DNA of 64,000 nucleotides from NCBI RefSeq assembly GCF_030851345.1, contig NZ_JALPNU010000002.1:248001-312000 (forward strand). The letters are read 5' to 3'. The number at the start of each line of letters is the position of its first letter. Within the stretch, counting starts at the first letter, position 1. The translations under genes were made by a program, and so were the position numbers. Positions 1 to 64,000 of this stretch are shown here, one piece after another. Below the pieces are notes generated by a model. That model saw only the letters and a list, made by a program, of their open reading frames with translations. It had not been told where the DNA came from and made no database searches. The stretch comes from Marinifilum sp. D714 (GTDB lineage: Bacteria; Bacteroidota; Bacteroidia; Bacteroidales; Marinifilaceae).

Positions 1-37
1 TGCAAAGTGACATTACTTTCCCTTAAGTGATTAATGT

Positions 38-106
38 TTCTACCGCTCGGTATAAACACCTTCTACCGTACGGTATAAAATCCTTCTACCGCCTGTAGAA
101 GAAGTC
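38..106. repeat. Three tandem 23-bp units with palindromic cores
   Basis: Three units of exactly 23 bp each begin TTCTACCG at 38, 61 and 84. The first two have inverted cores, TACCG-CT-CGGTA and the perfect 12-bp palindrome TACCGTACGGTA. The third keeps the first eight bases and then forms TCTAC-CGCCT-GTAGA. The array lies about 120 bp upstream of the porin promoter. It could be a cluster of operators or an intergenic satellite; the sequence alone does not decide. Confidence 0.8.
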
Positions 107-223
107 TTGTTTCAAGTGTATTTTTGAGTGCTTATTAGGGGGAAGCTTGGTGCCCTTCTTGAATTGATCAATATTTAAGTCTTTCCTATTCAAGTTTTTT
201 GCTTGCTATGAAAAAATCATGAT

Positions 224-231
224 TATATTTG
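224..231 (+). promoter_or_regulatory. Bacteroidota -7 box of the porin gene
   Basis: TATATTTG matches the Bacteroidota sigma consensus TAnnTTTG. A TTG-containing -33 candidate lies about 18-22 bp upstream in TTTTTTGCTTG. The box is 27 bp before the ATG, leaving a short leader. Confidence 0.6.
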
Positions 232-258
232 CAGCCGAATTAAAACCTAACAAAATCG

Positions 259-1527
259 ATGAAAAAATTAAAAACTCTGTTATTGCTTTTTGTTTCATTC
301 ATAAGCATTTCAGGTCTTAACGCACAAAAAAAAGAACTGCCAGTTTCGGTGAAATTTGGTGGATATGTACACACTCTATTCACTTACGATACCCGTCAAA
401 TGGTTGCTGCACGCGAAGGTCATATTCTACTGTATCCTAAAAATGAGATTTTAGATGCTGCAGGCGAAGATATTAATGAAGGTGGTGTGTACAATATGGC
501 GGTAATTCAATCGAGAATGAATGCCAAGATTACTGGTCCTGAAATTTTGGGTGCAAAAACCAACGGAATGATTGAAGCTGAGTTTATTGGAAACGGTGAA
601 TCGGATACCAATGGTTTACGTGTGCGTCATGCATTTGTAAATTTGGATTGGGGCAATACTTCTCTTTTAATCGGACAGACATGGTCTCCATTGTTTGTTG
701 CTGAAGTTTTCCCATTTACGGTAGGTGCCAATGCAGGTTTGCCATTCAAGCCATTTGCTCGTAATCCGCAAGTGAGATTAACTCATAAAACAGGCAATTG
801 GAAACTGTTGGCAGCAATTGCAACAGAAAGAGATTATACAAGTACTGGTCCTGATGGATCTTCTAACAAATATTTAAGAAATGCCGGGATGCCAATTGTT
901 CAAGGACAGGCGCATTATTACTTAGGGAAGAAAAAACACCTGTTTGGTGTAAGTGGTGAATACAAGAATCTTAAACCATCATTGATGAGTACAACTGGTT
1001 CTAAAGAAAATGGAGATTATCAGGAATGGAAAAATGATGAAACCATTTCATCATGGGCAATTATGGGATATTTCAAATTGAATTTCAATCCGGTTACTTT
1101 TAAGGCTCAAACCACTTATGGTACCAACCTTACTGATGTGTTAATGTTGGGCGGATATGCTGTGAAGGATTTGAATCCTGTAACCAACGAAGCATCATAC
1201 ACAGGCATTAAAGTAATTGGGTCGTGGGCTGAGTTTTCTTACAAGAAAAATGATTGGGAATATGCCTTCCTTGCTGGATATTCTAAAAATTACGGTGCCC
1301 AGGATGATATTGCCTCGACAGATTTGGTTTATGCAAGAAGCAAAGACATTGGAGAGTTGTACCGTTTGGCACCACGTGTTTGTAAAAAATACAAGAACTT
1401 AAAGTTCGAATTTGAAGCGGAGTATACTGCTGCTGCATATGGTAAACTTGCAGAAAAAGCTAAGGTTGAAGATACCAAGTGGATAGGTGGTACGAGATAT
1501 TCATTAGGAGTATATTACTTTTTTTAA
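259..1527 (+). CDS. Outer-membrane porin-like beta-barrel protein
   Basis: The 422-residue product starts with a signal peptide of about 22 residues ending ...GLNAQ. The rest is rich in alternating, aromatic-ended beta strands (for example GGYVHTLFTYDT and RYSLGVYYFF) and ends in Phe, as outer-membrane barrels do for BAM recognition. The pattern resembles DcaP/porin-family barrels of Bacteroidota that pass small solutes across the outer membrane; this is recognition by eye and the substrate is unknown. The gene is monocistronic, has a good promoter at 224-231, and converges on the sensor kinase downstream. Confidence 0.7.
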   Translation: MKKLKTLLLLFVSFISISGLNAQKKELPVSVKFGGYVHTLFTYDTRQMVAAREGHILLYPKNEILDAAGEDINEGGVYNMAVIQSRMNAKITGPEILGAKTNGMIEAEFIGNGESDTNGLRVRHAFVNLDWGNTSLLIGQTWSPLFVAEVFPFTVGANAGLPFKPFARNPQVRLTHKTGNWKLLAAIATERDYTSTGPDGSSNKYLRNAGMPIVQGQAHYYLGKKKHLFGVSGEYKNLKPSLMSTTGSKENGDYQEWKNDETISSWAIMGYFKLNFNPVTFKAQTTYGTNLTDVLMLGGYAVKDLNPVTNEASYTGIKVIGSWAEFSYKKNDWEYAFLAGYSKNYGAQDDIASTDLVYARSKDIGELYRLAPRVCKKYKNLKFEFEAEYTAAAYGKLAEKAKVEDTKWIGGTRYSLGVYYFF

Positions 1528-1681
1528 TTATAAATGATGAATTATGAGTTATGAATGTAAATAAAACCAAGACTCTGTATGATGTATTGTGGATAAGTTT
1601 TTCAAATAACGATCGATTTAGTTACCCACTAAATTTCATATAGCACCAAAATTCATAACTCATAATTTCTAATTCATAATT
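1528..1681. repeat. AT-rich inverted repeat between convergent genes
   Basis: The left arm near 1532-1556 (ATGAATTATGAGTTATGAAT) is mirrored by the right arm near 1650-1681 (ATTCATAACTCATAATT). Together they would form a long AT-rich hairpin between the porin and the convergent kinase. It may act as a two-way terminator. Similar ATTCAT/TTAATGATTA-type stretches occur elsewhere in the window. Confidence 0.6.
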
Positions 1682-3544
1682 TTATAGCGGGATAGTGAAG
1701 TAAAATATGGTTCCTTCCTGTGGTTTCGATTTCATCCAAATTTGACCTCCTAGCATTTCTATTAAGCTTTTACTAATTGCCAGGCCCAAACCTGTACCTC
1801 CATATTGTCTTGAGTTTGCATCCAATTCGGCCTGACGGAATCTGTCAAAAATAATGGCTTGTTTTTCTTCCGGAATACCAATTCCAGTATCTCTTACAAA
1901 GAATTCAATATACTTTCCTTTAACTGTATAGCCAACTTCAATTTCTCCAGTTTGGGTAAATTTGATCGAATTCTCAATAAGGTTGGTAAATACTTGTTGC
2001 AATCGAACGGAATCGGTTGTAACCTCTTGAACTGGATTATCTCCGGGGGTGCTTACAATAAAGTTGAGCTTGTGATTTTCCTTATGCTCTTTAATTGTTT
2101 CATAATCATATTTTACCGAATCGAATAACTTGGAGATATTACATCTGTCCAAAACAACCTTTAATTGATTGGTTTCAATTTTTGAGATATCAAGAATGTC
2201 GCTAATTAATCTTAATAATCCATTGGTGTTTTTCTGGATAATTGAAATAAACTTCTTTCTTTTTGCCTCTGTTACATTATCACCTGAAAGTAGCTCTGTA
2301 AATCCCAATATGGCATTCATAGGTGTGCGTATTTCATGTGACATATTGGCCAGGAAAGCTGATTTTAATCGGCTTGATTCTTCTGCAACCTCTATCGCTT
2401 TTTGGAGTTTTACGTTGGTTGCAGTAATTTCCTGCATATGTACTTTTTCTTTCTGTTCTCTTAATTTTCTCAGGTGAATATTAATCATCATTACGATGAT
2501 AATAATGGTTAAAAGGATCAAAATGGTTAAAGCGAGTATAAATATTTCCTTGTTTTCTTTAATCAGACTGTAGGGTTCATTAATTAGCTTGGAATTTTTA
2601 GGCAAATCCTTAATCTTGATATTAAAATTTACCAATTCATTATAATCGAACACATACTGGTATTCAGATTTCATTGGGGGAATAACATCAATAGGAGTGC
2701 CGGATAATACTTTTTTAGCCATTTGGGCAGTTTGCTTGCCGTGAGTTCTTCCTGTCATTAAAGATCCACCTATGGCACCATGGTTAAGATAAAAATCCCA
2801 AACACAGTAAATTGGAACTTTACAATAGGGTTTACATTCAGAAAACCCCTTTTCGTAAGTGTAATAATTGCCGTCAATATCTCTATTATATAACAAGTAA
2901 AGAACAACATCATTAGAATGTAATTTTGAAAGTTGAATTTTTAATTCTTGTAAACTTTTGGTTTTCAAAACTTCAAATCTAACAGGTTTGCCCATTTCCT
3001 GAATTTGTTCATCTAGTATAGTAATCAAGTTTTTTCCTGTGGTACTATAATCCGTTACAACTACTATTTTAGAATAGGTTGGATGGTGCTTTTCAATTAA
3101 ATCAATTGTGGCACATACATTAAAATTTTCAAATACACCTGTATATCCTTTAGGAGGATCAACAAAAGAGTTTAAACCAGAAAAAACGACAGGAACTTTA
3201 CCGAAAACTTCATCACGATTTTTGATTAAAAAGTCGTAGGCATTGTTGTCAGTAGAAATAATTAAATCAAATTTTTGACCCTTAGACTTGTACTGATAAT
3301 GCGCTTTTAAGTGTTCCAGATACTCTTCAGAGAAATATCTTTTTGAATCCATATACTCGATATGAAGTGTCGTATTTGGATCTTGCAGAAGTTCTCTTTT
3401 TATACTATTTAGGGTAGAATCAGTCCAGCTAAGACCATTGTGGTAGGAGTTTAAAATTAATATGTGTTTGTTTACAGATGAATAGGCACTTAAACTACAT
3501 AGTATAAGCAGCGAAAGTATTATTGACTTAATACTAATTCTCAT
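1682..3544 (-). CDS. Orphan sensor histidine kinase with periplasmic binding-protein domain
   Basis: A TTG start upstream at 3583 is possible, but the ATG at 3544 opens directly on a signal/anchor helix (MRISIKSIILSLLILCSLSAYSS), so I prefer it. The N-terminal ~310 residues (ILNSYHNGLSWTD..., GLNSFVDPP..., VFDYNELVNFNIK) look like the ABC-type substrate-binding domain (PF04392-like) found in some sensors. A strong membrane helix follows (IFILALTILILLTIIIIVMMI). The HisKA H-box is FLANMSHEIRTPMNAILGF, with His near residue 403. The HATPase domain has DTGIGIPEEKQ and GGTGLGLAIS. No receiver domain or neighbouring response regulator is present, so the ligand and the phosphorylation partner are unknown. 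The gene lies 40 bp after dacB and may be cotranscribed with it. Confidence 0.85.
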   Translation of the reverse strand: MRISIKSIILSLLILCSLSAYSSVNKHILILNSYHNGLSWTDSTLNSIKRELLQDPNTTLHIEYMDSKRYFSEEYLEHLKAHYQYKSKGQKFDLIISTDNNAYDFLIKNRDEVFGKVPVVFSGLNSFVDPPKGYTGVFENFNVCATIDLIEKHHPTYSKIVVVTDYSTTGKNLITILDEQIQEMGKPVRFEVLKTKSLQELKIQLSKLHSNDVVLYLLYNRDIDGNYYTYEKGFSECKPYCKVPIYCVWDFYLNHGAIGGSLMTGRTHGKQTAQMAKKVLSGTPIDVIPPMKSEYQYVFDYNELVNFNIKIKDLPKNSKLINEPYSLIKENKEIFILALTILILLTIIIIVMMINIHLRKLREQKEKVHMQEITATNVKLQKAIEVAEESSRLKSAFLANMSHEIRTPMNAILGFTELLSGDNVTEAKRKKFISIIQKNTNGLLRLISDILDISKIETNQLKVVLDRCNISKLFDSVKYDYETIKEHKENHKLNFIVSTPGDNPVQEVTTDSVRLQQVFTNLIENSIKFTQTGEIEVGYTVKGKYIEFFVRDTGIGIPEEKQAIIFDRFRQAELDANSRQYGGTGLGLAISKSLIEMLGGQIWMKSKPQEGTIFYFTIPL

Positions 3545-3584
3545 AAGAAAGATTGAATTGATTTGTATCGTTAACCAATTCAAT

Positions 3585-5009
3585 TTAATAATTATAAGTA
3601 TGAATTAAAAGCTTTAGCAATTTATTATTGAGTTCCTTAGATGAGCAATGATGATTATTAATTAAAATACATACAATGTAAGTTTTGCCTTCTGAGTTTT
3701 TTAAATAGCCACAAAAAGTTCTTACACCTGTCATCGATCCAGTTTTGGCCTTCCAATTGTTTACAAGTTCACTGCCTTTCCCAAAATATTTTAAAGTACC
3801 CGATTTGCCAGCAACAGGAAGTGATGATAAGAAAGCATCATAATTTTTGCTGTGATACATGTCAGTCAGGATTTGACTAAAAAACTCAGCAGAAATGGCA
3901 TTAAAATGCGATAAACCACTACCATCGAGTAAATTTTGGTATTTGGTTTCAATACCTTTTGCTTTCCAAAACTCATTGATGGTATTCGTTCCCGTTTTCC
4001 AATCGGCTTTTTCATTTTTCTTTTGTGCAATTTCAAAAAGTAATTGATCGGCAAAAAGGTTAACGCTTTTCTGGTTGGTCCAGTACACGATTTCTTTTAG
4101 TTTGGGAGATGGGATTTCGAATAACTTTTTGCGATTGGTTCGAGGCTTGATTTTTTGATTCAGAACTCGAATGTTATTATTCTTTAATTCTGATTTAAGA
4201 TCATCAAGTAAGGCAAATTCTGGGTGAAGAAAAGCTCCTTTTACCTTAAATTCATTTCGATTCTGAGGTATGCTGCCTTCTATTCTTCGTAAATTACTTG
4301 TGTTACCACCAAAAATATATGCCAAATCGCGATTGATTTCTGAGCTTAGAACCTGATTGTCGAATTCCAAACCTGTATTGTGTGGAACCGTTTTCCAAAT
4401 TTTGGTTTTGTTTCCAGCTTTACCCGATTTAAAATAAAGGGTGTACATGTTATCTCGATAGTTGATGGCATTGGGAACAGCACCATAATAATTGCCAATA
4501 TCTTCCCATATCCAGGTTCTTGGAATGGATGGTTTGAAATATGAATTATCTACCAGAATATTACCATTGATAGTACTGATATTTAATTTTTTTAGTTTTG
4601 ATGCAATTCTGTTGGCAATGTTTTGTTGAGATTCAAAATATTTCGATTCCAACGTAGGATCACCTCCTCCTGTAATAATTAGGTTCCCTTTTAGCTTTCT
4701 ATTTTCAATATTCCCATCAGTTTCGATAAGCGTTTTAAACTGATAATCTCCACCTAAAATTTCCAAAGCACTAGCCGTGGTAACTAATTTTTGACTCGAA
4801 GCTGGTGTTAAAGCCAATTTCGAGTTGTGTTGAGCTAATATTTTACCCTTTTCAACATCTTTAATAATAATGCCAATCCCAGCCGAATAAAAGCAGGAAT
4901 CAGCGGTGAATTCATCTACAAATTGTTGAATTTTATTGTTTGTAGTTTTTTGGGAAGTGCATGAAAATCCCCAAACTACAAATGCAAAAAGGAGTAAAAT
5001 TTTATTCAT
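3585..5009 (-). CDS. dacB: D-alanyl-D-alanine carboxypeptidase/endopeptidase (PBP4, S13)
   Basis: This penicillin-binding protein trims or cleaves peptidoglycan peptides in the periplasm. The three serine-peptidase motifs are visible: S71-S-Q-K74 in TPASSQKL, the SxN-type motif in DGSGLSHFNAIS, and KSGT in VAGKSGTLKYFG near residue 400. The N-terminus (LLLFAFVVWGFSC) looks like a lipoprotein signal with Cys17. At 474 residues it has the usual S13 length. Its start overlaps the end of xseB by 8 bp, which suggests translational coupling; a link between cell-wall editing and exonuclease VII is not otherwise expected. Confidence 0.9.
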   Translation of the reverse strand: MNKILLLFAFVVWGFSCTSQKTTNNKIQQFVDEFTADSCFYSAGIGIIIKDVEKGKILAQHNSKLALTPASSQKLVTTASALEILGGDYQFKTLIETDGNIENRKLKGNLIITGGGDPTLESKYFESQQNIANRIASKLKKLNISTINGNILVDNSYFKPSIPRTWIWEDIGNYYGAVPNAINYRDNMYTLYFKSGKAGNKTKIWKTVPHNTGLEFDNQVLSSEINRDLAYIFGGNTSNLRRIEGSIPQNRNEFKVKGAFLHPEFALLDDLKSELKNNNIRVLNQKIKPRTNRKKLFEIPSPKLKEIVYWTNQKSVNLFADQLLFEIAQKKNEKADWKTGTNTINEFWKAKGIETKYQNLLDGSGLSHFNAISAEFFSQILTDMYHSKNYDAFLSSLPVAGKSGTLKYFGKGSELVNNWKAKTGSMTGVRTFCGYLKNSEGKTYIVCILINNHHCSSKELNNKLLKLLIHTYNY

Positions 5010-5202
5010 CGATCTCTTTTAAAATTTTTTCAACTTCTTTTTCTGTACTATTTAATTTTGCCTTACAAATCACCAATAATTCTGAAACTCGTTTTACCTT
5101 TTCGGATAAATCATCAACATCTAGTTCTTCATTTTCAATCAACATGATTGTCTCTTCGATTTCGGCAATTGCTTCGCTGTAACTGATCTTTTTCTTAGCC
5201 AT
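5002..5202 (-). CDS. xseB: Exodeoxyribonuclease VII small subunit
   Basis: The 66-residue helical, acidic protein (SYSEAIAEIEETIMLIENEELDVDDL...) has the size and heptad-like pattern of XseB. XseB binds the C-terminal coiled coil of XseA to form exonuclease VII, which degrades single-stranded DNA. It starts at the base next to the xseA stop (5203) and overlaps dacB by 8 bp, so xseA-xseB-dacB form one coupled unit. Confidence 0.9.
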   Translation of the reverse strand: MAKKKISYSEAIAEIEETIMLIENEELDVDDLSEKVKRVSELLVICKAKLNSTEKEVEKILKEIDE

Positions 5203-6594
5203 TTATTTGTATTTTTTAGGATTTACTTTTTGAATTTCACTCTCAACCAGACCATCTTTAAATCTGGTTTCAATTTTATCGTTCTTAGATAATGATGAAA
5301 TATCTTTCACTATTTTTCCATCCTTTAAAGTTAGTGTATATCCTTTTTGTAAGATATTTTCAGGGTTTAGATATTTTACACTTTGCTCGTGTAGTGATAA
5401 TTTATGCTTTTGATTTTCGAGTAATCTACCAACTCGAATGCCAATTTTACTTTGCAGGTGTTCAGCATGACTCTTTTCATTACTTAATCGATGTTCTAAG
5501 CCTAATTTCAATTTGGTTTTAAAACTCTGCAAGTTAAAAGAGTGTGATTTTGTTAATTGTTTTGCCGAATGAATTAGTTTTTCATTCGCCAGCAAAAGCT
5601 GATTTGATTTTCGTTCCAATATGTTTTTAACCAATGGCGAAAACTTGTTGGATAGATAATGCAAATTCTCCGAAGCCTCAAGCAGAATCTCATTTATTCC
5701 ATTATAAAATTCTTCCTGCAAACTTTCATGATAAGCTTGTTTCTCGTCGAAACAGTCAATCAGGTATTCGGCAGCTGCAGTTGGAGTTTTAACACGGACA
5801 TTGGCTACAATATCAACAATGGTTTCATCTCTTTCGTGTCCGATCCCTGACATTACAGGAAGTGGAAACTGGGCAATATTAAAAGCCAACCAGTAGCTAT
5901 CGAAACAATTCAAGTCGGCAGTTGAACCACCGCCACGAATAATGACAACAACATCAAATACATCCTCATACTCATTAATTCGATCTAGTGCCTCAATAAT
6001 AGATTCTTCGGCCTGATTCCCTTGCATGATGGCAGGAAACAGTTTGTAGTGAAATTTGTATCCGGAAACATTGTTTTCCAATTGGTTTGTGAAATCTTCG
6101 TAACCAGCTGCCGTAGGAGAGGAGATAAGTGCAATACATTTTGGAATTTCCGGGAAATCAATCTCTTTGTTCATTTCCAAAACCCCTTCTTCTTCCAATC
6201 TGTTCAGGATCTCTTTTCTTCTTTTGGCAATATCTCCCAGTGTATAACTAGGATCGATGTCTTTAATGTTTAAGGTGTAGCCGTAAATTTCCTGAAATTC
6301 TATCCCAACATTAATTAAAACCTTAATTCCAGCTGAAAATCTTTGACCAGTGCTGGTTTCAAAATAAGGTTTTAACATCCTAAATGTATAGGCCCATATA
6401 GTTGCTCTGGCTTTGGCAATAATTTGATCTGTATCATCATCCTTTTCGACCAACTCCAAATAACAATGACCATTCTGATTGTAGCGGACTTCGCTAATTT
6501 CTGCAACAATCCACAAATCAGAATCAAAAGAGTTTTTTAAAACTCCTTTAATCTGATTATTTAATTGAAATAAACTTATTCCTTTGTTTGTCAT
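5203..6594 (-). CDS. xseA: Exodeoxyribonuclease VII large subunit
   Basis: The 463-residue protein begins with the OB-fold nucleic-acid-binding domain (LFQLNNQIKGVLKNSF...WIVAEISEV) and continues with the catalytic domain. Family marks include IALISSPTAAGYEDF, VVIIRGGGSTADLNCFD and GIGHERDETIVDIVA. The C-terminal third is coiled coil, where XseB docks. The enzyme cuts single-stranded DNA to oligonucleotides in repair. It heads a coupled operon with xseB and dacB and lies 17 bp after the MORN-repeat gene. Confidence 0.93.
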   Translation of the reverse strand: MTNKGISLFQLNNQIKGVLKNSFDSDLWIVAEISEVRYNQNGHCYLELVEKDDDTDQIIAKARATIWAYTFRMLKPYFETSTGQRFSAGIKVLINVGIEFQEIYGYTLNIKDIDPSYTLGDIAKRRKEILNRLEEEGVLEMNKEIDFPEIPKCIALISSPTAAGYEDFTNQLENNVSGYKFHYKLFPAIMQGNQAEESIIEALDRINEYEDVFDVVVIIRGGGSTADLNCFDSYWLAFNIAQFPLPVMSGIGHERDETIVDIVANVRVKTPTAAAEYLIDCFDEKQAYHESLQEEFYNGINEILLEASENLHYLSNKFSPLVKNILERKSNQLLLANEKLIHSAKQLTKSHSFNLQSFKTKLKLGLEHRLSNEKSHAEHLQSKIGIRVGRLLENQKHKLSLHEQSVKYLNPENILQKGYTLTLKDGKIVKDISSLSKNDKIETRFKDGLVESEIQKVNPKKYK

Positions 6595-6611
6595 GGTTTC
6601 CTTTCGGGAGT

Positions 6612-7421
6612 TTATCGTCTCATCTGAGAGCGTAAGAATGAATCAGGATCGTTTAGGTAATTTTCTGGATCACTTTTGATTAGTTTCTCCTTCTGAGCTT
6701 CCATTTGCTCCAGTTTTTTCATTTGCTGTTTATCAAGCTCATCCTGATTCAAAGCCACACCATTTTTGTATTCAATGGTAAAAAGCAAATCTCCTTTCTC
6801 AGAATAATGATTCCAATTACCGGACTTTTTATTATTGAGATAATCTCCTCCAAATTCGATGATGCCATTAGGATAATATGCCTGAAAATAACCATTTAGT
6901 TTACCCTCTTGGTACTTCGCTTCAATATAGGGGGTACCATCTTCAAAAAAGCGCTTCCAAATGCCATGTTTTTTTCCGTTAAGGAAAGGAATAGATTCTG
7001 AAATTTTGCCATTTTTAAAACGGTATTCACTAAGTCCATTTTTAATGCCATTTTGGAATGTTTCACTTGCTCGAACATTTCCTTTTTTATCGAAATAGTT
7101 CCAAATGCTATCCTTCTGCGATTTTATAAAATTTCCCTTGGCAACAAGTTGAGCAGATTCATTGTAAAGTTCTGCTTTTGCTTTAATCCCATTTTTAGAA
7201 AAAATTAATACAGCTTTTAAGTTACCATTGGTATGAAAGCGTTCCATTCGTCCACTGGGCTTGTTGTCGAGAAAATAGCCTTTGTATTTGATTTTTCCAT
7301 TTGGGTATTTTTTAATCCAAACCCCTTGTTTTAAACCATTTTTGTCTGTTTTGTTGATTTCTTGAGCAGGTGAAAATATTGGTGCTATAATCAAGAGTAG
7401 AATAAATAAGTATTTTATCAT
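6612..7421 (-). CDS. MORN-repeat (YwqK-like) secreted protein
   Basis: After a signal peptide (MIKYLFILLLIIAPIFSPAQ), the 269 residues are built from about eight repeats of the form G.W..Y...G.....G.Y, such as GLKQGVWIKKYPNGKIKYKGYF and GNWNHYSEKGDLLFTIEYKNG. This is the MORN_2/YwqK pattern widespread in Bacteroidota. Members are often labelled antitoxin by homology to B. subtilis YwqK, but no toxin is adjacent and the signal peptide argues for an envelope protein. The C-terminus is charged and helical. It probably leads the xseA transcript (17-bp gap). Confidence 0.8.
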   Translation of the reverse strand: MIKYLFILLLIIAPIFSPAQEINKTDKNGLKQGVWIKKYPNGKIKYKGYFLDNKPSGRMERFHTNGNLKAVLIFSKNGIKAKAELYNESAQLVAKGNFIKSQKDSIWNYFDKKGNVRASETFQNGIKNGLSEYRFKNGKISESIPFLNGKKHGIWKRFFEDGTPYIEAKYQEGKLNGYFQAYYPNGIIEFGGDYLNNKKSGNWNHYSEKGDLLFTIEYKNGVALNQDELDKQQMKKLEQMEAQKEKLIKSDPENYLNDPDSFLRSQMRR

Positions 7422-7789
7422 TTTGTTCAGTTTTTATCTTCTGGGCAATTTTGTTATTACCATATAAGCTAGCTAACACAAAACTAATAAAACTATAATA
7501 GCGATAAAAAAATCTTGGGCTTTTCCCATAAAAACCAATAGGTTCGAATCGTTAATAATAGAAATATGTTGTACATCATTTGTAAAATTTTTTGGATGGT
7601 GTTGATATTTCGTATTTTATGAATCGAATTAAATGTATTTTCCTCTAATTATGTATTGTTTTATGTGGTGATGAGACAATTGAAGTGATAAAATACATTT
7701 TTCAGATTTGATTTCATAAAGACTGAATGAATTATGGAATCAAAAATGGTGGAAACAATAACAAAAGCATAACTAATAAAATTGGTGGT
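7422..7789. other. Divergent intergenic region
   Basis: About 370 bp of AT-rich sequence separate the MORN gene (minus) from the unknown gene (plus). It should hold both promoters, but I see no convincing -7 box, hairpin or RNA gene. A short upstream extension of the plus gene from 7727 is possible but looks unlike protein (Asn/Lys/Gly-rich). Confidence 0.5.
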
Positions 7790-8473
7790 ATGGAGACAAT
7801 GGATTTTCCTTTTAATTTCGATGAAATGCCAATAGCGGCAAAATTCATCTCCGACAGTTTCTCTAGAGATATTGAGGACTTTCAAAGAGTTTATCCTGTA
7901 TTTGATGATGTGTTTAAAGCACGTTTTGCTGAGCAAATCAGAAAAGCAAAAGATATTGTTTGTTGTGGCCCTGAAGGGGTGAAAATTCAGAATATTAGGA
8001 TTGGAGTATTTAGAAAAATAGAAAGTTTAAATACTTTAATTTTGGAGACACAAGATTATTTTCCAATCTCAAGAATAAAGCAGTATGATTATATTGTAGA
8101 GATTGTGGAAAAAAAGAATTTAAGCTCAATACTGTCGATTGTACCAAACCTTTTGCAGCAGCTTGAGGCAAATATGCCAACACAAAACGAAGATGTGGCT
8201 CAATCTATAATAGATGGAATTCGTTCAATTTATCAGGTTCTGAAGTTAGATCGTATAGAACTAAATCGTCTACTTAATTCACGTGGATTGTTGAAGGAAG
8301 AAGTTTTCCGTTGTTTAAATCATCTTTGGGCAACGATGCAGGATGTTATGGAGATTGGGCAAAGCTTATATCGAAAGGATGATCCAATGAAATGTGTTGA
8401 GTATGAATTGAATTATATCAAGATGAAAGTGAAGACTTTTTGGATGCACTCAGTACCAGATACAGTAGATTAG
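7790..8473 (+). CDS. Unknown protein, mostly helical
   Basis: I do not recognise this protein. An ATG at 7727 would add 21 low-complexity residues, so I prefer the ATG at 7790 (METMDFPFNFDEMP; another ATG lies three codons on). The ~227-residue product is soluble, largely alpha-helical, has no signal peptide or membrane helix, and contains two adjacent cysteines (DIVCCGPEG). It stands alone and ends at a strong bidirectional terminator shared with dnaK. Confidence 0.65.
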   Translation: METMDFPFNFDEMPIAAKFISDSFSRDIEDFQRVYPVFDDVFKARFAEQIRKAKDIVCCGPEGVKIQNIRIGVFRKIESLNTLILETQDYFPISRIKQYDYIVEIVEKKNLSSILSIVPNLLQQLEANMPTQNEDVAQSIIDGIRSIYQVLKLDRIELNRLLNSRGLLKEEVFRCLNHLWATMQDVMEIGQSLYRKDDPMKCVEYELNYIKMKVKTFWMHSVPDTVD

Positions 8474-8515
8474 TACAACTGCTAAACTTAAAATTTAAAT
8501 TACCAGCATAAAAAA

Positions 8516-8546
8516 ATGGCGATCGAAACTCGATCGCCATTTTTTA
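8516..8546. terminator. Bidirectional terminator between unknown gene and dnaK
   Basis: A perfect 11-bp stem, ATGGCGATCGA / TCGATCGCCAT with loop AAC, is flanked by A-run and T-run on both sides. It suits termination of both convergent genes. Confidence 0.9.
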
Positions 8547-8562
8547 TATATCTGAAGTCAAA

Positions 8563-10476
8563 TTATTTTACTTCTTCAAAGTCAACGTCAGTTACTTCAT
8601 CATCAGATTTAGCTTGACCTCCAGCTTGACCTCCTTGTGCACCAGCATCAGGGCCTGGTTGGCCACCTTGCTGTTGTTGTGCATTGTACATCTCTTGAGA
8701 TGCAGCTTGGAATACATTGTTCAACTCATCGATAGCAGCATTACAAGCGTCAACATCCTGAGCTTTGTGTGCTTCTTTCAATTTGTTCAATGCATCTTCG
8801 ATTGGCTGTTTCTTATCAGCTGGCAATTTATCACCGATTTCTTTCAACTGCTTTTCAGTCTGGAAAATCATACCGTCAGCTTTGTTCAAAGTATCGATTC
8901 TTTCTTTTGCTTTGTTATCAGCTTCTTCGTTCGCCTTAGCTTCTTCTCTCATTCTGTTGATTTCGTCATCAGACAATCCTGAAGATGCCTCGATACGAAT
9001 ATTTTGCTCTTTACCAGTTCCTTTATCTTTAGCAGATACATTCAAGATACCATTAGCATCGATATCGAAAGTTACTTCGATTTGTGGAATACCACGTGGT
9101 GCTGGTGGAATACTATCTAAGTGGAAACGACCGATTGTCTTGTTACCTTGAGCCATTGGTCTCTCACCTTGAAGAATGTGAATCTCTACAGAAGGCTGGT
9201 TGTCAGCTGCAGTTGTAAATGTTTCAGTCTTCTTGGTTGGGATTGTAGTGTTCGCCTCAATCAATTTAGTCATTACACCACCCATAGTTTCAATACCTAA
9301 TGAAAGAGGAGTAACATCCAAAAGAAGAACATCTTTTACTTCACCAGTTAATACACCACCCTGAATTGCAGCTCCTACAGCTACTACTTCATCAGGGTTT
9401 ACTCCTTTTGATGGAGCTTTACCGAAGAATTCCTGTACTTTATTTTGAATGGCAGGGATACGAGTAGAACCACCAACCAAGATAACTTCGTCAATTTCAG
9501 AAGCAGATACACCAGCATCTTTCAACGCAACTCTACATGGCTCGATTACAGCTTGAATTAAGCTATCAGCCAATTGCTCGAATTGTGCACGAGAAAGAGT
9601 TTTAACCAAGTGCTTTGGAATACCATTCACTGGCATAATGTATGGCAAGTTGATTTCAGTGCTAGTTGAGCTAGACAATTCAACTTTAGCTTTCTCAGCA
9701 GCTTCTTTTAAACGCTGAAGAGCCATAGGATCCTGACGCAAGTCAATGCCTTCTTCTTTATTGAATTCATCAGCCAACCAGTCTATAATTACCTGGTCGA
9801 AATCATCACCACCAAGGTGAGTATCACCATTAGTTGATTTCACTTCGAATACACCATCACCTAATTCAAGAACTGAAATATCGAAAGTACCACCACCAAG
9901 GTCGAATACTGCGATTTTCATATCCTGATCTTTCTTATCAAGACCATATGCCAAAGAAGCAGCTGTTGGCTCATTGATGATACGCTTAACAGTTAAACCA
10001 GCAATTTCACCAGCTTCTTTGGTTGCTTGACGCTGTGCATCGTTAAAGTAAGCAGGAACTGTAATTACAGCTTCAGTTACTTCTTGTCCAAGATAATCCT
10101 CAGCAGTTTTCTTCATTTTCTGAAGAGTCATAGCTGAAATTTCTTGTGGAGAATATTTTCTATCATCGATTTCAACACGTGGAGTGTTGTTGTCGCCTTT
10201 TAAAACTTTATATGGAACACGTCCGATTTCCTTACCTACTTTATCGTAAGTTTCACCCATGAATCTCTTAATAGAGAAAATTGTTTTAGATGGGTTTGTG
10301 ATAGCCTGACGTTTTGCAGGATCACCTACTTTTCTTTCACCACCTTCAACAAAAGCTACAATAGATGGAGTTGTTCTTTTTCCTTCACTGTTAGGAATTA
10401 CTACAGGCTCGTTACCTTCCATTACGGATACACAAGAGTTGGTAGTTCCTAAGTCGATTCCAATAATTTTACCCAT
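8563..10476 (-). CDS. dnaK: Molecular chaperone DnaK (Hsp70)
   Basis: The 637-residue protein is a complete Hsp70. The ATPase domain opens with [15 protein letters not shown] and contains [15 protein letters not shown] and [13 protein letters not shown]. The substrate-binding domain and helical lid follow, ending in a Gly/Gln-rich tail and the acidic [13 protein letters not shown] terminus typical of bacterial DnaK. It folds and protects proteins in the cytoplasm with DnaJ and GrpE. Neither partner gene is adjacent, as is common in Bacteroidota. No CIRCE element was seen upstream. Confidence 0.98.
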
Positions 10477-10902
10477 TTTAAGTATTTATTTAATGTTCTT
10501 ATTTTTTTCTAATACACTCGCGGATCATTTTTAAATCCGATAGGGAATAATCAAAGCCTGTGCCATTCCAAAAATTATAGTTTCGAATGTAAAACTGGCA
10601 CAGATTGTAAAAATATCAGCAAAAATCATGACAGTTTTACTGACAGAAAGACAGAATCTGTAATGATTAATTATAAATGATGCATTATTCATGGAACATT
10701 CATTCAGCTTTTTATTCATTGTGCGCACTCACTTTATATCTCATTAAAGCAACTCTTCATTAACTTTTTTCTTTTAGCTTGATACTTTATCCTTTTTTAT
10801 ACCTTTGCAGTCTTATACCATTGAAAAAATGTTGATGGTATGAATTAAAACAGAATTGGGATAATTGCACCTTACTTATCTATTGTCCAAAAATTTAAGA
10901 TC
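10477..10902. other. Divergent dnaK / panB intergenic region
   Basis: This 426-bp AT-rich region holds the panB promoter (10800-10807). On the dnaK side, a sequence near 10569 reads TAATTTTTG on the minus strand, close to but not matching the -7 consensus. I see no CIRCE repeat and no RNA gene. The short minus-strand reading frame at 10531-10728 is unlikely to be a gene. Confidence 0.5.
10800..10807 (+). promoter_or_regulatory. Probable panB promoter (-7 box)
   Basis: TACCTTTG matches TAnnTTTG, with TTG at 10779-10781 as the -33 element (18-bp spacer). An imperfect inverted repeat ATACCATTG...GATGGTAT follows in the leader. Confidence 0.55.
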
Positions 10903-11721
10903 ATGTCAATTCATAAAGAATCGGTAAAGAGAGTGACAACACATGTACTCTCAGAAATGAAATTGAAGGGAGAAAAAATCTCCATGCTAACTTCTTACGA
11001 CTACTCTATGGCTACTATAGTTGATAGGGCAGGTATAGACGTAATATTGGTTGGCGATTCGGCATCTAATGTTATGGCAGGACATGAAACCACATTGCCT
11101 ATTACTTTAGATCAGATGATTTATCATGGTGCGTCGGTTGTTCGTGCTGTACAAAGAGCTTTGGTGGTAGTTGATTTGCCTTTTGGTACTTATCAAGGAA
11201 ACTCGAAAGAAGCGTTGAATTCTTCCATTCGTATCATGAAAGAGGCAAGTGCTGATGCTGTGAAATTGGAAGGTGGTAGTGAGGTATTGGAATCAGTTAA
11301 CCGAATTCTATCCGCTGGTATTCCTGTAATGGGGCATTTGGGATTAACGCCACAATCCATTCATAAGTTTGGTACCTATGCGGTTCGTGCCAAAGAGGAG
11401 GAAGAAGCGAAAAAACTGCTTGAAGATGCCAAACTATTGGAGGAAGCAGGATGCTTTGCAATTGTTTTGGAGAAAGTGCCTGCAACATTGGCAAAAAAAG
11501 TTGCCGAAAGTGTATCTATTCCTATTATTGGAATTGGTGCTGGTAATGGAGTTGACGGGCAGGTATTGGTTATTCATGATATGTTGGGAATTACTCAAGA
11601 GTTTTCTCCACGTTTCTTAAGAAGGTATCATAACTTGTTTGCTGAAATTAAGGGGGCAGTTGAAACCTATATTGGAGATGTGAAATCGATAGATTTCCCT
11701 AATGAAAGAGAGCAATATTAG
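10903..11721 (+). CDS. panB: 3-methyl-2-oxobutanoate hydroxymethyltransferase
   Basis: PanB makes ketopantoate from 2-oxoisovalerate and methylene-tetrahydrofolate, the first committed step of pantothenate/CoA synthesis. The 272-residue protein shows family marks [54 protein letters not shown] and [18 protein letters not shown]. The length is normal for this TIM-barrel enzyme. The gene stands alone here without panC or panD, and a Bacteroidota-type promoter lies about 95 bp upstream. Confidence 0.96.
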
Positions 11722-11723
11722 TG

Positions 11724-11741
11724 TCCCGATAGCTATCGGGA
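11724..11741. repeat. Perfect 18-bp palindrome TCCCGATAGCTATCGGGA
   Basis: The palindrome begins 3 bp after the panB stop. There is no T-run, so it is a poor intrinsic terminator by itself. I believe similar CCGATAGCTATCGG elements recur in other Bacteroidota genomes, but that is recollection, not tested here. Confidence 0.7.
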
Positions 11742-11871
11742 GAGTGAATGTGTTAATTAGTGAATGTGTACTTTGAATTAAATTTTAGCTTATTTAAAAT
11801 AAGCTGGATTGGAATAATTAAAGGTCTGTTTCATTAATAATTCATCATTTATAATTTATAATTGAATTAAG

Positions 11872-12573
11872 GTGGCAAGAGAAAGACTAGAAGTATTATA
11901 TGAGGACAATCACATTATTGCGATTAACAAGCGATGTGGTGATATTGTGCAAGGAGATCAGACTGGTGATGAACCTTTGAGCGAGAAGGTAAAAAAATAC
12001 ATCAAAAAAAAATATAACAAACCAGGAGATGTTTACCTTGGTGTACCTCATAGAATTGACAGACCGGTTAGTGGGGTTGTTATTTTTGCTAAAACCAGCA
12101 AAGCCTTAACACGTTTGAATAAAATGTTTCAGCAAAAGGCTGATCAAATCGATAAGATTTACTGGGCAGTAGTTCAAAATTGTCCGAGAGTGGAAGAGGA
12201 AACATTAAAGCATTACTTACTAAGAAATCAGGAAAAAAATCGTACCAACGTATTCGATAAAGAAAAGAAAGGTGCGAAAGAGGCAATTCTTGAATACAAA
12301 TTGTTAACTCGCTCTCAGAAGTATTTCTTGTTGGAGGTAAAACTTCATACAGGTCGTCATCATCAAATTAGAGCTCAGCTTTCAAAAGTTGGCATGCCAA
12401 TTCGTGGTGATTTAAAATATGGTGCCCCTCGTTCTAAAAATGGAGGAGGAATTGGACTTCATGCCAGGGAAATTGGTTTTATGCATCCAGTAAAGCAAGA
12501 GCCAATTAGAATAAAAGCTCCAGTTCCACAGGATGACAATTTGTGGAAGGAATTACAAAAATTAGCAGAATAA
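11872..12573 (+). CDS. RluA-family pseudouridine synthase
   Basis: The protein converts uridines to pseudouridine in rRNA or tRNA. The catalytic motif is GVPHRIDRPVSGVVIF with Asp63, followed by KIYWAVV and the family's LHTGRHHQIRAQLS segment. It is 233 residues with a GTG start (GTG GCA AGA GAA). It lacks an N-terminal S4 domain, so it resembles the shorter RluA/TruC-like members; the target base cannot be told from sequence. A strong terminator follows. Confidence 0.9.
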   Translation: MARERLEVLYEDNHIIAINKRCGDIVQGDQTGDEPLSEKVKKYIKKKYNKPGDVYLGVPHRIDRPVSGVVIFAKTSKALTRLNKMFQQKADQIDKIYWAVVQNCPRVEEETLKHYLLRNQEKNRTNVFDKEKKGAKEAILEYKLLTRSQKYFLLEVKLHTGRHHQIRAQLSKVGMPIRGDLKYGAPRSKNGGGIGLHAREIGFMHPVKQEPIRIKAPVPQDDNLWKELQKLAE

Positions 12574-12580
12574 ATAATAA

Positions 12581-12613
12581 AAAAAACGGAAGCCAATGGC
12601 TTCCGTTTTTTTT
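12581..12613. terminator. Bidirectional terminator between rluA-like gene and cdd
   Basis: The hairpin ACGGAAGCC-AA-TGGCTTCCGT is flanked by AAAAAA and TTTTTTTT, so it works for both convergent genes. Confidence 0.92.
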
Positions 12614-13097
12614 ATTCAGTCAACATATCCTTATCAAAGAAAAGCGGCAACAATTGCTTAATGCTTTCCACAATTCTAATTTTGTTTTCGCCACAAAGAA
12701 TTACTCTAATTGGCTGATTGTATCTGTCTTCGGTTTCTAATAAAACTTGACGACACGAGCCACATGGAGGAACCGGAGTTTCCAGAAAACTGCCATTTGT
12801 TCTTGAGGTAATGGCAATTGCTTTAACAGGCACATCGGGATATTTGGCATTGGCATAAAAAACCGCTACACGTTCTGCACATAAGCCCGATGGATAAGCA
12901 GAGTTTTCCTGATTGTTACCTTGAACCATTTCACCATTATCCAACAATAAAGCTGCACCAACATTAAATTTTGAATAAGGAGCATAAGAGCGATGTGCCG
13001 CATCTTTGGCTTGTTTTACCAATGCTTGATCTTCTTTTGAAAGTTCGTCTATCGAATCGTATTCGTAAACTGTTGTTATAATTTGTGTTTTCTTCAT
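12612..13097 (-). CDS. cdd: Cytidine deaminase
   Basis: The enzyme deaminates cytidine and deoxycytidine to uridine forms in pyrimidine salvage. The zinc site is complete: C73-A-E75 in GLCAERVAVF and P-C112-GSC115-RQ. The YAPYSKFNVGAALL segment is the family's nucleoside-binding start. At 161 residues it matches the small tetrameric class with about 25 extra N-terminal residues. The gene is monocistronic. Confidence 0.95.
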   Translation of the reverse strand: MKKTQIITTVYEYDSIDELSKEDQALVKQAKDAAHRSYAPYSKFNVGAALLLDNGEMVQGNNQENSAYPSGLCAERVAVFYANAKYPDVPVKAIAITSRTNGSFLETPVPPCGSCRQVLLETEDRYNQPIRVILCGENKIRIVESIKQLLPLFFDKDMLTE

Positions 13098-13355
13098 TTT
13101 ATAGCCATTAGTAAGCAGTATTAAGTAATTGGTTATATACTAACTACTCGTACTCATAAATATACAATAGTTTCGATAATATTTACTAAAACATCATCGT
13201 TAGCTTATCAACGGAATATCTTGTGAATAAAAATTGATACAGAAATATCAATGGATAACAGGATTGTTATATTTTTATGGTTGTTTTTGAAATCGGAACG
13301 AAGATATACATAAATTTTGATTTCTCATTTATTATCGCTTTCACTTTAAATTTTT

Positions 13356-14291
13356 ATGAAGAAAATTATCCTATACACACTGCTTGTACTTGCCACATGT
13401 TCAAGCGTATTCGCAAAAAATTATACCAGAAAAGAATACATTCAAAAATATAAGGATTTGGCCATTCGAGAGATGGAACGCACAGGTATTCCTGCCAGTA
13501 TCACAATGGCTCAGGGAATATTAGAGTCGCAAAATGGAAATTCTGATTTGGCTCGCAAGGCCAATAATCACTTCGGTATTAAGTGTCACGATTGGGTTGG
13601 CCCGAGTATGAAATTCGATGATGACAAAAAAAATGAATGCTTTAGAAAATATACCAACCCATACGATTCTTATAAAGATCATTCAAAGTTTTTGACAACT
13701 CGTTCTCGCTATGCCTTTTTGTTTAAATACCGATCAAATGATTACAAACGTTGGGCTCATGGATTAAAAAAAGCAGGTTATGCTACCGATCCCAAGTATG
13801 CACACAAACTGATAAATATTATCGAAGCTGAATACCTGTATAAATTGGATAGAAAAGGCGCCGGTAAAGATTTTATTGTAACCAAACCTGATGATACAGA
13901 ATTGGCGGATATTGATGGTGATATAAGCATTGATCCGTTTGGAGCCCGATTGGAAATTGCCAATGGTATTCATTATATCGTAACTAAAAAAGGTGATACT
14001 TTCTACAGCATTGAAAAGAACCTGGGGGTAGAGCGCAAAAAGTTACTTCGCTATAACGACCTTCCTAGAAATTACATCTTACAGGTTGATCAAAGGTTAT
14101 ATTTGCATAATAAGCGAAATAAAGCTGCCCGAGGCTATAATTTCCACCGTGTAAAAGAAGGTGAATCATTGTATGATATTTCGCAGCAGTACGGAGTGAA
14201 ATTGAAAAGACTTTGCAAGTACAATGGAGTGAAGAAAAACTACAAAGTACAGACAGGTGAGCGTATTTGGTTGCGTAAAAAGAAAAGATAG
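13356..14291 (+). CDS. Glucosaminidase with two LysM domains
   Basis: This secreted cell-wall hydrolase is expected to cleave N-acetylglucosaminyl bonds in peptidoglycan. A signal peptide (MKKIILYTLLVLATCSSVFA) is followed by the glucosaminidase domain (PF01832-like): GIPASITMAQGILESQNGNS with the presumed catalytic Glu57, then NNHFGIKC and YKDHSKFL. Two LysM peptidoglycan-binding modules follow, near residues 206-250 (HYIVTKKGDTFYSIEKNLGV) and 264-308 (FHRVKEGESLYDISQQYGV). The 311-residue product is monocistronic with a strong terminator. Confidence 0.92.
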   Translation: MKKIILYTLLVLATCSSVFAKNYTRKEYIQKYKDLAIREMERTGIPASITMAQGILESQNGNSDLARKANNHFGIKCHDWVGPSMKFDDDKKNECFRKYTNPYDSYKDHSKFLTTRSRYAFLFKYRSNDYKRWAHGLKKAGYATDPKYAHKLINIIEAEYLYKLDRKGAGKDFIVTKPDDTELADIDGDISIDPFGARLEIANGIHYIVTKKGDTFYSIEKNLGVERKKLLRYNDLPRNYILQVDQRLYLHNKRNKAARGYNFHRVKEGESLYDISQQYGVKLKRLCKYNGVKKNYKVQTGERIWLRKKKR

Positions 14292-14315
14292 TCAATAACA
14301 AAAAGTAATAGGTGT

Positions 14316-14346
14316 AAAATCCGGTTCCTAAGAACCGGATTTTTTG
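14316..14346. terminator. Bidirectional terminator after the glucosaminidase gene
   Basis: A 12-bp perfect stem AAAATCCGGTTC / GAACCGGATTTT with loop CTAA ends in a T-run. It also faces the minus-strand DoxX-like gene. Confidence 0.92.
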
Positions 14347-14351
14347 TACAG

Positions 14352-14807
14352 TTATTTTTTCGAATAGATCAAACTTCCACCAATAGTGAGTGCAGCCGAT
14401 ATAATCATGATGTTTTTGATTACATATTGGCCTTCGAGAGTTGGAAGTAAAATGTTTCCTCCTTGAAATGTAACTTCTGGAAGCATAAACAGAGGCATAA
14501 ATGTTCCTGTCATTTGAAGGAATAATAAGCCAATAGCTATGCGTGTACTTTTTTTGAACAAGAAGAATACTCCAATCAATACTTCCCACCATCCAATAAT
14601 ATCGACCCAGGTTTCAGCATCAAATAATGGCATCCAGCTAACGGTTGATTTTACCAAAGGTATGGCAGCTGATAGGCCAATTGGCTTTAGTATACCAAAC
14701 CAAATAAAAATCACAGCAAATGATATTCGAATGGCAGGTATCGATAATCTTTGCATGTACTTGGCAATTTTACGATCCAGTTCTTTAAATTCTATATTCA
14801 TAATCAT
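14352..14807 (-). CDS. DoxX/DUF417-like small membrane protein
   Basis: The 151-residue protein has four predicted membrane helices: ISFAVIFIWFGILKPIGLSAA, a helix after WVDIIGWWEVLIGVFFLF, IAIGLLFLQMTGTFMPLFML, and KNIMIISAALTIGGSLIY. The FIWFGILK and GWWEVLIGVFFL motifs are those of DoxX-like/DUF417 (YkgB) proteins. Their role is poorly known; redox or stress functions have been proposed. An in-frame ATG one codon pair on (MNIEFKELDR) is also possible. Confidence 0.75.
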   Translation of the reverse strand: MIMNIEFKELDRKIAKYMQRLSIPAIRISFAVIFIWFGILKPIGLSAAIPLVKSTVSWMPLFDAETWVDIIGWWEVLIGVFFLFKKSTRIAIGLLFLQMTGTFMPLFMLPEVTFQGGNILLPTLEGQYVIKNIMIISAALTIGGSLIYSKK

Positions 14808-15094
14808 CTTAGTTTTTAAGTTACGCGATGGTCTGATATTATCCTCTTCGGAAATAAAAGACTTGTTTGTCTTAAATATATGCTTTTTTCTATTTCTAAT
14901 TTATGTTGGAGAGCAGATGAGGTGGAAGAGGAGCCTTATCTCAAACTAAAGAGGTGATTGGTGAATTAAATTAATGAGTTCAGGTTAGGAAATGATCTGA
15001 GAATCATATAAATTCAACAGTCATAATAAAACACACAAGTTGTAGTGACTATCTTCAACCAAATAGCACTTCAACTCATCCTAAAACCAATCAT

Positions 15095-18000
15095 ATGAAT
15101 ACTTTTACAAGCAGTCTGAAACGAATGTTTGTAGTTTTGGCATTAATAGGCCTTATTCTACCTGCACATTCTGTTTTGGCAAAGAAAAAAACAAAAGAAC
15201 CAACAAAAGATTCCTTAATCAATTCAAGTTTAGTTAGCGGATTAAAATTTAGAGGAATAGGTCCTGCTACCACTTCAGGGCGAATTTCTGATTTTGCAGT
15301 CAATCCGAATAATCATAGTGAGTACTATGTGGCGGTTTCGAGTGGTAATATTTTTAAAACCATTAACAATGGGACTACCTGGAAACCAGTTTTCGATAAG
15401 TATGGATCATACTCCATTGGAGTAGTAACAATGGATCTGAATAACAGCAATGTGGTTTGGGCTGGTACAGGAGAGAACAATCATCAGCGAGCTTTGGGCT
15501 ATGGTGATGGCGTATACAAAACCATGGATGGCGGCAAGAGCTGGAAAAATATGGGTTTGAAAGATTCACGTCATATTGGTGGCATCGTAATCGATCCACG
15601 TAATTCTGATATTGTATTTGTCGCTGCCGAAGGTTCGGTTTGGGGACCTGGAGGTGATCGTGGTTTGTATAAGACCATCAATGGTGGTAAGAACTGGAAA
15701 AAAGTTCTTAATATCAGTGAGAACACTGGGGTAAACAATGTAATCATCGATCCGGTTGAACCTGATGTGATGTACGCAACATCAGAACAGAGACGTCGTC
15801 ATGTTCATGCAAAAATTAATGGTGGACCAGAATCAGCCATATACAAATCAACAGATGGAGGAGAAAATTGGCGCAAACTAAAGTCGGGCTTACCTTCGGG
15901 ACATGTTGGAGGAATGGGAATTGCCGTGTCTCCGGTAAATCACAACTATGTTTATGCTATTATTGAGGCTGCTACAGGAAGTGGTTTCTATCGCTCTACA
16001 GATAGAGGTGAATCATGGTCTAAAATGAGTGATCATGCAAGTAGTGGTCAATATTACAATGAAATTTACTGCGATCCAGTTGATGTTGACAAAGTATATT
16101 CCGTTGAAACCTTTAGTCATTTTACTGAAGATGGAGGTAAGACCTGGAAACGACTAGGTTTGAAAAATCGCCATGTTGACGATCATGCGCTTTGGATTGA
16201 TCCTTGCGATACCAAACATTTCATGATTGGTGGAGATGGAGGTATCTACGAAAGTTTTGATGCGGGTGCAACTTACGTATTCAAATCGAATTTATCGGTA
16301 ACTCAGTTTTACAGAGTTCAAGTAGATAACGCGCTTCCTTTTTACAATGTATATGGTGGAACTCAAGACAATAATACACTTGGAGGGCCATCTCAAAATA
16401 TTAGCCGAAGAGGTGTAACAAATGACGAGTGGGAACCAATTCTTGGAGGAGATGGTTTTTGGGCTCAAATCGATCCAAAAGATTCGAATATTGTTTATTG
16501 TGAATATCAGTATGGAAATTCATATCGATACGATAAACAGAGTGGAGAAAAAATCAATATTAAACCTCGTGAAAGAAAAGGAGAGAAGGCATACAAATGG
16601 AATTGGAATGCTCCTATGATACTATCGACACACAAACATACTCGATTGTATGTTGCTGCCAATAAAGTATTCCGCAGCGATGATCGTGGAAATTCGTGGG
16701 AAGTGATCAGTGATGATTTAACAACAGGAAAAGATCGAGATTCGTTTAAGGTAATGGGAAAATATTGGAGTGCCGATGCTGTGAAGAAACATGTTTCTAC
16801 CTCGCAGTTTGGAACCATTGTTTCTTTGGCAGAATCTCCAATAAATGAAAATTTATTGTATGTAGGAACCGATGACGGATTAATTCAGGTAAGTGAGCAA
16901 GGTGGAAATACATGGATGAAACATGCAACATTCCCGGGAATTCCTCAATACACTTACGTGAGTGATATAATGCCTTCGAAACATGATGAGAATGTTGTTT
17001 ATGCATCTTTTGATAACAGAAAGAGAGATGATTTTAAGCCATACATTTTAAAGAGTACTGATAAGGGGAAAACCTGGACCAATATTGCTGGTAATTTGCC
17101 AAAAAATGGAACGGTACATACCATCGAGCAAGATTTTGAAGATCCGAATTTACTGTTTGTGGGAACTGAGTTTGGAATCTTTTTTACCAAAAACAATGGA
17201 AAGAATTGGATACAGCTAAAAGCTGGAATTCCAACCATTGCGGTGCGCGATTTAACCATTCAGGAACGCGAGTGCGATTTGGTGGCGGCAAGCTTTGGTC
17301 GTGGCTTTTTTATTTTAGATGATTATTCTCCTTTGAGATCAGTAGATGTAGAGTTGATTGAAAAAGAAGCTGAATTATTCCCTATAAAAGATGCGTTAAT
17401 GTACATTCAGAAAGGTGGAAAAGGAAGCATGGGACATACTTATTTTACTGCTCCTAATCCTGCCTTTGGAGCTACATTTACCTACTACTTAAAGGAAGTA
17501 CCAAAAACAGCAAAGCAAGCTCGTCAGAAGAAAGAGAAAGAATTGCTTAAGAATGGGGAGTACATTCCGCAACCAAGTTGGAAAGAGTTGGAAGATGAGA
17601 AGAAAGAAGTAGCTCCATATTTGATGTTTACAATAAAAGATGCAGATGGAGAAGAGATTCGTAAGATTACAACAAATGCTAAAAAAGGAATTAATCGTGT
17701 GAATTGGGACTTAAAATTCCCTTCAGTTTCACCAGTGAAAAACAAGGAGTTTAAGCCTACAAAAAAAGCCAGATCGGGCATGTTTGTGATGCCAGGCAAC
17801 TATCAGCTTGAAATGGGAATGGTAACCAATGGGAAATATGAAATGTTGGCAGAAGGCATAAAATTTAAAGCAGTTACTTTAAACAATAGAACATTGCCTG
17901 CCGAAAACCGAAAAGAATTGGTGCAATTTCAGCAAAAAGTGGCACGTATGTTAAAGGCAATTCAGGGAAGTATGCAAATGGTAGAATCTTATAAAGCCAA

Positions 18001-18385
18001 AATAGCTGCCATAAAAACTGCACTGGTACAAACTCCGGGAATTGATGCGAATGTATCTGAGAAAGTTGAGGAATTATCAATCGAGTTAAATGAGATTGAA
18101 TTCTTGTTTGAAGGTGTTCCGGCAAGAGCAAGTTGGGAGGAAATCCCTCCGGCACAGATTCCAATTTCGAATAGAATAAACAACATTGTTGGTACACACT
18201 GGGCAAGTACTTCGGGAGTTACAAAAACTCAGAAAGATCAGTTTGAGATATTGAAAGAAGAGTTCCCAACTGCATTGAAGAGATTGCAGAATTTGGCTGG
18301 TGATATGAAGTGGGTAGAAGTAGAATTAGAAAAGCAAGATGCTCCTTGGACACCAGGTCGAATTCCTACTTATACAGTAGAGTAA
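15095..18385 (+). CDS. Large secreted BNR/sortilin-type beta-propeller protein
   Basis: The 1096-residue product begins with a signal peptide (near residues 12-28, VVLALIGLILPAHSVLAK). It carries many Asp-box/BNR repeats of form S.D.G..W (INNGTTWKP, MDGGKSWKN, INGGKNWKK, STDGGENWRK, STDRGESWSK, EDGGKTWKR, SDDRGNSWEV, STDKGKTWTN). These build one or two VPS10/sortilin-like propellers over residues 45-740. The C-terminal ~300 residues include a beta domain and helices. Such proteins are common in Bacteroidota and are usually annotated as glycosyl hydrolases, but I see no catalytic motif. The fold could serve binding rather than hydrolysis. Confidence 0.88.
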   Translation: MNTFTSSLKRMFVVLALIGLILPAHSVLAKKKTKEPTKDSLINSSLVSGLKFRGIGPATTSGRISDFAVNPNNHSEYYVAVSSGNIFKTINNGTTWKPVFDKYGSYSIGVVTMDLNNSNVVWAGTGENNHQRALGYGDGVYKTMDGGKSWKNMGLKDSRHIGGIVIDPRNSDIVFVAAEGSVWGPGGDRGLYKTINGGKNWKKVLNISENTGVNNVIIDPVEPDVMYATSEQRRRHVHAKINGGPESAIYKSTDGGENWRKLKSGLPSGHVGGMGIAVSPVNHNYVYAIIEAATGSGFYRSTDRGESWSKMSDHASSGQYYNEIYCDPVDVDKVYSVETFSHFTEDGGKTWKRLGLKNRHVDDHALWIDPCDTKHFMIGGDGGIYESFDAGATYVFKSNLSVTQFYRVQVDNALPFYNVYGGTQDNNTLGGPSQNISRRGVTNDEWEPILGGDGFWAQIDPKDSNIVYCEYQYGNSYRYDKQSGEKINIKPRERKGEKAYKWNWNAPMILSTHKHTRLYVAANKVFRSDDRGNSWEVISDDLTTGKDRDSFKVMGKYWSADAVKKHVSTSQFGTIVSLAESPINENLLYVGTDDGLIQVSEQGGNTWMKHATFPGIPQYTYVSDIMPSKHDENVVYASFDNRKRDDFKPYILKSTDKGKTWTNIAGNLPKNGTVHTIEQDFEDPNLLFVGTEFGIFFTKNNGKNWIQLKAGIPTIAVRDLTIQERECDLVAASFGRGFFILDDYSPLRSVDVELIEKEAELFPIKDALMYIQKGGKGSMGHTYFTAPNPAFGATFTYYLKEVPKTAKQARQKKEKELLKNGEYIPQPSWKELEDEKKEVAPYLMFTIKDADGEEIRKITTNAKKGINRVNWDLKFPSVSPVKNKEFKPTKKARSGMFVMPGNYQLEMGMVTNGKYEMLAEGIKFKAVTLNNRTLPAENRKELVQFQQKVARMLKAIQGSMQMVESYKAKIAAIKTALVQTPGIDANVSEKVEELSIELNEIEFLFEGVPARASWEEIPPAQIPISNRINNIVGTHWASTSGVTKTQKDQFEILKEEFPTALKRLQNLAGDMKWVEVELEKQDAPWTPGRIPTYTVE

Positions 18386-18431
18386 AAATTGAAAAAAGAT
18401 TATAACAATTGAAAAACAGTTGTTTTAGATT

Positions 18432-18456
18432 AGATACAAGGCATTGCCTTGTATCT
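18432..18456 (+). terminator. Terminator after the BNR protein
   Basis: The palindrome AGATACAAGGCA-T-TGCCTTGTATCT is followed by TTTTT. Its core ACAAGGCA...GCCTTGT recurs at 18990-19010. Confidence 0.88.
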
Positions 18457-18580
18457 TTTTTATAGCATATTTTTTTGTGTAAAATCAAATTAAAAGGTGT
18501 GATTTTTGGCATTGTTTTGGTGGTAACATCAACTCTAAGAAATCAATAGTAAACTAATCTATAATCAATACAATTGAATC

Positions 18581-18928
18581 ATGAAAAAAATAATCTTCTA
18601 TTGTTTGGGAGTGGTATTGATGGCATCATGCCAGATGACACAAACCATTGTTACTCCACCTGCCAATGTAAATGTCCCGAAAAATGCATTTTTTATTTCT
18701 CAATCGGGAACCGAAAATACAATAATGCAGACCATTATCGATTTGGAAAATAACGAAATGGTAGTACTTACCTACAATTATGCAAATATTGCAAATGTAA
18801 CACGAACTGGAATATATTTAAATCCTGATGATTATCGAAATATGAAAATTGTGGGAACCGACGCACCATATTCCAAGGGGGAAGAGGAAAAGAAACCTCC
18901 TCACCCAAATGATTTTAAAGAGAAATAG
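18581..18928 (+). CDS. Small lipoprotein of unknown function
   Basis: The 115-residue protein has a clear lipoprotein signal (KKIIFYCLGVVLMASC, Cys17). The mature part has a short beta-rich region (NAFFISQSGTENTIMQTI, EMVVLTYNYANIANVTRTG) and a charged Pro/Lys/Glu tail (EEEKKPPHPNDFKEK). I recognise no family. It is flanked by two near-identical hairpins (18432-18456 and 18990-19010) and ends at its own strong terminator. Confidence 0.75.
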   Translation: MKKIIFYCLGVVLMASCQMTQTIVTPPANVNVPKNAFFISQSGTENTIMQTIIDLENNEMVVLTYNYANIANVTRTGIYLNPDDYRNMKIVGTDAPYSKGEEEKKPPHPNDFKEK

Positions 18929-18943
18929 AAGTTAAAGCAATAG

Positions 18944-18978
18944 AAAAAGGGATAATTCATGATGAATTATCCCTTTTT
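18944..18978 (+). terminator. Terminator of the small lipoprotein gene
   Basis: A 17-bp perfect stem (AAAAAGGGATAATTCAT and its mirror) around a single G ends in a T-run. Confidence 0.92.
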
Positions 18979-18989
18979 ATTTTGGTTAA

Positions 18990-19010
18990 AGACAAGGCAT
19001 CGCCTTGTCT
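18990..19010 (-). terminator. Hairpin after the sigma/anti-sigma operon
   Basis: AGACAAGGC-ATC-GCCTTGTCT lies 36 bp downstream of the minus-strand membrane-protein gene. On the minus strand it is followed by TTTAACC, a weak U-tract. Its core repeats that of the terminator at 18432. Confidence 0.6.
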
Positions 19011-19045
19011 CTAATATTTTATCCAATGATTTCACAAACTTAAAG

Positions 19046-19426
19046 TCATTCTCCAAGTTGATCTTTGGTTCTGCTTAAAAGGAAAGAATCCGCCAATTGT
19101 ATAGCTGTAATAATAAACAATACAAAGGCAATTGGATATTTAAATTGAGTGACGAAATCAAGAAGAATGCTTGCCTCTTTCAATTCAAAATAGAACAAGA
19201 ATGCAACAGTAAAAGCCATAATCACAAATAAGCCAAGTGTCATCATCAGGTGACGCAATAAGGCCTCTCTAATCGATTTTCGCTTCTCCACTTTTTCCAC
19301 CACATTATCAGCAAAATCAACTGGAATATTTAGCTCGAAATCATCCTCCAAAATTTCTTTCAGCAATTGATCCACATTTTGGAATTCGTCCTCGGTATGT
19401 TTTCCCCTGTAGCTATGCATATTCAT
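19046..19426 (-). CDS. Two-helix membrane protein coupled to ECF sigma factor (putative anti-sigma)
   Basis: The 126-residue protein has a ~60-residue acidic cytoplasmic start (VDQLLKEILEDDFELNIPVDF) and two membrane helices (MMTLGLFVIMAFTVAFLFYF and PIAFVLFIITAIQLADSF). Its ATG overlaps the sigma stop as TAATG, a strong sign of coupled translation and partnership. It has no zinc-binding HxxxCxxC motif, so it would be a non-ZAS type anti-sigma if it acts as one. That role is inferred from position only. Confidence 0.65.
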   Translation of the reverse strand: MNMHSYRGKHTEDEFQNVDQLLKEILEDDFELNIPVDFADNVVEKVEKRKSIREALLRHLMMTLGLFVIMAFTVAFLFYFELKEASILLDFVTQFKYPIAFVLFIITAIQLADSFLLSRTKDQLGE

Positions 19427-19989
19427 TAGTATTTAATTTGTACCAACTCACTTTTCTCTATCAATTCTTTCAACATTTTCCTTGCCCTGAAAATGTAATT
19501 TTTTACCGTTCCAACAGGTAAACCTGTAATTTCAACAATTTCCTTATAGCCCATCTCTTCCAGATGATACAAACTTAAAACAGTTTTGTACTGCGTGGGC
19601 AATTTATCAATCATTTTTCGAAGGTGAAATTTTAATTCATTCGATTCTGCAATTTTTTGCGGATGTTCCTCCGTTATCATGTCGGAATGTAAAAATTCAC
19701 GTTCATTGTCATCAATATCAGTATCGGGCTTTCGTTTTTTTAAATGATTAATGGTAACCCGATAAGCAATGGTTGCAATCCATGTTGAAAGCTTCGAATC
19801 ACCTCTAAATTCTGGCAATTTCTGATGCACCTTAATAAATACCTCCTGGCAGATATCCTCCAAATCTTCCTGCTGGTTAAGCATGCGTGCCGCAACATGA
19901 AATACAAGGCGCTCGTATTGCTTTACCAAAAACCGAAAGGCCTGTGGACTGCCGTTATTTATCTGATTTATCAGCTCTGTTTCCTTCAT
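19426..19989 (-). CDS. ECF-type RNA polymerase sigma factor
   Basis: The 187-residue protein has region 2 (FLVKQYERLVFHVAARML...EDICQEVFIKVHQKL) with STWIATIAYRVTINHLKK as the -10-recognition part. Region 4 (LPTQYKTVLSLYHLEEMGYKEIVEITG) carries the helix-turn-helix ending LPVGTVKNYIFRARKMLK. It directs RNA polymerase to stress or envelope genes, probably under control of the overlapping membrane protein. A perfect 24-bp palindrome lies 117 bp upstream. The true start is likely the MKETELINQINN ATG. Confidence 0.92.
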   Translation of the reverse strand: MKETELINQINNGSPQAFRFLVKQYERLVFHVAARMLNQQEDLEDICQEVFIKVHQKLPEFRGDSKLSTWIATIAYRVTINHLKKRKPDTDIDDNEREFLHSDMITEEHPQKIAESNELKFHLRKMIDKLPTQYKTVLSLYHLEEMGYKEIVEITGLPVGTVKNYIFRARKMLKELIEKSELVQIKY

Positions 19990-20105
19990 CTTCTGTTGCA
20001 GTAGACAGGCAAGGTAAGAAATAGGTTGCAGAAAATTTAAATATTTTTTTGAGAGCTCTTTCCGATGCTACTTTTTAAATGAATACCTTTTTATTGGTAT
20101 TTTGA

Positions 20106-20129
20106 AGAGTCGGCATTAATGCCGACTCT
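20106..20129. repeat. Perfect 24-bp palindrome upstream of the sigma gene
   Basis: The two 12-bp arms (AGAGTCGGCATT and its mirror) meet without spacer. It lies upstream of the ECF sigma gene, so it may be a regulator site; as RNA it would be a hairpin without a T-run. Confidence 0.75.
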
Positions 20130-20218
20130 GTTAAATCTGTTACTACCTCATCCTATCCTTCTTCTGCAGGAAATAGAATAAATTTTCAATTATAGCAGTA
20201 GATTAATGTTTGCAGAAT

Positions 20219-20352
20219 TGAGGGTGTCCAAAAAGTAAGTTCAATCGAATATAATGTCATGTTGAATGAAGTGAAACATCTGTTTATCAAAGGGACAGAT
20301 TCTTCGCTAAACTCAGAATGACAATAATATTGAACTTTTTGGACATCCTCCT
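20219..20352. repeat. REP/MITE-like element with terminal inverted repeats
   Basis: The ends GTGTCCAAAAAGTAAGTTCAAT (near 20223) and ATTGAACTTTTTGGACATCC (near 20330) are inverted copies. The interior is itself an imperfect palindrome: TGTCATGTTGAATGAAGTGAA... mirrors ...TTCGCTAAACTCAGAATGACA. The interior resembles the TCATTCTGAGCGAAGCGAAGAATCTG-type repeats common in bacterial intergenic DNA. No transposase is encoded. Confidence 0.75.
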
Positions 20353-20410
20353 AGGGGATGAGGTGAAATTACCTATGCTTTTTACACATCTTTCAAAATG
20401 CATTTTCGTG

Positions 20411-20510
20411 CTCCGAATTGAGTTCGGGGTACGAATTGTTTATTAAGTGCATCAAAATCACACTTAAGATTTTCCTAATAAAATATTGGGAATCCGAACT
20501 CAAGTCGGAG
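20411..20510. repeat. Nested inverted repeat (cruciform-like)
   Basis: Arm 20411-20427 (CTCCGAATTGAGTTCGG) pairs with 20494-20510 (CCGAACTCAAGTCGGAG) with one mismatch. A second pair, TTAAGTG at 20443 and CACTTAA at 20461, nests inside it. Confidence 0.7.
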
Positions 20511-20651
20511 TCCCAAAGAGAACACTGCTTTGAGAAAGCTTCATGGAAGGATGAGGTAAAATATTTCAAAAAAAATAAACCAAGCTGCAACCTTTTTAAA
20601 ACCACCATGGTCTACTAGGCAAAACAGATTGAAAAACTTAAAATTTGAAAT

Positions 20652-21023
20652 ATGAATATTGGTGAATTATTAATGGCTGCAGTGGTGTTTTTCTCAATCA
20701 TCACATTTGTGAAAATATTGTCTTCACATTTTCTAAAAAGAAAAATTATTAAAACTGGTCATTTCGATCGAGCAGAGATTCTGGATCAAAACGCTGAGAT
20801 AGAAGTGAAGAAGCAAGTGCAATACGATCAGTATCCTGCATTAAAATGGGGATTGGTAGCATTTTTTGGTGGACTTGGATTCATCGTATTGGAACTGTTG
20901 GGAACTCAATATCCACAATTTACCGAGTATCGCAGTGCAATGCCTTATGGAATCTTCTTTGTATTCACTTCACTAGGTTTCTTGTTGTACTATGTGGTCA
21001 TGAGCAAAAAAGCGAAAGAATAA
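20652..21023 (+). CDS. Small three-helix membrane protein (DUF6249-like)
   Basis: The 123-residue protein has an N-terminal helix (LLMAAVVFFSIITFVKIL), a basic cytoplasmic stretch (HFLKRKIIKTGHF), and two further helices (WGLVAFFGGLGFIVLELLG and YGIFFVFTSLGFLLYYVV). The layout fits DUF6249-type proteins, which often lie near sigma/anti-sigma genes in Bacteroidota; that assignment is tentative. A terminator follows directly. Confidence 0.65.
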   Translation: MNIGELLMAAVVFFSIITFVKILSSHFLKRKIIKTGHFDRAEILDQNAEIEVKKQVQYDQYPALKWGLVAFFGGLGFIVLELLGTQYPQFTEYRSAMPYGIFFVFTSLGFLLYYVVMSKKAKE

Positions 21024-21045
21024 AATAAATACACCCCAATAAAGA

Positions 21046-21080
21046 GAGGCTGTTCAATTCATTTTGAGCAGCCTTGTTTT
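21046..21080 (+). terminator. Terminator after the DUF6249-like gene
   Basis: AGGCTGTTCA ... TGAGCAGCCT pair with one G-U, followed by TTGTTTTTT. Confidence 0.8.
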
Positions 21081-21279
21081 TTCCGAAAGTTTTGAAATGT
21101 ATGAATAGTGAAAAAGTAGAAAAGTTGTAAAAACTCAAAGCTAATTTAAGCACTAGTGAGTAATTCTTTTTCCGCATTCGCACAATAACCAGATTTCACA
21201 GTTAGGATAAGATTTTATTTTTGTTGGAGGTTTTTATTTATAACATTTAGTAAAATAAAAACCGCTGTAGCCCAGTATT

Positions 21280-21488
21280 TACCGATCCGAGTTAATAAAG
21301 TTACCGTCTTGTTACCAAAATACCCGTCTGAGTTACCAGAATATCCATCCGAGTCAACTCAACACCCGTCTGAGTTACAGATATTGGCGTCCGAGTTAAG
21401 GAAATACCCATGCGAGTTACCAATATTGGCATCTGAGTAAGCCAAATACCCTTGCGAGTCATGAATCTTACCATCCGAGTTGGACAAG
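21280..21488. repeat. Ten-unit tandem array, 21-bp period
   Basis: Ten degenerate units follow each other at 21-bp steps, with one 20-bp unit at 21301-21320. They share a consensus near TACCCRTCYGAGTTANNRAAA, for example units starting at 21321, 21342, 21363, 21384, 21405, 21426, 21447 and 21468. Because 21 is a multiple of three, the minus strand is an open heptapeptide repeat (TRMGISL TRTPISV TQTGVEL TRMDILV). I see no start signal or conserved non-repeat domain, so I treat this as DNA repeat and not a gene. Confidence 0.85.
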
Positions 21489-21750
21489 GCCATAAAAACA
21501 TTGACTCGGAAAGCAAAACTGATGACTTAAACAGGAGGAATACCAACTCGCATTGCAATTTGAATGACTTTGTTAATGAATTTGCTTACTCAAACAGATG
21601 GTACATAAGCAAAGACCTGAAAATGGTACACCTTTATAGAAGGAAGCAAATCAAAAAGAAAACAGTTGAAAACTGTTGCCAAAATATCTTAGCATAAGAT
21701 ATTTATTTATTGGATTATTGTTTAAATTCACATGCCTAAAACATCTAAAA

Positions 21751-21791
21751 TTATCAGCTTACACAAACATATTGGGTTTGTAAGCTGATAA
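21751..21791. repeat. Long hairpin upstream of the cassette-like gene
   Basis: TTATCAGCTTACACAAAC is mirrored by GTTTGTAAGCTGATAA around ATATTGG, with one 2-base bulge. Weaker pairing extends outward (CCTAAAAC / ACTAGG). It may be a terminator, or the remnant of a preceding attC-like site ending at GTTAGGC. Confidence 0.6.
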
Positions 21792-21841
21792 AACTAGGAA
21801 ATAAAAGAAAAATAAGGATAAGTTTTTAAGCTTATAAATAA

Positions 21842-21848
21842 GTTAGGC
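21842..21848 (+). other. Cassette start site GTTAGGC (GTTRRRY)
   Basis: GTTAGGC fits the integron recombination core GTTRRRY. With the next two bases it forms GTTAGGCGC, the exact inverted complement of GCGCCTAAC at 22951-22959. The gene starts only 8 bp later, as is usual for cassettes. Confidence 0.5.
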
Positions 21849-21856
21849 GCAATTAA

Positions 21857-22945
21857 ATGAGAGAAATGGAAACTTATATATGTTTTTATACAACAAAACC
21901 TTTTTGGACAGGAGAAAAACCAGATATTGAATCTCTTATCTCAAATGCAGATGCCTTTACAAAATCTTTATCCGAAAAGACAATTGAATATGAAAATGAT
22001 TCAATTTATTTAGCTTTTTGTAAAGACGGTCTAGTTATGACAAGAATTAAGGAGTTGGAGTCAAGAAGAGATGAGTTTAAAGCTCAGAATGGGAAAGAAG
22101 AACCAATTCCTCCTGCAATTCAATTTACTTCTGAATACTTAAATTATTTGAATGCAATTCAAGTTATATTATCTTCTTCTCTTTTGAAGGTTGATAACTT
22201 TGCATATTTTAAGAACTCAAGTATCAGGTCGGGTGAGGCATTTACCATGAGTTTTAAAGATGGTAAATTTAATTCTAGTGGAGTTCCAGATAATTTAACT
22301 GAATCTTTTTACAGTGGACGATATCTTTCGCAATATAATCGAAACTACCCAATTCAAATAGATAAAAGAATCACATTCAGACGTGCTATTAAAGAAGAAG
22401 TATTTCGGACATGCTATGATGATTTAAATCTAATTATTGATGATACTGAAGCAATTCAAATGCTTAGTCAAGTAAACAGTGCATTAAGTGAGTATCACAA
22501 TTTGAATTTTAGACAGTCACTTGTACAATCATGGTTTGTAATTGAATATTATATCAATAAAAAATGGATTGAGTTTTTATATTCGAAACAAGCTAAAATT
22601 GATACAGATAAAAACAGAATAGATAGTACAAGAAGAGATTTTCTGACAGGACGCGATATGACTTCTTCAATATTGTCAAATATTCTTGAATTGAATGACT
22701 TAATAGACTACGACATTTTTGAAAAAATTAATACGGTAAGAGGAAAAAGAAATGTAGCTGTTCATAATTTAGATTTAATAGAAAGACTTGCTGACAAGAT
22801 GAAATCGAAACCAGGAAAGAAAAAAGATAAAAGAATAAGTACAGACGATTGTTGGGATGCATTTCTAGTTATAAAAGATTTTTTTAAGACTGAATATAAC
22901 TTGGATTTAAAAATGAGTGGAGGATTTTCTTATTCTACCTTATAA
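21857..22945 (+). CDS. HEPN-motif protein in an integron-like cassette
   Basis: The 362-residue protein is not a family I can name. Its C-terminal half is helical (LVQSWFVIEYYINKKWIEFLY...) and carries R298-N-V-A-V-H303, the RNxxxH signature of HEPN ribonucleases, as in Apea-like HEPN domains of toxin and defence proteins. The N-terminal ~200 residues (ICFYTTKPFWTGEKPD...) have no domain I recognise and could be a sensor. It has no signal peptide. The gene is framed by GTTAGGC and GCCTAAC plus a large hairpin, is AT-richer than its neighbours, and stands alone, all of which suggest acquisition. RNase activity is inferred from the motif. An ATG three codons on is also possible. Confidence 0.7.
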   Translation: MREMETYICFYTTKPFWTGEKPDIESLISNADAFTKSLSEKTIEYENDSIYLAFCKDGLVMTRIKELESRRDEFKAQNGKEEPIPPAIQFTSEYLNYLNAIQVILSSSLLKVDNFAYFKNSSIRSGEAFTMSFKDGKFNSSGVPDNLTESFYSGRYLSQYNRNYPIQIDKRITFRRAIKEEVFRTCYDDLNLIIDDTEAIQMLSQVNSALSEYHNLNFRQSLVQSWFVIEYYINKKWIEFLYSKQAKIDTDKNRIDSTRRDFLTGRDMTSSILSNILELNDLIDYDIFEKINTVRGKRNVAVHNLDLIERLADKMKSKPGKKKDKRISTDDCWDAFLVIKDFFKTEYNLDLKMSGGFSYSTL

Positions 22946-22952
22946 TAAAAGC

Positions 22953-23147
22953 GCCTAACACACGCTATATACCATAGGCTGGTACTAGGTTTCCGAATGT
23001 TTTGTGCTTTTACTGAGCAACGGCAAGGTAGCCATTTTAGAATAGTTATAGTTAAATGTAATCCTAAAGTCGCTACCTTGTCTTTTTATAAAAATTAAAA
23101 CATAAATCAACTAAGGCGCCTACGTTACATAGCGCCATCCGTTGAAT
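22953..23147. other. attC-like recombination site after the HEPN gene
   Basis: The order fits attC: R''-type box GCCTAAC (22953-22959), then CGCTATATA (22963-22971), a long imperfect hairpin, TACATAGCG (23126-23134) pairing with the latter, and an R'-type GTTGAAT (23141-23147). A strong inner stem pairs GGCAAGGTAGC (near 23030) with GCTACCTTGTC (near 23072). At 195 bp it is longer than the typical 57-141 bp range of attC sites, so the call is tentative. No integrase gene is in the window. Confidence 0.5.
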
Positions 23148-23166
23148 TTTCTTAAAGGAATTTATC

Positions 23167-23196
23167 AAAAAAACGCCTCCCACAACAGGAGGCGCT
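23167..23196 (-). terminator. Terminator of the beta-oxidation operon
   Basis: On the minus strand GCGCCTCC-TGTTGTG-GGAGGCG is followed by seven T residues, 24 bp past the fadE stop. Confidence 0.9.
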
Positions 23197-23219
23197 TCGC
23201 ATACTAAGCCAATCTTTAA

Positions 23220-25004
23220 CTAAAAACAATATTTATTCTCCTCGATTAATTTCCTGGCAATCATTCGGCGTTCTTCTTTGCTGTTTAGGCCACTGTGTTT
23301 GGTAAAGCGTTTCAATCCCAAAAGCATCATGCGCAGTTCGTCGCCCGATGAAATGCTATTGGCAGCATCTTTTGCATTTTTATGAATGCGGTCGGCGGCA
23401 TCGTAAAAGAAGACCTTACACATGGCAATTTGTTCCTTGCAGGCTTCTTCTCCTTTGGTTTCTACCAACTTTTTAACGCGTAGCAATAAAGATTCTGCCT
23501 GATAGCAATCGGCAATGATATCTGAGATGTTCATTAGGATTTCCTGCTCCTTACTTAGCTTTTGCATGAACTTTTGAGCAGCAGCACCAGCAACCAGTAA
23601 AGCTGCTTTTTTAAAGCCTTCTACCAATTTGCTTTCAGCAGCCAATAGGCTGGTATCTTCTTCTCCAAAATCAGGAATAGACATTAACTCCTTGGCCACC
23701 GATTGAGAAGCAGCCAATAATGGCAATTCATTTTTAAAGGCCTTGCGCAAAAGGTAATCTACTACCAACATTCGGTTGATTTCGTTGGTTCCCTCAAAAA
23801 TTCTGTTGATACGAGCATCGCGATAGGCACGTTCCATTGGAGCTTCGGCTGAGTATCCCATACCTCCATAAATCTGCACACCTTCATCCACCACATACTC
23901 CAAAGCTTCGGATGCAGCAACCTTTAAAATGGCAGCTTCGGCAGCAAATTCCTTCTGTGCCTGTACAGATGCTTGCTCCTTGCTCATTCCTTCTTCAATC
24001 AAATGATGCTTGGTGTTCTGAATATCGTTGCTGCAACGATAAATGGCAGATTCAATAGCATAGGTTCGAATGGTTTGCTCAGCAATTTTATACTGGATAG
24101 CCCCAAAATTAGCAATCTCGGTGCCAAACTGAATGCGTTCGTTGGCATAGTTAATGGAATTGGAGATTACCTTTTTTCCAGCACCTAAAACGGCAGCAGC
24201 CAATTTAATTCTTCCATTGTTCAGAATGTTCAAGGCCATCTTAAAACCGTCACCTCTTTCTCCAAGCAAGTTTTCAATAGGAATTTCACAATTTTCGAAG
24301 AACATCATGCAGGTTGAAGAACCTTTGATACCCATTTTCTTTTCTTCCTGTCCTAAACTGATTCCTGGAAAGTCTTTTTCAACAATGAAAGCACTTAAGT
24401 TTTTGTCATCATCAATCTTGGCAAATACTGTGTAAATATCGGCAAAGCCACCATTGGTAATCCACATTTTTTGTCCATTCAAAATGTATTTCGAACCATC
24501 CTCCGAAAGTTTTGCCTTACTCTTTCCTGAATTGGCATCGGATCCTGCACCTGGTTCCGTCAAGCAATAGGCTCCTTTGTATTCGCCACTGGCAAGCATT
24601 GGCAAATACTTTTCTTTTTGCTCTTGTGTCCCATAATAGAGGATAGGAAGTGTTCCAATTCCCACATGAGCCGCATAAGCCACAGCAAAAGAGCTGTAGG
24701 TTCCCATTACCTCAGTACTCAGCATGGAAGTATTCATATCCTGACCAAATCCACCGTACTCTTCGGGAATTGCAATTCCAAGTAGACCCAATTCACCTGC
24801 TTTATCAAGTAAATCGGTCATTAAACCTTCTTCCTGTTTATCAATTCTGTCCTGCATTGGAAATATTTCTTTCTCTTGAAAATCTCTGCAGGTTTCCATG
24901 ATCATTTTCTGTTCCTCGGAAATTTCCTCAGGAATAAAAATATCTTGTGGCATGGTTTCCTTTACCAGAAACTGACCGCCTTTTACAGTTTTTATCTTTT
25001 CCAT
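23220..25004 (-). CDS. fadE: Acyl-CoA dehydrogenase (FadE-like)
   Basis: The FAD enzyme makes the first oxidation of each beta-oxidation round. The 594-residue protein has the dehydrogenase core (EEQKMIMETCRDFQEKEIFP, YCLTEPGAGSDANSGKSKA, KMWITNGGFADIYTVFAK, IYGGMGYSAEAPMERAYRDARINRIFEGTNEI split across its helices). It also has a ~170-residue C-terminal helical extension, as in Bacillus FadE (YusJ). It is the last gene of the ligase-fadN-fadA-fadE operon, 105 bp after fadA. Confidence 0.92.
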   Translation of the reverse strand: MEKIKTVKGGQFLVKETMPQDIFIPEEISEEQKMIMETCRDFQEKEIFPMQDRIDKQEEGLMTDLLDKAGELGLLGIAIPEEYGGFGQDMNTSMLSTEVMGTYSSFAVAYAAHVGIGTLPILYYGTQEQKEKYLPMLASGEYKGAYCLTEPGAGSDANSGKSKAKLSEDGSKYILNGQKMWITNGGFADIYTVFAKIDDDKNLSAFIVEKDFPGISLGQEEKKMGIKGSSTCMMFFENCEIPIENLLGERGDGFKMALNILNNGRIKLAAAVLGAGKKVISNSINYANERIQFGTEIANFGAIQYKIAEQTIRTYAIESAIYRCSNDIQNTKHHLIEEGMSKEQASVQAQKEFAAEAAILKVAASEALEYVVDEGVQIYGGMGYSAEAPMERAYRDARINRIFEGTNEINRMLVVDYLLRKAFKNELPLLAASQSVAKELMSIPDFGEEDTSLLAAESKLVEGFKKAALLVAGAAAQKFMQKLSKEQEILMNISDIIADCYQAESLLLRVKKLVETKGEEACKEQIAMCKVFFYDAADRIHKNAKDAANSISSGDELRMMLLGLKRFTKHSGLNSKEERRMIARKLIEENKYCF

Positions 25005-25109
25005 GTTTGTTAATGTTTAATGATTAGAGATTAATGATAAATGCTTAGTGTTTAATGATTATTGTCTAATGATTGGTGTATAGAATCATTTATAATTAAA
25101 CCTTAATCA
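25005..25109. repeat. AT-rich TTAATGATTA repeats between fadA and fadE
   Basis: TTTAATGATTA and close variants occur three or four times near 25017-25075, and the inverted form (TTAATCATTAACCATTATTCATT) lies near 25104-25125. A hairpin between operon genes may adjust their relative expression. A similar spacer lies at 26295-26397. Confidence 0.6.
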
Positions 25110-26294
25110 TTAACCATTATTCATTAGTTCAAAAATACCGGCCGCACCTTGTCCCGATCCTACGCACATGGTAACCATGCCATATTTTTGTTTTCTTTTC
25201 TTCATTTCGTGTAAGAGTTGAACCGAAAGCTTTGTTCCAGTACAACCCAATGGATGTCCTAAAGCAATTGCTCCACCATTTACATTGGTGATTTCAGGGT
25301 TCATATCCAACTCTCTCATCACAGATAGAGCTTGAACAGCGAATGCTTCGTTCAATTCGATTTGCTCGATTTGGTTCATTTTCATTCCTGATCTCTTCAA
25401 TACCTTCGGAATGGCTTCAACAGGTCCAATACCCATGTGTTTTGGCTCCACACCAGCCACTGCATAAGAAACAAAACGGGCAATGGGTTCTACATTTAAT
25501 TGTTTCAGCATCTTTTCGGATACCACCAAAACAAATGCGGCACCATCGGAAGTTTGCGAAGAATTACCAGCTGTAACCGTACCATTTTGATCGAATACTG
25601 GTCTTAATTTCGACAAGCCTTCTATACTGGTATCAGCTCTTGGGCCTTCATCCGTGGCAACAATATGTTCTTTGGTTTCAGCTTTCTCCTGGTTATTTAC
25701 AAAAGTCTCCAATACTGTAATGGGAACAATTTCATCTACAAAACGGTTCGCAGCTATTGCCTCTAAAGCTTTTCTATGCGAATGAAATGCAAATTCATCC
25801 TGAGCATCTCTTGAGATTTTATACTTTTTCTGTAGAGCTTCTGCTGTAATTCCCATGTTCCAATAGTAATCGGGATTCGACTTGGCTATTCCCAGATTGG
25901 GAACCAGTCGCCAACCGCCCATAGGCATGAGAGACATCATCTCTACGCCACCGGCAAGAATGCAATCGGCCAAACCTGCTTCTATTTTCGATGCAGCAAT
26001 TGCAATTGTTTCCAGACCAGAAGAACAGTATCGATTCACAGTCATCCCAGGAACCTGAATATTATCCAATCCCATTAAAGAAATCATCCTACCGATATTC
26101 AATCCTTGTTCAGCTTCGGGAGTTGCATTTCCTACAATTACATCGTCAACCATCACAGGATCCAAACTTGGCGTTTTTCCCATAATGTGTTGTACCACTT
26201 TTGCGGCCATATCATCAGGCCTGATGAGGCGAAGCTTTCCCTTTTTTGCTTTGCCTACTGCGGTTCTATATGCGGCTACTATATATGCGTTCAT
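25110..26294 (-). CDS. fadA: Acetyl-CoA acyltransferase (3-ketoacyl-CoA thiolase)
   Basis: The thiolase releases acetyl-CoA in the last step of beta-oxidation. The 394-residue protein has the active-site Cys in TVNRYCSSGLETIA, the LNEAFAVQAL motif, the GGAIALGHPLGCTG histidine loop, and the second catalytic Cys in MVTMCVGSGQGAAGIFE. The length is standard. It lies between fadN and fadE, the order of the Bacillus fadNAE operon. Confidence 0.95.
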   Translation of the reverse strand: MNAYIVAAYRTAVGKAKKGKLRLIRPDDMAAKVVQHIMGKTPSLDPVMVDDVIVGNATPEAEQGLNIGRMISLMGLDNIQVPGMTVNRYCSSGLETIAIAASKIEAGLADCILAGGVEMMSLMPMGGWRLVPNLGIAKSNPDYYWNMGITAEALQKKYKISRDAQDEFAFHSHRKALEAIAANRFVDEIVPITVLETFVNNQEKAETKEHIVATDEGPRADTSIEGLSKLRPVFDQNGTVTAGNSSQTSDGAAFVLVVSEKMLKQLNVEPIARFVSYAVAGVEPKHMGIGPVEAIPKVLKRSGMKMNQIEQIELNEAFAVQALSVMRELDMNPEITNVNGGAIALGHPLGCTGTKLSVQLLHEMKKRKQKYGMVTMCVGSGQGAAGIFELMNNG

Positions 26295-26397
26295 GTTAAT
26301 GTTTAATTATAAATGGTTAATGTTTAGTTATTACCTACTAGCTTATGCAATTGTGTACAATGTCATTAATCATTAAACACTAATCATTATTAATTGA
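26295..26397. repeat. AT-rich inverted repeats between fadN and fadA
   Basis: GTTAATGTTTAATTATAAATGGTTAATG near 26295 is answered by CATTAATCATTAAACACTAATCATTA near 26360. The spacer matches the fadA-fadE spacer in length (about 104 bp) and style. Confidence 0.55.
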
Positions 26398-28797
26398 CTA
26401 GTTTCTAAGGATTTTTCCTTTTTGCAAAAGACTCTGCATTCGTTCCAGTGTTTTCTTTTGTTGACAGAGTCGTACAAAAGCAATTCGTTCCAGATCGAGT
26501 AAATATTTTTCCGAAACTTTGGTGGGTTCACTTAGTTCACCTCCACTTAGCACTTTTCCAAGCTCTATGGACAAATGTTTATCGTATTCGGATATGTAAT
26601 TTCCTACTTCCATTCCATCAGCACCCGAATAAACCAAAGCCAAACCTTCGCTTCCCAAAACAGTAATGTCTTTGGTTGGTAGAGGAGGAGTGTAGCCTTT
26701 CTCAAGCATTAGCAAAGCTGCTTTTTTTGCATAAGTCAACTGATGTTTTTTGCTAATGATCACTTCATCCACATCCTTTCGGAGATATCCCAAATCGAAT
26801 GCTTCGTAGGCCGACATCGATACCTTTGCCTGACCAATACTCAAGAATTTATCTCGGAAGCGGTTGGTTCTGATATCATCCTGGGCAATTTCCCTGGACA
26901 ATCGGTAAGCAAATTCTTTGGTTCCTCCACCAGCAGGAATCACTCCAACACCCAATTCAACCAATCCCATGTAGGTTTCGGTGTGAGCAATTACCTTGTC
27001 GGTGTGCATGCAAAGTTCGCATCCTCCTCCCAGAGTCATTCCATGTGGAGCTGCAATAACCGGAATCGATGCGTACTTTAGTTTCAGCATGGTGTTTTGG
27101 AAAGTGCGAACAACCATGTCTAACTCATCGAATTCCTGTTCAACAGCAAGCATAAATACCAGTCCTATATTGGCTCCGGCCGAGAAGTTTTCTCCTTCGT
27201 TAGAGATTACCAAAGCCCGATAATCGCTTTCTGCCAACTCAATCGCTTTGTTAATTCCTTGTATGATTTCACTGCCAATGGTATTCATTTTGGTGTGGAA
27301 TTCCAGATTGATGATTCCATCTCCAAGATCAATGATGCTGGCTCCTTCGTTACTCCAAATGGTTTTGGATGAACGAATGTTATTAAGAAGAACCAGATTT
27401 TCAGTTCCAGGAATGGTTTGATGAGCATTGGTATTTACATCATAGTACTGTTTCATACCATCTTTTAACTGATAGAAACTAAGATCTTCCTGAACCATAT
27501 TGTAAACCCAGTTGGCAGCCTTAAAGCCCATTTCTTCCATCATGCTTAAAGTCTTTTTCACACCTAAACTTTCCCAAATCTCGAATGGTCCCATTTCCCA
27601 GGCAAAACCAGAGCAGATGGCTTCGTCAATTTTGTACAGGTCATCGGTAATTTCAGGCATTCGATTCGAAACATAGGCAAATAAGCCAAAGAACAACTTC
27701 TGATAGAACTGATTTACTTTGCTGTTTCCTTTTAAGAGAACTTTAAAGCGATTATTGAGATGAGGTACAGCCTTTGCGGCTTCAAATTCACCAAACTTTA
27801 CCCTTTGCTTTTCTTGATATTCGAAACTTTCCAGATTCAAGCTTAAAATCTCACTCTTTCCTTCAGATTTAATCTTTTTATAAAAGCCCTGACCTGTTTT
27901 TGCTCCCAACCATTGGTTTCCCATCATGTGTTGAATGAATTCCGGAATCTGGAAAACATCTTTGGCTTCATCATCTTGCAGAGCTTTTTGAAGATTTTGT
28001 GCTACAAATACCAAGGTATCCAGACCAACTACATCGCAAGTACGGAAGGTTGCCGATTTGGGTCTTCCAATAATTGGTCCAGTCAACTTATCTATTTCTT
28101 CCACTGAGAATCCAAACTCATCAATCAAATGAAAGACGGACATCATGGAATAAACCCCAACTCGGTTGGCAATAAAAGCAGGAGTATCCTTACAACTAAC
28201 CACCGATTTGCCTAAAAATCTTTCTCCAAAATCAGTCAAAAAATCCAATACTTCCTGATTTGTGCTAGGGGAAGGAATGATTTCTAACAATTTCAAATAC
28301 CTAGGAGGATTAAAGAAGTGAGTGCCACAAAAATGAGTGGCAAAATCTTCTGATCTTCCTTGAATCAGCATCTGAATAGGAATACCTGATGTATTTGTGG
28401 TAATCAGGGAACCAGGTTTACGATGCTCTTCAATTTTGTTATAAAGCTCTTGTTTGATTTTTAGATTTTCGATAATGGCTTCTATTATCCAGTCGCATTC
28501 AGCTATTTTATGAAGATCATCTTCGAAATTACCCGTTGTAATTCTGCTGGCATAAGCTTTTAAATACAATGGAGCAGGTTTTAGTTTTGTAGCCTTTAGA
28601 AAAAGATCGTTTACAATTTTATTTCGCACTTTAGGATGCTCAAGTGACAATCCAGCCTTTTGTTCTTTTTCATTAAGCTCTTTTGCAGGCATATCTAATA
28701 GCAATACCTCCATGCCTATATTGGCAAAATGACATGCAATTTGAGCGCCCATGACTCCTGCACCCAAAACTGCAATTTTTCTAATTTTTCGAGTCAT
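26398..28797 (-). CDS. fadN: 3-hydroxyacyl-CoA dehydrogenase / enoyl-CoA hydratase fusion (FadN-like)
   Basis: The 799-residue enzyme hydrates enoyl-CoA and oxidises the 3-hydroxyacyl-CoA. The NAD-binding dehydrogenase is at the N-terminus (IAVLGAGVMGAQIACHFANIG; THFFNPPRYLKLLEIIP; FIANRVGVYSMM). The hydratase lies in the second half (ALVISNEGENFSAGANIGLV and AAPHGMTLGGGCELCMHTD). This order is opposite to E. coli FadB and matches Bacillus FadN (YusL). It is 32 bp from the upstream ligase gene. Confidence 0.93.
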   Translation of the reverse strand: MTRKIRKIAVLGAGVMGAQIACHFANIGMEVLLLDMPAKELNEKEQKAGLSLEHPKVRNKIVNDLFLKATKLKPAPLYLKAYASRITTGNFEDDLHKIAECDWIIEAIIENLKIKQELYNKIEEHRKPGSLITTNTSGIPIQMLIQGRSEDFATHFCGTHFFNPPRYLKLLEIIPSPSTNQEVLDFLTDFGERFLGKSVVSCKDTPAFIANRVGVYSMMSVFHLIDEFGFSVEEIDKLTGPIIGRPKSATFRTCDVVGLDTLVFVAQNLQKALQDDEAKDVFQIPEFIQHMMGNQWLGAKTGQGFYKKIKSEGKSEILSLNLESFEYQEKQRVKFGEFEAAKAVPHLNNRFKVLLKGNSKVNQFYQKLFFGLFAYVSNRMPEITDDLYKIDEAICSGFAWEMGPFEIWESLGVKKTLSMMEEMGFKAANWVYNMVQEDLSFYQLKDGMKQYYDVNTNAHQTIPGTENLVLLNNIRSSKTIWSNEGASIIDLGDGIINLEFHTKMNTIGSEIIQGINKAIELAESDYRALVISNEGENFSAGANIGLVFMLAVEQEFDELDMVVRTFQNTMLKLKYASIPVIAAPHGMTLGGGCELCMHTDKVIAHTETYMGLVELGVGVIPAGGGTKEFAYRLSREIAQDDIRTNRFRDKFLSIGQAKVSMSAYEAFDLGYLRKDVDEVIISKKHQLTYAKKAALLMLEKGYTPPLPTKDITVLGSEGLALVYSGADGMEVGNYISEYDKHLSIELGKVLSGGELSEPTKVSEKYLLDLERIAFVRLCQQKKTLERMQSLLQKGKILRN

Positions 28798-28829
28798 ATT
28801 TTTATTTGTTATAGTGTGTGATTACTTAT

Positions 28830-30614
28830 TTAAAGTTCTTCTTCGTAGGCGTATATATCTCGAATTAAATCGTCGTATTTATCCTTTAAAACTTTTCTTT
28901 TGAGTTTTAGGGTTGGTGATAATTCTCCAGATTCAGGAGTCCAAACATCAGAAACCAGTCGACAGGTTTTAATCTTCTTTGGGCGATCGAGATTTACATT
29001 GGTTTTCTCAACTTCTTTCCAGATTCGCATTTGAATACGCTCGTTTTTAATGATCTCTTCCGGACTGATAAAATCCAATTTCTTTCTTTTGCAGTATTCT
29101 TTTAGGAATTCAAAGTCCGGGGAAATTAATACAGAAGGAAAGCGTCTGAATTCACCAATTACAATTGCCTGATCGATAAAAGGAGATTCTTTTAATTTGT
29201 TTTCAATTACCTGTGGAGCAATATAAATGCCACCGGAAGTTTTGAAGATTTCCTTCTTACGATCGGTAATTTTGAGGAATCGATCTTCTACAATGCAACC
29301 AATATCACCCGTATGAAACCAACCATCTTTGTCGATAACCTCATTGGTTAGTTCAGGATTTTTGTAATATCCCAGCATGATATTCGGTCCTCGGGCTAGA
29401 ATTTCTCCATCTTCTGCAATTTTAACTTCCACGCCTTCTAGAACGGGGCCAACTGTTCCAAATTTGATGTCAGGATAAGCATTTTGATTTGCTGCGATGA
29501 TGGGGGAGGTTTCGGTCAAACCATAACCTTCTTGAACAGGAATACCAGCAGCCCAAAATAGACGCTCTAATCTAACTTGAAGAGCAGCTCCACCCGAACA
29601 CATAAACATGATGTTACCACCAAGAGCTTCCTGCCATTTGCTAAAAATTAGCTTTCTGGCAATTTTTAATTTGAATTCGTACCACCAGCCATTTTCCCCG
29701 TTCAGTTCATATTTTTGACCAAGGTTTACTGCCCATAAAAACAAGGATTTCTTTATGGCAGGCAGACTTTTTCCTTTTGCCATGATCTTGTCATATACTT
29801 TTTCCAGCAATCGGGGAACGGTGGCAAACCCATGAGGTTTAATTTCTCGCAAATTATCGCCAATGGTTTCCATACTTTCAGCATAATAGATACTAATTCC
29901 CTTGTACTGATACTGATAGTTAACCATTCGCTCGTAAACATGGTTGATTGGTAAAAAACTCAAACACTTGTGACTTGAATTTAAAATTAAACGTGCAGCC
30001 GAAGCCAGCACATTACTTGTGAAGTTTTTGTGCGATAACATTACACCTTTAGGGTTGCCTGTTGTTCCCGATGTATATATAATGGTAACCAAATCTTGTG
30101 GTTTGATTGATTCTTTAATAGACTTTAATTCATTTTTATATTTGTCATTAAGAGCTTTGCCTATATCAAGTAATCGTACCCAATGAGTCACAGCTTTTAT
30201 CTTATCGAAAGAATAAACCTCTTTTATTGAAGGATGATCGTTTAATAGTGGTTCTATTTTGCAATACAACTCTTCGCTTGATAAAAAAATGATACTAGGC
30301 TCACAATGACGAATGATAAAATCATAACTTTTTGCGCTAATTGTCGGATAAAGAGGAACATGAATCACTCCAATTTGTGCCAAGGCCATATCAACAAAAT
30401 TCCATTCGGGTCTGTTGTTCGAAATGGTGATAACTCGGTCTCCTTTTTTAAGACCACTATCCAGCAAAGCGTAACTAATTAAATCTGAATATTTCAGATA
30501 TTGTTCTGTGGAATAGGTAACCCACTTGCCATCTTCTTTCTTTGCGAAAGCATCTGTTTTATCAGGATAATTCTCCCGATAATTATCGAGTAAATCAAAA
30601 ATGCGCGTAACCAT
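28830..30614 (-). CDS. fadD: Long-chain acyl-CoA synthetase (AMP-forming)
   Basis: The enzyme activates fatty acids with ATP and CoA. Family motifs are present: IIYTSGTTGNPKGVMLSHKN, GYGLTETSPIIAAN, the GWFHTGDIG segment and ITDRKKEIFKTSGG. I prefer the ATG at 30614 (MVTRIFDLLDNY) over one nine codons earlier, giving 594 residues. As first gene of the operon it feeds acyl-CoA to FadN, FadA and FadE. The gene symbol is by role; it could also be called a FAA1/AMP-dependent synthetase. No dedicated regulator such as FadR is adjacent. Confidence 0.9.
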   Translation of the reverse strand: MVTRIFDLLDNYRENYPDKTDAFAKKEDGKWVTYSTEQYLKYSDLISYALLDSGLKKGDRVITISNNRPEWNFVDMALAQIGVIHVPLYPTISAKSYDFIIRHCEPSIIFLSSEELYCKIEPLLNDHPSIKEVYSFDKIKAVTHWVRLLDIGKALNDKYKNELKSIKESIKPQDLVTIIYTSGTTGNPKGVMLSHKNFTSNVLASAARLILNSSHKCLSFLPINHVYERMVNYQYQYKGISIYYAESMETIGDNLREIKPHGFATVPRLLEKVYDKIMAKGKSLPAIKKSLFLWAVNLGQKYELNGENGWWYEFKLKIARKLIFSKWQEALGGNIMFMCSGGAALQVRLERLFWAAGIPVQEGYGLTETSPIIAANQNAYPDIKFGTVGPVLEGVEVKIAEDGEILARGPNIMLGYYKNPELTNEVIDKDGWFHTGDIGCIVEDRFLKITDRKKEIFKTSGGIYIAPQVIENKLKESPFIDQAIVIGEFRRFPSVLISPDFEFLKEYCKRKKLDFISPEEIIKNERIQMRIWKEVEKTNVNLDRPKKIKTCRLVSDVWTPESGELSPTLKLKRKVLKDKYDDLIRDIYAYEEEL

Positions 30615-30867
30615 AATTAAAGATTTAGATATGTAAGGCATTACAGCATTTCAAAATGGTGTTTAATCATTTTGATGCGCAGAAACTTAATCTCTAATTG
30701 TTAGAGGTGAGAGGTTTAGTGTTGATTTAAGTTTTGTGTAAGAAGTTGTATTGGGAATTAGTTTCGGAGATTTTCCGAAATCTTTTTACACTTACATAAA
30801 ATTTACAAAAAGGAATTTGAAAATAAAAGAATAATTGGTAAGAATTCTTTTTTATTTGGTAAGCGAA

Positions 30868-30896
30868 AAAAAAGGAAGCTTTTGGGCTTCCTTTGA
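30868..30896 (-). terminator. Terminator of fmt operon
   Basis: On the minus strand AAGGAAGCCC-AAAA-GCTTCCTT is followed by TTTTTT. Confidence 0.88.
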
Positions 30897-30900
30897 AATT

Positions 30901-31857
30901 TTATAAGTGATAGTTGGATATTTGCTGAAATCCGCGAAGAAAATCTTCGACTTTCATTCTTTTCTTGCCTGCTTGTTGCAGCACTGTAATAGATAGAAAG
31001 CCGCCTTCTACAGCCACTTTTAAATAAGTTTTACCATCGGTGTGCAAACTTCCTATTTCTTTGTCGTGATTTTCAATTGTTTTTTCGGTTGCGAAAACTT
31101 TAAGACCGATCTTTTTTCCTTCTTCATTTGGAATCAATTCCGTCCATGATGCTGGGTACGGACTTAATCCACGAATTAAATTATGAATTGAATTGATATT
31201 CTTGGTCCAATCAATCTTACAATCCTCTTTAAAGATTTTGGGAGCAGATTTTAATTCATTAGCAGCAATGCTTTCCTGAGGGATTTGTGGGTAGTCATTG
31301 GCTTGAATTGCTTTTACTGTCTTAACTACCAAATCAGCACCAATATTCATCAATTTATCGTGAATGATCTCAGCATTGTCATTTTCACCAATCTCAGTTT
31401 TTTCTTGAAATATGATGTTACCTGTATCAATTTCGTGCTTTAAAAGAAATGTAGATACACCAGTTTCTTTATCACCATTGATGATTGCCCAGTTAATAGG
31501 TGCAGCACCACGATATTGAGGAAGTAGGGAAGCATGAAGATTCAGGGTTCCATATTTTGGCATGTTCCAAACTACCTCAGGTAACATTTTAAAAGCAACC
31601 ACAACCTGCAAATCAGCTTCCAATGATTTAAGTTCTGCAAGAAATTCTTCATTTCTGAATTTTTCAGGCTGTAAAATTTTCAATCCTTTTTCGGCAGCAT
31701 ACTTTTTAACTGCTGCTTCTTGTATTTTTTGACCTCTACCTGCAGGTTTATCGGGATTGGTAATTACACCAACTACATTAACCCCTGCATTTAAAAGAGC
31801 TTCAAGAGGAGCCACCGCAAAATCGGGTGTTCCCATATATACTACACGTAAACTCAT
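30901..31857 (-). CDS. fmt: Methionyl-tRNA formyltransferase
   Basis: Fmt formylates initiator Met-tRNA with 10-formyl-tetrahydrofolate. The 318-residue protein has the transferase start LRVVYMGTPDFAVAPLEALL, the folate-site LNLHASLLPQYRGAAPINWAI with the catalytic Asn-His pair, HEIDTGNIIFQ, and the C-terminal tRNA-binding domain (LIRGLSPYPASWTEL). It is last in an operon with a DUF5522 mini-protein 2 bp upstream, an NTF2-like lipoprotein and an LptF/G permease. Confidence 0.96.
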   Translation of the reverse strand: MSLRVVYMGTPDFAVAPLEALLNAGVNVVGVITNPDKPAGRGQKIQEAAVKKYAAEKGLKILQPEKFRNEEFLAELKSLEADLQVVVAFKMLPEVVWNMPKYGTLNLHASLLPQYRGAAPINWAIINGDKETGVSTFLLKHEIDTGNIIFQEKTEIGENDNAEIIHDKLMNIGADLVVKTVKAIQANDYPQIPQESIAANELKSAPKIFKEDCKIDWTKNINSIHNLIRGLSPYPASWTELIPNEEGKKIGLKVFATEKTIENHDKEIGSLHTDGKTYLKVAVEGGFLSITVLQQAGKKRMKVEDFLRGFQQISNYHL

Positions 31858-31859
31858 AG

Positions 31860-32027
31860 TTATTCCTTTAAGTTCCTGTTTCCTTTATTGTGTTTTGGAA
31901 AATAAGGGCAATGTTTGCATCCATTGCCACAGCAATATCCTCTTTCGGTAAGATATTTTTTTGTCATGATTCTATATCCATCAGGATGCATATAGTAATC
32001 GATATCTGGTTTTAAATCGTCAAACAT
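31860..32027 (-). CDS. DUF5522-like cysteine-rich mini-protein
   Basis: The 55-residue frame runs from the ATG at 32027 to the TAA at 31860-31862: MFDDLKPDIDYYMHPDGYRI, then MTKKYLTERGYCCGNGCKHC, then PYFPKHNKGNRNLKE. The CCGNGCKHCPY motif is that of DUF5522, a small Bacteroidota family probably binding metal through its cysteines. It sits 1 bp after the NTF2-like gene stop and 2 bp before fmt, consistent with a translated operon gene. Its function is unknown. Confidence 0.85.
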   Translation of the reverse strand: MFDDLKPDIDYYMHPDGYRIMTKKYLTERGYCCGNGCKHCPYFPKHNKGNRNLKE

Positions 32028-32028
32028 A

Positions 32029-32499
32029 TTAGTCTTGTTTAATTTTTAAAAACTCTTTTATGCTTTCGTTTTTAATGGTAACCGAAAGATGGTAGTGAGA
32101 TATTTTGTATTCGTTGTTTTCAATTACCAGTACGCCAGAAGCTCTGCAAACCCCCATCCATGTATTTAAAAGTTCATCGAACCAAATGGTTTTCTTGTCT
32201 TCCGAAGTATAAATTTTTCTATCAAAAGCCTTAAAATCCCAGGTTGTTCCCTTGGCAAAATAGGGCTTGCAAAAATTGTGGAATTCTTGTCTGGTCCATC
32301 TTTCCGATGGATCGGTTCCAATGTAGGTTGCATTTTCAGTCATCAAGCCAAAATACTTTTCTAAATCAGCATCTGCGGCAGCCTTATGCCAATCATCAAG
32401 AAGCTGATTGACTTCTTTTTCGGAGTATTCTACTTGTTTTGTACAAGCAGAAAATAATCCTAAAACTGCAATTAGAATTATGAATATAGATTTATGCAT
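32029..32499 (-). CDS. NTF2/SnoaL-like lipoprotein
   Basis: I start the gene at the ATG at 32499 because it opens on a lipoprotein signal (KSIFIILIAVLGLFSAC, Cys19); this ATG overlaps the permease stop by 8 bp. The ~137-residue mature part has the NTF2/SnoaL pattern: VNQLLDDWHKAAADADLEKYFGLMTENATYIGTDP, TWDFKAFDRKIYTS, WFDELLNTWMGVCRASGVLV and ISHYHLSVTI. Such folds bind small ligands or act as enzymes; no catalytic residues are certain. It is coupled to an LptF/G-type permease, so an envelope role is plausible. Confidence 0.8.
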   Translation of the reverse strand: MHKSIFIILIAVLGLFSACTKQVEYSEKEVNQLLDDWHKAAADADLEKYFGLMTENATYIGTDPSERWTRQEFHNFCKPYFAKGTTWDFKAFDRKIYTSEDKKTIWFDELLNTWMGVCRASGVLVIENNEYKISHYHLSVTIKNESIKEFLKIKQD

Positions 32500-33949
32500 T
32501 TTTCTTTTTGAAAAATTTAACGGGGTTAATCTTTTTAAAGAAATCAATATAATTCTCGATGTTGAAAACAGCAGAATCGGTAGTTGCTTTGTAGGTTAAT
32601 ACAATTCCCAATGGTAGAATTATCAGTGATGAAATCCACATCCCGATAGCTGGAGGAAGAACCAATTCTTTGGCAAATCGTTCACCAGTCATGGAAATGA
32701 TGTAATAAAAAATAAAGAATAACACAGATACAATTACTGGCATTCCCAAGCCTCCTTTACGGATGATTGCACCAAGAGGAGCTCCAATAAAGAAGAATAT
32801 CAAACAAGCAAAAGGAAGTGTGAATTTTCGATGCCACTCATTGGAGAATTTTTTAATCCATTTTTCTTGTCCCAATAGCTCTCCTTCTTTTCGAGAGATA
32901 GTTTCTCTGGTTTTTCTAGCGAAACTAAGAGCTGAACTTACTGAGGTTAACTGTTTTGTGATTGTAGTAGATTTAAATAAAGAATCAACATTTAGTGTTT
33001 TTGCTGAAAGGTTTTGCGATTTTACAGAATCTTTTCGCATCGATTTTGATTCTTTCTTAAAGTAATGTCTTGCTAGCAATCCTGTAACAAGTCTCTTTTT
33101 TTCATTTTGCAATTTACCTTGTAAGGAATCTTCAGAATGGACCAACTGTTTTAGGTTTAGCATTCTGTAGTTCTTGCTATATCTATCCTCGTTACCTCTT
33201 TTTAATTCAGTGCTTCTAAGAGGAACGTTTGTTTTATATTCCTGAAATTTAATTCTTCTGGAAGGATGTTTTTTATCTCTTCTCGATTTGGTTTTTACCT
33301 CCTGATACATATTGCCACTATACAAAGTAAGAGCCATATTCTTCTTATCAGGAGAAGTAACCATGGTGCCGGAATCAGCAACTGTTACATTGGTATTTCC
33401 TATTCCATCGCGATGATCGTAAATCAAAATTTTATGCATCATCCCTGTTTCCTTATCAATTTTATCAACCTTAATGCTAAAATTTGGAAGGTCATTTGTG
33501 AAAATACCTTCTTTCAGGATTAGTTCTGGCTTTTGGTTTTTAATATCGATTAATAATGATGTAGTTTTTAAGGATGCAACTGGCATTACATAGTTGGCAA
33601 AGAAAAAAGCACTAATACTAATTATCACCACAAGAGTGGTAAGTGGCTGCATGATTCGCTGCAAGGAAATTCCTGCAGCTTTCATGGCTGTTAATTCATA
33701 ATTCTCTCCCATATTCCCAAAGGTCATAATGGAAGCCAAAAGAATAGCCAAAGGCAGTGCCATTGGAACTAAAGTAGCAGAAACGTAAAACAAAAATTCA
33801 GCAATTACTGTCCATTCTAACCCTTTTCCGACAAGTTCATCGATATATCGCCAAAGGAATTGCATGAGAAGAACAAACATGCAGATAAAGAAAGTAAAGG
33901 CCAATGGCCCAAGAAAACTTTTAAGAATAAATGAATGTAAACGTTTCAT
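32492..33949 (-). CDS. LptF/LptG family permease
   Basis: LptF and LptG form the membrane part of the transporter that lifts lipopolysaccharide from the inner membrane. The ATG at 33949 (MKRLHSFILKSFLGPLAFTF) gives 485 residues with the YjgP/YjgQ topology: two or three N-terminal helices, a large periplasmic domain (residues ~100-370) and three C-terminal helices (LPFACLIFFFIGAPLGAIIRKGGLG; VIVSVLFFIFYYIIS; IGMWISSLIILPLGIVLTY). Whether it acts as LptF or LptG cannot be told. It leads a four-gene operon ending in fmt. Confidence 0.88.
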   Translation of the reverse strand: MKRLHSFILKSFLGPLAFTFFICMFVLLMQFLWRYIDELVGKGLEWTVIAEFLFYVSATLVPMALPLAILLASIMTFGNMGENYELTAMKAAGISLQRIMQPLTTLVVIISISAFFFANYVMPVASLKTTSLLIDIKNQKPELILKEGIFTNDLPNFSIKVDKIDKETGMMHKILIYDHRDGIGNTNVTVADSGTMVTSPDKKNMALTLYSGNMYQEVKTKSRRDKKHPSRRIKFQEYKTNVPLRSTELKRGNEDRYSKNYRMLNLKQLVHSEDSLQGKLQNEKKRLVTGLLARHYFKKESKSMRKDSVKSQNLSAKTLNVDSLFKSTTITKQLTSVSSALSFARKTRETISRKEGELLGQEKWIKKFSNEWHRKFTLPFACLIFFFIGAPLGAIIRKGGLGMPVIVSVLFFIFYYIISMTGERFAKELVLPPAIGMWISSLIILPLGIVLTYKATTDSAVFNIENYIDFFKKINPVKFFKKKNA

Positions 33950-34106
33950 TCTAAAATATTTTAATTGAAGCGAGATCTGAATTTTATTGTAATGATATCG
34001 CATTTCTACCTAAAAAATAAGACCAATAACTTGTAGAAACTGGTCTTACATAGCTTACAAAAATAAGCTAATTATTTAGGATTTGGTGTTATGATTTGTT
34101 AAAAAA

Positions 34107-34481
34107 TCATATTCCCAAAACATGTTTTAATTCGGCGATTTGAGTATCCCAAAGTTCAATGCTTTCGTCTATTTCATCTTCATCAGCAAAATCGGTAATG
34201 ATAAGAGATAGATCATTGGTAAGGGCATCAATTTCTATTTTAAATTCGAAATAGCTTTCTTCATCTTCACTATCCAGCCAGTGGAAGCGAATTAAACGAT
34301 TGTCTTTCTTGGTAATTAATTCTGCTTGCTGTTCCGATCCATCCCAAATGAAAGTATAAACTTTACCTTTTTGATTTACATCATCAGCAAACCATTCTGA
34401 TAATCCACTTGCATTACTTAGTCGATCGAAAATCACTTTTTGCGAAGCTTGAAGTACATATTCCAGTTCAAATTGTTTCAT
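34107..34481 (-). CDS. START-like domain protein
   Basis: The 124-residue protein (start MKQFELEYVLQASQ, four codons after another ATG at 34493) has the helix-grip pattern of START/AHSA1-like folds: VIFDRLSNASGLSEWFADDV, YTFIWDGSEQQAELI, and a C-terminal helix IELWDTQIAELKHVLGI. This is the START_2 type common in Bacteroidota. Ligand and role are unknown. It stands alone. Confidence 0.8.
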   Translation of the reverse strand: MKQFELEYVLQASQKVIFDRLSNASGLSEWFADDVNQKGKVYTFIWDGSEQQAELITKKDNRLIRFHWLDSEDEESYFEFKIEIDALTNDLSLIITDFADEDEIDESIELWDTQIAELKHVLGI

Positions 34482-34493
34482 CTGTTGGGGCAT

Positions 34494-34803
34494 AAATGTT
34501 TTGATAATAAAATAAGGGAATTAAGTTTGTCTTGATAAATTTTTCCCCCAGTATTAAAATACTGCACTAAAAAGGTGAAATGTAAGTTAATACTTAAATT
34601 TCGCGCAAGATACTTAAGAATTTTCTAATAATAAAAACTGATTCTTAAATCTTTAGGTTTTCTCATATTGTTAATTCTTAAATATGCTTATTTTACATGC
34701 ACCATATAAGTTAAGAAAATTTTACAAATCGATAAATTAAATCATTTACAATTCAAGAGTTGAAAAAAATGAGAAATGATTTTTTTTTAATGAAAAAGGA
34801 TTC
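34494..34803. other. AT-rich intergenic region upstream of the first tRNA
   Basis: About 310 bp, very AT-rich, between the START-like gene and the first tRNA promoter. I see no gene or stable hairpin in it. Confidence 0.55.
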
Positions 34804-34811
34804 TATATTTG
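34804..34811 (+). promoter_or_regulatory. tRNA-Met-1 promoter (-7 box)
   Basis: TATATTTGCACCGC lies 18 bp before the tRNA. The same 14-mer precedes the second copy, which supports it as the real promoter. Confidence 0.75.
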
Positions 34812-34829
34812 CACCGCGTTAGAAAAAAC

Positions 34830-34903
34830 GGCGAGGTAGCTCAGTTGGTTAGAGCGCATGATTCATAATCATGAGGTCGGCGGTTCAAACCCGCCTCTCG
34901 CTA
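34830..34903 (+). tRNA. tRNA-Met (anticodon CAT), copy 1
   Basis: The 74-nt sequence folds as a full cloverleaf: acceptor GGCGAGG/TCTCGCT, D-arm AGCTCAGTTGGTTAGAGC, anticodon stem CATGA with loop TTCATAA (anticodon CAT), and T-arm GGCGG-TTCAAAC-CCGCC. CCA is not encoded. CAT could also belong to the tRNA-Ile that is modified to read AUA; acceptor identity was not tested. Confidence 0.95.
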
Positions 34904-34907
34904 CTAC

Positions 34908-34940
34908 AAGGGAAACAATGAAAATTGTTTCCCTTTTTTC
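34908..34940 (+). terminator. Terminator of tRNA copy 1
   Basis: AAGGGAAACAAT-GAAA-ATTGTTTCCCTT is followed by TTTT. Confidence 0.9.
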
Positions 34941-35234
34941 TTGCCTTAAAATTTCTTTACCTACAATTGTATCGAAAGATCAATAGTCTATGCTTTTTTG
35001 AAAATTCAATAGAAAGGATGCAAATCTGACTCAATGTTTGCAATAAAAACGGCAAAAGAGAAGGCACTTTTTCGTAAATATATCCTCCAAGCATAAGTGA
35101 AATGTAATGTTGTAAAAAAAATCAATATTTTTTTCAACTTGTAACATTTCTGTAAAACAGATAGTTTAAGGAATTGCGTTATTTCTTTGTAAAGATTTTT
35201 AGAAAAAAGATTTTTTTTAGAAATAAAATGCCTT

Positions 35235-35242
35235 TATATTTG
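35235..35242 (+). promoter_or_regulatory. tRNA-Met-2 promoter (-7 box)
   Basis: TATATTTGCACCGC lies 19 bp before the second tRNA, repeating the first copy's promoter. Confidence 0.75.
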
Positions 35243-35261
35243 CACCGCAATCAAGCAAAAC

Positions 35262-35335
35262 GGCGAGGTAGCTCAGTTGGTTAGAGCGCATGATTCATAA
35301 TCATGAGGTCGGCGGTTCAAACCCGCCTCTCGCTA
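35262..35335 (+). tRNA. tRNA-Met (anticodon CAT), copy 2
   Basis: The 74 nt are identical to the copy at 34830-34903. The spacer between copies (~360 bp) and the terminator differ, so the copies are separate transcription units. Confidence 0.95.
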
Positions 35336-35336
35336 C

Positions 35337-35366
35337 AAAAAGGATGACTTTAGGTCATCCTTTTTT
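35337..35366 (+). terminator. Terminator of tRNA copy 2
   Basis: AAAAGGATGAC-TTTAG-GTCATCCTTTT is followed by a T-run. Confidence 0.9.
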
Positions 35367-35421
35367 GTTTTATATATCTCCATTTTTTATAAGAGTTGAT
35401 TTTAATAGAGATCAATTCTTT

Positions 35422-35429
35422 TATCTTTG
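35422..35429 (+). promoter_or_regulatory. Probable promoter of DUF4494 gene (-7 box)
   Basis: TATCTTTG matches TAnnTTTG, 78 bp before the ATG. Confidence 0.5.
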
Positions 35430-35507
35430 TTATCCGTTAAAATAAAATATCAATGTTAAAAGCAACCAGAGCTATGTGGTGCTTTTAGAACTAAATAATG
35501 TAATCGT

Positions 35508-36014
35508 ATGAACAATTGGTTTGAGTGTAAAGTGAAGTATGTTAAGGTGGATGAAGTATCAGGAAAAGAGAAAAAAGTATCGGAGCCATATTTGGTGGAT
35601 GCAATGTCTTTTACCGAAGCTGAGGCCAGAATTCACAAAGAGCTGGAGCAAATGATTAGTGGGGAATTTAATGTAACCAATATCAGCAAATCAAACATTA
35701 CGGAATTGTATCCTAATGACAATGGTGACCGTTGGTTTAAAGCTAAAGTTGCATTTATTGATGTGGACGAAGCATCTGGTAAAGAAAAGAAGAGCAATAA
35801 TTATATGCTTGCCCAAGCAAATAATGTGAAACAAGCATATGAATTCCTTGAAGAATGTTTGAGTGACATGCTAGTACCTTATGAGATCCCGGCAATATCT
35901 GAAAGTCCGATTATGGATATCTTCCCATTTTTTAGTGATGAAGTGAATGAAGAAATTCCAGAGAACTTGAAACCAGTTTCGGAAATTGAGCCGAATGATA
36001 ACGAATTTGAATAG
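35508..36014 (+). CDS. DUF4494 protein
   Basis: The 168-residue protein has two internal repeats beginning WFECKVKYVKVDEVSGKEKK (residue 3) and WFKAKVAFIDVDEASGKEKK (about residue 76). Each is followed by a predicted helix (FTEAEARIHKELEQM; VKQAYEFLEECLSDM). This matches DUF4494, a Bacteroidota family of unknown function. It has no signal peptide or membrane helix. It stands alone with a palindromic terminator. Confidence 0.88.
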   Translation: MNNWFECKVKYVKVDEVSGKEKKVSEPYLVDAMSFTEAEARIHKELEQMISGEFNVTNISKSNITELYPNDNGDRWFKAKVAFIDVDEASGKEKKSNNYMLAQANNVKQAYEFLEECLSDMLVPYEIPAISESPIMDIFPFFSDEVNEEIPENLKPVSEIEPNDNEFE

Positions 36015-36040
36015 ATCAGAAATTTCTGATCTGTTTTTTT
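36014..36040 (+). terminator. Terminator of DUF4494 gene
   Basis: The perfect palindrome GATCAGAAATTTCTGATC is followed by TGTTTTTTTT and overlaps the stop codon. Confidence 0.85.
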
Positions 36041-36309
36041 TCGAAAACGATTGTTTTCTGTTGAAAAACATACGCTAAGCTCTTTGTTACTGTAAAATTA
36101 ATACGATGTAATAATCAGTAAATCAATTTAAAAGTGGGTTTGTGAATTGATGATTTGATTTTTTGTGTTTTTCGTGGTGAAATTTCTTTTCTCTACTACA
36201 TTTGTCAGCATAAACAAACAACAAAAAACAGACTTGAATAAGTTTTGACTTTTAAGATGAGGGGATCTATATGAAGTCAGATTTATTGGTTTAAACGTAT
36301 AATCACACC

Positions 36310-37716
36310 ATGAAAACAAGAACTGAACACGACTTAATTGGCTACAAAGAGGTGCCAGCTGATGCATATTATGGCATTCAAACTTTAAGAGCAGTTGAAA
36401 ATTTTGACATTTGCGGTGTTAAATTAAGTGCATATCCAAACTTTATTAAAGGTTTGGCAATGGTAAAATGGGCAGCAGCTAAAGCGAACAACGATCTTAA
36501 CCTACTAACTGACGATGTAACTGAAGCGATCACCAAGGCTTGTGAAGAGCTTATTGATGGAAAACACCATGATCATTTTCCTGTTGATATGATTCAGGGA
36601 GGTGCTGGAACATCTACCAATATGAATGCCAACGAGGTGATTGCCAACAGAGCATTGGAAATTCTTGGATATCAAAAAGGTGAATACGAACACTGTCATC
36701 CAAACAACCACATTAACTTATCTCAGTCAACAAATGATGCATATCCAACTGCAATAAAAATTGCATTAATGTATATGAATGAGAATTTGGTGGCAGGCTT
36801 AAAATCATTGATTACTGCATTTAGAGCTAAAGGGGAAGAGTTCAAGGATGTATTAAAAATGGGTAGAACTCAGCTGCAAGATGCTGTGCCTATGACATTG
36901 GGACAAGAATTTGAAGCTTGGGCTGTAAACCTTGAAGAGGAAATTGAAAGGTTGAACCAAAATGCAAAACTGTTCCTTGAGGTAAATATGGGAGCAACTG
37001 CTATTGGTACAGGAATTAACTCAGAGCCTGGTTACTCAGAAAAATGTGTTGCACACCTTAACGAAATTACAAAACTTCCAATTGTATTGGCTGGTAACTT
37101 AATCGAAGCTACTCCTGATACTGGTTCGTATGTAATGTACTCATCAGCAGTGAAGCGTTTGGCTGTTAAGCTTTCTAAAATCTGTAACGACTTAAGATTG
37201 TTATCTTCAGGGCCTCGTTGTGGATTGAACGAAATCAACTTGCCAAAAATGCAACCAGGATCTTCTATTATGCCAGGTAAGGTAAACCCAGTAATTCCAG
37301 AGGTTGTAAACCAAGTTGCATACAAAGTAATTGGTAACGATTTAACTGTAACATTTGCTGCTGAAGCAGGTCAGTTGGAATTGAATGTAATGGAACCAGT
37401 TTTGGTTCGTGCTATTTTTGAATCAATGGAAATGTTGGAGAATGGAATGGCAACATTAAAAGAAAGATGTATTGAAGGAATTACAGCAAATGTTGAGCAC
37501 TGTAAAGAAATGGTTCTAAACAGTATTGGTATTGTAACTGCTGTTAATCCAACATTAGGATATGAAGCTTCTTCGCGAATTGCTAAAAGAGCATTGGCAG
37601 AAAACAGAAGTGTTTACGATTTAATTCTTGAAGAAGGATTATTGACTAAGGAGAAGCTAGACGAAATTCTTTCTCCGGAAAGAATGATTAAGCCTCAGAA
37701 GTTTGTTGAAGCTTAA
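36310..37716 (+). CDS. aspA: Aspartate ammonia-lyase
   Basis: AspA converts aspartate to fumarate and ammonia. The 468-residue protein shows the superfamily signatures GAGTSTNMNANEVIANRALE, MGRTQLQDAVPMTLGQE and the SS loop GSSIMPGKVNPVIPEV with the catalytic Ser. TRTEHDLIGYKEVPADAYYG is the AspA-type start and argues against fumarase C. The gene is monocistronic; the fumarate could serve anaerobic respiration. Confidence 0.94.
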   Translation: MKTRTEHDLIGYKEVPADAYYGIQTLRAVENFDICGVKLSAYPNFIKGLAMVKWAAAKANNDLNLLTDDVTEAITKACEELIDGKHHDHFPVDMIQGGAGTSTNMNANEVIANRALEILGYQKGEYEHCHPNNHINLSQSTNDAYPTAIKIALMYMNENLVAGLKSLITAFRAKGEEFKDVLKMGRTQLQDAVPMTLGQEFEAWAVNLEEEIERLNQNAKLFLEVNMGATAIGTGINSEPGYSEKCVAHLNEITKLPIVLAGNLIEATPDTGSYVMYSSAVKRLAVKLSKICNDLRLLSSGPRCGLNEINLPKMQPGSSIMPGKVNPVIPEVVNQVAYKVIGNDLTVTFAAEAGQLELNVMEPVLVRAIFESMEMLENGMATLKERCIEGITANVEHCKEMVLNSIGIVTAVNPTLGYEASSRIAKRALAENRSVYDLILEEGLLTKEKLDEILSPERMIKPQKFVEA

Positions 37717-37815
37717 TTATTAGAAGTGAAACCAATTTTTGGTTGAACTTTGTTTCTTAAAACAACAATCCAATTTAAATTGGAAAATACTCTATCATTG
37801 AGTTCTTGGCGCATT

Positions 37816-37856
37816 AAAGAGGTTGATTCGATTTTCGTTTCAACCTCTTTTATTTA
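37816..37856 (+). terminator. Terminator of aspA
   Basis: AAAGAGGTTGA ... TCAACCTCTTT form an 11-bp stem with a T-rich tail, about 100 bp past the stop. Confidence 0.75.
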
Positions 37857-37952
37857 AATGAAAGTCCGGAACAGTCAAACAGTCGCACAGTCCAAGAGTG
37901 AGGATATAAATAAAGAATTGTTACATTTATCTGATCACAAAAAAGGAAATAC

Positions 37953-38441
37953 ATGAACGAAATAATCTTTCAATCAATCGGACTTATTCATACACCTCAC
38001 AAAACGCGAGAAAATATGCCCATTCAGCCTCTAAGTGCAAGAGGTGTAAAAGCAAGAGTGGAGTTAAACCCTGAATTGCGCGATGGATTAAGGGATTTGG
38101 AGTCTTTTTCTCATGTGATTCTGATCTATCATCTGCATAAATCGGAAGGTTTTGATTTAGATGTAATGCCCTTTATGGATGATAAAACTCATGGCTTGTT
38201 TGCAACCAGAGCACCCCGAAGGCCCAATGCTATAGGAATGTCAACCGTTAAGCTTCATTCCATAGAAGGAAACATTCTACATGTTGAGGATCTCGATATC
38301 TTGGATGGAACTCCTTTGTTGGATATCAAACCTTTCTTTTCGAAGTTTGATAATCGTCCCGATGCTATATCCGGTTGGTTAGACGAAAAATGGAAAGAAG
38401 AGAATAGGGGCATTAAATCAGATAAACGATTTAATTCATAG
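37953..38441 (+). CDS. trmO: tRNA (N6-threonylcarbamoyladenosine-37) methyltransferase TrmO
   Basis: The 162-residue protein has the TrmO/YaeB (UPF0066) pattern: IGLIHTPHKTRENMPIQP, ARVELNPELRDGLRDLESFSHVILIYHLH, GLFATRAPRRPNAIGMSTVKL and LDILDGTPLLDIKPF. TrmO methylates t6A37 of certain tRNAs using S-adenosylmethionine. It is followed by a palindromic array and the convergent hemH gene. Confidence 0.92.
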   Translation: MNEIIFQSIGLIHTPHKTRENMPIQPLSARGVKARVELNPELRDGLRDLESFSHVILIYHLHKSEGFDLDVMPFMDDKTHGLFATRAPRRPNAIGMSTVKLHSIEGNILHVEDLDILDGTPLLDIKPFFSKFDNRPDAISGWLDEKWKEENRGIKSDKRFNS

Positions 38442-38469
38442 TAGTAAACGAAGAGTAAGTGAACTTTTT

Positions 38470-38602
38470 TACTCAAACTGTTTGAGCGCTACTACCCAAG
38501 TTGTTTGAGCAGTAGTTTACAGTTTACTTGAGCAATATACTCAAGATGTTTGAGTAGTGCTTCCCCAATTGCTTGAGCAGTCTACTCAAGTTGCTTGAGT
38601 GG
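38470..38602. repeat. Six-unit palindromic tandem array, 22-23-bp period
   Basis: Six units centre on TTGAG at 38482, 38505, 38528, 38550, 38573 and 38595, that is steps of 23, 23, 22, 23 and 22 bp. The consensus is TACTCAAGTTGCTTGAGCAGT, with inverted arms CTCAA-N5-TTGAG. The array fills the space between convergent trmO and hemH, where successive hairpins could act as a two-way terminator. Confidence 0.85.
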
Positions 38603-38609
38603 CTGTGGA

Positions 38610-39620
38610 TTAATTAATGACTAAATCCTTCAGAGTAGCAATCCATTTTGGATGATCATTTAAGCTCTCTACCAATACCAGTTCTTTACCACCATTTTCT
38701 TCAAATAGTTCGCGGTATTCTATGCCAATTTCCACTGTTGTTTCAAGGCAATCTGCTACAAATGCAGGACTAAATACCATTAGTTTTTTAGAGCCTTTCT
38801 GGGCTTGTTCAATTACCACCTTATCCGAAAAAGGTTCCAGCCAGTTTTTGTCCAATCTCGACTGAAAGGCAACCGTATATTTCTCTTTAGGGATATTTAA
38901 TTTTTCAGCCAGCAGTTTACTGGTTTCGTAGCAAGTAGCACGATAGCAAAAGTAATCAGTATCTGGTCGGAATTGTTTGTCGCAATCACAATTCTTACAA
39001 TTCTTTTGTGGATGTACCTTGTTTACTTGTCGCAAAGGCAAGCCATGATAGGAGAAAATAAAGTGATCAAAATCGTTTAAATCATGTTTATTTGCGTTAT
39101 CTACTATTGTATTTAGATATCCTTCATGATCGAAAAACTGATTCACCAATTTTATTTCGGGTATTACCTCCCAGCTTCTGATAATCTCCATCGCCTTTTC
39201 GAAAGTAGAGCCTGTAGTTGAGGAGGCATATTGTGGATACATAGGGAGAATGATCAATTTGTCGGGCATATCCAATCTAATCTTCTCTAAAACTTTCTTC
39301 ATAGAAGGTTCCTGATACCTCATGGCCAATTCCACCTTAAAATTCTCATCAAGTTCTTGCTGAAGCAGGTCTTTTACTTTTTCACCATAAATCATCAATG
39401 GAGAACCATCTTTGGTCCACAATTGCTTGTATATTTTCGATGATCCTTTGGCTCTGAACGGTACAATAATCAGGTTTACCAATATTTTTCGAAGCAACCA
39501 AGGGATATCAATTACCCTTCTGTCGTTCAAAAATTCGAATAAGTAGGTACGAACATCAGATACATTTGGACTTTTTGGAGTTCCCAAGTTTAGAAGCAGG
39601 ACAGTAGTTTTCTTTGACAT
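38610..39620 (-). CDS. hemH: Ferrochelatase with internal cysteine cluster
   Basis: Ferrochelatase inserts iron into protoporphyrin IX, the last step of haem synthesis. The 336-residue protein has the start TTVLLLNLGTPKSP, the active His192 in FIFSYHGLPLRQV, and the C-terminal FSPAFVADCLETTVEI. Five cysteines cluster at 208, 211, 213, 225 and 230 (NCKNCDCDKQF...FCYRATC), a region where some bacterial ferrochelatases bind a [2Fe-2S] cluster. It lies 89 bp after hemF and may be cotranscribed. Confidence 0.95.
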   Translation of the reverse strand: MSKKTTVLLLNLGTPKSPNVSDVRTYLFEFLNDRRVIDIPWLLRKILVNLIIVPFRAKGSSKIYKQLWTKDGSPLMIYGEKVKDLLQQELDENFKVELAMRYQEPSMKKVLEKIRLDMPDKLIILPMYPQYASSTTGSTFEKAMEIIRSWEVIPEIKLVNQFFDHEGYLNTIVDNANKHDLNDFDHFIFSYHGLPLRQVNKVHPQKNCKNCDCDKQFRPDTDYFCYRATCYETSKLLAEKLNIPKEKYTVAFQSRLDKNWLEPFSDKVVIEQAQKGSKKLMVFSPAFVADCLETTVEIGIEYRELFEENGGKELVLVESLNDHPKWIATLKDLVIN

Positions 39621-39709
39621 AGTGCGTTAGTAACAACAATTAAAAAAGGAAATGCATTTTACATTTCCCTTCTGAAATTAATATTTTATTTCAACAATTG
39701 TATAACAAT

Positions 39710-40615
39710 TTAAAAAGTTAATGGTTCAAGCCAATTAATATCTTTTTTTAAAAGCTGTAAGGTTTGTGCCTCTTTCGATCCTTCTTTCACTTCGTATTGA
39801 TAGGTCCATTTTACTTCTGGCGGCATACTGACCAAAATTGATTCGGTTCTGCCATTGGTATCCAATCCAAATTTTGTTCCCTTATCCAATACCAGGTTGA
39901 ACTCAACATATCTTCCACGACGATGCAATTGCCAGTCTTTTTCCTGCTCGCTGTACAATTTAGATGCATTGCTTCGCATGATTTCGCAATAGGTAGGAGC
40001 GAAAAGTTCACCTACATCCAGAACAAAAGCAAACAGCTGTTCTTTTGTCATTCCCGAGGAATCGTTCAGATGATCGAAGAAAATGCCTCCAACACCACGT
40101 GTTTCATTTCTGAAAGGCAAATAGAAATATTCATCGGCCCAAGGTTTAAATTTGTTGTAAAACTCAGGATTGTGTTTGTCGCAAACTTCCTTCAATTTCA
40201 AATGAAATTCTTTTGCCTGATTTTTATCTACATAAATTGGAGTGAGATCGATTCCTCCTCCAAACCAATAGCTGCCATCACTTAGCTCAAAATAGCGAAC
40301 ATTCATATGTATAATGGGCACATGAGGGTTTTCGGGATGCATGATTAAGGAAACACCTGTCGCAAAAAAATCATCAGCCTCAAGCTTTAATTTGTTCTTT
40401 ATTTTCTCAGGTAACTCTCCATGAACAGCAGAAAACTGAACCCCACCTTTCTCTATGATATTTCCATTTTTAATTACACGGCTTCTTCCACCTCCACCAG
40501 CTTCACGTTTCCAAATGTCTTCATGAAATTGAGCACCACCATCGCAATTTTCCAATACTTTGGTAATTTTATTTTGTAGCTTTTTAAATTCTTCGGCTAT
40601 ATATTCTTTCTGCAT
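39710..40615 (-). CDS. hemF: Oxygen-dependent coproporphyrinogen III oxidase
   Basis: HemF oxidises coproporphyrinogen III with oxygen in haem synthesis. The 301-residue protein has family marks WKREAGGGGRSRVIKNG, EKGGVQFSAVHG, VSLIMHPENPHVPIIHMNVRYF, WFGGGIDLTPIY and GVGGIFFDHLN. Its presence points to life with at least some oxygen. It is 16 bp downstream of the DUF6787-like gene and just upstream of hemH. Confidence 0.95.
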   Translation of the reverse strand: MQKEYIAEEFKKLQNKITKVLENCDGGAQFHEDIWKREAGGGGRSRVIKNGNIIEKGGVQFSAVHGELPEKIKNKLKLEADDFFATGVSLIMHPENPHVPIIHMNVRYFELSDGSYWFGGGIDLTPIYVDKNQAKEFHLKLKEVCDKHNPEFYNKFKPWADEYFYLPFRNETRGVGGIFFDHLNDSSGMTKEQLFAFVLDVGELFAPTYCEIMRSNASKLYSEQEKDWQLHRRGRYVEFNLVLDKGTKFGLDTNGRTESILVSMPPEVKWTYQYEVKEGSKEAQTLQLLKKDINWLEPLTF

Positions 40616-40631
40616 ATTGTATTCTGTTTGT

Positions 40632-40949
40632 TTAGTATGATTTTGTTGCAGCCTTGTTGCTTTTCCTTTGAAACCGACTCAACATTCTCTTTTCAAAATT
40701 CCAAAAGAAACGGAATTGTCCGAATAGCGTTCCCACAATCAAAAGTAGAACCTGGTAAGTTGGTGTGATGATAAGAATGCTAAGAAGAATTCTTAGTAAA
40801 ATATTTGTGTCAGCATCTATTGAGAAGTATTCAAATATTGGGTTACGAATCATTACAGATAAACTACCTGTAATCGAGAATACAATTAGAATGATAACCA
40901 GTTGTAGGTTTGAATTGATTTCCCAGCGTTTTTTTAGTTTGTCGAACAT
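40632..40949 (-). CDS. DUF6787-like small membrane protein
   Basis: The 105-residue protein begins FDKLKKRWEINSNLQLVIILIVFSITGSLSV, has a second membrane segment ILLRILLSILIITPTYQVLLLIVGTLFG, and a basic C-terminus (FEKRMLSRFQRKSNK). The pattern fits DUF6787 of Bacteroidota; the function is unknown. It is the first gene of a hemF-hemH unit. Confidence 0.75.
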   Translation of the reverse strand: MFDKLKKRWEINSNLQLVIILIVFSITGSLSVMIRNPIFEYFSIDADTNILLRILLSILIITPTYQVLLLIVGTLFGQFRFFWNFEKRMLSRFQRKSNKAATKSY

Positions 40950-40983
40950 CTAGAAGTATTATTTAGATTAGTTTTAGATAAAA

Positions 40984-40991
40984 CAAATATA
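40984..40991 (-). promoter_or_regulatory. Promoter of the hemF-hemH unit (-7 box)
   Basis: The minus strand reads TATATTTG, a full match to TAnnTTTG, 35 bp upstream of the DUF6787-like start. Confidence 0.6.
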
Positions 40992-41181
40992 ATATAAAAT
41001 ACCTTTAGGTCTGAAATAGCATTTAAGAAATCTGTTTGATTTTATTGATATGATGATTTAAATAAGAACTTTTAATTTTTTTCAAAAAAATATTCAAGAG
41101 TCCAAGTTTATTGGACTGCTCACGCATAACTTTATACTGGATTTAAAATTCGGCCGATTTTAAATATGAGAGATATTAATG

Positions 41182-41206
41182 AAGCAACCTTAGTTGCTTT
41201 AAATTT
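41182..41206 (+). promoter_or_regulatory. Leader hairpin before the double-glycine peptide gene
   Basis: AAGCAAC-CTTA-GTTGCTT is followed by TAAATTTTT, about 23 bp before the ATG. It resembles a weak terminator placed in a leader, so attenuation is possible. Confidence 0.4.
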
Positions 41207-41228
41207 TTAATTGTTAAAATTTAATATT

Positions 41229-41435
41229 ATGAATTTTGAAAAAATTGGTGTTGAAGAATTAGAACAGAATGAATTATCATTAGTTTCAGGTGGTGAAGCG
41301 TGGTATAATAAAATGATGAGAGGTTTTAGAGCTGGAACAAGAGATACAGAGGTGTCTTCAGAGGATATGGATGGTTTTGGTTGGTACTCTTTTGGATATG
41401 GATTAGGTGTATCATCGAGAGAGCAAGTTCATTAG
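41229..41435 (+). CDS. Double-glycine leader peptide (bacteriocin/RiPP-type precursor)
   Basis: Starting at the ATG at 41229, the 68-residue product has a typical leader MNFEKIGVEELEQNELSLVS followed by GG, where C39-type peptidase-transporters cut. The 46-residue remainder (EAWYNKMMRGFRAGT..., DGFGWYSFGYGLGV...) is rich in Gly and aromatics and has no Cys. A longer frame from 41211 would add six residues and break the usual leader start. No transporter, peptidase or modifying enzyme is adjacent, so it is an orphan. The role could be bacteriocin, signal or secreted peptide. Confidence 0.8.
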   Translation: MNFEKIGVEELEQNELSLVSGGEAWYNKMMRGFRAGTRDTEVSSEDMDGFGWYSFGYGLGVSSREQVH

Positions 41436-41520
41436 TCAATTCATTTTCTTTCAAATTAATAAAAGAAGAGTGTGTTCTGTTATTTGACACACTAGTTCTA
41501 AATTATTCATTTTCACAAAA

Positions 41521-41554
41521 AACCACCTCAGAATTTTCTGAGGTGGTTCATTTT
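41521..41554. terminator. Bidirectional terminator
   Basis: AACCACCTCAGA-ATTT-TCTGAGGTGGTT is a 12-bp stem between the peptide gene and the convergent POT transporter gene, with A-run before and T-rich after. Confidence 0.88.
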
Positions 41555-41574
41555 ATAATATATTTTGGATCTGC

Positions 41575-43113
41575 TTACTTAGCAACTCTTTCTAGCCACT
41601 TAAGCATGAAGATAATCGTGAACATAGAGATTACACATGCGGTTACAAACACTGCCCATGTCATCCAGATTGGAATGTGTTCATATAAAATTGCACCAAT
41701 AAATAACAATCCGTTACCAAAAGCAGTAGCACCTAACCAACCACCTTGCATAATACCTTGCAGGTGAGGAGGAGCAACTTTAGATACAAATGAAATACCC
41801 ATTGGGCTAATGAATAACTCAGCTACCGTTAAGATAAAATAAGTAAGGATAAGCATCATTGGACCTACTTTGTCAGCTTCAGCTAGTGGAGTACCACCTA
41901 ATGAAGAAGAGATTTCATTAAACAATGGTAAACCGAAAGATCCTAATGTCATTACAACAAAACCAAGAGCTGCGATAAACATACCAATCGCAATCTTCTT
42001 TGGAGTAGAAGGTTCTTTACCACGAGCATTTAACCATCCAAAAATTGCAACAACAATTGGAGTTAAGAATACTACGAAGAATGGGTTAGCAGATTGGAAG
42101 ATCTCAACAGCGAAATCCCATCCGAACAAACTCAATCTAGTATAATCTTTACCAAACATTGTAAGTGTTAATCCATTTTGGTGGAATGAGAACCAGAAGA
42201 AGATAACCACAGCAAATACAGCTAATAAAGCGTAAATACGTTGCTTGATTTCCTTAGGATCCATGTCAATAACAGGAGCTTCTGCTTTTCCATTTTCTTT
42301 AACATCTTCTTTGCTACCAGCAGGATTTGGGAACGTTTTCTTTCTAGCAATAAAAATAGCTGTAGAAATCAACATTGCTACAATTGCAATACCAAATGCG
42401 TAATGGAAACCTTCGTTAAATACATTCAAATAACTATTTGAAAATGCTTGAAGATTTTCAATAGTTCCACTTGTTGAAGCAGCTTCAGCACTTGATTGGA
42501 ATTTAGCAATGTTCTCGTTAGTCATTGTACCAGCCAGGTAAGTATGACACTGCTCAGGAAGAGTAGCATCATAAAAGAATCCATGCTTTTCAAGCCACCA
42601 TTTTCTGATACCAGGAGCTACAAGAGGAGCAAAAATACCACCAACGTTGATAAACATATAGAAAAGAGAGAAACCAGAATCACGTTTTTCCCTGTACTGA
42701 GGATTATCATACATTTGACCAACTAATGCCTGTAGGTTACCTTTAAATAAACCATTACCAAAGGCAATAATAAATAAACCTACAATTGAAATTGTCAAAT
42801 AAACTGGCACACTCGAAACAGGAGTTGGAGTAGGAATAGCTAGAATTAAATAACCTCCTCCCATAAGGATTAGACCAGTTAAAATAGTTCCTTTATAGTT
42901 TCTTAATTTATCGGCAATAATACCACCTGCTAAAGCAAGGATATAAATTGAAAAATAAAAGCCCGAATAAATATAGCCAGCACTTGTACCATTCAAACCA
43001 AATTTTGCTTGTAAGAAAAGTACAAGAATAGCCATCATGGTGTAAAAACCGAAGCGTTCGCCCATGTTAGCCAATGACGCCGGAATTAGTCCTTTAGGAT
43101 GTCCTTTAAACAT
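41575..43113 (-). CDS. POT-family peptide transporter
   Basis: Proton-coupled oligopeptide transporters import di- and tripeptides. The 512-residue protein has about 12-14 membrane helices. Family marks include MGERFGFYTMMAILVLFLQ (the ExxERFxYY-type motif), GGIIADKLRNYKG, and AELFISPMGISFVSKVAP late in the sequence. The gene is monocistronic. With pepD at 46.4 kb it suggests peptide use, though the genes are not an operon. Confidence 0.92.
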   Translation of the reverse strand: MFKGHPKGLIPASLANMGERFGFYTMMAILVLFLQAKFGLNGTSAGYIYSGFYFSIYILALAGGIIADKLRNYKGTILTGLILMGGGYLILAIPTPTPVSSVPVYLTISIVGLFIIAFGNGLFKGNLQALVGQMYDNPQYREKRDSGFSLFYMFINVGGIFAPLVAPGIRKWWLEKHGFFYDATLPEQCHTYLAGTMTNENIAKFQSSAEAASTSGTIENLQAFSNSYLNVFNEGFHYAFGIAIVAMLISTAIFIARKKTFPNPAGSKEDVKENGKAEAPVIDMDPKEIKQRIYALLAVFAVVIFFWFSFHQNGLTLTMFGKDYTRLSLFGWDFAVEIFQSANPFFVVFLTPIVVAIFGWLNARGKEPSTPKKIAIGMFIAALGFVVMTLGSFGLPLFNEISSSLGGTPLAEADKVGPMMLILTYFILTVAELFISPMGISFVSKVAPPHLQGIMQGGWLGATAFGNGLLFIGAILYEHIPIWMTWAVFVTACVISMFTIIFMLKWLERVAK

Positions 43114-43161
43114 AAATGTTAGTTTTAATTTATAATAGTTTCGTTTCAGTTATGAAAGTGA

Positions 43162-43169
43162 CAAATATA
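43162..43169 (-). promoter_or_regulatory. POT transporter promoter (-7 box)
   Basis: The minus strand reads TATATTTG, 49 bp upstream of the start. Confidence 0.55.
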
Positions 43170-43259
43170 TAGAAAAAATCAGAAGTCCATAATGATTTGT
43201 AAGCGTTTCGATCGAATTTAAATCGTTTTCGTAAGAAGTGGCGAATTTCAAAAGTTTAG

Positions 43260-43267
43260 TATCTTTG
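43260..43267 (+). promoter_or_regulatory. Candidate nnrDE promoter (-7 box)
   Basis: TATCTTTG matches TAnnTTTG but lies 158 bp before the ATG, so the leader would be long. Confidence 0.4.
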
Positions 43268-43424
43268 ATAGGAAAGCCCATTTTGCTGTGTGTTTGGCAC
43301 TTTTGCGAGTGTTTTTAGATATGTGATACTTGTTGGTAACATGTTATTAAAAAGCAATCCTAATAAGAGAGTTCGCATACAATATCAATTACAAATTTAC
43401 GTCTAAATAGAAACTGATAGAACC

Positions 43425-44936
43425 ATGAAAATATTTCCCGCCTCTAAGATTGCAGAGATTGATTCTTATACCATCGAAAATGAACCAATTGAATCTTTAG
43501 ATTTAATGGAGAGAGCTTCGAGTAAATTATTTAAGAAAATTATGAAGAGATTCCCTGCTCCCAGGAATTGTAAAGTTTTTGTAGGACCGGGAAATAATGG
43601 AGGCGATGGTTTGGCTGTAGCCAGAATGTTAGCTGAGAAGAACTATGCTGTTGAGGTTTTTATCATCAAAATCTCAAATCAGCTTTCGAAAGATGCGGAG
43701 GTAAATCTGCAGCGCTTGAAATTGATTAAAAGCGTTGATATTTATGAATTAACTTCGATTGATGCAATGCCTTGGCTTTTTCCGGATGATATTGTGATTG
43801 ATGCAATTTTTGGTTCAGGACTTTCAAGACCCATTGAAGGTTTGGTTTTTGAGGTGATAAAAGCAATTAATGCAAGTGAGGCGAGTGTTATGGCTGTTGA
43901 CATTCCTTCGGGATTAATGGGGGAAGACAATTCAAAGAACAATTATAAAGGAATTGTAAAGGCCGATTTGACTTTAAGTTTTCAATTTCCAAAATTGGCT
44001 TTTTTGTTTCCGGAAAATGCAGAATATGTAGGAGAGTGGGAAGTTTTACCTATTGGCTTACATCCTGAAATTATTAAGCAAGAGCAAACTCCTTATAAAA
44101 TGTTGAATCGGGAGTTTGTAAAATCCCTATTAATGCCTCGAAAAAAGTTTGATCACAAAGGCACATACGGGCATGGTTTATTAATTAGTGGCAGCTATGG
44201 GAAAATGGGAGCGGCGATTTTGGCCTCTCGCGCTTGCTTGCGCTCTGGGATTGGTTTACTAACTTCGCACATACCAAGGTTAGGCTATGAAATTATGCAG
44301 ACTGCGGTTCCTGAGGCAATGGTGAGTATTGATCGTTCGGATATCATTTTTACGGAATTTCCGGATTTAAGTCAATTTAAAGCGGTAGCAATAGGTCCAG
44401 GTATCGATAAAAAGCAAAATTCTTATTGCGGCATGATCAATTTATTGAAAGAAATAAAAACACCTATGGTGATTGATGCTGATGCCATTAATATTTTAGG
44501 AGAGCATCCTGAGTTGAAGAAAGAGTTGCCAATGGGCACTGTGTTTACGCCACATCCAAAGGAATTTGAGCGATTGGTTGGAGAATCAGAAGATAGTTTT
44601 ACACGTAATAACATGCAACGTGAGTTTGCAAGGGAGCATGGTGTAACTCTTGTATTAAAAGGAGCTTATACAGCAATTGCTTGCCCTGAAGGAAGTGTTT
44701 ATTTCAATCCAACAGGAAATCCTGGTATGGCAACTGCAGGAAGTGGAGATGTGCTTACAGGAATAATATTATCTTTGCTTTCGCAAGGATATTCTTCGAA
44801 AGTGGCGACAATTATTGGAGTATATCTTCATGGTTTGGCAGGCGATTTGGCAGCAGAGAAGCTAGGATATGAAGCTTTAACAGCTAGTGATATTATTGAT
44901 TTTTTGCCAAAGGCATGGTTAAGATTGAAAAAATAG
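43425..44936 (+). CDS. nnrDE: Bifunctional NAD(P)H-hydrate epimerase/dehydratase
   Basis: The enzyme repairs damaged (hydrated) NADH and NADPH. The 503-residue protein has the YjeF_N epimerase domain (EIDSYTIENEPIESLDLMERAS; VFVGPGNNGGDGLAVARML near residue 48; IVIDAIFGSG). The carbohydrate-kinase-like dehydratase follows (KGTYGHGLLISGSYGKMGAAIL; VFTPHPKEF; NPGMATAGSGDVLTGII). Both halves are complete. It is 52 bp upstream of the DUF4831 gene and likely cotranscribed. Confidence 0.94.
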   Translation: MKIFPASKIAEIDSYTIENEPIESLDLMERASSKLFKKIMKRFPAPRNCKVFVGPGNNGGDGLAVARMLAEKNYAVEVFIIKISNQLSKDAEVNLQRLKLIKSVDIYELTSIDAMPWLFPDDIVIDAIFGSGLSRPIEGLVFEVIKAINASEASVMAVDIPSGLMGEDNSKNNYKGIVKADLTLSFQFPKLAFLFPENAEYVGEWEVLPIGLHPEIIKQEQTPYKMLNREFVKSLLMPRKKFDHKGTYGHGLLISGSYGKMGAAILASRACLRSGIGLLTSHIPRLGYEIMQTAVPEAMVSIDRSDIIFTEFPDLSQFKAVAIGPGIDKKQNSYCGMINLLKEIKTPMVIDADAINILGEHPELKKELPMGTVFTPHPKEFERLVGESEDSFTRNNMQREFAREHGVTLVLKGAYTAIACPEGSVYFNPTGNPGMATAGSGDVLTGIILSLLSQGYSSKVATIIGVYLHGLAGDLAAEKLGYEALTASDIIDFLPKAWLRLKK

Positions 44937-44988
44937 GGAATTGTAGAGGTGTATCATAATACATTTCTACTTAAAACGATAAAATAAA

Positions 44989-46131
44989 ATGAACAGAAAC
45001 ATTTTTAAATTACTAGTAGCAATTTTGATTGTTGGTGGAACAATTGGAAATGTAAACGCACAAAAGCGCAGAACTCTTGAAACTCCAAACACGGTTATTT
45101 ATGCTTTACCACAAACAGTATTAAAAGTTGATGTGGTGGCTGAAAAAACGATCATGAAAAAAGGACCTTTTGCCGACTATGCAAAAAAATACCTTGGTAT
45201 TTCTGATGTTGTAACCAATGATGGTGTAGAGTGGAAATTGAAATCGATAGAGTTAAATGGAGTAGGAGAGGTTGATCCTGATCAGTACTATAAAATAACT
45301 ACTTCGGTTGATTATGAACCAAGTTTAATTTCTTTAACTCCTGAAGGTTTGATTCGTGGATTTAACGTGAAGAATTCTTCCTTTGAAAATGTAGAAAAAG
45401 AGATTATTTCTCTTACTTCTGATGAAGTAAAGATGGAGTACGGAAAATTCTCGATTGACCCGATCGTTAAGTATAGAGAAGATACTACATACCAAGTTGT
45501 TGAAACTGATACAGCATTTATTAAAGTGCCAGTATTGGAAAAGCAAGCTCTAAGTAAGTCGTTGGAGGAAAAGGCAGAAGAAGCTGCTCATCAAATATTC
45601 AAATTAAGAAAAAGAAGATTTAAGATTTTAACAGCAAATTTTGAAGTTTTGCCTCCTGATGGAAAAGCTTATGAAGTGTTGGTAAAAGAATTGGCAAAAT
45701 TGGAAGAAGATTACATCTCGATGTTTGTTGGTAAAAAGGTAAGCATTCAGAAAGTTTATCAGTTTTCATATGCACCAAAGCAAGGAGAAAAAGGTGGCGT
45801 TATTTTCCGTATGTCACCACAAATGGGACCTGTTGGAGTAAACGATTTAGGCGGTCGCCCAATTCGAGTGGATTTTAAAAATTTAAATGTTACCAACCAG
45901 TTGGCAATATTGCCAAGTGCAGGAGTTAACCCACAAACTCAAATTGCATATAGAATACCAGGTATGGCCGATGTGTCCATTTCAAATGGCAAAAGTGTTT
46001 TACTAAAGAAACGCATGCCAATTGCCCAGTTTGGTAAAATTGCAAAAATGCCTACAGAAGTTCTTTTAAATGAGAATTATAGTATAGAATTCTATCCGGA
46101 TTTAGGTTCGATAAAAGAGATGATGAAATAA
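44989..46131 (+). CDS. DUF4831 secreted protein
   Basis: A signal peptide (FKLLVAILIVGGTIGNVNAQ) leads a 380-residue protein with the DUF4831 opening TPNTVIYALPQTVLKVDVVAEKTIMKKGPFADYAKKYLGI (split here only by reading). A Glu/Lys-rich helix KSLEEKAEEAAHQIFKLRKR lies mid-protein and beta-rich sequence follows. The family is common in Bacteroidales and of unknown function, probably periplasmic or outer-membrane linked. Confidence 0.85.
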   Translation: MNRNIFKLLVAILIVGGTIGNVNAQKRRTLETPNTVIYALPQTVLKVDVVAEKTIMKKGPFADYAKKYLGISDVVTNDGVEWKLKSIELNGVGEVDPDQYYKITTSVDYEPSLISLTPEGLIRGFNVKNSSFENVEKEIISLTSDEVKMEYGKFSIDPIVKYREDTTYQVVETDTAFIKVPVLEKQALSKSLEEKAEEAAHQIFKLRKRRFKILTANFEVLPPDGKAYEVLVKELAKLEEDYISMFVGKKVSIQKVYQFSYAPKQGEKGGVIFRMSPQMGPVGVNDLGGRPIRVDFKNLNVTNQLAILPSAGVNPQTQIAYRIPGMADVSISNGKSVLLKKRMPIAQFGKIAKMPTEVLLNENYSIEFYPDLGSIKEMMK

Positions 46132-46185
46132 ACTACCGTTATCAGTGAGATTTTGATTTGATTCGGATCTTCGCTTAAAATATAA

Positions 46186-46221
46186 AAAAGTCCTTTTCTT
46201 GCAGAGAGGGGCTTTTTTGTT
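46186..46221 (+). terminator. Terminator of nnrDE-DUF4831
   Basis: AAAAAAGTCCTT and AGGGGCTTTTTT pair with G-U contacts around an internal loop, followed by TTTTTTGTTTT. Confidence 0.65.
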
Positions 46222-46345
46222 TTATCAGGTATGATAGCTCCTTACAAACTTCAAAAAATAGATTTTCTTGCACTGTCGGATTCTTAAAAAAACTTAATTC
46301 CTTATCACTTTTGCAATAAGTCTTTTTGCCTTTCTCAAAAAATAT

Positions 46346-46353
46346 TACCTTTA
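46346..46353 (+). promoter_or_regulatory. Candidate pepD promoter (-7 box)
   Basis: TACCTTTA is one base off TAnnTTTG, with TTTG at 46325-46328 as a -33 candidate (17-bp spacer). The gene also has an unusually good ribosome site, GGAGG at about 46385, 9 bp before the ATG. Confidence 0.45.
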
Positions 46354-46398
46354 GTGCTCTTAAATAATAAACACAAAATTTAACGGAGGAAATATATA

Positions 46399-47874
46399 AT
46401 GAGCAAAGAAATTTTAAGCCTCGAGCCTAAAGCAATCTGGGAAAATTTTTATTCTTTAACTCAGATTCCACGTCCATCTAAACATGAAGATGCGATTCAG
46501 GATTTTATGATGAAGTTTGGTCAGGACTTAGGTCTTGAAACCATTAAGGATGCAGTTGGTAATATCATTATCAAGAAGCCAGCTACTCCAGGTTACGAAG
46601 ATCGTCAAGGTGTTGTATTGCAAGGTCACTTGGATATGGTTCCACAGAAAAATGCAGATACAGTTCACGATTTTGAAAAAGATCCGATTTCTGCAATCAT
46701 CGATGGTGAGTGGGTTACTGCTGATGGTACTACTTTAGGTGCTGATAACGGTATGGGTGTTGCAGCTGCAATGGCTGTTCTACAGGCTACAGATATTGAG
46801 CACGGTCCGGTTGAGGCTTTGTTTACTGCTGACGAAGAAACAGGCATGACTGGTGCTTTCGGTCTTCAGAATGATGTTTTAGATGGTGATATCCTTTTAA
46901 ATATGGATTCGGAAGATGAAGGTGAACTTTACGTTGGTTGTGCTGGTGGTATCGATGCAAATGTTAGCATGAAGTACAAAGAAGAGAAATTGGAAAAAGG
47001 ACATGTTGCTTACAAACTTTATATGAAAGGTTTGAAAGGTGGTCACTCAGGAATGGAAATTATTCTTGGTCGTGGTAACTCTAACAAGTTATTGTTCCGC
47101 TTCATGAAATATGCTACTAAAAACTTTAAGCTAAAATTGGCTTCAGTTGATGGTGGTTCTCTTCGTAACGCAATTCCACGTGAGTCTTTCGCAGTAGTTG
47201 CTGTACCTGAAAAATATAATGAGAATTTCTTAGCTGCAATTGCTGAATTCGAAGCTACTTACAAAGCAGAATTATCAGCTGTTGAACCAGATTTGGCATT
47301 CTTTGCTGAAGCAACTGATGTACCTAAGAAAGTATTCAAGAAAAAATCACAGAAGAATTTAATTAACGCTATTTATGCTTGTCCTAATGGTGTTATTCGC
47401 ATGAGTGATGATATGCCAGGATTGGTTGAAACTTCATTAAATCTTGCACGCGTTTTCAGCGAAAATGGTGTAATTACAATTCAAGCTTTGATTCGTTCAT
47501 CGGTAAATTCAGCTAAGGAAGATTTAGCTCAAATGGTTGCTTCTACTTTCGAAATGGTTGGTGGAAAAGTGAAATTGGAAGGTGAATATCCAGGGTGGAA
47601 GCCAAATATGGATTCTCCTATCTTGAAAACCATGCAAACTGTTTACAACGATAAGTATGGTAAAATTCCTGAAATTAAAGCAATTCACGCTGGTTTAGAG
47701 TGTGGTTTGTTAGGAGCTGTTTATCCAAAATGGGATATGATTTCATTCGGACCAACTATCCGTTTCCCTCACTCTCCGGATGAGAAAGTGAAGATTGATA
47801 CTGTAGCTAAATTCTATGATTTCTTAATTGAAACATTGAAGAATGTTCCGGTAAAAGAAGCTGTTGAAGCATAA
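46399..47874 (+). CDS. pepD: Aminoacyl-histidine dipeptidase (PepD, M20)
   Basis: This zinc peptidase splits dipeptides such as Xaa-His in the cytoplasm. The 491-residue protein has the metal-site motifs H77-L-D79 in VLQGHLDMVPQK, the bridging Asp in LGADNGMGVAAAM, the catalytic Glu pair in FTADEETGMTGA, and LLNMDSEDEGELYVGCAGG. The late AIHAGLECGLLG segment supplies another ligand. The strong GGAGG site and regular codons suggest high expression. Confidence 0.94.
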   Translation: MSKEILSLEPKAIWENFYSLTQIPRPSKHEDAIQDFMMKFGQDLGLETIKDAVGNIIIKKPATPGYEDRQGVVLQGHLDMVPQKNADTVHDFEKDPISAIIDGEWVTADGTTLGADNGMGVAAAMAVLQATDIEHGPVEALFTADEETGMTGAFGLQNDVLDGDILLNMDSEDEGELYVGCAGGIDANVSMKYKEEKLEKGHVAYKLYMKGLKGGHSGMEIILGRGNSNKLLFRFMKYATKNFKLKLASVDGGSLRNAIPRESFAVVAVPEKYNENFLAAIAEFEATYKAELSAVEPDLAFFAEATDVPKKVFKKKSQKNLINAIYACPNGVIRMSDDMPGLVETSLNLARVFSENGVITIQALIRSSVNSAKEDLAQMVASTFEMVGGKVKLEGEYPGWKPNMDSPILKTMQTVYNDKYGKIPEIKAIHAGLECGLLGAVYPKWDMISFGPTIRFPHSPDEKVKIDTVAKFYDFLIETLKNVPVKEAVEA

Positions 47875-47895
47875 TTTAATGCTATCAGATATAGG

Positions 47896-47926
47896 AAAGG
47901 ACGTACATTGTACGTCCTTTTTTTGC
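47896..47926. terminator. Bidirectional terminator after pepD
   Basis: AAAGGACGTAC-ATT-GTACGTCCTTT is a perfect 11-bp stem followed by TTTT. Confidence 0.9.
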
Positions 47927-47964
47927 ATCTAGATTTTATTGTATTTCTTGTACAGAAGTAGTCT

Positions 47965-48414
47965 TTATCTAAATCTCTTTAGAAGAAAAAATATCACCAG
48001 ATAAAAAAGACTACCCACGATACTGGCAACTATTAAAGATCCAAGAGCAAACTGCAAATAGTTTTCTCCCAGTGTTTTTAAATTCATTAGATCTGGAACC
48101 TCAGTTTGAAAATGCCCTGTGAGTACAAAAGCTCCGGTCTGATAACCAGCAATAAGAATTAAAGGAATTATTGGTGGAATACTACTAATGTTCACCGTTA
48201 CCAAAACCAGAACTTTGTTAAGGCGTAGCAAAACAGCCAGCGATAACGCCAATGCAGTCTGAAATCCCCAGGTTGGAGAAAAAGCAATAAAGGCTCCCAA
48301 CGCTAACGAAAGAGCAATTACTGAATTAGAATTGTTGGCTGCTGTAATTTCTGCGACAATAGCTTTTTTAATTCTCGATGGTCTAAATTTTTCTATATAT
48401 GCTTGATAATTCAT
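47965..48414 (-). CDS. DUF2062 membrane protein
   Basis: From the ATG at 48414 (MNYQAYIEKFRPSRIKKAI; another lies eight codons earlier) the ~149-residue protein has the DUF2062 pattern: SVIALSLALGAFIAFSPTWGFQTALALSLAVLLRLNK, then VNISSIPPIIPLILIAGYQTG, and a last membrane helix LIVASIVGSLFYLVIFFLL. The motif FSPTWGFQT is characteristic. The function is unknown. Such domains often go with glycosyltransferases, but none is adjacent. Confidence 0.85.
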   Translation of the reverse strand: MNYQAYIEKFRPSRIKKAIVAEITAANNSNSVIALSLALGAFIAFSPTWGFQTALALSLAVLLRLNKVLVLVTVNISSIPPIIPLILIAGYQTGAFVLTGHFQTEVPDLMNLKTLGENYLQFALGSLIVASIVGSLFYLVIFFLLKRFR

Positions 48415-48547
48415 ATCTGTCCAACTTCTCTTACCCAAGTAACAAATCGGAAATAAAAATGTTCGGTAAATCTATTACGATATTACTCAAATTAGAAATG
48501 GTTGATTTTAATCAATCATTAAAAGTTTATTTCGTATTGATAACTGT

Positions 48548-49666
48548 TCACTGTTTGCTATTCATGGTAGTAATCCAATTTCCCTCAGTTGTCAGATAAT
48601 CTTTCATTAAATTAACAGTCATGCATGAATGCACAGGTAATATTCCAATAAGGTCTCCTATTGTAAACTGATCAAACAAATCATCGCTACAGCGAATGAT
48701 TCCATGCTCTTGCGAAATGCTTGCCAGGAATCCACCACCAAGAATTTCACTCCAGCCATTCTCAGTTATTCGTACCAAACTACCGAATAACTTTGTCCCT
48801 TCATCATCGGCCTCAATAAATTCTTTGGAGAAGTGAACACCACCACCATGAATCACCAATTCGTTTCTGTCGATATTACGTGCAATTACAGGGCAAGCCA
48901 TTGCTACGGCAATTTCGTTTTCGTCGCAAGATCCCAGTATATATTGCATGATGTCATAGAAAACAAAATTACCTGGTCGAAGCTCATCAATACCATAGAA
49001 TTCCTCGCTTATACTGCATGCGGGAGTATCGCCAAGAGAAACTTCAATGTTTGGAATTTCTTTGCGGAATACATCCTTTAACTCGTTTAAATCCAGAAGG
49101 GTTTTGCTGTGGTTCTTGTGAATGTCATTTTGATCTTTTGCATTGTAATTATGTCCTGAATGCGCTAGAAATCCTCTGCAGTTCAATTTTTCCGTATCCT
49201 TCATCAGATCAATTAGAATTCTGAATGATCCTATTGCTTCAGAAGGCAAACCACATCTATGATAACCGGTATCTACCTTTATAAAAGTGCCTACAGGATG
49301 TTTCAATTCCGATTCTAAAAAGAGAATTGCTTCTCTAGATTCAACAACCAAATTCAATTGAATTTTGGAAGCCAAATCATTAATCAAATCAATTTCACGT
49401 ACGTTAACAGGAATGGCCACAGTAATATCCTGCCAGCCATGATCAGCGAAATATGCTGCCATATCCATTGACGAAACGGCAATGCTTTCAATACCTTTTT
49501 CTTTGAACCAATTTCCCACTTCAGCAGATTGATGCGTTTTAAAGTGCGGACGCAATCGTGCATTTGCTCTCTGTGCCCTTGCTATCATGGCTTCAATATT
49601 GCTCATGCATTTTTGCTTATCTAACAATAAGGTTGGGCGAATTATTTTTGAGTCTAAATTATTCAT
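48548..49666 (-). CDS. D-threonine aldolase / D-serine dehydratase-like PLP enzyme
   Basis: This is a fold-type III PLP enzyme. The alanine-racemase-like domain has the cofactor Lys43 in LRPHFKTHQS, VDTGYHRCGLP, GFLAHSGHNY and ELRPGNFVFYD. The C-terminal domain ends with HSCMTVNL, the metal-site His/Cys motif of the DSD1/D-threonine aldolase group. The 372-residue enzyme probably breaks down a D-amino acid or 3-hydroxy-D-aspartate; the substrate cannot be told. It is 38 bp after pncB. Confidence 0.88.
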   Translation of the reverse strand: MNNLDSKIIRPTLLLDKQKCMSNIEAMIARAQRANARLRPHFKTHQSAEVGNWFKEKGIESIAVSSMDMAAYFADHGWQDITVAIPVNVREIDLINDLASKIQLNLVVESREAILFLESELKHPVGTFIKVDTGYHRCGLPSEAIGSFRILIDLMKDTEKLNCRGFLAHSGHNYNAKDQNDIHKNHSKTLLDLNELKDVFRKEIPNIEVSLGDTPACSISEEFYGIDELRPGNFVFYDIMQYILGSCDENEIAVAMACPVIARNIDRNELVIHGGGVHFSKEFIEADDEGTKLFGSLVRITENGWSEILGGGFLASISQEHGIIRCSDDLFDQFTIGDLIGILPVHSCMTVNLMKDYLTTEGNWITTMNSKQ

Positions 49667-49704
49667 CAGGTCTTTGTCTATTGAAAGTAATACTTGCGTA
49701 AAAT

Positions 49705-51123
49705 CTATTTAATTTTTGCTCTGATATTTTTAAGCATACTATCTCTCAGGTCAAGCAAATTTTCAGATATTCCAACCTTATAAATATGCGGGCTGATAAA
49801 GCGCTTGTGCTCGTCAGGCAATTGATTAAATCTCTGCTTTAGGTATGTATTGATTTCGCTTGGAGTTTTCTCTTCGATAAGAATTTCACCCTTTTCCATT
49901 ACTTTTTGAGTTAACTCTTCGGCTGTATAGTTGCTTACCTCAGTATTTTTGTCTCTATGGAATGGATGGTAAATTTTGTCTGCATTTTCTTCATTAGCAA
50001 GTAAAATTCCATCTCTGAAAAACTTCCCATCCTTATCGAAATATCTCATCAATTTCTTTTTTCCCGGAATTGTAATTTTTTCAACATTCTCTGATATTTT
50101 CAAACGAGGATTTCCATTGTTTTCAACCAGTTTATACACGCCATCCAAAGCGCCTGTATCCTTTCCTGTTACCAATTCGGTTCCAATGCCATAACCATCG
50201 ATTCTTGCCCCTTGTTCGTTCAAACTTTTAATAACGTATTCGTTTAACTGATTTGAAGCAAATATCTGTACATAGTCTAAGCCTTCATCATCAAGCATTT
50301 TTCTGGCCATTTTACTCAAATAGGCCAAATCACCACTGTCTAATCGAATGCCAATTAGTTTATTTCCTTTCTCTTCTAATTCCTTTGCTACAATGATTGC
50401 ATTCGGAATACCCGATTTTAATGTATTGTAGGTGTCTACAAGAAGAACAGTACTTGTTGGATTTATCTCTGCATATTTTCTAAAAGCTTCCAATTCATCA
50501 TCAAAACTTTGTACCCACGCATGAGCTTGAGTGCCTGATACTGGAATATTGTAATTGAATCCACTGTATACATTGGATGTGGAATCTGCACCTCCTATTA
50601 CTGCAGCTCGGGAAGCATGAACACCTCCTAAACCTTGAGCTCTTCTCAAACCAAAATCAGCAAAAGCTTTTTCTCCAATTACATTTCTAATGCGACATGC
50701 CTTGGTTGCAATAAGCGATTGGAAATTCAAATAGTTTAGTAGAAGGGTTTCAATTAACTGAGCTTCAATAATATTTCCTTCTACACGAACGATTGGTTCA
50801 TTGGGAAATACAATTTCACCTTCGCGAACACTATAAATGGTGGCATTGAATTTAAAATCCTTCAAATAATTTAAAAACTCTTCTCGTAAACCAGATTTTC
50901 TTAAAAACGCTATGTTTTTATCATCATACTTGAAGTTTTGCAATATTTTTAAAAGATCGTAAAGGCCGGCAAAAACAAGGTATCCACCTTTATATGGATT
51001 CGTTCGGTAATAGTAATCAAAAACGGTTTGTTCTTGTTCTTTACCGCTTAAGTAATAGCCTTGTGCCATGGTTAGCTCATAATAATCAGTATATAAGCCA
51101 GCATTTCCTGTTAATGTATTCAT
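49705..51123 (-). CDS. pncB: Nicotinate phosphoribosyltransferase
   Basis: The enzyme salvages nicotinate to nicotinate mononucleotide for NAD synthesis. The 472-residue protein shows the start LYTDYYELTMAQGYYLSG, FADFGLRRAQGLGGVHASRAA, LVDTYNTLKSGIPNAI, GIRLDSGDLAYLSK and GYGIGTELVTG, all typical of the bacterial longer form. It may be transcribed with the D-threonine-aldolase-like gene 38 bp downstream. With nnrDE it is the second NAD-linked gene within 6 kb, though not in the same operon. Confidence 0.94.
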   Translation of the reverse strand: MNTLTGNAGLYTDYYELTMAQGYYLSGKEQEQTVFDYYYRTNPYKGGYLVFAGLYDLLKILQNFKYDDKNIAFLRKSGLREEFLNYLKDFKFNATIYSVREGEIVFPNEPIVRVEGNIIEAQLIETLLLNYLNFQSLIATKACRIRNVIGEKAFADFGLRRAQGLGGVHASRAAVIGGADSTSNVYSGFNYNIPVSGTQAHAWVQSFDDELEAFRKYAEINPTSTVLLVDTYNTLKSGIPNAIIVAKELEEKGNKLIGIRLDSGDLAYLSKMARKMLDDEGLDYVQIFASNQLNEYVIKSLNEQGARIDGYGIGTELVTGKDTGALDGVYKLVENNGNPRLKISENVEKITIPGKKKLMRYFDKDGKFFRDGILLANEENADKIYHPFHRDKNTEVSNYTAEELTQKVMEKGEILIEEKTPSEINTYLKQRFNQLPDEHKRFISPHIYKVGISENLLDLRDSMLKNIRAKIK

Positions 51124-51391
51124 CTGCTTATGATTTTTTCCAATTTTTCAGAAAGAAGCTGCAAGATCAAAATAATCATTATAGTATGTGTTTAATAATT
51201 ACTTTAACGATGCTTGTTTCGCTGGATTTATTTAAATAAAAATCAACTCAAAGATAGGGAATATCTGCCGTACAAACTCGAAATGTGGAATCAATATAGA
51301 TAAGTTAAATATGTTTGAGGTCATTTGTTACTATCTGTATTAATCCTAAATTAGCGGCCTTTAAAAAATTAAACAACAAAAACTTATAAAA

Positions 51392-52777
51392 ATGGTAATG
51401 ACTGCGCAATTAAAAGAATCTATTAGAGATTCTAAATCGGCCAGATGGTTTGTTTTGATTACAGTGTCGTTCTTGATGCTTACAGGATATTTCTTTACAG
51501 ATATCATGTCACCTTTACAAGGAATGTTGAGAGATCAAATGGGTTGGTCGAATTCGGCTTACGGTACATTTGCAGGATCTTATTCAGCTTTAAATGTATT
51601 CTGTTTGATGCTTATTTTTGGAGGTATCATTCTTGATAAAGCAGGTATTCGCTTTACAGGAACCTTCTTTGTTGGGGTTATGATTCTTGGAGCATTTTTA
51701 AACTATTATGCAATGACTGATACTTTCAATAATGGAGGTCTTGGATATGCATTTCTAGATTCATTTTTGACAAAATACCCACCTTCACTAAAGATGGCTA
51801 TGATCGGATATTCATTGTTTGGAGTAGGAGTTGAAATTGCTGGGATCACTGTTTCTCGTATCATTGTAAAATGGTTCAAAGGAAAAGAAATGGCATTAGC
51901 GATGGGATTAGAAATGGCTTGTGCTCGTGGTGGTATGTTAATTGCATTCTCTGCTTCTCCATGGATGACTGGTGCTGATAAAATCATTACACGTCCATTG
52001 GCATTTGGAGTAATTCTTTTAATTATTGGTTTGTTGGCATTTTTCGTGCATAACATGATGGACAAGAAGTTAGATGCTGAGGTTGCTGCTGATGATTCAG
52101 TTGAATCTTCTGAAGATGAATTTAAAGTGTCTGATGTATTCTTATTGTTCAAGAATCCTGGATTTATTTTGATTGCACTACTTTGCGTATTGTTCTATTC
52201 GGCAATTTTCCCATTTACAAAATTTGCTCCAGATTTGATGGTGCAGAAGTATGGTTTTGCTGAAGAACTTTCGGGTATGATTGTTGGACTTCTTCCTATT
52301 GGAACCATGGTGTTGACTCCTGTGTTTGGTGCATATATGGATAAAAAAGGAAAGTCAGCAAGTATCATGATGTTAGGATCATTATTATTGATTTTCTCTC
52401 ATGTTATTTTTGCTTACCTACCAGGAAACACTGCTTTTGCATTTGTTGCAATGATTGTTTTGGGATTTGCGTTTTCATTTGTTCCTGCTGCAATGTGGCC
52501 ATCAGTACCAAAAATTATTCCTGAAAGTCGTTTAGGTTCTGCTTATGCAATGATCTTCATGATTCAGAATGTTGGTTTAATGTTATTCCCAATGTTGTTA
52601 GGTTATGTATTGGATCAATCAAATCAAGGATTAGTTGAAGGAGAAGCTCTTAACTATACAGATTCAATGACCTTAATGGTAGGATGTGGTATCGCAGCTC
52701 TTATTGTTGCTTTCTTCCTGCGTTCAATCGACACCAAGAAAGGATATGGTCTTGATCTTCCAAATATTCAGAAATAA
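51392..52777 (+). CDS. MFS transporter, tandem paralogue 1
   Basis: The 461-residue protein has 12 predicted membrane helices in the major facilitator pattern. The loop SRIIVKWFKGKEMALAMG (near residue 158), AAMWPSVPKIIPESRLGSAYA and the tail GYGLDLPNIQK are shared with the next two genes. A hydrophilic loop (KKLDAEVAADDSVESSEDEF) separates the two halves. The closest general group is the oxalate/formate antiporter-like MFS, but the substrate is unknown. Confidence 0.88.
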   Translation: MVMTAQLKESIRDSKSARWFVLITVSFLMLTGYFFTDIMSPLQGMLRDQMGWSNSAYGTFAGSYSALNVFCLMLIFGGIILDKAGIRFTGTFFVGVMILGAFLNYYAMTDTFNNGGLGYAFLDSFLTKYPPSLKMAMIGYSLFGVGVEIAGITVSRIIVKWFKGKEMALAMGLEMACARGGMLIAFSASPWMTGADKIITRPLAFGVILLIIGLLAFFVHNMMDKKLDAEVAADDSVESSEDEFKVSDVFLLFKNPGFILIALLCVLFYSAIFPFTKFAPDLMVQKYGFAEELSGMIVGLLPIGTMVLTPVFGAYMDKKGKSASIMMLGSLLLIFSHVIFAYLPGNTAFAFVAMIVLGFAFSFVPAAMWPSVPKIIPESRLGSAYAMIFMIQNVGLMLFPMLLGYVLDQSNQGLVEGEALNYTDSMTLMVGCGIAALIVAFFLRSIDTKKGYGLDLPNIQK

Positions 52778-52898
52778 TTTGTATCATTTCTGATTAAATT
52801 ATAAAGATTGGAATAATCCCGATGGATATTTAATTCCTAGTTACAAATGCATTGCAATTACAGGGTATTTGATATCTTTCGGAACTAATCAAACATAT

Positions 52899-52930
52899 TA
52901 TGAAAGTCGCCTTATGGGCGACTTTTTTTG
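52899..52930 (+). terminator. Terminator after MFS paralogue 1
   Basis: AAAGTCGCC-TTAT-GGGCGACTTT is followed by TTTTT. Confidence 0.9.
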
Positions 52931-53037
52931 TGCCTCATGTTCTATCATGAATTCAGTCATTTGTTTTTTAAGTCATTAATCTTAATTTAGTGGGCTCCTA
53001 AAATGATTAATAAAAGTTTAACCCTAAAATTTTAATA

Positions 53038-54477
53038 ATGACAGACGCTATTAAAAAGACGTTGAGAGATAATGCAGGTGCCCGTTGGTTTGTGTTAATT
53101 CTCGTTTCGGTAACTATGCTTATTGCATATACCTTTATGGAGGTACTTTCTCCTCTTCAAACACTAATTCAAAGTACTTACGGATGGAGTGGAACTGATT
53201 GGGGAATAGTTACTGGTGCACAGGGATATCTGAATGTATTTGCTTTCATGCTGATATTTGCTGGTATTGTGCTGGATAAAATGGGTATCAAGTTTACTGC
53301 AGTAGGATCTGGTTTGGTAATGATTCTAGGTGCTGCTATTAAGTACTATGCCTTTGCTCATAATTTTGAAATGGGTGCTACCATCATAGGAATCGATGCC
53401 AGAGTATTTACTTCAGCTGCTGGTTTTGCTGTATTCTGTGTGGGTGCCGAAGGTGCTGGTATCACCGTATCAAGAATCATTGTAAAATGGTTTAAAGGAA
53501 AAGAGATGGCTTTGGCTATGGGTACCGAAATGGCATTGGCTCGTTTAGGTTCATTCCTGGCTTTATTTGGATCTCCACGTTTGGCAGATGCTTTTAGTAT
53601 TCCTACAGCTGTTTTGGTAGGTACTTTGGCTCTTTGTATTGCATTAATTCTATTCATTGTTTATTGTGTAATGGATGTGAAATTAGACAAGCAAATAGAG
53701 GATGAGGCTGAGGAAGAAGAACCATTTAAAATTGCAGATCTTGGATTAATTATCAAGAGTAAAGGGTTCTGGTATATTGCTATCCTTTGTTTGTTATTCT
53801 ATTCGGCAGTATTCCCATTCTATAAATTTTCATCAGGTTTGATGGTAAACAAGTTTGGTATTGATCCTTCAACAGCAGGTGATATTCCATCGATCTTGCC
53901 ATTTGGTACAATCCTGTTAACACCGCTTTTCGGTTTTATTTACGATAAGTTAGGTAAGGGTGCTTCTATTATGATTTTGGGAGCAGTATTATTGGTAATT
54001 GTTCATACCATCTTCTATTTACCAGCGCTTACTGCAACTTGGGTTGCTATTGCAGCTGTAATTCTTTTAGGTATTGCATTTTCTTTGGTTCCTTCGGCAA
54101 TGTGGCCATCGGTTCCAAAAATTATTCCAGATAAACAGTTGGGATCGGCTTACGCTTTAATTTTCTATGTACAGAACATTGGTCTAATGTTGGTTCCAAT
54201 TCTTTTAGGTGTAGTTTTGGATAAGACTAACCCTGGTGTAAACGAGAAGGTTGAAACTGCTATTGCAAACTTCAGGGCCGAAGGTGTACCGGCTAACGAA
54301 ATATCAGCTAAAGTGCAAGGATTAAGAGAAATTGGAGAGATTCCAATGTTCGATTATTCTTCAACTTGGCTAATTTTTGTGGGATTAACAATTCTTGCTA
54401 CCGTTTTTGGTTTCCTATTGAAAGCGGAAGACAAGAAGCAAGGTTACGGTCTTGAATTGCCAAATATTCAAAAATAA
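53038..54477 (+). CDS. MFS transporter, tandem paralogue 2
   Basis: The 479-residue protein is a 12-helix MFS carrier clearly paralogous to its neighbours: opening TLRDNAGARWFVLILVS, SRIIVKWFKGKEMALAMG, SAMWPSVPKIIPDKQLGSAYA and tail GYGLELPNIQK. It has an extra ~20-residue insertion before the last helices (NEKVETAIANFRAEG...). Because paralogue 1 ends in its own terminator, each gene is probably expressed separately. Confidence 0.88.
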   Translation: MTDAIKKTLRDNAGARWFVLILVSVTMLIAYTFMEVLSPLQTLIQSTYGWSGTDWGIVTGAQGYLNVFAFMLIFAGIVLDKMGIKFTAVGSGLVMILGAAIKYYAFAHNFEMGATIIGIDARVFTSAAGFAVFCVGAEGAGITVSRIIVKWFKGKEMALAMGTEMALARLGSFLALFGSPRLADAFSIPTAVLVGTLALCIALILFIVYCVMDVKLDKQIEDEAEEEEPFKIADLGLIIKSKGFWYIAILCLLFYSAVFPFYKFSSGLMVNKFGIDPSTAGDIPSILPFGTILLTPLFGFIYDKLGKGASIMILGAVLLVIVHTIFYLPALTATWVAIAAVILLGIAFSLVPSAMWPSVPKIIPDKQLGSAYALIFYVQNIGLMLVPILLGVVLDKTNPGVNEKVETAIANFRAEGVPANEISAKVQGLREIGEIPMFDYSSTWLIFVGLTILATVFGFLLKAEDKKQGYGLELPNIQK

Positions 54478-54498
54478 TTGAACTAAGATATTGTTTTA

Positions 54499-54540
54499 AA
54501 ACCGCCTTGAAAACTATGTTTGAGGCGGTTTTCTTTTTAT
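54499..54540 (+). terminator. Terminator after MFS paralogue 2
   Basis: AAAACCGCCT and AGGCGGTTTT pair around a 13-base loop, followed by CTTTTT. Confidence 0.85.
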
Positions 54541-54689
54541 ACATTATTGTGATTTTTAGAATAGAAACTGCACTAGCCTAATACCTCAATCCAGGGTATT
54601 CTAATACCTTAATCTAAGTTAGACTATTTATTATGCCATATGAAAAAGCTTTTGTATTTTCGGTGCTTCTTATAACTAACACTAAACTA

Positions 54690-56054
54690 ATGAATACAGA
54701 AGCTTTAAAAACCTCCTTGCGAGATAATCCTTTTACTCGTTGGGCAATGTTGCTTACAGTCGGATTTGTTCTGGCAGCAAATTATTATTTCTACGACGCT
54801 TTATCACCATTAAAATCAACCTTAACCAGAGAGCTTGGATTCACCAGTACCGATTTTGGTTTGTTTGTCTCAGTGTATTCTGTACCCAATGTTTTTTTGT
54901 TAATGGCAGTTCTGGGGGGAGTAATTCTTGATAAGCTGGGTATTCGAAGAACAGGATTCATGTTTATCGCATTTATGGCATTAGGAGCTTTGCTTACCGC
55001 TTATGGAGCCAGTGATATGTACCGGAATGAAGGTTTAGGCTACGCTTTCATGTCATCTTTCATGCCAGGATATTCACCAGAATTGAAGATGATGCTTTTG
55101 GGCAGATTCCTATTTGGTTTAGGAGCGGAAACCAGTATTGTTGTAATTAGTAAAATCATTGTAAAATGGTTCAAAGGAAAAGAACTTGCTTTGGCATTTG
55201 GTGTAAAACTAGGTTTGGCAAGAACAGGTTCTATGTTAGCATTAATGTTATCACCTAGGTTAATTAATGCTGAAGCTGGGTGGACAGTGGCAACATGGTT
55301 TGCAGCTTTCTTTGTAACTACTGCGCTTCTTGTATTTTTGATTTATATGATGTTCGACTTGAAGTTGGATAAGCAAGTTGAGAAAAGTACACTTGAATCT
55401 AAATCAGATCCATTTAAGTTTTCAGATCTTGGAAAGTTGATTACAAATCGATCGTTTATTTTTGTTACTCTTTTGTGTTTGACCTTTTATTCAGCAGTGT
55501 TTCCATTTTTTGCATTTTCGGCAGATTTCTTTAAAAACAAGTTTGGTTTAACTGAAATCCAAAGTGGTGATATTGCAGCTATGATGCCATTGGGAACCAT
55601 GTTGTTTACTCCGATTTTTGGATTCTTTGTTGATAAGTATGGGAAAGCAGCATCCTTGATGATATATGGGTCATTAATATTAACTATTGTACATCTTACT
55701 TTTGCTTTTACCACTGTTACTCCATATGTTATGATGGTAGTTTTAGGCTTAGCATTCTCATTAGTGCCGGCAGCAATGTGGCCTTCTGTTGCTAAAATGA
55801 TTGATGAAAAGAGAATTGGATCAGCATATGGCTTCATGTTCTCAGTACAGAATTTAGGTCTTTGGGCTTTCCCAATTTTAGCAGGAATGATTTTGGATGG
55901 TACTAATCCCGTAGGGACGGAAAGTTTAGATTATACTTATACAATGATCATGTTTTCTGGTCTGGGGATTGTTGGATTTATCTTTGCCTTGTTGTTAAAG
56001 AGAGAGGATAAAGTATCAGGATACGGTTTAGAGTTGCCTTCGAATAGTAAATAG
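54690..56054 (+). CDS. MFS transporter, tandem paralogue 3
   Basis: An ATG 19 codons earlier exists, but MNTEALKTSLRDNPFTRWAM at 54690 aligns with the starts of the other two copies (about 454 residues). It shares SKIIVKWFKGKELALAFG, AAMWPSVAKMIDEKRIGSAYG and the tail GYGLELPSNSK, but is the most diverged of the three. It has the same 12-helix layout; the substrate is unknown. Confidence 0.88.
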   Translation: MNTEALKTSLRDNPFTRWAMLLTVGFVLAANYYFYDALSPLKSTLTRELGFTSTDFGLFVSVYSVPNVFLLMAVLGGVILDKLGIRRTGFMFIAFMALGALLTAYGASDMYRNEGLGYAFMSSFMPGYSPELKMMLLGRFLFGLGAETSIVVISKIIVKWFKGKELALAFGVKLGLARTGSMLALMLSPRLINAEAGWTVATWFAAFFVTTALLVFLIYMMFDLKLDKQVEKSTLESKSDPFKFSDLGKLITNRSFIFVTLLCLTFYSAVFPFFAFSADFFKNKFGLTEIQSGDIAAMMPLGTMLFTPIFGFFVDKYGKAASLMIYGSLILTIVHLTFAFTTVTPYVMMVVLGLAFSLVPAAMWPSVAKMIDEKRIGSAYGFMFSVQNLGLWAFPILAGMILDGTNPVGTESLDYTYTMIMFSGLGIVGFIFALLLKREDKVSGYGLELPSNSK

Positions 56055-56075
56055 AGATATTTCAATATAGAAAAC

Positions 56076-56106
56076 GAAGCTGTCAATTACTTGACAGCTT
56101 TTTTTA
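56076..56106 (+). terminator. Terminator after MFS paralogue 3
   Basis: AAGCTGTCAA-TTAC-TTGACAGCTT is followed by TTTTTT. Confidence 0.9.
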
Positions 56107-56262
56107 GTGCTTTAAACTTAGAGTTTTGAATAGAATATGAAAAGAAAGTCATATTTTCTGAGTAGGGTAATATTCTATTTTGTCGTTTTATAAGTAGACA
56201 AAGTTTAAAACTGCTCGCAACCCTTTTGTTAAAGATGCATCTGTAAAATAAAAATCTGCCTT

Positions 56263-56895
56263 ATGAAAGTACAACTCATTTATGCTGGGATAACATTGTT
56301 CTTATTTGTTTCATGTTCTACTGTATCGAATACAGCAAGAATAAATAATACCCAAGGAATTGACCAAAATGCCAATAATCAGATTAGCATGCAGTTTTTA
56401 GGAAATGACAATTGCTGCGTTGAAATGAATAATTGCGAAGGAGTTTGGAATCGAGAAGATAAAACAATCTACCTGACAGGTTTAATTGCAGACAGTGATT
56501 GTATGGATACTGCAGAAGAAATTAGTATTGGTGTGCAAGGAGTAGACTTGAATAATATTAAGTTTCCCCATGTGGTTTGTGGTGAATTTGATGAATCGGG
56601 TTATGTATCCTGGTATAATGAGCAGGAAGTACAAAGAGAAAGAAATTTTTGCAATAAGACAGGAGTTTGTGAATATCAGGGCAATGTAAAAAAAGATAAA
56701 ATTAAACTCACACTAACTGGATTCAAAAACAATGTATTATACGGAAATTTTGAGGGGAGAATTTTTTTAAAGGGGACTGGTAAGTTGAAATTTGTGAAAA
56801 CAAGTGAATACAAGGATATCAGTAATGGAACCTTTAGTGTAAACCTAACAAAAGAGCAGTTTAAAAAGCGAACCAATTATTTGGTAAATAAGTAG
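56263..56895 (+). CDS. Lipoprotein of unknown function, cysteine-rich
   Basis: The 210-residue product has a lipoprotein signal (MKVQLIYAGITLFLFVSC, Cys18). The mature part contains several cysteines (NDNCCVEMNNCEGVW, DSDCMDTAEE, VVCGEF, NFCNKTGVCEYQG) that may form disulfides, and beta-rich segments. I recognise no family. The gene stands alone with its own terminator. Confidence 0.78.
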   Translation: MKVQLIYAGITLFLFVSCSTVSNTARINNTQGIDQNANNQISMQFLGNDNCCVEMNNCEGVWNREDKTIYLTGLIADSDCMDTAEEISIGVQGVDLNNIKFPHVVCGEFDESGYVSWYNEQEVQRERNFCNKTGVCEYQGNVKKDKIKLTLTGFKNNVLYGNFEGRIFLKGTGKLKFVKTSEYKDISNGTFSVNLTKEQFKKRTNYLVNK

Positions 56896-56964
56896 ATCAG
56901 AATTCGAATCACCCCGGATTTATTATTGAATCGATTTGTTGAATAATTCCAGCTTGTACGCAAA

Positions 56965-56994
56965 AAAAAATCTCGCCTAAAGCGAGATTTTTTG
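56965..56994. terminator. Bidirectional terminator before purA
   Basis: AAAATCTCGC-CTAAA-GCGAGATTTT lies between the lipoprotein gene and the convergent purA, with A/T runs on both sides. Confidence 0.92.
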
Positions 56995-57009
56995 CGATAT
57001 ATGTTGATC

Positions 57010-58281
57010 TTAGTCAATCATTCTGTCTATAGTTTGTGCTCGGTTAGGACCTACCGAAACAACTTTTACAGGAACTCCTGTTTCTTTCTCAATGAAATCA
57101 ATATACGCATTAAATTCTTCTGGGAATTCATTCTCATGAGTCATTGAAGTCATATCAGTTTTCCAGCCTTTAAATTCAGTGTAAACTGGTTCGATATCTT
57201 CAGTCATTTCGTAAGGAACATGTGCAACTTCCTGACCATTTACTTTGTATGAAGTACAGATTTTAACGCTTTCAAAATCATCCATAACATCTGATTTCAT
57301 CATGGTTAATTCAGTAACTCCATTAATCATGATAGAATACTTCAGCGATACTAAATCTAACCAACCACAACGTCTTGGACGACCTGTAGTAGAACCGTAC
57401 TCGTTACCATTGTCTCTTAATTTTTGTCCATCTTCGTCGAACAATTCAGTTGGGAATGGTCCCATACCTACACGAGTACAATAAGCTTTAAAAATACCGA
57501 TAACATTACCAATTCTGTTAGGAGCAACACCTAAACCAGTACAAGCACCAGCACATACAGTGTTTGAAGATGTTACGAATGGATACGAACCAAAGTCAAT
57601 ATCCAATAGAGTACCTTGAGCGCCTTCAGCAAGAATTGATTTGTTCTCTTTTAATGCATCGTTTAGGAATTGTTCGCTATCGATGTGTTGGAATTCGCTA
57701 AGAACTTTAATTCCTTCGAACCATTCAGCTTCGTACTCAGCAATATCATAGTCGAACTCGTAGAATTTATCAAGCATCTGACGGTGCTTAGCTACTAAAA
57801 GTTCGTATTTTTCTTTAAAGTTACTGTTAATATCACCAACTCTTAAACCGTTTCTACCAGTTTTGTCCATATAAGTTGGGCCAATACCTTTAAGAGTAGA
57901 ACCAATTTTCGATTTTCCTTTTGCAGCTTCCGAAGCAGCATCAAGAATTCTGTGAGATGGTAAAATTAAATGTGCTTTCTTCGAAATGAATAATGATTTA
58001 GACAAATCAATACCCAATCCTTTAATTCCTTCAATCTCTTTTTTAAAGATTACAGGATCAATAACAACACCATTCCCAATTACATTGATTTTATCATCAC
58101 GGAAAATTCCAGAAGGTATAGTGTGTAAAACGTGTTTTATCTCGTTAAATTCTAAGGTATGTCCTGCATTTGGTCCACCCTGAAAACGGGTGATTAAATC
58201 GTACTTTGGGGTCAGTACATCCACAACTTTTCCTTTACCTTCATCTCCCCACTGGAGGCCTAAAAGCACATCAACTTTCAT
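57010..58281 (-). CDS. purA: Adenylosuccinate synthase
   Basis: PurA joins IMP and aspartate with GTP on the way to AMP. The 423-residue protein opens with the GTP loop LLGLQWGDEGKGKVVD (W11-GDEGKGK), followed by FQGGPNAGHTLEF, GIGPTYMDKTGRNGLRVGD, GAQGTLLDIDFGSYPFVTSS and TTGRPRRCGWLD. All are standard. It is the last of a spoT-fur-purA series on the minus strand, about 248 bp after fur and separated by a terminator. Confidence 0.97.
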   Translation of the reverse strand: MKVDVLLGLQWGDEGKGKVVDVLTPKYDLITRFQGGPNAGHTLEFNEIKHVLHTIPSGIFRDDKINVIGNGVVIDPVIFKKEIEGIKGLGIDLSKSLFISKKAHLILPSHRILDAASEAAKGKSKIGSTLKGIGPTYMDKTGRNGLRVGDINSNFKEKYELLVAKHRQMLDKFYEFDYDIAEYEAEWFEGIKVLSEFQHIDSEQFLNDALKENKSILAEGAQGTLLDIDFGSYPFVTSSNTVCAGACTGLGVAPNRIGNVIGIFKAYCTRVGMGPFPTELFDEDGQKLRDNGNEYGSTTGRPRRCGWLDLVSLKYSIMINGVTELTMMKSDVMDDFESVKICTSYKVNGQEVAHVPYEMTEDIEPVYTEFKGWKTDMTSMTHENEFPEEFNAYIDFIEKETGVPVKVVSVGPNRAQTIDRMID

Positions 58282-58476
58282 CTTGTCTAATAATTTGATT
58301 TTAAATCTTATAATCTAATTTACCGGACCGAATTGTTATTTTTTACGGATTTATAAAACGGCTCGGATTTGATGTTAAATCTTGAAGGATGGTCACAAGT
58401 TTTAACAGTCAAAGGTAGTAATTATTTTGATATGGCTTTGAAGAAAATTCAGCTTGTTGATAAAATGTGCAGACAC

Positions 58477-58508
58477 AAAAAAACCTCTTGTATTAAGAGG
58501 TTTTTAGA
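58477..58508 (-). terminator. Terminator of fur
   Basis: On the minus strand AAACCTCTT-AATAC-AAGAGGTTT is followed by TTTTTGTG. Confidence 0.85.
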
Positions 58509-58529
58509 GAAATATGATTGTTGATAAAT

Positions 58530-58988
58530 CTAGTTGTTTTCTAGTTTTCTACATTCCTGACAAGTTCCGTAGATGTACAATGAGTGGTGTGAAACCTTGA
58601 AGTCCATATCATCAGAAACGTTTCTTCTTACATCATCAAGTCTTGTATCACAGAATTCCAATACTTTTCCACAACGAGTGCAAATTAAATGATCGTGCTT
58701 ATTGCTATCATAAGCCTTTTCAAATTGAGCAATATTTTTACCAAATTGATGCTTAATTACCAACTTGCAATCTAGAAGCAAATCGATAGTATTATAAAGA
58801 GTTGCTCTACTTACACGATAATTTTTGTTTTTCATAAATATGTAAAGAGACTCAATGTCGAAATGCCCTTCTCGAGAGTATATTTCATCTAAAATAGCAT
58901 ATCTTTCAGGGGTTTTTCGATGTCCCTTTTTCTGAAGATATTCAGTAAACATCTTCTTAACAATTTCTTTGGTGTCCTCGTTGCTCAT
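58530..58988 (-). CDS. Fur-family transcriptional regulator
   Basis: The 152-residue protein has the winged-helix domain ([36 protein letters not shown], then [13 protein letters not shown]) and the dimer/metal domain. The structural zinc cysteines are C103/C106 (ICTRCGK) and C143/C146 (GTCQECR), and HDH sits at 98-100. It could be Fur, PerR or Zur type; the motifs do not settle which. A small inverted repeat upstream (59070-59082) could be its own operator. Confidence 0.9.
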
Positions 58989-59069
58989 ATCTTAAAAATA
59001 ACCTAAGTGTTATCTAATCTAATTTAAAATAATGGCTCTAAAATAGTGATTTTTTTTAGAAATAAAACC

Positions 59070-59082
59070 TTATTTAGAATAA
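59070..59082 (-). promoter_or_regulatory. Possible Fur-family box upstream of the regulator gene
   Basis: TTATT-TAG-AATAA is a 13-bp inverted repeat, about 82 bp before the regulator start. It resembles half of a Fur/PerR-type AT-rich box, but AT-rich palindromes are common here. Confidence 0.25.
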
Positions 59083-59089
59083 ATTTTAT

Positions 59090-61351
59090 CTAGGAATATT
59101 CTTCGATGTTTTCTATACGTTTCACGTTATCAAGGCCTTTGATCTTAATAAGTTTCACGATAAGATTGTTAAGGTCTTCCGTATTGTGTACGTACAGGTG
59201 GATCAGGCCTTCGAAAACTCCATCGTGACTTTCGAAGTGAAGTGATCTCATATTTACGTCATGATCTTTGGAGATAATATTGGTTACCTCGTTCACAATT
59301 CCAATCTTATCTATGCCTGAAAGCTCAATAACGGCAAGGAAAGACATTAACCTATGACTGGTCCAGTCTGCAGCTAAGATGCGATCTCCCTGACTCGACA
59401 TTAGTTTTAAGGCATTCGGACATTTTCGCTTGTGAATGGTTACATTGTTGGCCATATCTAAATAACCAAGAACCTCGTCACCAGGAATAGGCTTACAGCA
59501 AGTAGCAATTTTGTAAGACTCATTGGCAGCCATTTCACTTAGCATGAAAGTTTTTTTCTTATCAATGGTTGGCTTCTCGTCTTCAATTGTTTTTTCTACA
59601 GCATTTTCTTCCTCTTTTGTTTCTTCCTTGTCGCGATCTCCAAAAAAGTTAAGTCGCCAATATTTAATAAACTTGCTGCGCGACTTTCTGCGAACAATAG
59701 CTTCTATTTCGTTAATATCGATTTTTCCCATACCAACTTTATAGAATAGCTCTTCCTTACCAGATAGCTTATAATGTTCGAGCATTTTGCGTAAGGCTTT
59801 CGCATTTAGCTGAAGTCCAACCTCTAAAAGTTGATCTTCCACCATTCTGGCACCTTTGCTGGTATATTCTTTCCTTTCTTTTTTAAAGGCAGCTTTTATT
59901 TTCGATTTGGCTTTTGCTGTAACAACAAACTCAGTCCATTCATGTTTTGGTGATTGCTTTTCAGAAGTAAGGATTTCTACCTGATCACCACTTTTTAAAA
60001 CGTGGCTAAGAGGAACCAATCGGTGGTTTACCTTTGCACCAATGCATTGGTTGCCAATATCGGTATGGATTTCGTAGGCAAAATCAAGGGTAGTAGCATT
60101 TTTAGGTAAAGTTTTAATATGTCCTTTAGGTGTGAAAACCTGAATCTCCTGAGAGAACAGATTCAGTTTAAATTCATCTAAAAATGCCATTGCATCGGCT
60201 TCCGGATTATCGAGAATTTCTCTTACATCCTTTAGCCATTTATCAAGTTCCGAATCGCCTGAGCCGTTGGTATTGTATTTAGAATGAACTGCAAATCCTT
60301 TTTCTGCAATATCGTCCATTCGTTCTGTTCTAATCTGAAATTCAACCCAATTTCCTTGAGGTCCCATTGCTGTGACATGCAATGCTTCGTAGCCATTTGC
60401 TTTAGGAGTACTAACCCAATCTCTAATACGTTCCGGTTTTGGTTTATAGATATCCGTAATTAGAGAGTAAATATTCCAGCACTGATTTTTTTCAGGAATG
60501 TCTTCTTCTGGTTTAAAAACAACACGAACCGAAACCAAATCATAAATTTCCTCTACGCTAACATTCTGAGTTTGCATTTTGTTCCAGATGGAATAAATGG
60601 ATCGTGGGCGATTTTTTATGGAGCAACGGATGTTATTGTCTTTAAGTTTTACCTCAATGGGGGCAATTATTTGCTCAATAAGTTTAGCTTGCTTGGCTTC
60701 CTGCTCTTTTATTTTTTCATCAATTAAGTTGTAATCATCCGGATGCTCATATTTTAAACTTAGGTTCTCAAGCTCTGTTTTTATTGTATATAAGCCCATG
60801 CGGTAAGCCAATGGAGCAAAAAGAAAAAGAGTTTCACCAGCAATCTTCATTTGTTTTCGCAATGGCATGGAATTTAAGGTTCGCATGTTGTGCAGGCGAT
60901 CTGCCATTTTTATCAGAATTACACGTAAATCATCTGATAAGGTGAGAAGCATTTTTCTGAAATTTTCTGCTTGCATCGATGTTTTCTGATCGAAAACACC
61001 TTTGATTTTGGTTAATCCATCAACGATTTGAGATACTTTTTCACCAAATAGATTTTCAATATCCTCAACGGTATAATCTGTGTCTTCAACCACATCGTGA
61101 AGTAAAGCTGCAACAATTGATTTTGTGCCAAGTCCCATTTCTTTGGCAGCAATATGAGCAACTTCAATTGGATGTAATATATATGGTTCTCCTGATTTTC
61201 TTCGCACACCTCTATGAGCTTTCCAGGCAAATTGGAAAGCTTTCTCAATCATCTTACGACTCTCTTCTGTACGACTTCTTTTGCAGTCTTTTAAAAGAGC
61301 TTCATAAGCATCAAGTACTAATTGTTTATCTTTTTCGGTTTCAACGTTCAT
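59090..61351 (-). CDS. Bifunctional (p)ppGpp synthetase/hydrolase (RelA/SpoT)
   Basis: The 753-residue enzyme makes and degrades the stringent-response alarmone. The HD hydrolase domain is intact (AHRGVRRKSGEPYILHP; H85-D86-VVE89-D90). The synthetase domain has RPRSIYSIWNKM, RIRDWVSTPKANGYEALHV and EFQIRTERMDDIAEKGFAVH; the RIRD form of the RxKD motif fits bifunctional enzymes. TGS (VFTPKGHIKTLPKNATTLDFAYEIHTDIG region), zinc-finger-like (ATCCKPIPGDEVLGY) and ACT domains follow. It is the only such gene in the window. Confidence 0.94.
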   Translation of the reverse strand: MNVETEKDKQLVLDAYEALLKDCKRSRTEESRKMIEKAFQFAWKAHRGVRRKSGEPYILHPIEVAHIAAKEMGLGTKSIVAALLHDVVEDTDYTVEDIENLFGEKVSQIVDGLTKIKGVFDQKTSMQAENFRKMLLTLSDDLRVILIKMADRLHNMRTLNSMPLRKQMKIAGETLFLFAPLAYRMGLYTIKTELENLSLKYEHPDDYNLIDEKIKEQEAKQAKLIEQIIAPIEVKLKDNNIRCSIKNRPRSIYSIWNKMQTQNVSVEEIYDLVSVRVVFKPEEDIPEKNQCWNIYSLITDIYKPKPERIRDWVSTPKANGYEALHVTAMGPQGNWVEFQIRTERMDDIAEKGFAVHSKYNTNGSGDSELDKWLKDVREILDNPEADAMAFLDEFKLNLFSQEIQVFTPKGHIKTLPKNATTLDFAYEIHTDIGNQCIGAKVNHRLVPLSHVLKSGDQVEILTSEKQSPKHEWTEFVVTAKAKSKIKAAFKKERKEYTSKGARMVEDQLLEVGLQLNAKALRKMLEHYKLSGKEELFYKVGMGKIDINEIEAIVRRKSRSKFIKYWRLNFFGDRDKEETKEEENAVEKTIEDEKPTIDKKKTFMLSEMAANESYKIATCCKPIPGDEVLGYLDMANNVTIHKRKCPNALKLMSSQGDRILAADWTSHRLMSFLAVIELSGIDKIGIVNEVTNIISKDHDVNMRSLHFESHDGVFEGLIHLYVHNTEDLNNLIVKLIKIKGLDNVKRIENIEEYS

Positions 61352-61546
61352 AAATAAACTTGAGTTCTCTTCTTTGTTAATTTTAGTTGTAATCTCTAAA
61401 TGTAGCGAAATCTAACTATTTTTTAATGCTTTGGGAAGCTTAAAATTGTACTATTTTCTATACAAATCGTCTTTAAAATGAATTTTAAGCAAGATTGCTG
61501 ATAATTTATCCTATGATTTAATCGGTTTGTTAAAAACTAAGCGTTT

Positions 61547-62851
61547 TTAGATTGAATTTCTGCAATTATCTGGACCACAAACTACTAATTTAAGATCTTC
61601 TTCTTGAAAATAGGTATTTGCCAGAGTTTTGATTTTTTCAGCGTCAACCGTTTTTAATTCTTTTATAAAGTTTTGATAGTAAGAGTTATCTAAGCCAAAA
61701 GGTAAGTTGCCTTTCAAGCTTTCAGAAAGAGCAAAAGGGCTATCCAGATTACGTAGCATTTCACCAGAAATGTAATTTTTAACCAAATTCAATTCTTCAT
61801 CAGATACCAATTCCTCTCTTAATCTTTTAATTTCTTTGTGAATCTCATCAATTGCAGCTTTGCAAACATCACTTCCTACTTCGGTTACAATTACAAAGTG
61901 CCCTCCTTTTAAATGAGAGATAATAATGGAATTAATTCCATAAGTATAGCCTTTATCTTCACGAATGTTTTGCATCAGGCGTGAACCAAAATATCCTCCA
62001 AGAATTAAATTGAAAAGATGCAGTGTAGTGTAATCTTTATGCGTTTTGTTGAAAATAGGTCGACCTATGCGAATGCAAGCCTGAACGGCATCATCCTTAC
62101 ATACAAAGCTTTTGTTCTCCTCTGATAATTGGATTTCGTGTTTTGCATCAATTAAATTTTCCTTTTTTTGCCAAGCTTTCTTGCCAAACAGCTCTTCCAG
62201 TTTATCGATAACTGATTGATCAACTTTACCCGCAATGATAATTTTACAGTTATCCGGAATGTAATGCGTTTTGTAGAATTCCTTAACGGTATTGATATCT
62301 AATTTATCGAACTCTGATTCATCAAAAATATTCGAGTAAGGATGTTTTTTTCCATAGATTAAACTACTGAACTCATCTTTTGCAAGAACATTTGTTTTTT
62401 GATGCTCAATCTGAAATCGTTGTTTCTTATTCAAAAGAATGGTTTCAAATTCCTTTTGTGGGAATATGGAATCTTTAATCAGGTTTTCGGTTATCTCCAG
62501 AGTTTCCGTAAGGTATTTGTTCAAGGTGTATAAACAAACACTTGAGTCATGTTTGGCAGCTGAAAAACCAATGTAGGCTCCATAAAAATCGAACTTTTCT
62601 GCAATTTCTGCTGCATTGTATTTGTTAGTTCCCTCGTTAAGCATACTGTTGGTCATACTTGCCACGAGCGGTGAGTGTTGATACCATATTCCGGCATCAA
62701 AAATGAATTCTATTTTTAATACTTCCTGACTTCCTCCGTTAATAACATGTACCGGAATATCATTGCTCAGGGTATATTTTTTATCTCCAAGAATCTCTAT
62801 ACTATCAACAGTTTTAAACTCAGGAGCAGTATTTCTATATAATTTTTCCAT
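61547..62851 (-). CDS. M16-family peptidase homologue, non-catalytic half
   Basis: The ATG at 62851 (MEKLYRNTAPEFKTVDS) lies 2 bp after the upstream peptidase stop. The 434-residue protein has M16 structure (VHVINGGSQEVLKIEFIFDAG; ASMTNSMLNEGTNKYNAAEIAEKFDFYGA; KDEFSSLIYGKKHPY; NLILGGYFGSRLMQNIREDKGYTYGI) but lacks the HxxEH zinc motif at the expected place. It probably pairs with the catalytic neighbour, as in two-gene M16B peptidases. It has no evident signal peptide. Confidence 0.88.
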   Translation of the reverse strand: MEKLYRNTAPEFKTVDSIEILGDKKYTLSNDIPVHVINGGSQEVLKIEFIFDAGIWYQHSPLVASMTNSMLNEGTNKYNAAEIAEKFDFYGAYIGFSAAKHDSSVCLYTLNKYLTETLEITENLIKDSIFPQKEFETILLNKKQRFQIEHQKTNVLAKDEFSSLIYGKKHPYSNIFDESEFDKLDINTVKEFYKTHYIPDNCKIIIAGKVDQSVIDKLEELFGKKAWQKKENLIDAKHEIQLSEENKSFVCKDDAVQACIRIGRPIFNKTHKDYTTLHLFNLILGGYFGSRLMQNIREDKGYTYGINSIIISHLKGGHFVIVTEVGSDVCKAAIDEIHKEIKRLREELVSDEELNLVKNYISGEMLRNLDSPFALSESLKGNLPFGLDNSYYQNFIKELKTVDAEKIKTLANTYFQEEDLKLVVCGPDNCRNSI

Positions 62852-62853
62852 TC

Positions 62854-64000
62854 CTATTTTTTTGCGTGATAATATAAAATAGAACAATTCTCTTTTCTAA
62901 AAAGTTTTGCTGACGTGTTTAATATATCATCAATGCTTACTTTACGATATTTCTCTACCTCGGTGTTGATCTCATTCGCATCGCCAAGTAGTTCGTGTGT
63001 GGCAAGATTCATAGCTTTGTTTAAGTAGCTGATTTCTGAAAATACCAGGCTCGATTCAATCTTGTTTTTAACCTTTTGCAATTCGTAATCAGTAACCTTT
63101 TCAGTAGCAATTTTATTTAGTTCTTCCCAAATAGCAGCTTCGGCTTCTTCAAACGAAACTCCTTCGCTTAATTTGCCAGTTACCAAAAATAGGCCAGGTT
63201 CAAAATCACCAGTAAGGTATGCATCAATTGAAGAGAATAAGTTTCTTTCCTTTATCAGCTTTTGAAAAATTCTTGATGATTGCCCATTGGATAAAACATC
63301 AGAAACCAAATCGGTAGAGTAAAACTCATCATCGGTTCTTTTGCCCATGTGGAAAGCCATATAAATGGCATCGAACGGAACACTACGCTCTAAATGTAAA
63401 GTTCTCAATTCGGTTTGTACTGGCTCTTCAGGTAGGTTTCGTTCAGCAATTTCCCGACGCTCAATTGGTCCGAACCATTTTTTTGCCAAGCGTTTTACAT
63501 TCTCCGTTTCTACATTACCCGACACTACAAGAATTGCATTGTTTGGCGCATAGTGCTTAAAGAAAAATGCTTTGACTTCATCCAGTTGAACAGTTTCAAT
63601 CTGCTCAATTGATTTTCCAATTGTTGACCATTGATATGGATGCTTTTTATATGCTAGCGGGCGCAAATGCAACCATACATCACCGTAAGGTTGGTTAAAA
63701 TATCTTTGTTTAAACTCCTCAATTACAACATTTCTTTGTACTTCCAAGCTTTTCTCACTGAAAGCCAAACTCAGCATTCTGTCTGATTCTAACCAAAATG
63801 CAGTTTCCAGATTATCTTTAGGAACTGTAAGATAGTAGTTGGTTATATCGTTACTTGTCCATGCATTGTTGTCTCCGCCAACTAACTGCAAAGGCTCATC
63901 GTAATTGGGGATGTTTACAGATCCACCAAACATCAAATGCTCAAATAAATGAGCAAAACCTGTGCGTTCAGGATTTTCATCTTTTGAACCAATATTGTAT
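62854..64000 (-). CDS. M16-family zinc peptidase, catalytic half (partial)
   Basis: The gene runs off the window edge at its 5' end. The open frame continues upstream of 63936 to base 64000 and includes the zinc motif H-L-F-E-H at 63937-63951 in TGFAHLFEHLMFGGS, so the enzyme is catalytic. Other marks are QRNVVIEEFKQRYFNQPYGD, FFKHYAPNNAILVVSGNV and SNGQSSRIFQKLIKERNLF. It lies 2 bp before the non-catalytic partner. The start and any signal peptide lie outside the window. Confidence 0.92.
   Translation of the reverse strand, partial: YNIGSKDENPERTGFAHLFEHLMFGGSVNIPNYDEPLQLVGGDNNAWTSNDITNYYLTVPKDNLETAFWLESDRMLSLAFSEKSLEVQRNVVIEEFKQRYFNQPYGDVWLHLRPLAYKKHPYQWSTIGKSIEQIETVQLDEVKAFFFKHYAPNNAILVVSGNVETENVKRLAKKWFGPIERREIAERNLPEEPVQTELRTLHLERSVPFDAIYMAFHMGKRTDDEFYSTDLVSDVLSNGQSSRIFQKLIKERNLFSSIDAYLTGDFEPGLFLVTGKLSEGVSFEEAEAAIWEELNKIATEKVTDYELQKVKNKIESSLVFSEISYLNKAMNLATHELLGDANEINTEVEKYRKVSIDDILNTSAKLFRKENCSILYYHAKK

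Follow-up and report, generated by a model that had tools for sequence, protein, structure and literature searches.

Canonical integrons carry single-gene cassettes whose attC sites follow the order R''-L''-L'-R' and recombine at a G^TT crossover; the cassettes have complementary ends and are strung into tandem arrays, with an attI site beside the recombinase gene. In classical integrons it is the closure of the circle that makes the start of a cassette complementary to its R'' box, and the genes that cassettes carry are commonly without detectable relatives. An additional domain within the catalytic part of the integrase is treated as defining IntI (PMC9668308, PMC2426708). This insertion has been called essential for integron function, and in an "integron-like" subgroup of simple tyrosine recombinases it is not conserved in all members (PMC8138268). 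In Bacteroidetes proper, IntegronFinder 2 reported one complete integron, that of Salinibacter ruber; the same program gives the name CALIN to a cluster of attC sites, by default two or more, without an integrase (PMC9024848).

The locus described here lies in a 64,000-nucleotide stretch of the genome of Marinifilum sp. D714 (the window). The system to which it belongs shares with canonical integrons every feature of cassette, site and array listed above. It differs in its candidate recombinase, a family related to XerA and IntI that we name BXI, in which the additional domain is missing. In other words, judged from sequence, the system appears to work like an integron and yet falls outside the usual definition of one.

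A single-gene cassette in an attI-like site

Reading the letters alone, a first-pass annotation proposed an attC-like site made of the boxes GCCTAAC, CGCTATATA, TACATAGCG and GTTGAAT around a nested hairpin. All of these elements are present, and the locus can be laid out as follows.

21746-21842, + strand: attI-like docking site, an inverted repeat TTATCAGCTTACACA..TGTAAGCTGATAA, then AAATAAAAGAAAAATAA, then ATAAATAAG^TT
21842-21853, + strand: left cassette end GTTAGGCGCAAT, which fits the GTTRBVNNNMAT profile of 60 BXI cassettes
21843-23141, + strand: whole cassette, from crossover G^TT to crossover G^TT, with 9-bp end complementarity; replaced in M. flexuosum, absent in D737
21857-22945, + strand: cassette open reading frame of 362 aa, the sole one between the cassette ends, with the attC-like site directly 3'
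22951-22959, + strand: R'' box GCGCCTAAC, six cassette-specific nucleotides and AAC (GCCTAAC at 22953-22959)
22963-22971, + strand: L'' box CGCTATATA
23019-23085, + strand: optional inner hairpin module, with a T run behind it; absent from two otherwise homologous copies
23126-23134, + strand: L' box TACATAGCG
23141-23147, + strand: R' box GTTGAAT; its G is the last cassette nucleotide and TTGAAT is the right flank

The complementarity to GCCTAAC that had been noticed in the GTTAGGC at 21842 extends in fact over 9 bp (GTTAGGCGC at 21842-21850 against GCGCCTAAC). The site had been put at 195 bp, beyond the usual range; it measures 187-190 nt, which is normal here, since attC lengths among 60 end-matched BXI cassettes are bimodal, at either 118-127 or 175-190 nt. 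The suggestion of a distinct site class is supported. Other copies of the L'' box read CGCT[C]ATATA, one base more, with the extra C in 5 of 14. The inner hairpin, about 65 bp overall, consists of two 25-nt arms in imperfect inverted repetition (23019-23043/23061-23085), and with its T run it looks like a terminator by eye; a simple scan for terminators passed it over.

A strict box filter, applied to both strands of the window, returned a single unit, the site itself. As proof, the filter on the window alone was rejected, for 0.3 units are expected by chance per 64 kb of simulated sequence and the reversed window yields three. Compared with shuffled sequence, the integrated strand has only a moderately more stable fold (z -2.5). 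These chance counts and the moderate fold leave the window by itself merely suggestive. What makes the site decisively real is the existence of 85-93% identical copies with AAC and GTT edges, together with the matching of cassette ends described below. An Rfam search of the window found nothing at the site and two tRNAs elsewhere; the latter (34830-34903 and 35262-35335) have identical scores and lie about 430 bp apart.

The first-pass annotation had expected the R and L boxes to pair on folding. The R boxes are unpaired in the integrated strand; in the bottom strand of the closed cassette, joined as it would be after excision, the predicted fold is one long hairpin that pairs the R boxes as well as the L boxes; its energy is -33.5 kcal/mol, and that of the top strand -29.2 kcal/mol. 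This modelled fold is compatible with recombination of a folded bottom strand. Covariation within this attC class is uninformative, the copies being about 90% identical.

The cassette gene has no match above chance in Pfam, NCBIfam, PADLOC or PDB, and a sample of 295 genomes from the class yielded no homologue. Within it (22740-22790), the peptide RGKRNVAVHN contains R-x4-H, a motif also seen in HEPN ribonuclease domains, without a profile match.

To the left, positions 21746-21842 align with the DNA that immediately follows the 3' end of the BXI gene in two other genomes, at 77.6% identity in one (G003, E 1e-21) and 75.2% in the other (G005, E 5e-16), and further BXI genes show the same 3' layout, a conserved stretch that includes an inverted repeat and AACAAG^TT. 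Because of this homology, the window locus reads as an attI-like site holding one cassette, with no recombinase gene in cis, whether lost or never present; at the locus, tblastn for an integrase remnant gave nothing beyond chance matches. With its single attC and no integrase nearby, the locus falls below the two sites of a CALIN. Further left (21280-21500) are degenerate short repeats (CCC.TCTGAGTTACC and similar), also seen in M. flexuosum and M. fragile; comparable stretches occur beside an integrase remnant on contig C61 of the same genome (L014) and upstream of a BXI gene elsewhere (L113).

Copies in relatives and replacement at the same spot

The first-pass annotation had suggested looking for the same frame beside other genes. 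Among 30 related genomes searched, copies of the window attC at 85-93% identity were found in three of the same genus and one of the same family, and Marinifilaceae relatives hold at least 17 copies. The strongest alignments begin at 22956-22958 and end at 23143-23144, which are the AAC and GTT triplets; outside these edges the nucleotides vary between copies, and the genes beside them are unrelated. A pattern scan of contigs identified as carriers Marinifilum flexuosum, M. fragile, Marinifilum D737, N1E240, Labilibaculum, Ancylomarina salipaludis, A. euxinus, and other Marinifilaceae and Marinilabiliaceae. No copies of the window attC were found in viral contigs.

The same chromosomal spot has different contents in different species. 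In M. flexuosum the flanks are conserved (78% on the left side, up to 21854, and about 91% on the right side, starting at the GTTGAATTTTC box), and the right flank CCGTTGAATTTTC stands behind a different cassette, which carries a 252-aa gene and a different attC-like site. The left end of this occupant is again GTTAGGC; its R'' box has AGC rather than AAC, which counts against the reading favoured here. In G005 a cassette likewise ends at this right flank, and in D737 and G003 the whole insert is absent and the flanking genes are contiguous. At this spot M. fragile has a palindromic element CTAACAGAGGCCTTTCAAAAAGTA...TACTTTTTGAAAGGCCTCTGTTAG (L082, 1300-1500), and in G005 the cassette is preceded by an apparent group II intron 3' end (L088, 1-250). 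Elsewhere, attC-targeting group II introns are known.

Matching cassette ends

The test of end-matching used the 17 copies of the window attC found by BLAST, sites that were chosen without recourse to the rule, of which 16 have enough upstream sequence. In 13 of these, GTT followed by the exact reverse complement of the six nucleotides before AAC lies within 3.5 kb upstream, against 0 of 16 in each of two letter-order controls; the remaining three have no matching start and count against the rule. Such matching is the mark expected of a cassette that has been closed into a circle. It extends to chains of eight cassettes in Ancylomarina (L106), seven in G010 and four in G016, where reversed controls give one or two, and across the phylum to chains of up to nine, where reversed or shuffled controls reach three at most. 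As a positive control we scored arrays headed by canonical IntI, taken from other classes of the phylum, and these show the same end-matching.

From 60 chained cassettes we obtain a left-end profile of GTTRBVNNNMA(T/G), with 5-7 nt of complementarity beyond GTT. The window cassette fits on every count: left end, complementarity and attC length. The R box of this system differs from the canonical consensus (RYYYAAC / GTTRRRY) in that GTTR is followed by free nucleotides, 6-7 in all, with a constant A at +10. As it happens, the boxes in the window agree with the canonical consensus as well. Further matched cassettes are present in the same genome, on contigs C46, C83 and C21. One array class in N1E240 (G012), AACAAAAGTAACC...CGAACAT, has an end other than GTT. 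In an N1E240 array (L043, 10367-17700), a repeated site of a different kind from that of the window, AACAAAAGTAACCGTTGCGCATCC...GGATGTGCCTTTACGAACAT, ends in GAAC instead of GTT and interrupts the end-matching chain.

A candidate recombinase without the IntI domain

No integrase had been visible beside the site. Indeed, no canonical IntI above the TIGR02249 cut-off was found in the D714 genome, as sampled by search, or in its genus and family relatives; one same-order genome does encode it. The genome does contain a candidate: an intact BXI gene on contig C45, separate from the window contig. On sequence grounds, BXI is a tyrosine recombinase family related to XerA and IntI and distinct from canonical IntI. 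Two representatives score 217.7 and 202.5 bits against TIGR02249, below its cut-off of 265, with model columns ~180-240 unmatched, and the spacing between the KGxxDR and HxLRH motifs is 64-69 aa in all 28 BXI proteins, compared with 106-107 aa across the measured IntI proteins. In the Ancylomarina protein (L106), Tyr339 is taken as the catalytic tyrosine from where it stands in the conserved KTTEIYTHV. The best NCBIfam model for the catalytic part is of the XerA type (NF040815; 221.9 for the C45 protein and 218.6 for that of Ancylomarina, curated cut-off 220), and the closest solved structures are those of XerA/Xer proteins (PDB 5hxy, 4a8e). A structure prediction made from three sequences, of middling quality (pLDDT 69.5, to be read for overall fold only), has XerA and IntI4 among its best matches. 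In a tree of 44 sequences, IntI (100/100), Xer (100/99) and BXI (93/66) each occupy one side of a branch.

BXI differs from XerA/Xer in its association with cassette arrays rather than dif-type sites and in a private N-terminal domain of ~70-85 aa. This domain has no Pfam match above cut-off and only chance-level PDB matches; as a lead only, it resembles W..K.WW motifs of the HARP/DUF5710 type (DUF5710 at E 0.04 in three of seven). Two loci (L119, L120) encode BXI proteins of 530-560 aa with several tandem N-terminal W..(K/N).W domains, and a relative at 48% identity lies in a 132-kb IMG/VR viral contig (L154) that has no cassette chain.

BXI-type matches, some without the N-terminal domain, occur in 92 of 296 genomes of the phylum. 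In Ancylomarina the gene stands directly before the array. Of the BXI loci, 29 extend far enough downstream to be scored, and in 20 of them a barcode-matched cassette start lies 30 to 200 bp after the stop codon; the control set, itself not free of arrays, gives 198 of 1133 windows. The other nine BXI loci have no adjacent start, which counts against the association. An attI beside the recombinase gene is recognized by homology and cassette start only, and at the window locus the gene is missing. BXI arrays lie downstream of the gene and co-directional with it, in contrast to the canonical arrays scored here, which lie upstream of intI and divergent. Decayed BXI C-termini are present on contig C61 of the same genome and in M. 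fragile, there near an attC site. Since two genomes (G001 and G002) carry sites and have no IntI-type match at 1e-20, other recombinases or past activity are possible in them. Outside the class of the window, the phylum is rich in canonical IntI (84 of 296 genomes; G024 (L050), L177-L199); within that class, the same sample has IntI in 1 genome and BXI in 41, D714 included.

Alternative explanations and proposed mechanism

We consider it likely that this attC closes off a cassette of one gene docked in an attI-like site, within a system of BXI-driven cassette movement, and this explains the observations best as a whole. The attC-like reading is supported by the box layout, the complementary ends, the many homologous copies in arrays and the attI-like left end. 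A palindromic mobile element (MITE), or a terminator- or REP-like repeat with convergent boxes, would account for an inner hairpin that is self-complementary and repeated across genomes, and the first-pass annotation had allowed for a convergent palindrome. This is highly improbable: the copies are the same site beside unrelated genes, some lack the hairpin, and the variable nucleotides adjoining them are complementary to a point ~0.5-2.5 kb away, which no transposon footprint or terminator explains.

The site could also be an ordinary attC served by a canonical IntI that is lost or located elsewhere, with BXI a bystander. IntI integrons do exist in other classes and in one same-order genome, and their arrays have the same end-matching; we nevertheless regard this as unlikely, given the lack of an above-cut-off IntI in the genome as searched and in its relatives of genus and family, the excess of BXI over IntI in the class, the attI-like sites that adjoin BXI genes at the heads of arrays, and a box spacing, barcode cap and orientation unlike those of IntI arrays. 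A more serious contender, which we hold as a tentative possibility, is that the cassette is an inactive relic of a past array and is now fixed. A single cassette with no integrase in cis is what such a relic would look like, and integrase C-termini have decayed at other loci; against it stand the different occupant of the same site in M. flexuosum, the intact BXI gene on C45 and the matched cassettes on three other contigs.

Returning to cassette movement driven by BXI, we propose that the recombinase would act at G^TT between a folded attC and either attI or another attC, and that cassettes would thereby enter, leave or change place. The left end of a cassette (GTT and 6-7 specific nucleotides) would pair with the nucleotides before the AAC of its own attC, and in the excised circle the hairpin would take its outer stem from these paired ends. 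The intact protein encoded on C45 could act in trans on the window locus. The sequences themselves show the site and its boundaries, the matching ends, the homology of the docking site, the exchange of cassettes between species, the place of BXI at the heads of arrays and its missing domain. We infer that BXI acts on these sites from its position, the homology of the docking site and the absence of another candidate; its catalysis, the single-stranded substrate, the direction of exchange and the action in trans are all parts of this proposed mechanism.

Implications

We lean towards the view that this is a second integron system of the Bacteroidota, in which cassettes are captured by a XerA-like recombinase with a private N-terminal domain in place of the IntI additional domain, and that the additional domain would thus be dispensable for cassette recombination. 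The open-access literature that we searched holds no description of BXI arrays, and such absence is no proof of novelty. Integron surveys rely on the IntI additional domain to recognize an integrase, so they would overlook BXI-headed arrays or enter them as clusters that lack one. If BXI does drive these arrays, a large gene-shuffling pool in the Bacteroidota has so far gone uncounted, and related recombinases with and without the domain would offer a direct way to probe its role in the recognition of folded DNA.

Follow-up and report, generated by a model that had tools for sequence, protein, structure and literature searches.

Scattered regulons of double-glycine (GG) bacteriocins are known from streptococci. 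In the Blp and ComE-cibAB regulons, the operator of a single C39 exporter is also found at the separate peptide loci, and the peptides are exported in trans. Control relies on histidine kinase/response regulator pairs, and the operators are direct repeats; Blp and Com are also known as auto-inducing GG-pheromone systems. C39 leaders typically have an E(L)-type stretch before the GG. In Bacteroidota, the bacteroidetocins are small GG-leader peptides processed by a peptidase-containing ABC transporter. According to the accessible part of their description, they have leaders of 15-16 aa and mature peptides with two or more Cys, their gene lies with a transporter gene, a gene for a TM protein and mostly a thiol oxidoreductase gene, and an immunity gene is not obvious (PMC6671954). 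The C39-linked RiPP clusters of Bacteroidales, as far as the accessible text presents them, combine GG precursors and C39 exporters with modifying enzymes (radical SAM and others) and, in one cluster, with an HTH gene (PMC10352776).

We analysed a window of 64,000 nucleotides (G000:C28:248001-312000) from the 105-contig, 4.77-Mb genome of Marinifilum sp. D714 (G000). It contains a gene for a small GG precursor, called here the satellite (Table 1). The first-pass annotation had described a Cys-free core of 46 residues behind a GG leader. The reading frame was confirmed, with a 22-aa leader (MNFEKIGVEELEQNELSLVSGG) and a 46-aa core (EAWYNKMMRGFRAGTRDTEVSSEDMDGFGWYSFGYGLGVSSREQVH), 68 aa in all and no Cys. 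The same annotation had seen no export or modifying genes nearby; the seven neighbours scanned include no exporter of this kind and no modifying enzyme, and the C39 transporters of the genome lie on other contigs. Like the bacteroidetocins, the satellite is a small Bacteroidota GG-leader peptide without an obvious immunity gene. Unlike them, as they appear in the accessible description (PMC6671954), it has a leader of 22 aa, no Cys and a distant transporter. No Pfam family matched the precursor. The TIGR01847 bacteriocin-leader model gave 13.2 bits (curated cut-off 15.7); the TIGR03949 model (class IIb, lactobin A/cerein 7B family) did not match the G000 satellite and gave 12.7 bits for the G030 satellite against a cut-off of 21.5. 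The satellite or its relatives match these families weakly and share their type of leader, but all scores obtained for satellites and C12-type peptides are below the curated cut-offs. Rfam matches over 39000-43500 (E up to 1) were judged to be due to chance (RF02621, 28.1 bits vs 114; RF01819, 24 bits vs 50).

Table 1. Features of the satellite locus (positions in the window).
Feature	Position	Strand	Basis
DUF6787 gene, marks the conserved slot on its left side	40632..40949	-	Neighbour scan
17-bp palindrome GTCCAA-GTTTA-TTGGAC, putative operator	41100..41116	+	Also present ahead of HlyD-C39 and of the GG peptides on C12
-7-type box TAACTTTA, 10 nt downstream of the palindrome	41127..41134	+	Upstream-region scoring; known consensus
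Second imperfect palindrome AAAATTCGGCCGATTTT	41145..41161	+	Read from sequence
5'-UTR inverted repeat AAGCAAC-CTTA-GTTGCTT	41182..41199	+	Read from sequence
Satellite double-glycine precursor CDS, 68 aa	41229..41435	+	ATG at 41229, stop ending at 41435; homologues
22-aa leader, end SLVSGG	41229..41294	+	Alignment of four satellites
46-aa Cys-free core, C-terminal WYSFGYGLGV, motif kept in homologues	41295..41432	+	Alignment
Inverted repeat between satellite and convergent POT gene, probable shared terminator	41521..41548	.	Read from sequence
POT/PTR2-family transporter gene, right slot marker	41575..43113	-	Neighbour scan; adjoins the Carboxylicivirga satellite too

Six of 56 family genomes matched the satellite at E 0.1 or better, and G000, G003, G030 and G032 were kept. 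G006 and G009 were dropped as homologues, their identity of 27-28% lying inside frames of about 590 aa; a 27-28% match in G002, inside a long frame (583-590 aa), was dropped as well. In the four satellites, the leader pattern M-N-x-E-x-x-G-V-x-E...GG is invariant, with G7, V8, E10, G21 and G22 conserved in all, as is the C-terminal Y-x-x-GY-x-x-G (one row has X at a stop). Slots were located through DUF6787 in 19 of 52 family genomes, and all 19 were inspected. The satellite is present in four: G000 (68 aa), G003 (66 aa), G032 (Labilibaculum euxinus A4, an intact gene of 62 aa; Labilibaculum belongs to Marinifilaceae by taxonomy) and G030 (48 aa, then TAG). In G030, the TAG stands directly ahead of the conserved YWVGYGLGV stretch, and a recognisable frame continues beyond it. 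The remaining slots had no satellite-like ORF under the filter used. Between G000 and G030, the upstream DNA is 86.5% identical over 141 nt, the DUF6787 CDS 68.9% and the core 61.4%.

Outside these slots, an alignment-based genome scan found a homologue in Carboxylicivirga sp. M1479 (50% identity, E 5e-20 against candidate stretches). It lies end-to-end with a POT gene, and its upstream neighbour differs from that in the Marinifilaceae slot. The core of G000 is closest to that of Carboxylicivirga (25/46 identical), although their leaders share only 8/22 residues. When 393 genomes of the order were scanned with the four-satellite alignment, nine matched at E 0.01. The sole new near full-length match was in G135, from another family (E 5.5e-17); weak matches in G255, G278 and G067 were left out. 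The G135 homologue is one of an array of GG peptides whose contig also carries two Rce1-like/CPBP genes; homologues of both peptides of the C12 cluster described below come next (homology by eye). The word "undescribed" in the first-pass annotation therefore needs correcting: in G135 the homologue is part of an array and not orphaned. Elsewhere in G000, the alignment matched only pep1 of C12. A single-sequence scan of the genome contigs found no relative, and 72,556 plasmid records gave no match. Judged by these homologues, in the same slot elsewhere, in Carboxylicivirga and in G135, with their conserved leader and C-terminal motif, the satellite is a real, conserved gene.

The genes hemF and hemH are also near the satellite. 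In G004, a related species, the slot carries another insert (G004:C130; L047, L164), a Cys-containing GG peptide with two radical-SAM-like genes with CxxxCxxC and no adjoining C39 gene. The DUF6787-POT slot seems to attract peptide genes. A tree of the window's POT gene and 15 others conflicts with the genus groups, and the Carboxylicivirga POT groups with those of Marinifilaceae G040/G007. The POT gene was rejected as a functional partner because satellite-bearing genomes are not grouped in this tree. With the Carboxylicivirga POT among those of Marinifilaceae, the adjacency of satellite and POT gene may reflect shared transfer.

The first-pass annotation had proposed a search of the genome for C39 transporters. 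It turned out that G000 has three, on C12, C8 and C40, all above cut-off; the annotation's refuting case, a genome devoid of C39 transporters, thus does not apply. On C12, the order is small HTH gene, HlyD, C39-peptidase ABC transporter and two GG peptides. Among 52 family genomes, six have the C12-type C39 subtype, with E 4.2e-38 or better and frames of 709-722 aa (G000, G003, G004, G030, G039, G050). These include three of the four satellite genomes (not G032) and three of the 15 other slot genomes (G004, G039, G050); G039 and G050 have the cluster and lack the satellite. Neither the surroundings of the satellite nor the HTH-HlyD-C39-peptide block of C12 showed a histidine kinase; the block has a response regulator at a distance of about 6 kb, behind lepA. 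Like the C39-linked RiPP clusters, the satellite system has GG precursors, a C39 exporter and an HTH gene; unlike the clusters in the accessible text (PMC10352776), which carry modifying enzymes (radical SAM and others), it showed none, either next to the satellite or within the C12 block. The C8 contig, which also carries a C39 transporter, has at 117.8-118.7 kb (G000:C8; L021 5794-6745) six tandem, near-identical peptides with GG leaders; each is about 30 aa long, and the core has 12 residues, for example YQDRMINDDILV.

The genetic link between the satellite and a transporter is a shared, co-varying promoter site and not adjacency. When the 141 nt upstream of the satellite were compared with the rest of G000, the two best other matches were both in the C12 cluster; two weaker ones, on C17 and C9, align with different parts of the 141 nt. 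The palindrome GTCCAA-N5-TTGGAC stands upstream of the satellite and of the C12 cluster peptides, and a further copy precedes HlyD, where the HTH gene ends. Using the 20-nt sequence AGTCCAAGTTTATTGGACTG with up to 3 mismatches, we found three sites in G000, all exact, at the satellite, C12 HlyD and C12 peptides; the reversed control gave one match. G030 has the site in the same three places, and G032 once, at the satellite. The clusters of G039 and G050 have two sites each, with one further 3-mismatch site in G039 (G039:C77). There is one site in G004, whose contig ends inside the transporter, and one 3-mismatch match in G034. At this threshold, the 20-nt site was absent from G003, G001 and G002. 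In G003, the satellite and cluster share a different site (41 nt, 93%), and the cluster HTH has diverged (28%). An IUPAC pattern built from the G003 and Carboxylicivirga sites was searched in nine genomes, with a control of 0 in all nine. It matched three times in G003 (satellite, C126 cluster, and C80, where a further GG peptide lies close to lepA, a gene that in other genomes flanks the C12-type cluster), twice in Carboxylicivirga (satellite, C39 cluster) and nowhere in the seven other genomes. Since the satellites and clusters of G003 and Carboxylicivirga share their own variant site, the promoter site and the cluster, as read from DNA, change together across species. Thus, the term "orphan" used at first pass is true of the position of the gene, but by its promoter site the satellite appears to be a member of a C39 regulon. 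The second palindrome is the same in the G030 and G032 satellites, and the cluster peptides carry a AAATTTGGCCAAT-like version. In five genomes (L022, L094-L097), a long stretch 5' of the cluster GG peptides is conserved (AAGCCCGAAAAACAG ... CTGTT..TCGGACTTAGC) and might fold into an RNA stem; it is absent upstream of the satellite.

We consider it likely that the satellite belongs to the C12 peptide-export regulon, is co-expressed with it and is exported in trans by the C12 C39 transporter, with a core that is probably bacteriocin-like. From this arrangement we infer how regulator and site pair, how transcription, cleavage and export may follow, and what activity the core may have. A dimeric regulator, most likely the C12 HTH protein, would act on the 17-bp palindrome, which overlaps the -33 region. 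Three promoters, those of HlyD-C39, the cluster GG peptides and the satellite, would be under this regulator, leading to co-expression. The C39 domain would cut the satellite precursor after the double glycine and, together with HlyD and an outer-membrane factor, export the unmodified 46-aa core in trans. The exported core would probably be a class II-like bacteriocin or bacteriocin partner. As for the export in trans suggested at first pass, the C39 transporters are present and one of them shares its promoter site with the satellite, while cleavage and export themselves are predicted. As in the Blp and ComE regulons, one operator is common to the exporter and to peptide genes at other loci; unlike them, the C12 block has a small HTH_11 protein, often GG-tailed in relatives, together with a palindrome, and lacks a kinase/regulator pair.

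The first-pass annotation had named a bacteriocin, a signal or an adhesive peptide. Rce1-like genes lie beside GG peptides in G039, G135 (two genes) and G221. Rce1-like/CPBP proteins serve as bacteriocin immunity, so these neighbours suggest immunity and hence bacteriocins. The arrays interspersed with Rce1-like/CPBP membrane proteins, the variable cores and the patchy presence make bacteriocin-like activity the likeliest role of the satellite core; a signal role is possible, and an adhesive role found no support. As a hint at most, the best AlphaFold model gives the core two helices in a weakly modelled hairpin (mean pLDDT 64.6, three sequences); the other four models gave 42-49, and the model was too weak to support a fold search. 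It is also conceivable, though rather unlikely, that the satellite is a pheromone, exported by C39 and sensed by the population, which would induce the C12 regulon. Satellite and exporter have their promoter site in common, which resembles auto-inducing GG-pheromone systems, and none of the five satellite slots examined has an adjoining immunity-type gene. However, no histidine kinase was found at either locus, and the G135 homologue shares its array with Rce1-like genes. A missing immunity gene is no argument against a toxin, since it is not obvious in the bacteroidetocin regions either, as these are presented in the accessible part of the source (PMC6671954).

With three C39 transporters in the genome, it could also be that the satellite leaves through that of C8 or C40, or through none of the three, and that its promoter site is a relic left behind when cluster DNA was duplicated long ago. 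A leader model trained on the cluster peptides of other genomes gave 40.2 bits for C12 pep1 and ranked the satellite second, with 14.2 bits. The C8 array leaders scored near it (10.3 and 8.5 bits), followed by C8 pepA (6.1), C40 (4.8), C12 pep2 (4.3) and C8 pepB (2.7). These scores favour the C12 exporter for the satellite only modestly, and the case for it is carried mainly by the promoter link. G032 has an intact satellite with its site despite lacking both a C12-type C39 cluster and an HTH homologue, which is evidence against a strict dependence of the satellite on the cluster. A neutral relic, however, would not co-vary with the cluster site, as the site does in G003 and Carboxylicivirga, and the upstream DNA is more conserved than the neighbouring gene. 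We therefore give another exporter or a relic a low probability and prefer membership in the C12 regulon.

The Bacteroidota promoter consensus is TAnnTTTG. We scored 28 upstream regions for a 6-5-6 palindrome, a set gap and then this box. A gap of 10 gave a total of 283, and gaps of 4-9 and 11-16 gave 233-252. The architecture was found in 18 of the 28 regions. The half-site is GTCCAA in G000, G004, G030, G032, G039 and G050; others are GTCTAC (G135), GTCTCA (G291), CTCTCA (G394) and CTATCA (Carboxylicivirga satellite). In G135, GTCTAC-N5-GTAGAC is common to the satellite homologue and the homologues of both C12 peptides. The architecture is absent in ten regions, including all four of G003 and both Carboxylicivirga cluster regions; the site shared by the G003 and Carboxylicivirga clusters keeps the spacing by eye and is not palindromic in the common register. 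Dinucleotide shuffles reached the satellite score in 5/200 cases for G000 and 33/200 for G032. A looser pattern, itself drawn from the satellite's site, matched only that site in the window, with a mean of 0.07 expected. The case for the architecture rests on the whole 28-region set and the three-site count in G000. Its place directly ahead of a -7-type box speaks for the palindrome being a DNA operator. That it is instead an RNA hairpin or a terminator of upstream genes is improbable: the sequence is indeed an inverted repeat, and several clusters have it where the HTH gene ends, but its fixed 10 nt to the TAnnTTTG-type box means that transcription likely starts downstream of it, it is not followed by a T-run, and at the satellite there is no upstream same-strand gene to terminate. 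A decaying or non-functional remnant is least probable of all, since the satellite, although present in only 4/19 slots and interrupted by TAG in G030, is intact in G000, G003, G032 and Carboxylicivirga, with conserved leader, C-terminal motif and promoter.

The C12 HTH protein (L022 10006-10335) matched HTH_11 above cut-off. In an alignment of 12 cluster HTH proteins, 11 have GG and one AG in the same place. The GG is mostly preceded by an E(L)-type stretch (ELxxIxGG-like) and followed by 11-27 residues. A thirteenth HTH of 90 aa (G003:C487) lacks the tail, which gives 11/13 with the double-glycine motif (G000:C12, L022, and the relatives L093-L097, L152, L154, L155 and L161); small ORFs were listed only if GG-bearing, and tailless HTHs of other clusters may thus be missed. 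The tail is also missing from the HTHs of the C8 and C40 clusters. The operator overlaps the 3' end of the HTH gene in several clusters, within the tail-coding sequence. We infer from the motif that the tail may be read by C39. As a tentative idea, to which we give little more than an outside chance, the tail would mimic a C39 substrate: the exporter peptidase would bind or cut the regulator, and GG precursors, satellites included, would compete for it. Occupancy would then set the transcription of the exporter, cluster peptides and satellite through one palindrome. Such feedback, no more certain than the idea itself, would be one-component and export-coupled, without a histidine kinase. In the literature searched, mostly open-access and as far as its text was accessible, we found no description of a double-glycine-tailed HTH regulator or of the satellite peptide.

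The regulon with its tailed regulator is more interesting than the satellite peptide alone. Here, an operator search tied an orphan gene to its exporter, and reading the operator of a C39 cluster and searching the genome for copies is a route to stranded peptide genes of Bacteroidota. Small double-glycine-tailed regulators with a species-specific operator would allow direct tests of exporter-coupled control and of co-evolution between regulator and operator. Among peptides of Bacteroidota, the satellite cores are antibacterial or signalling candidates.
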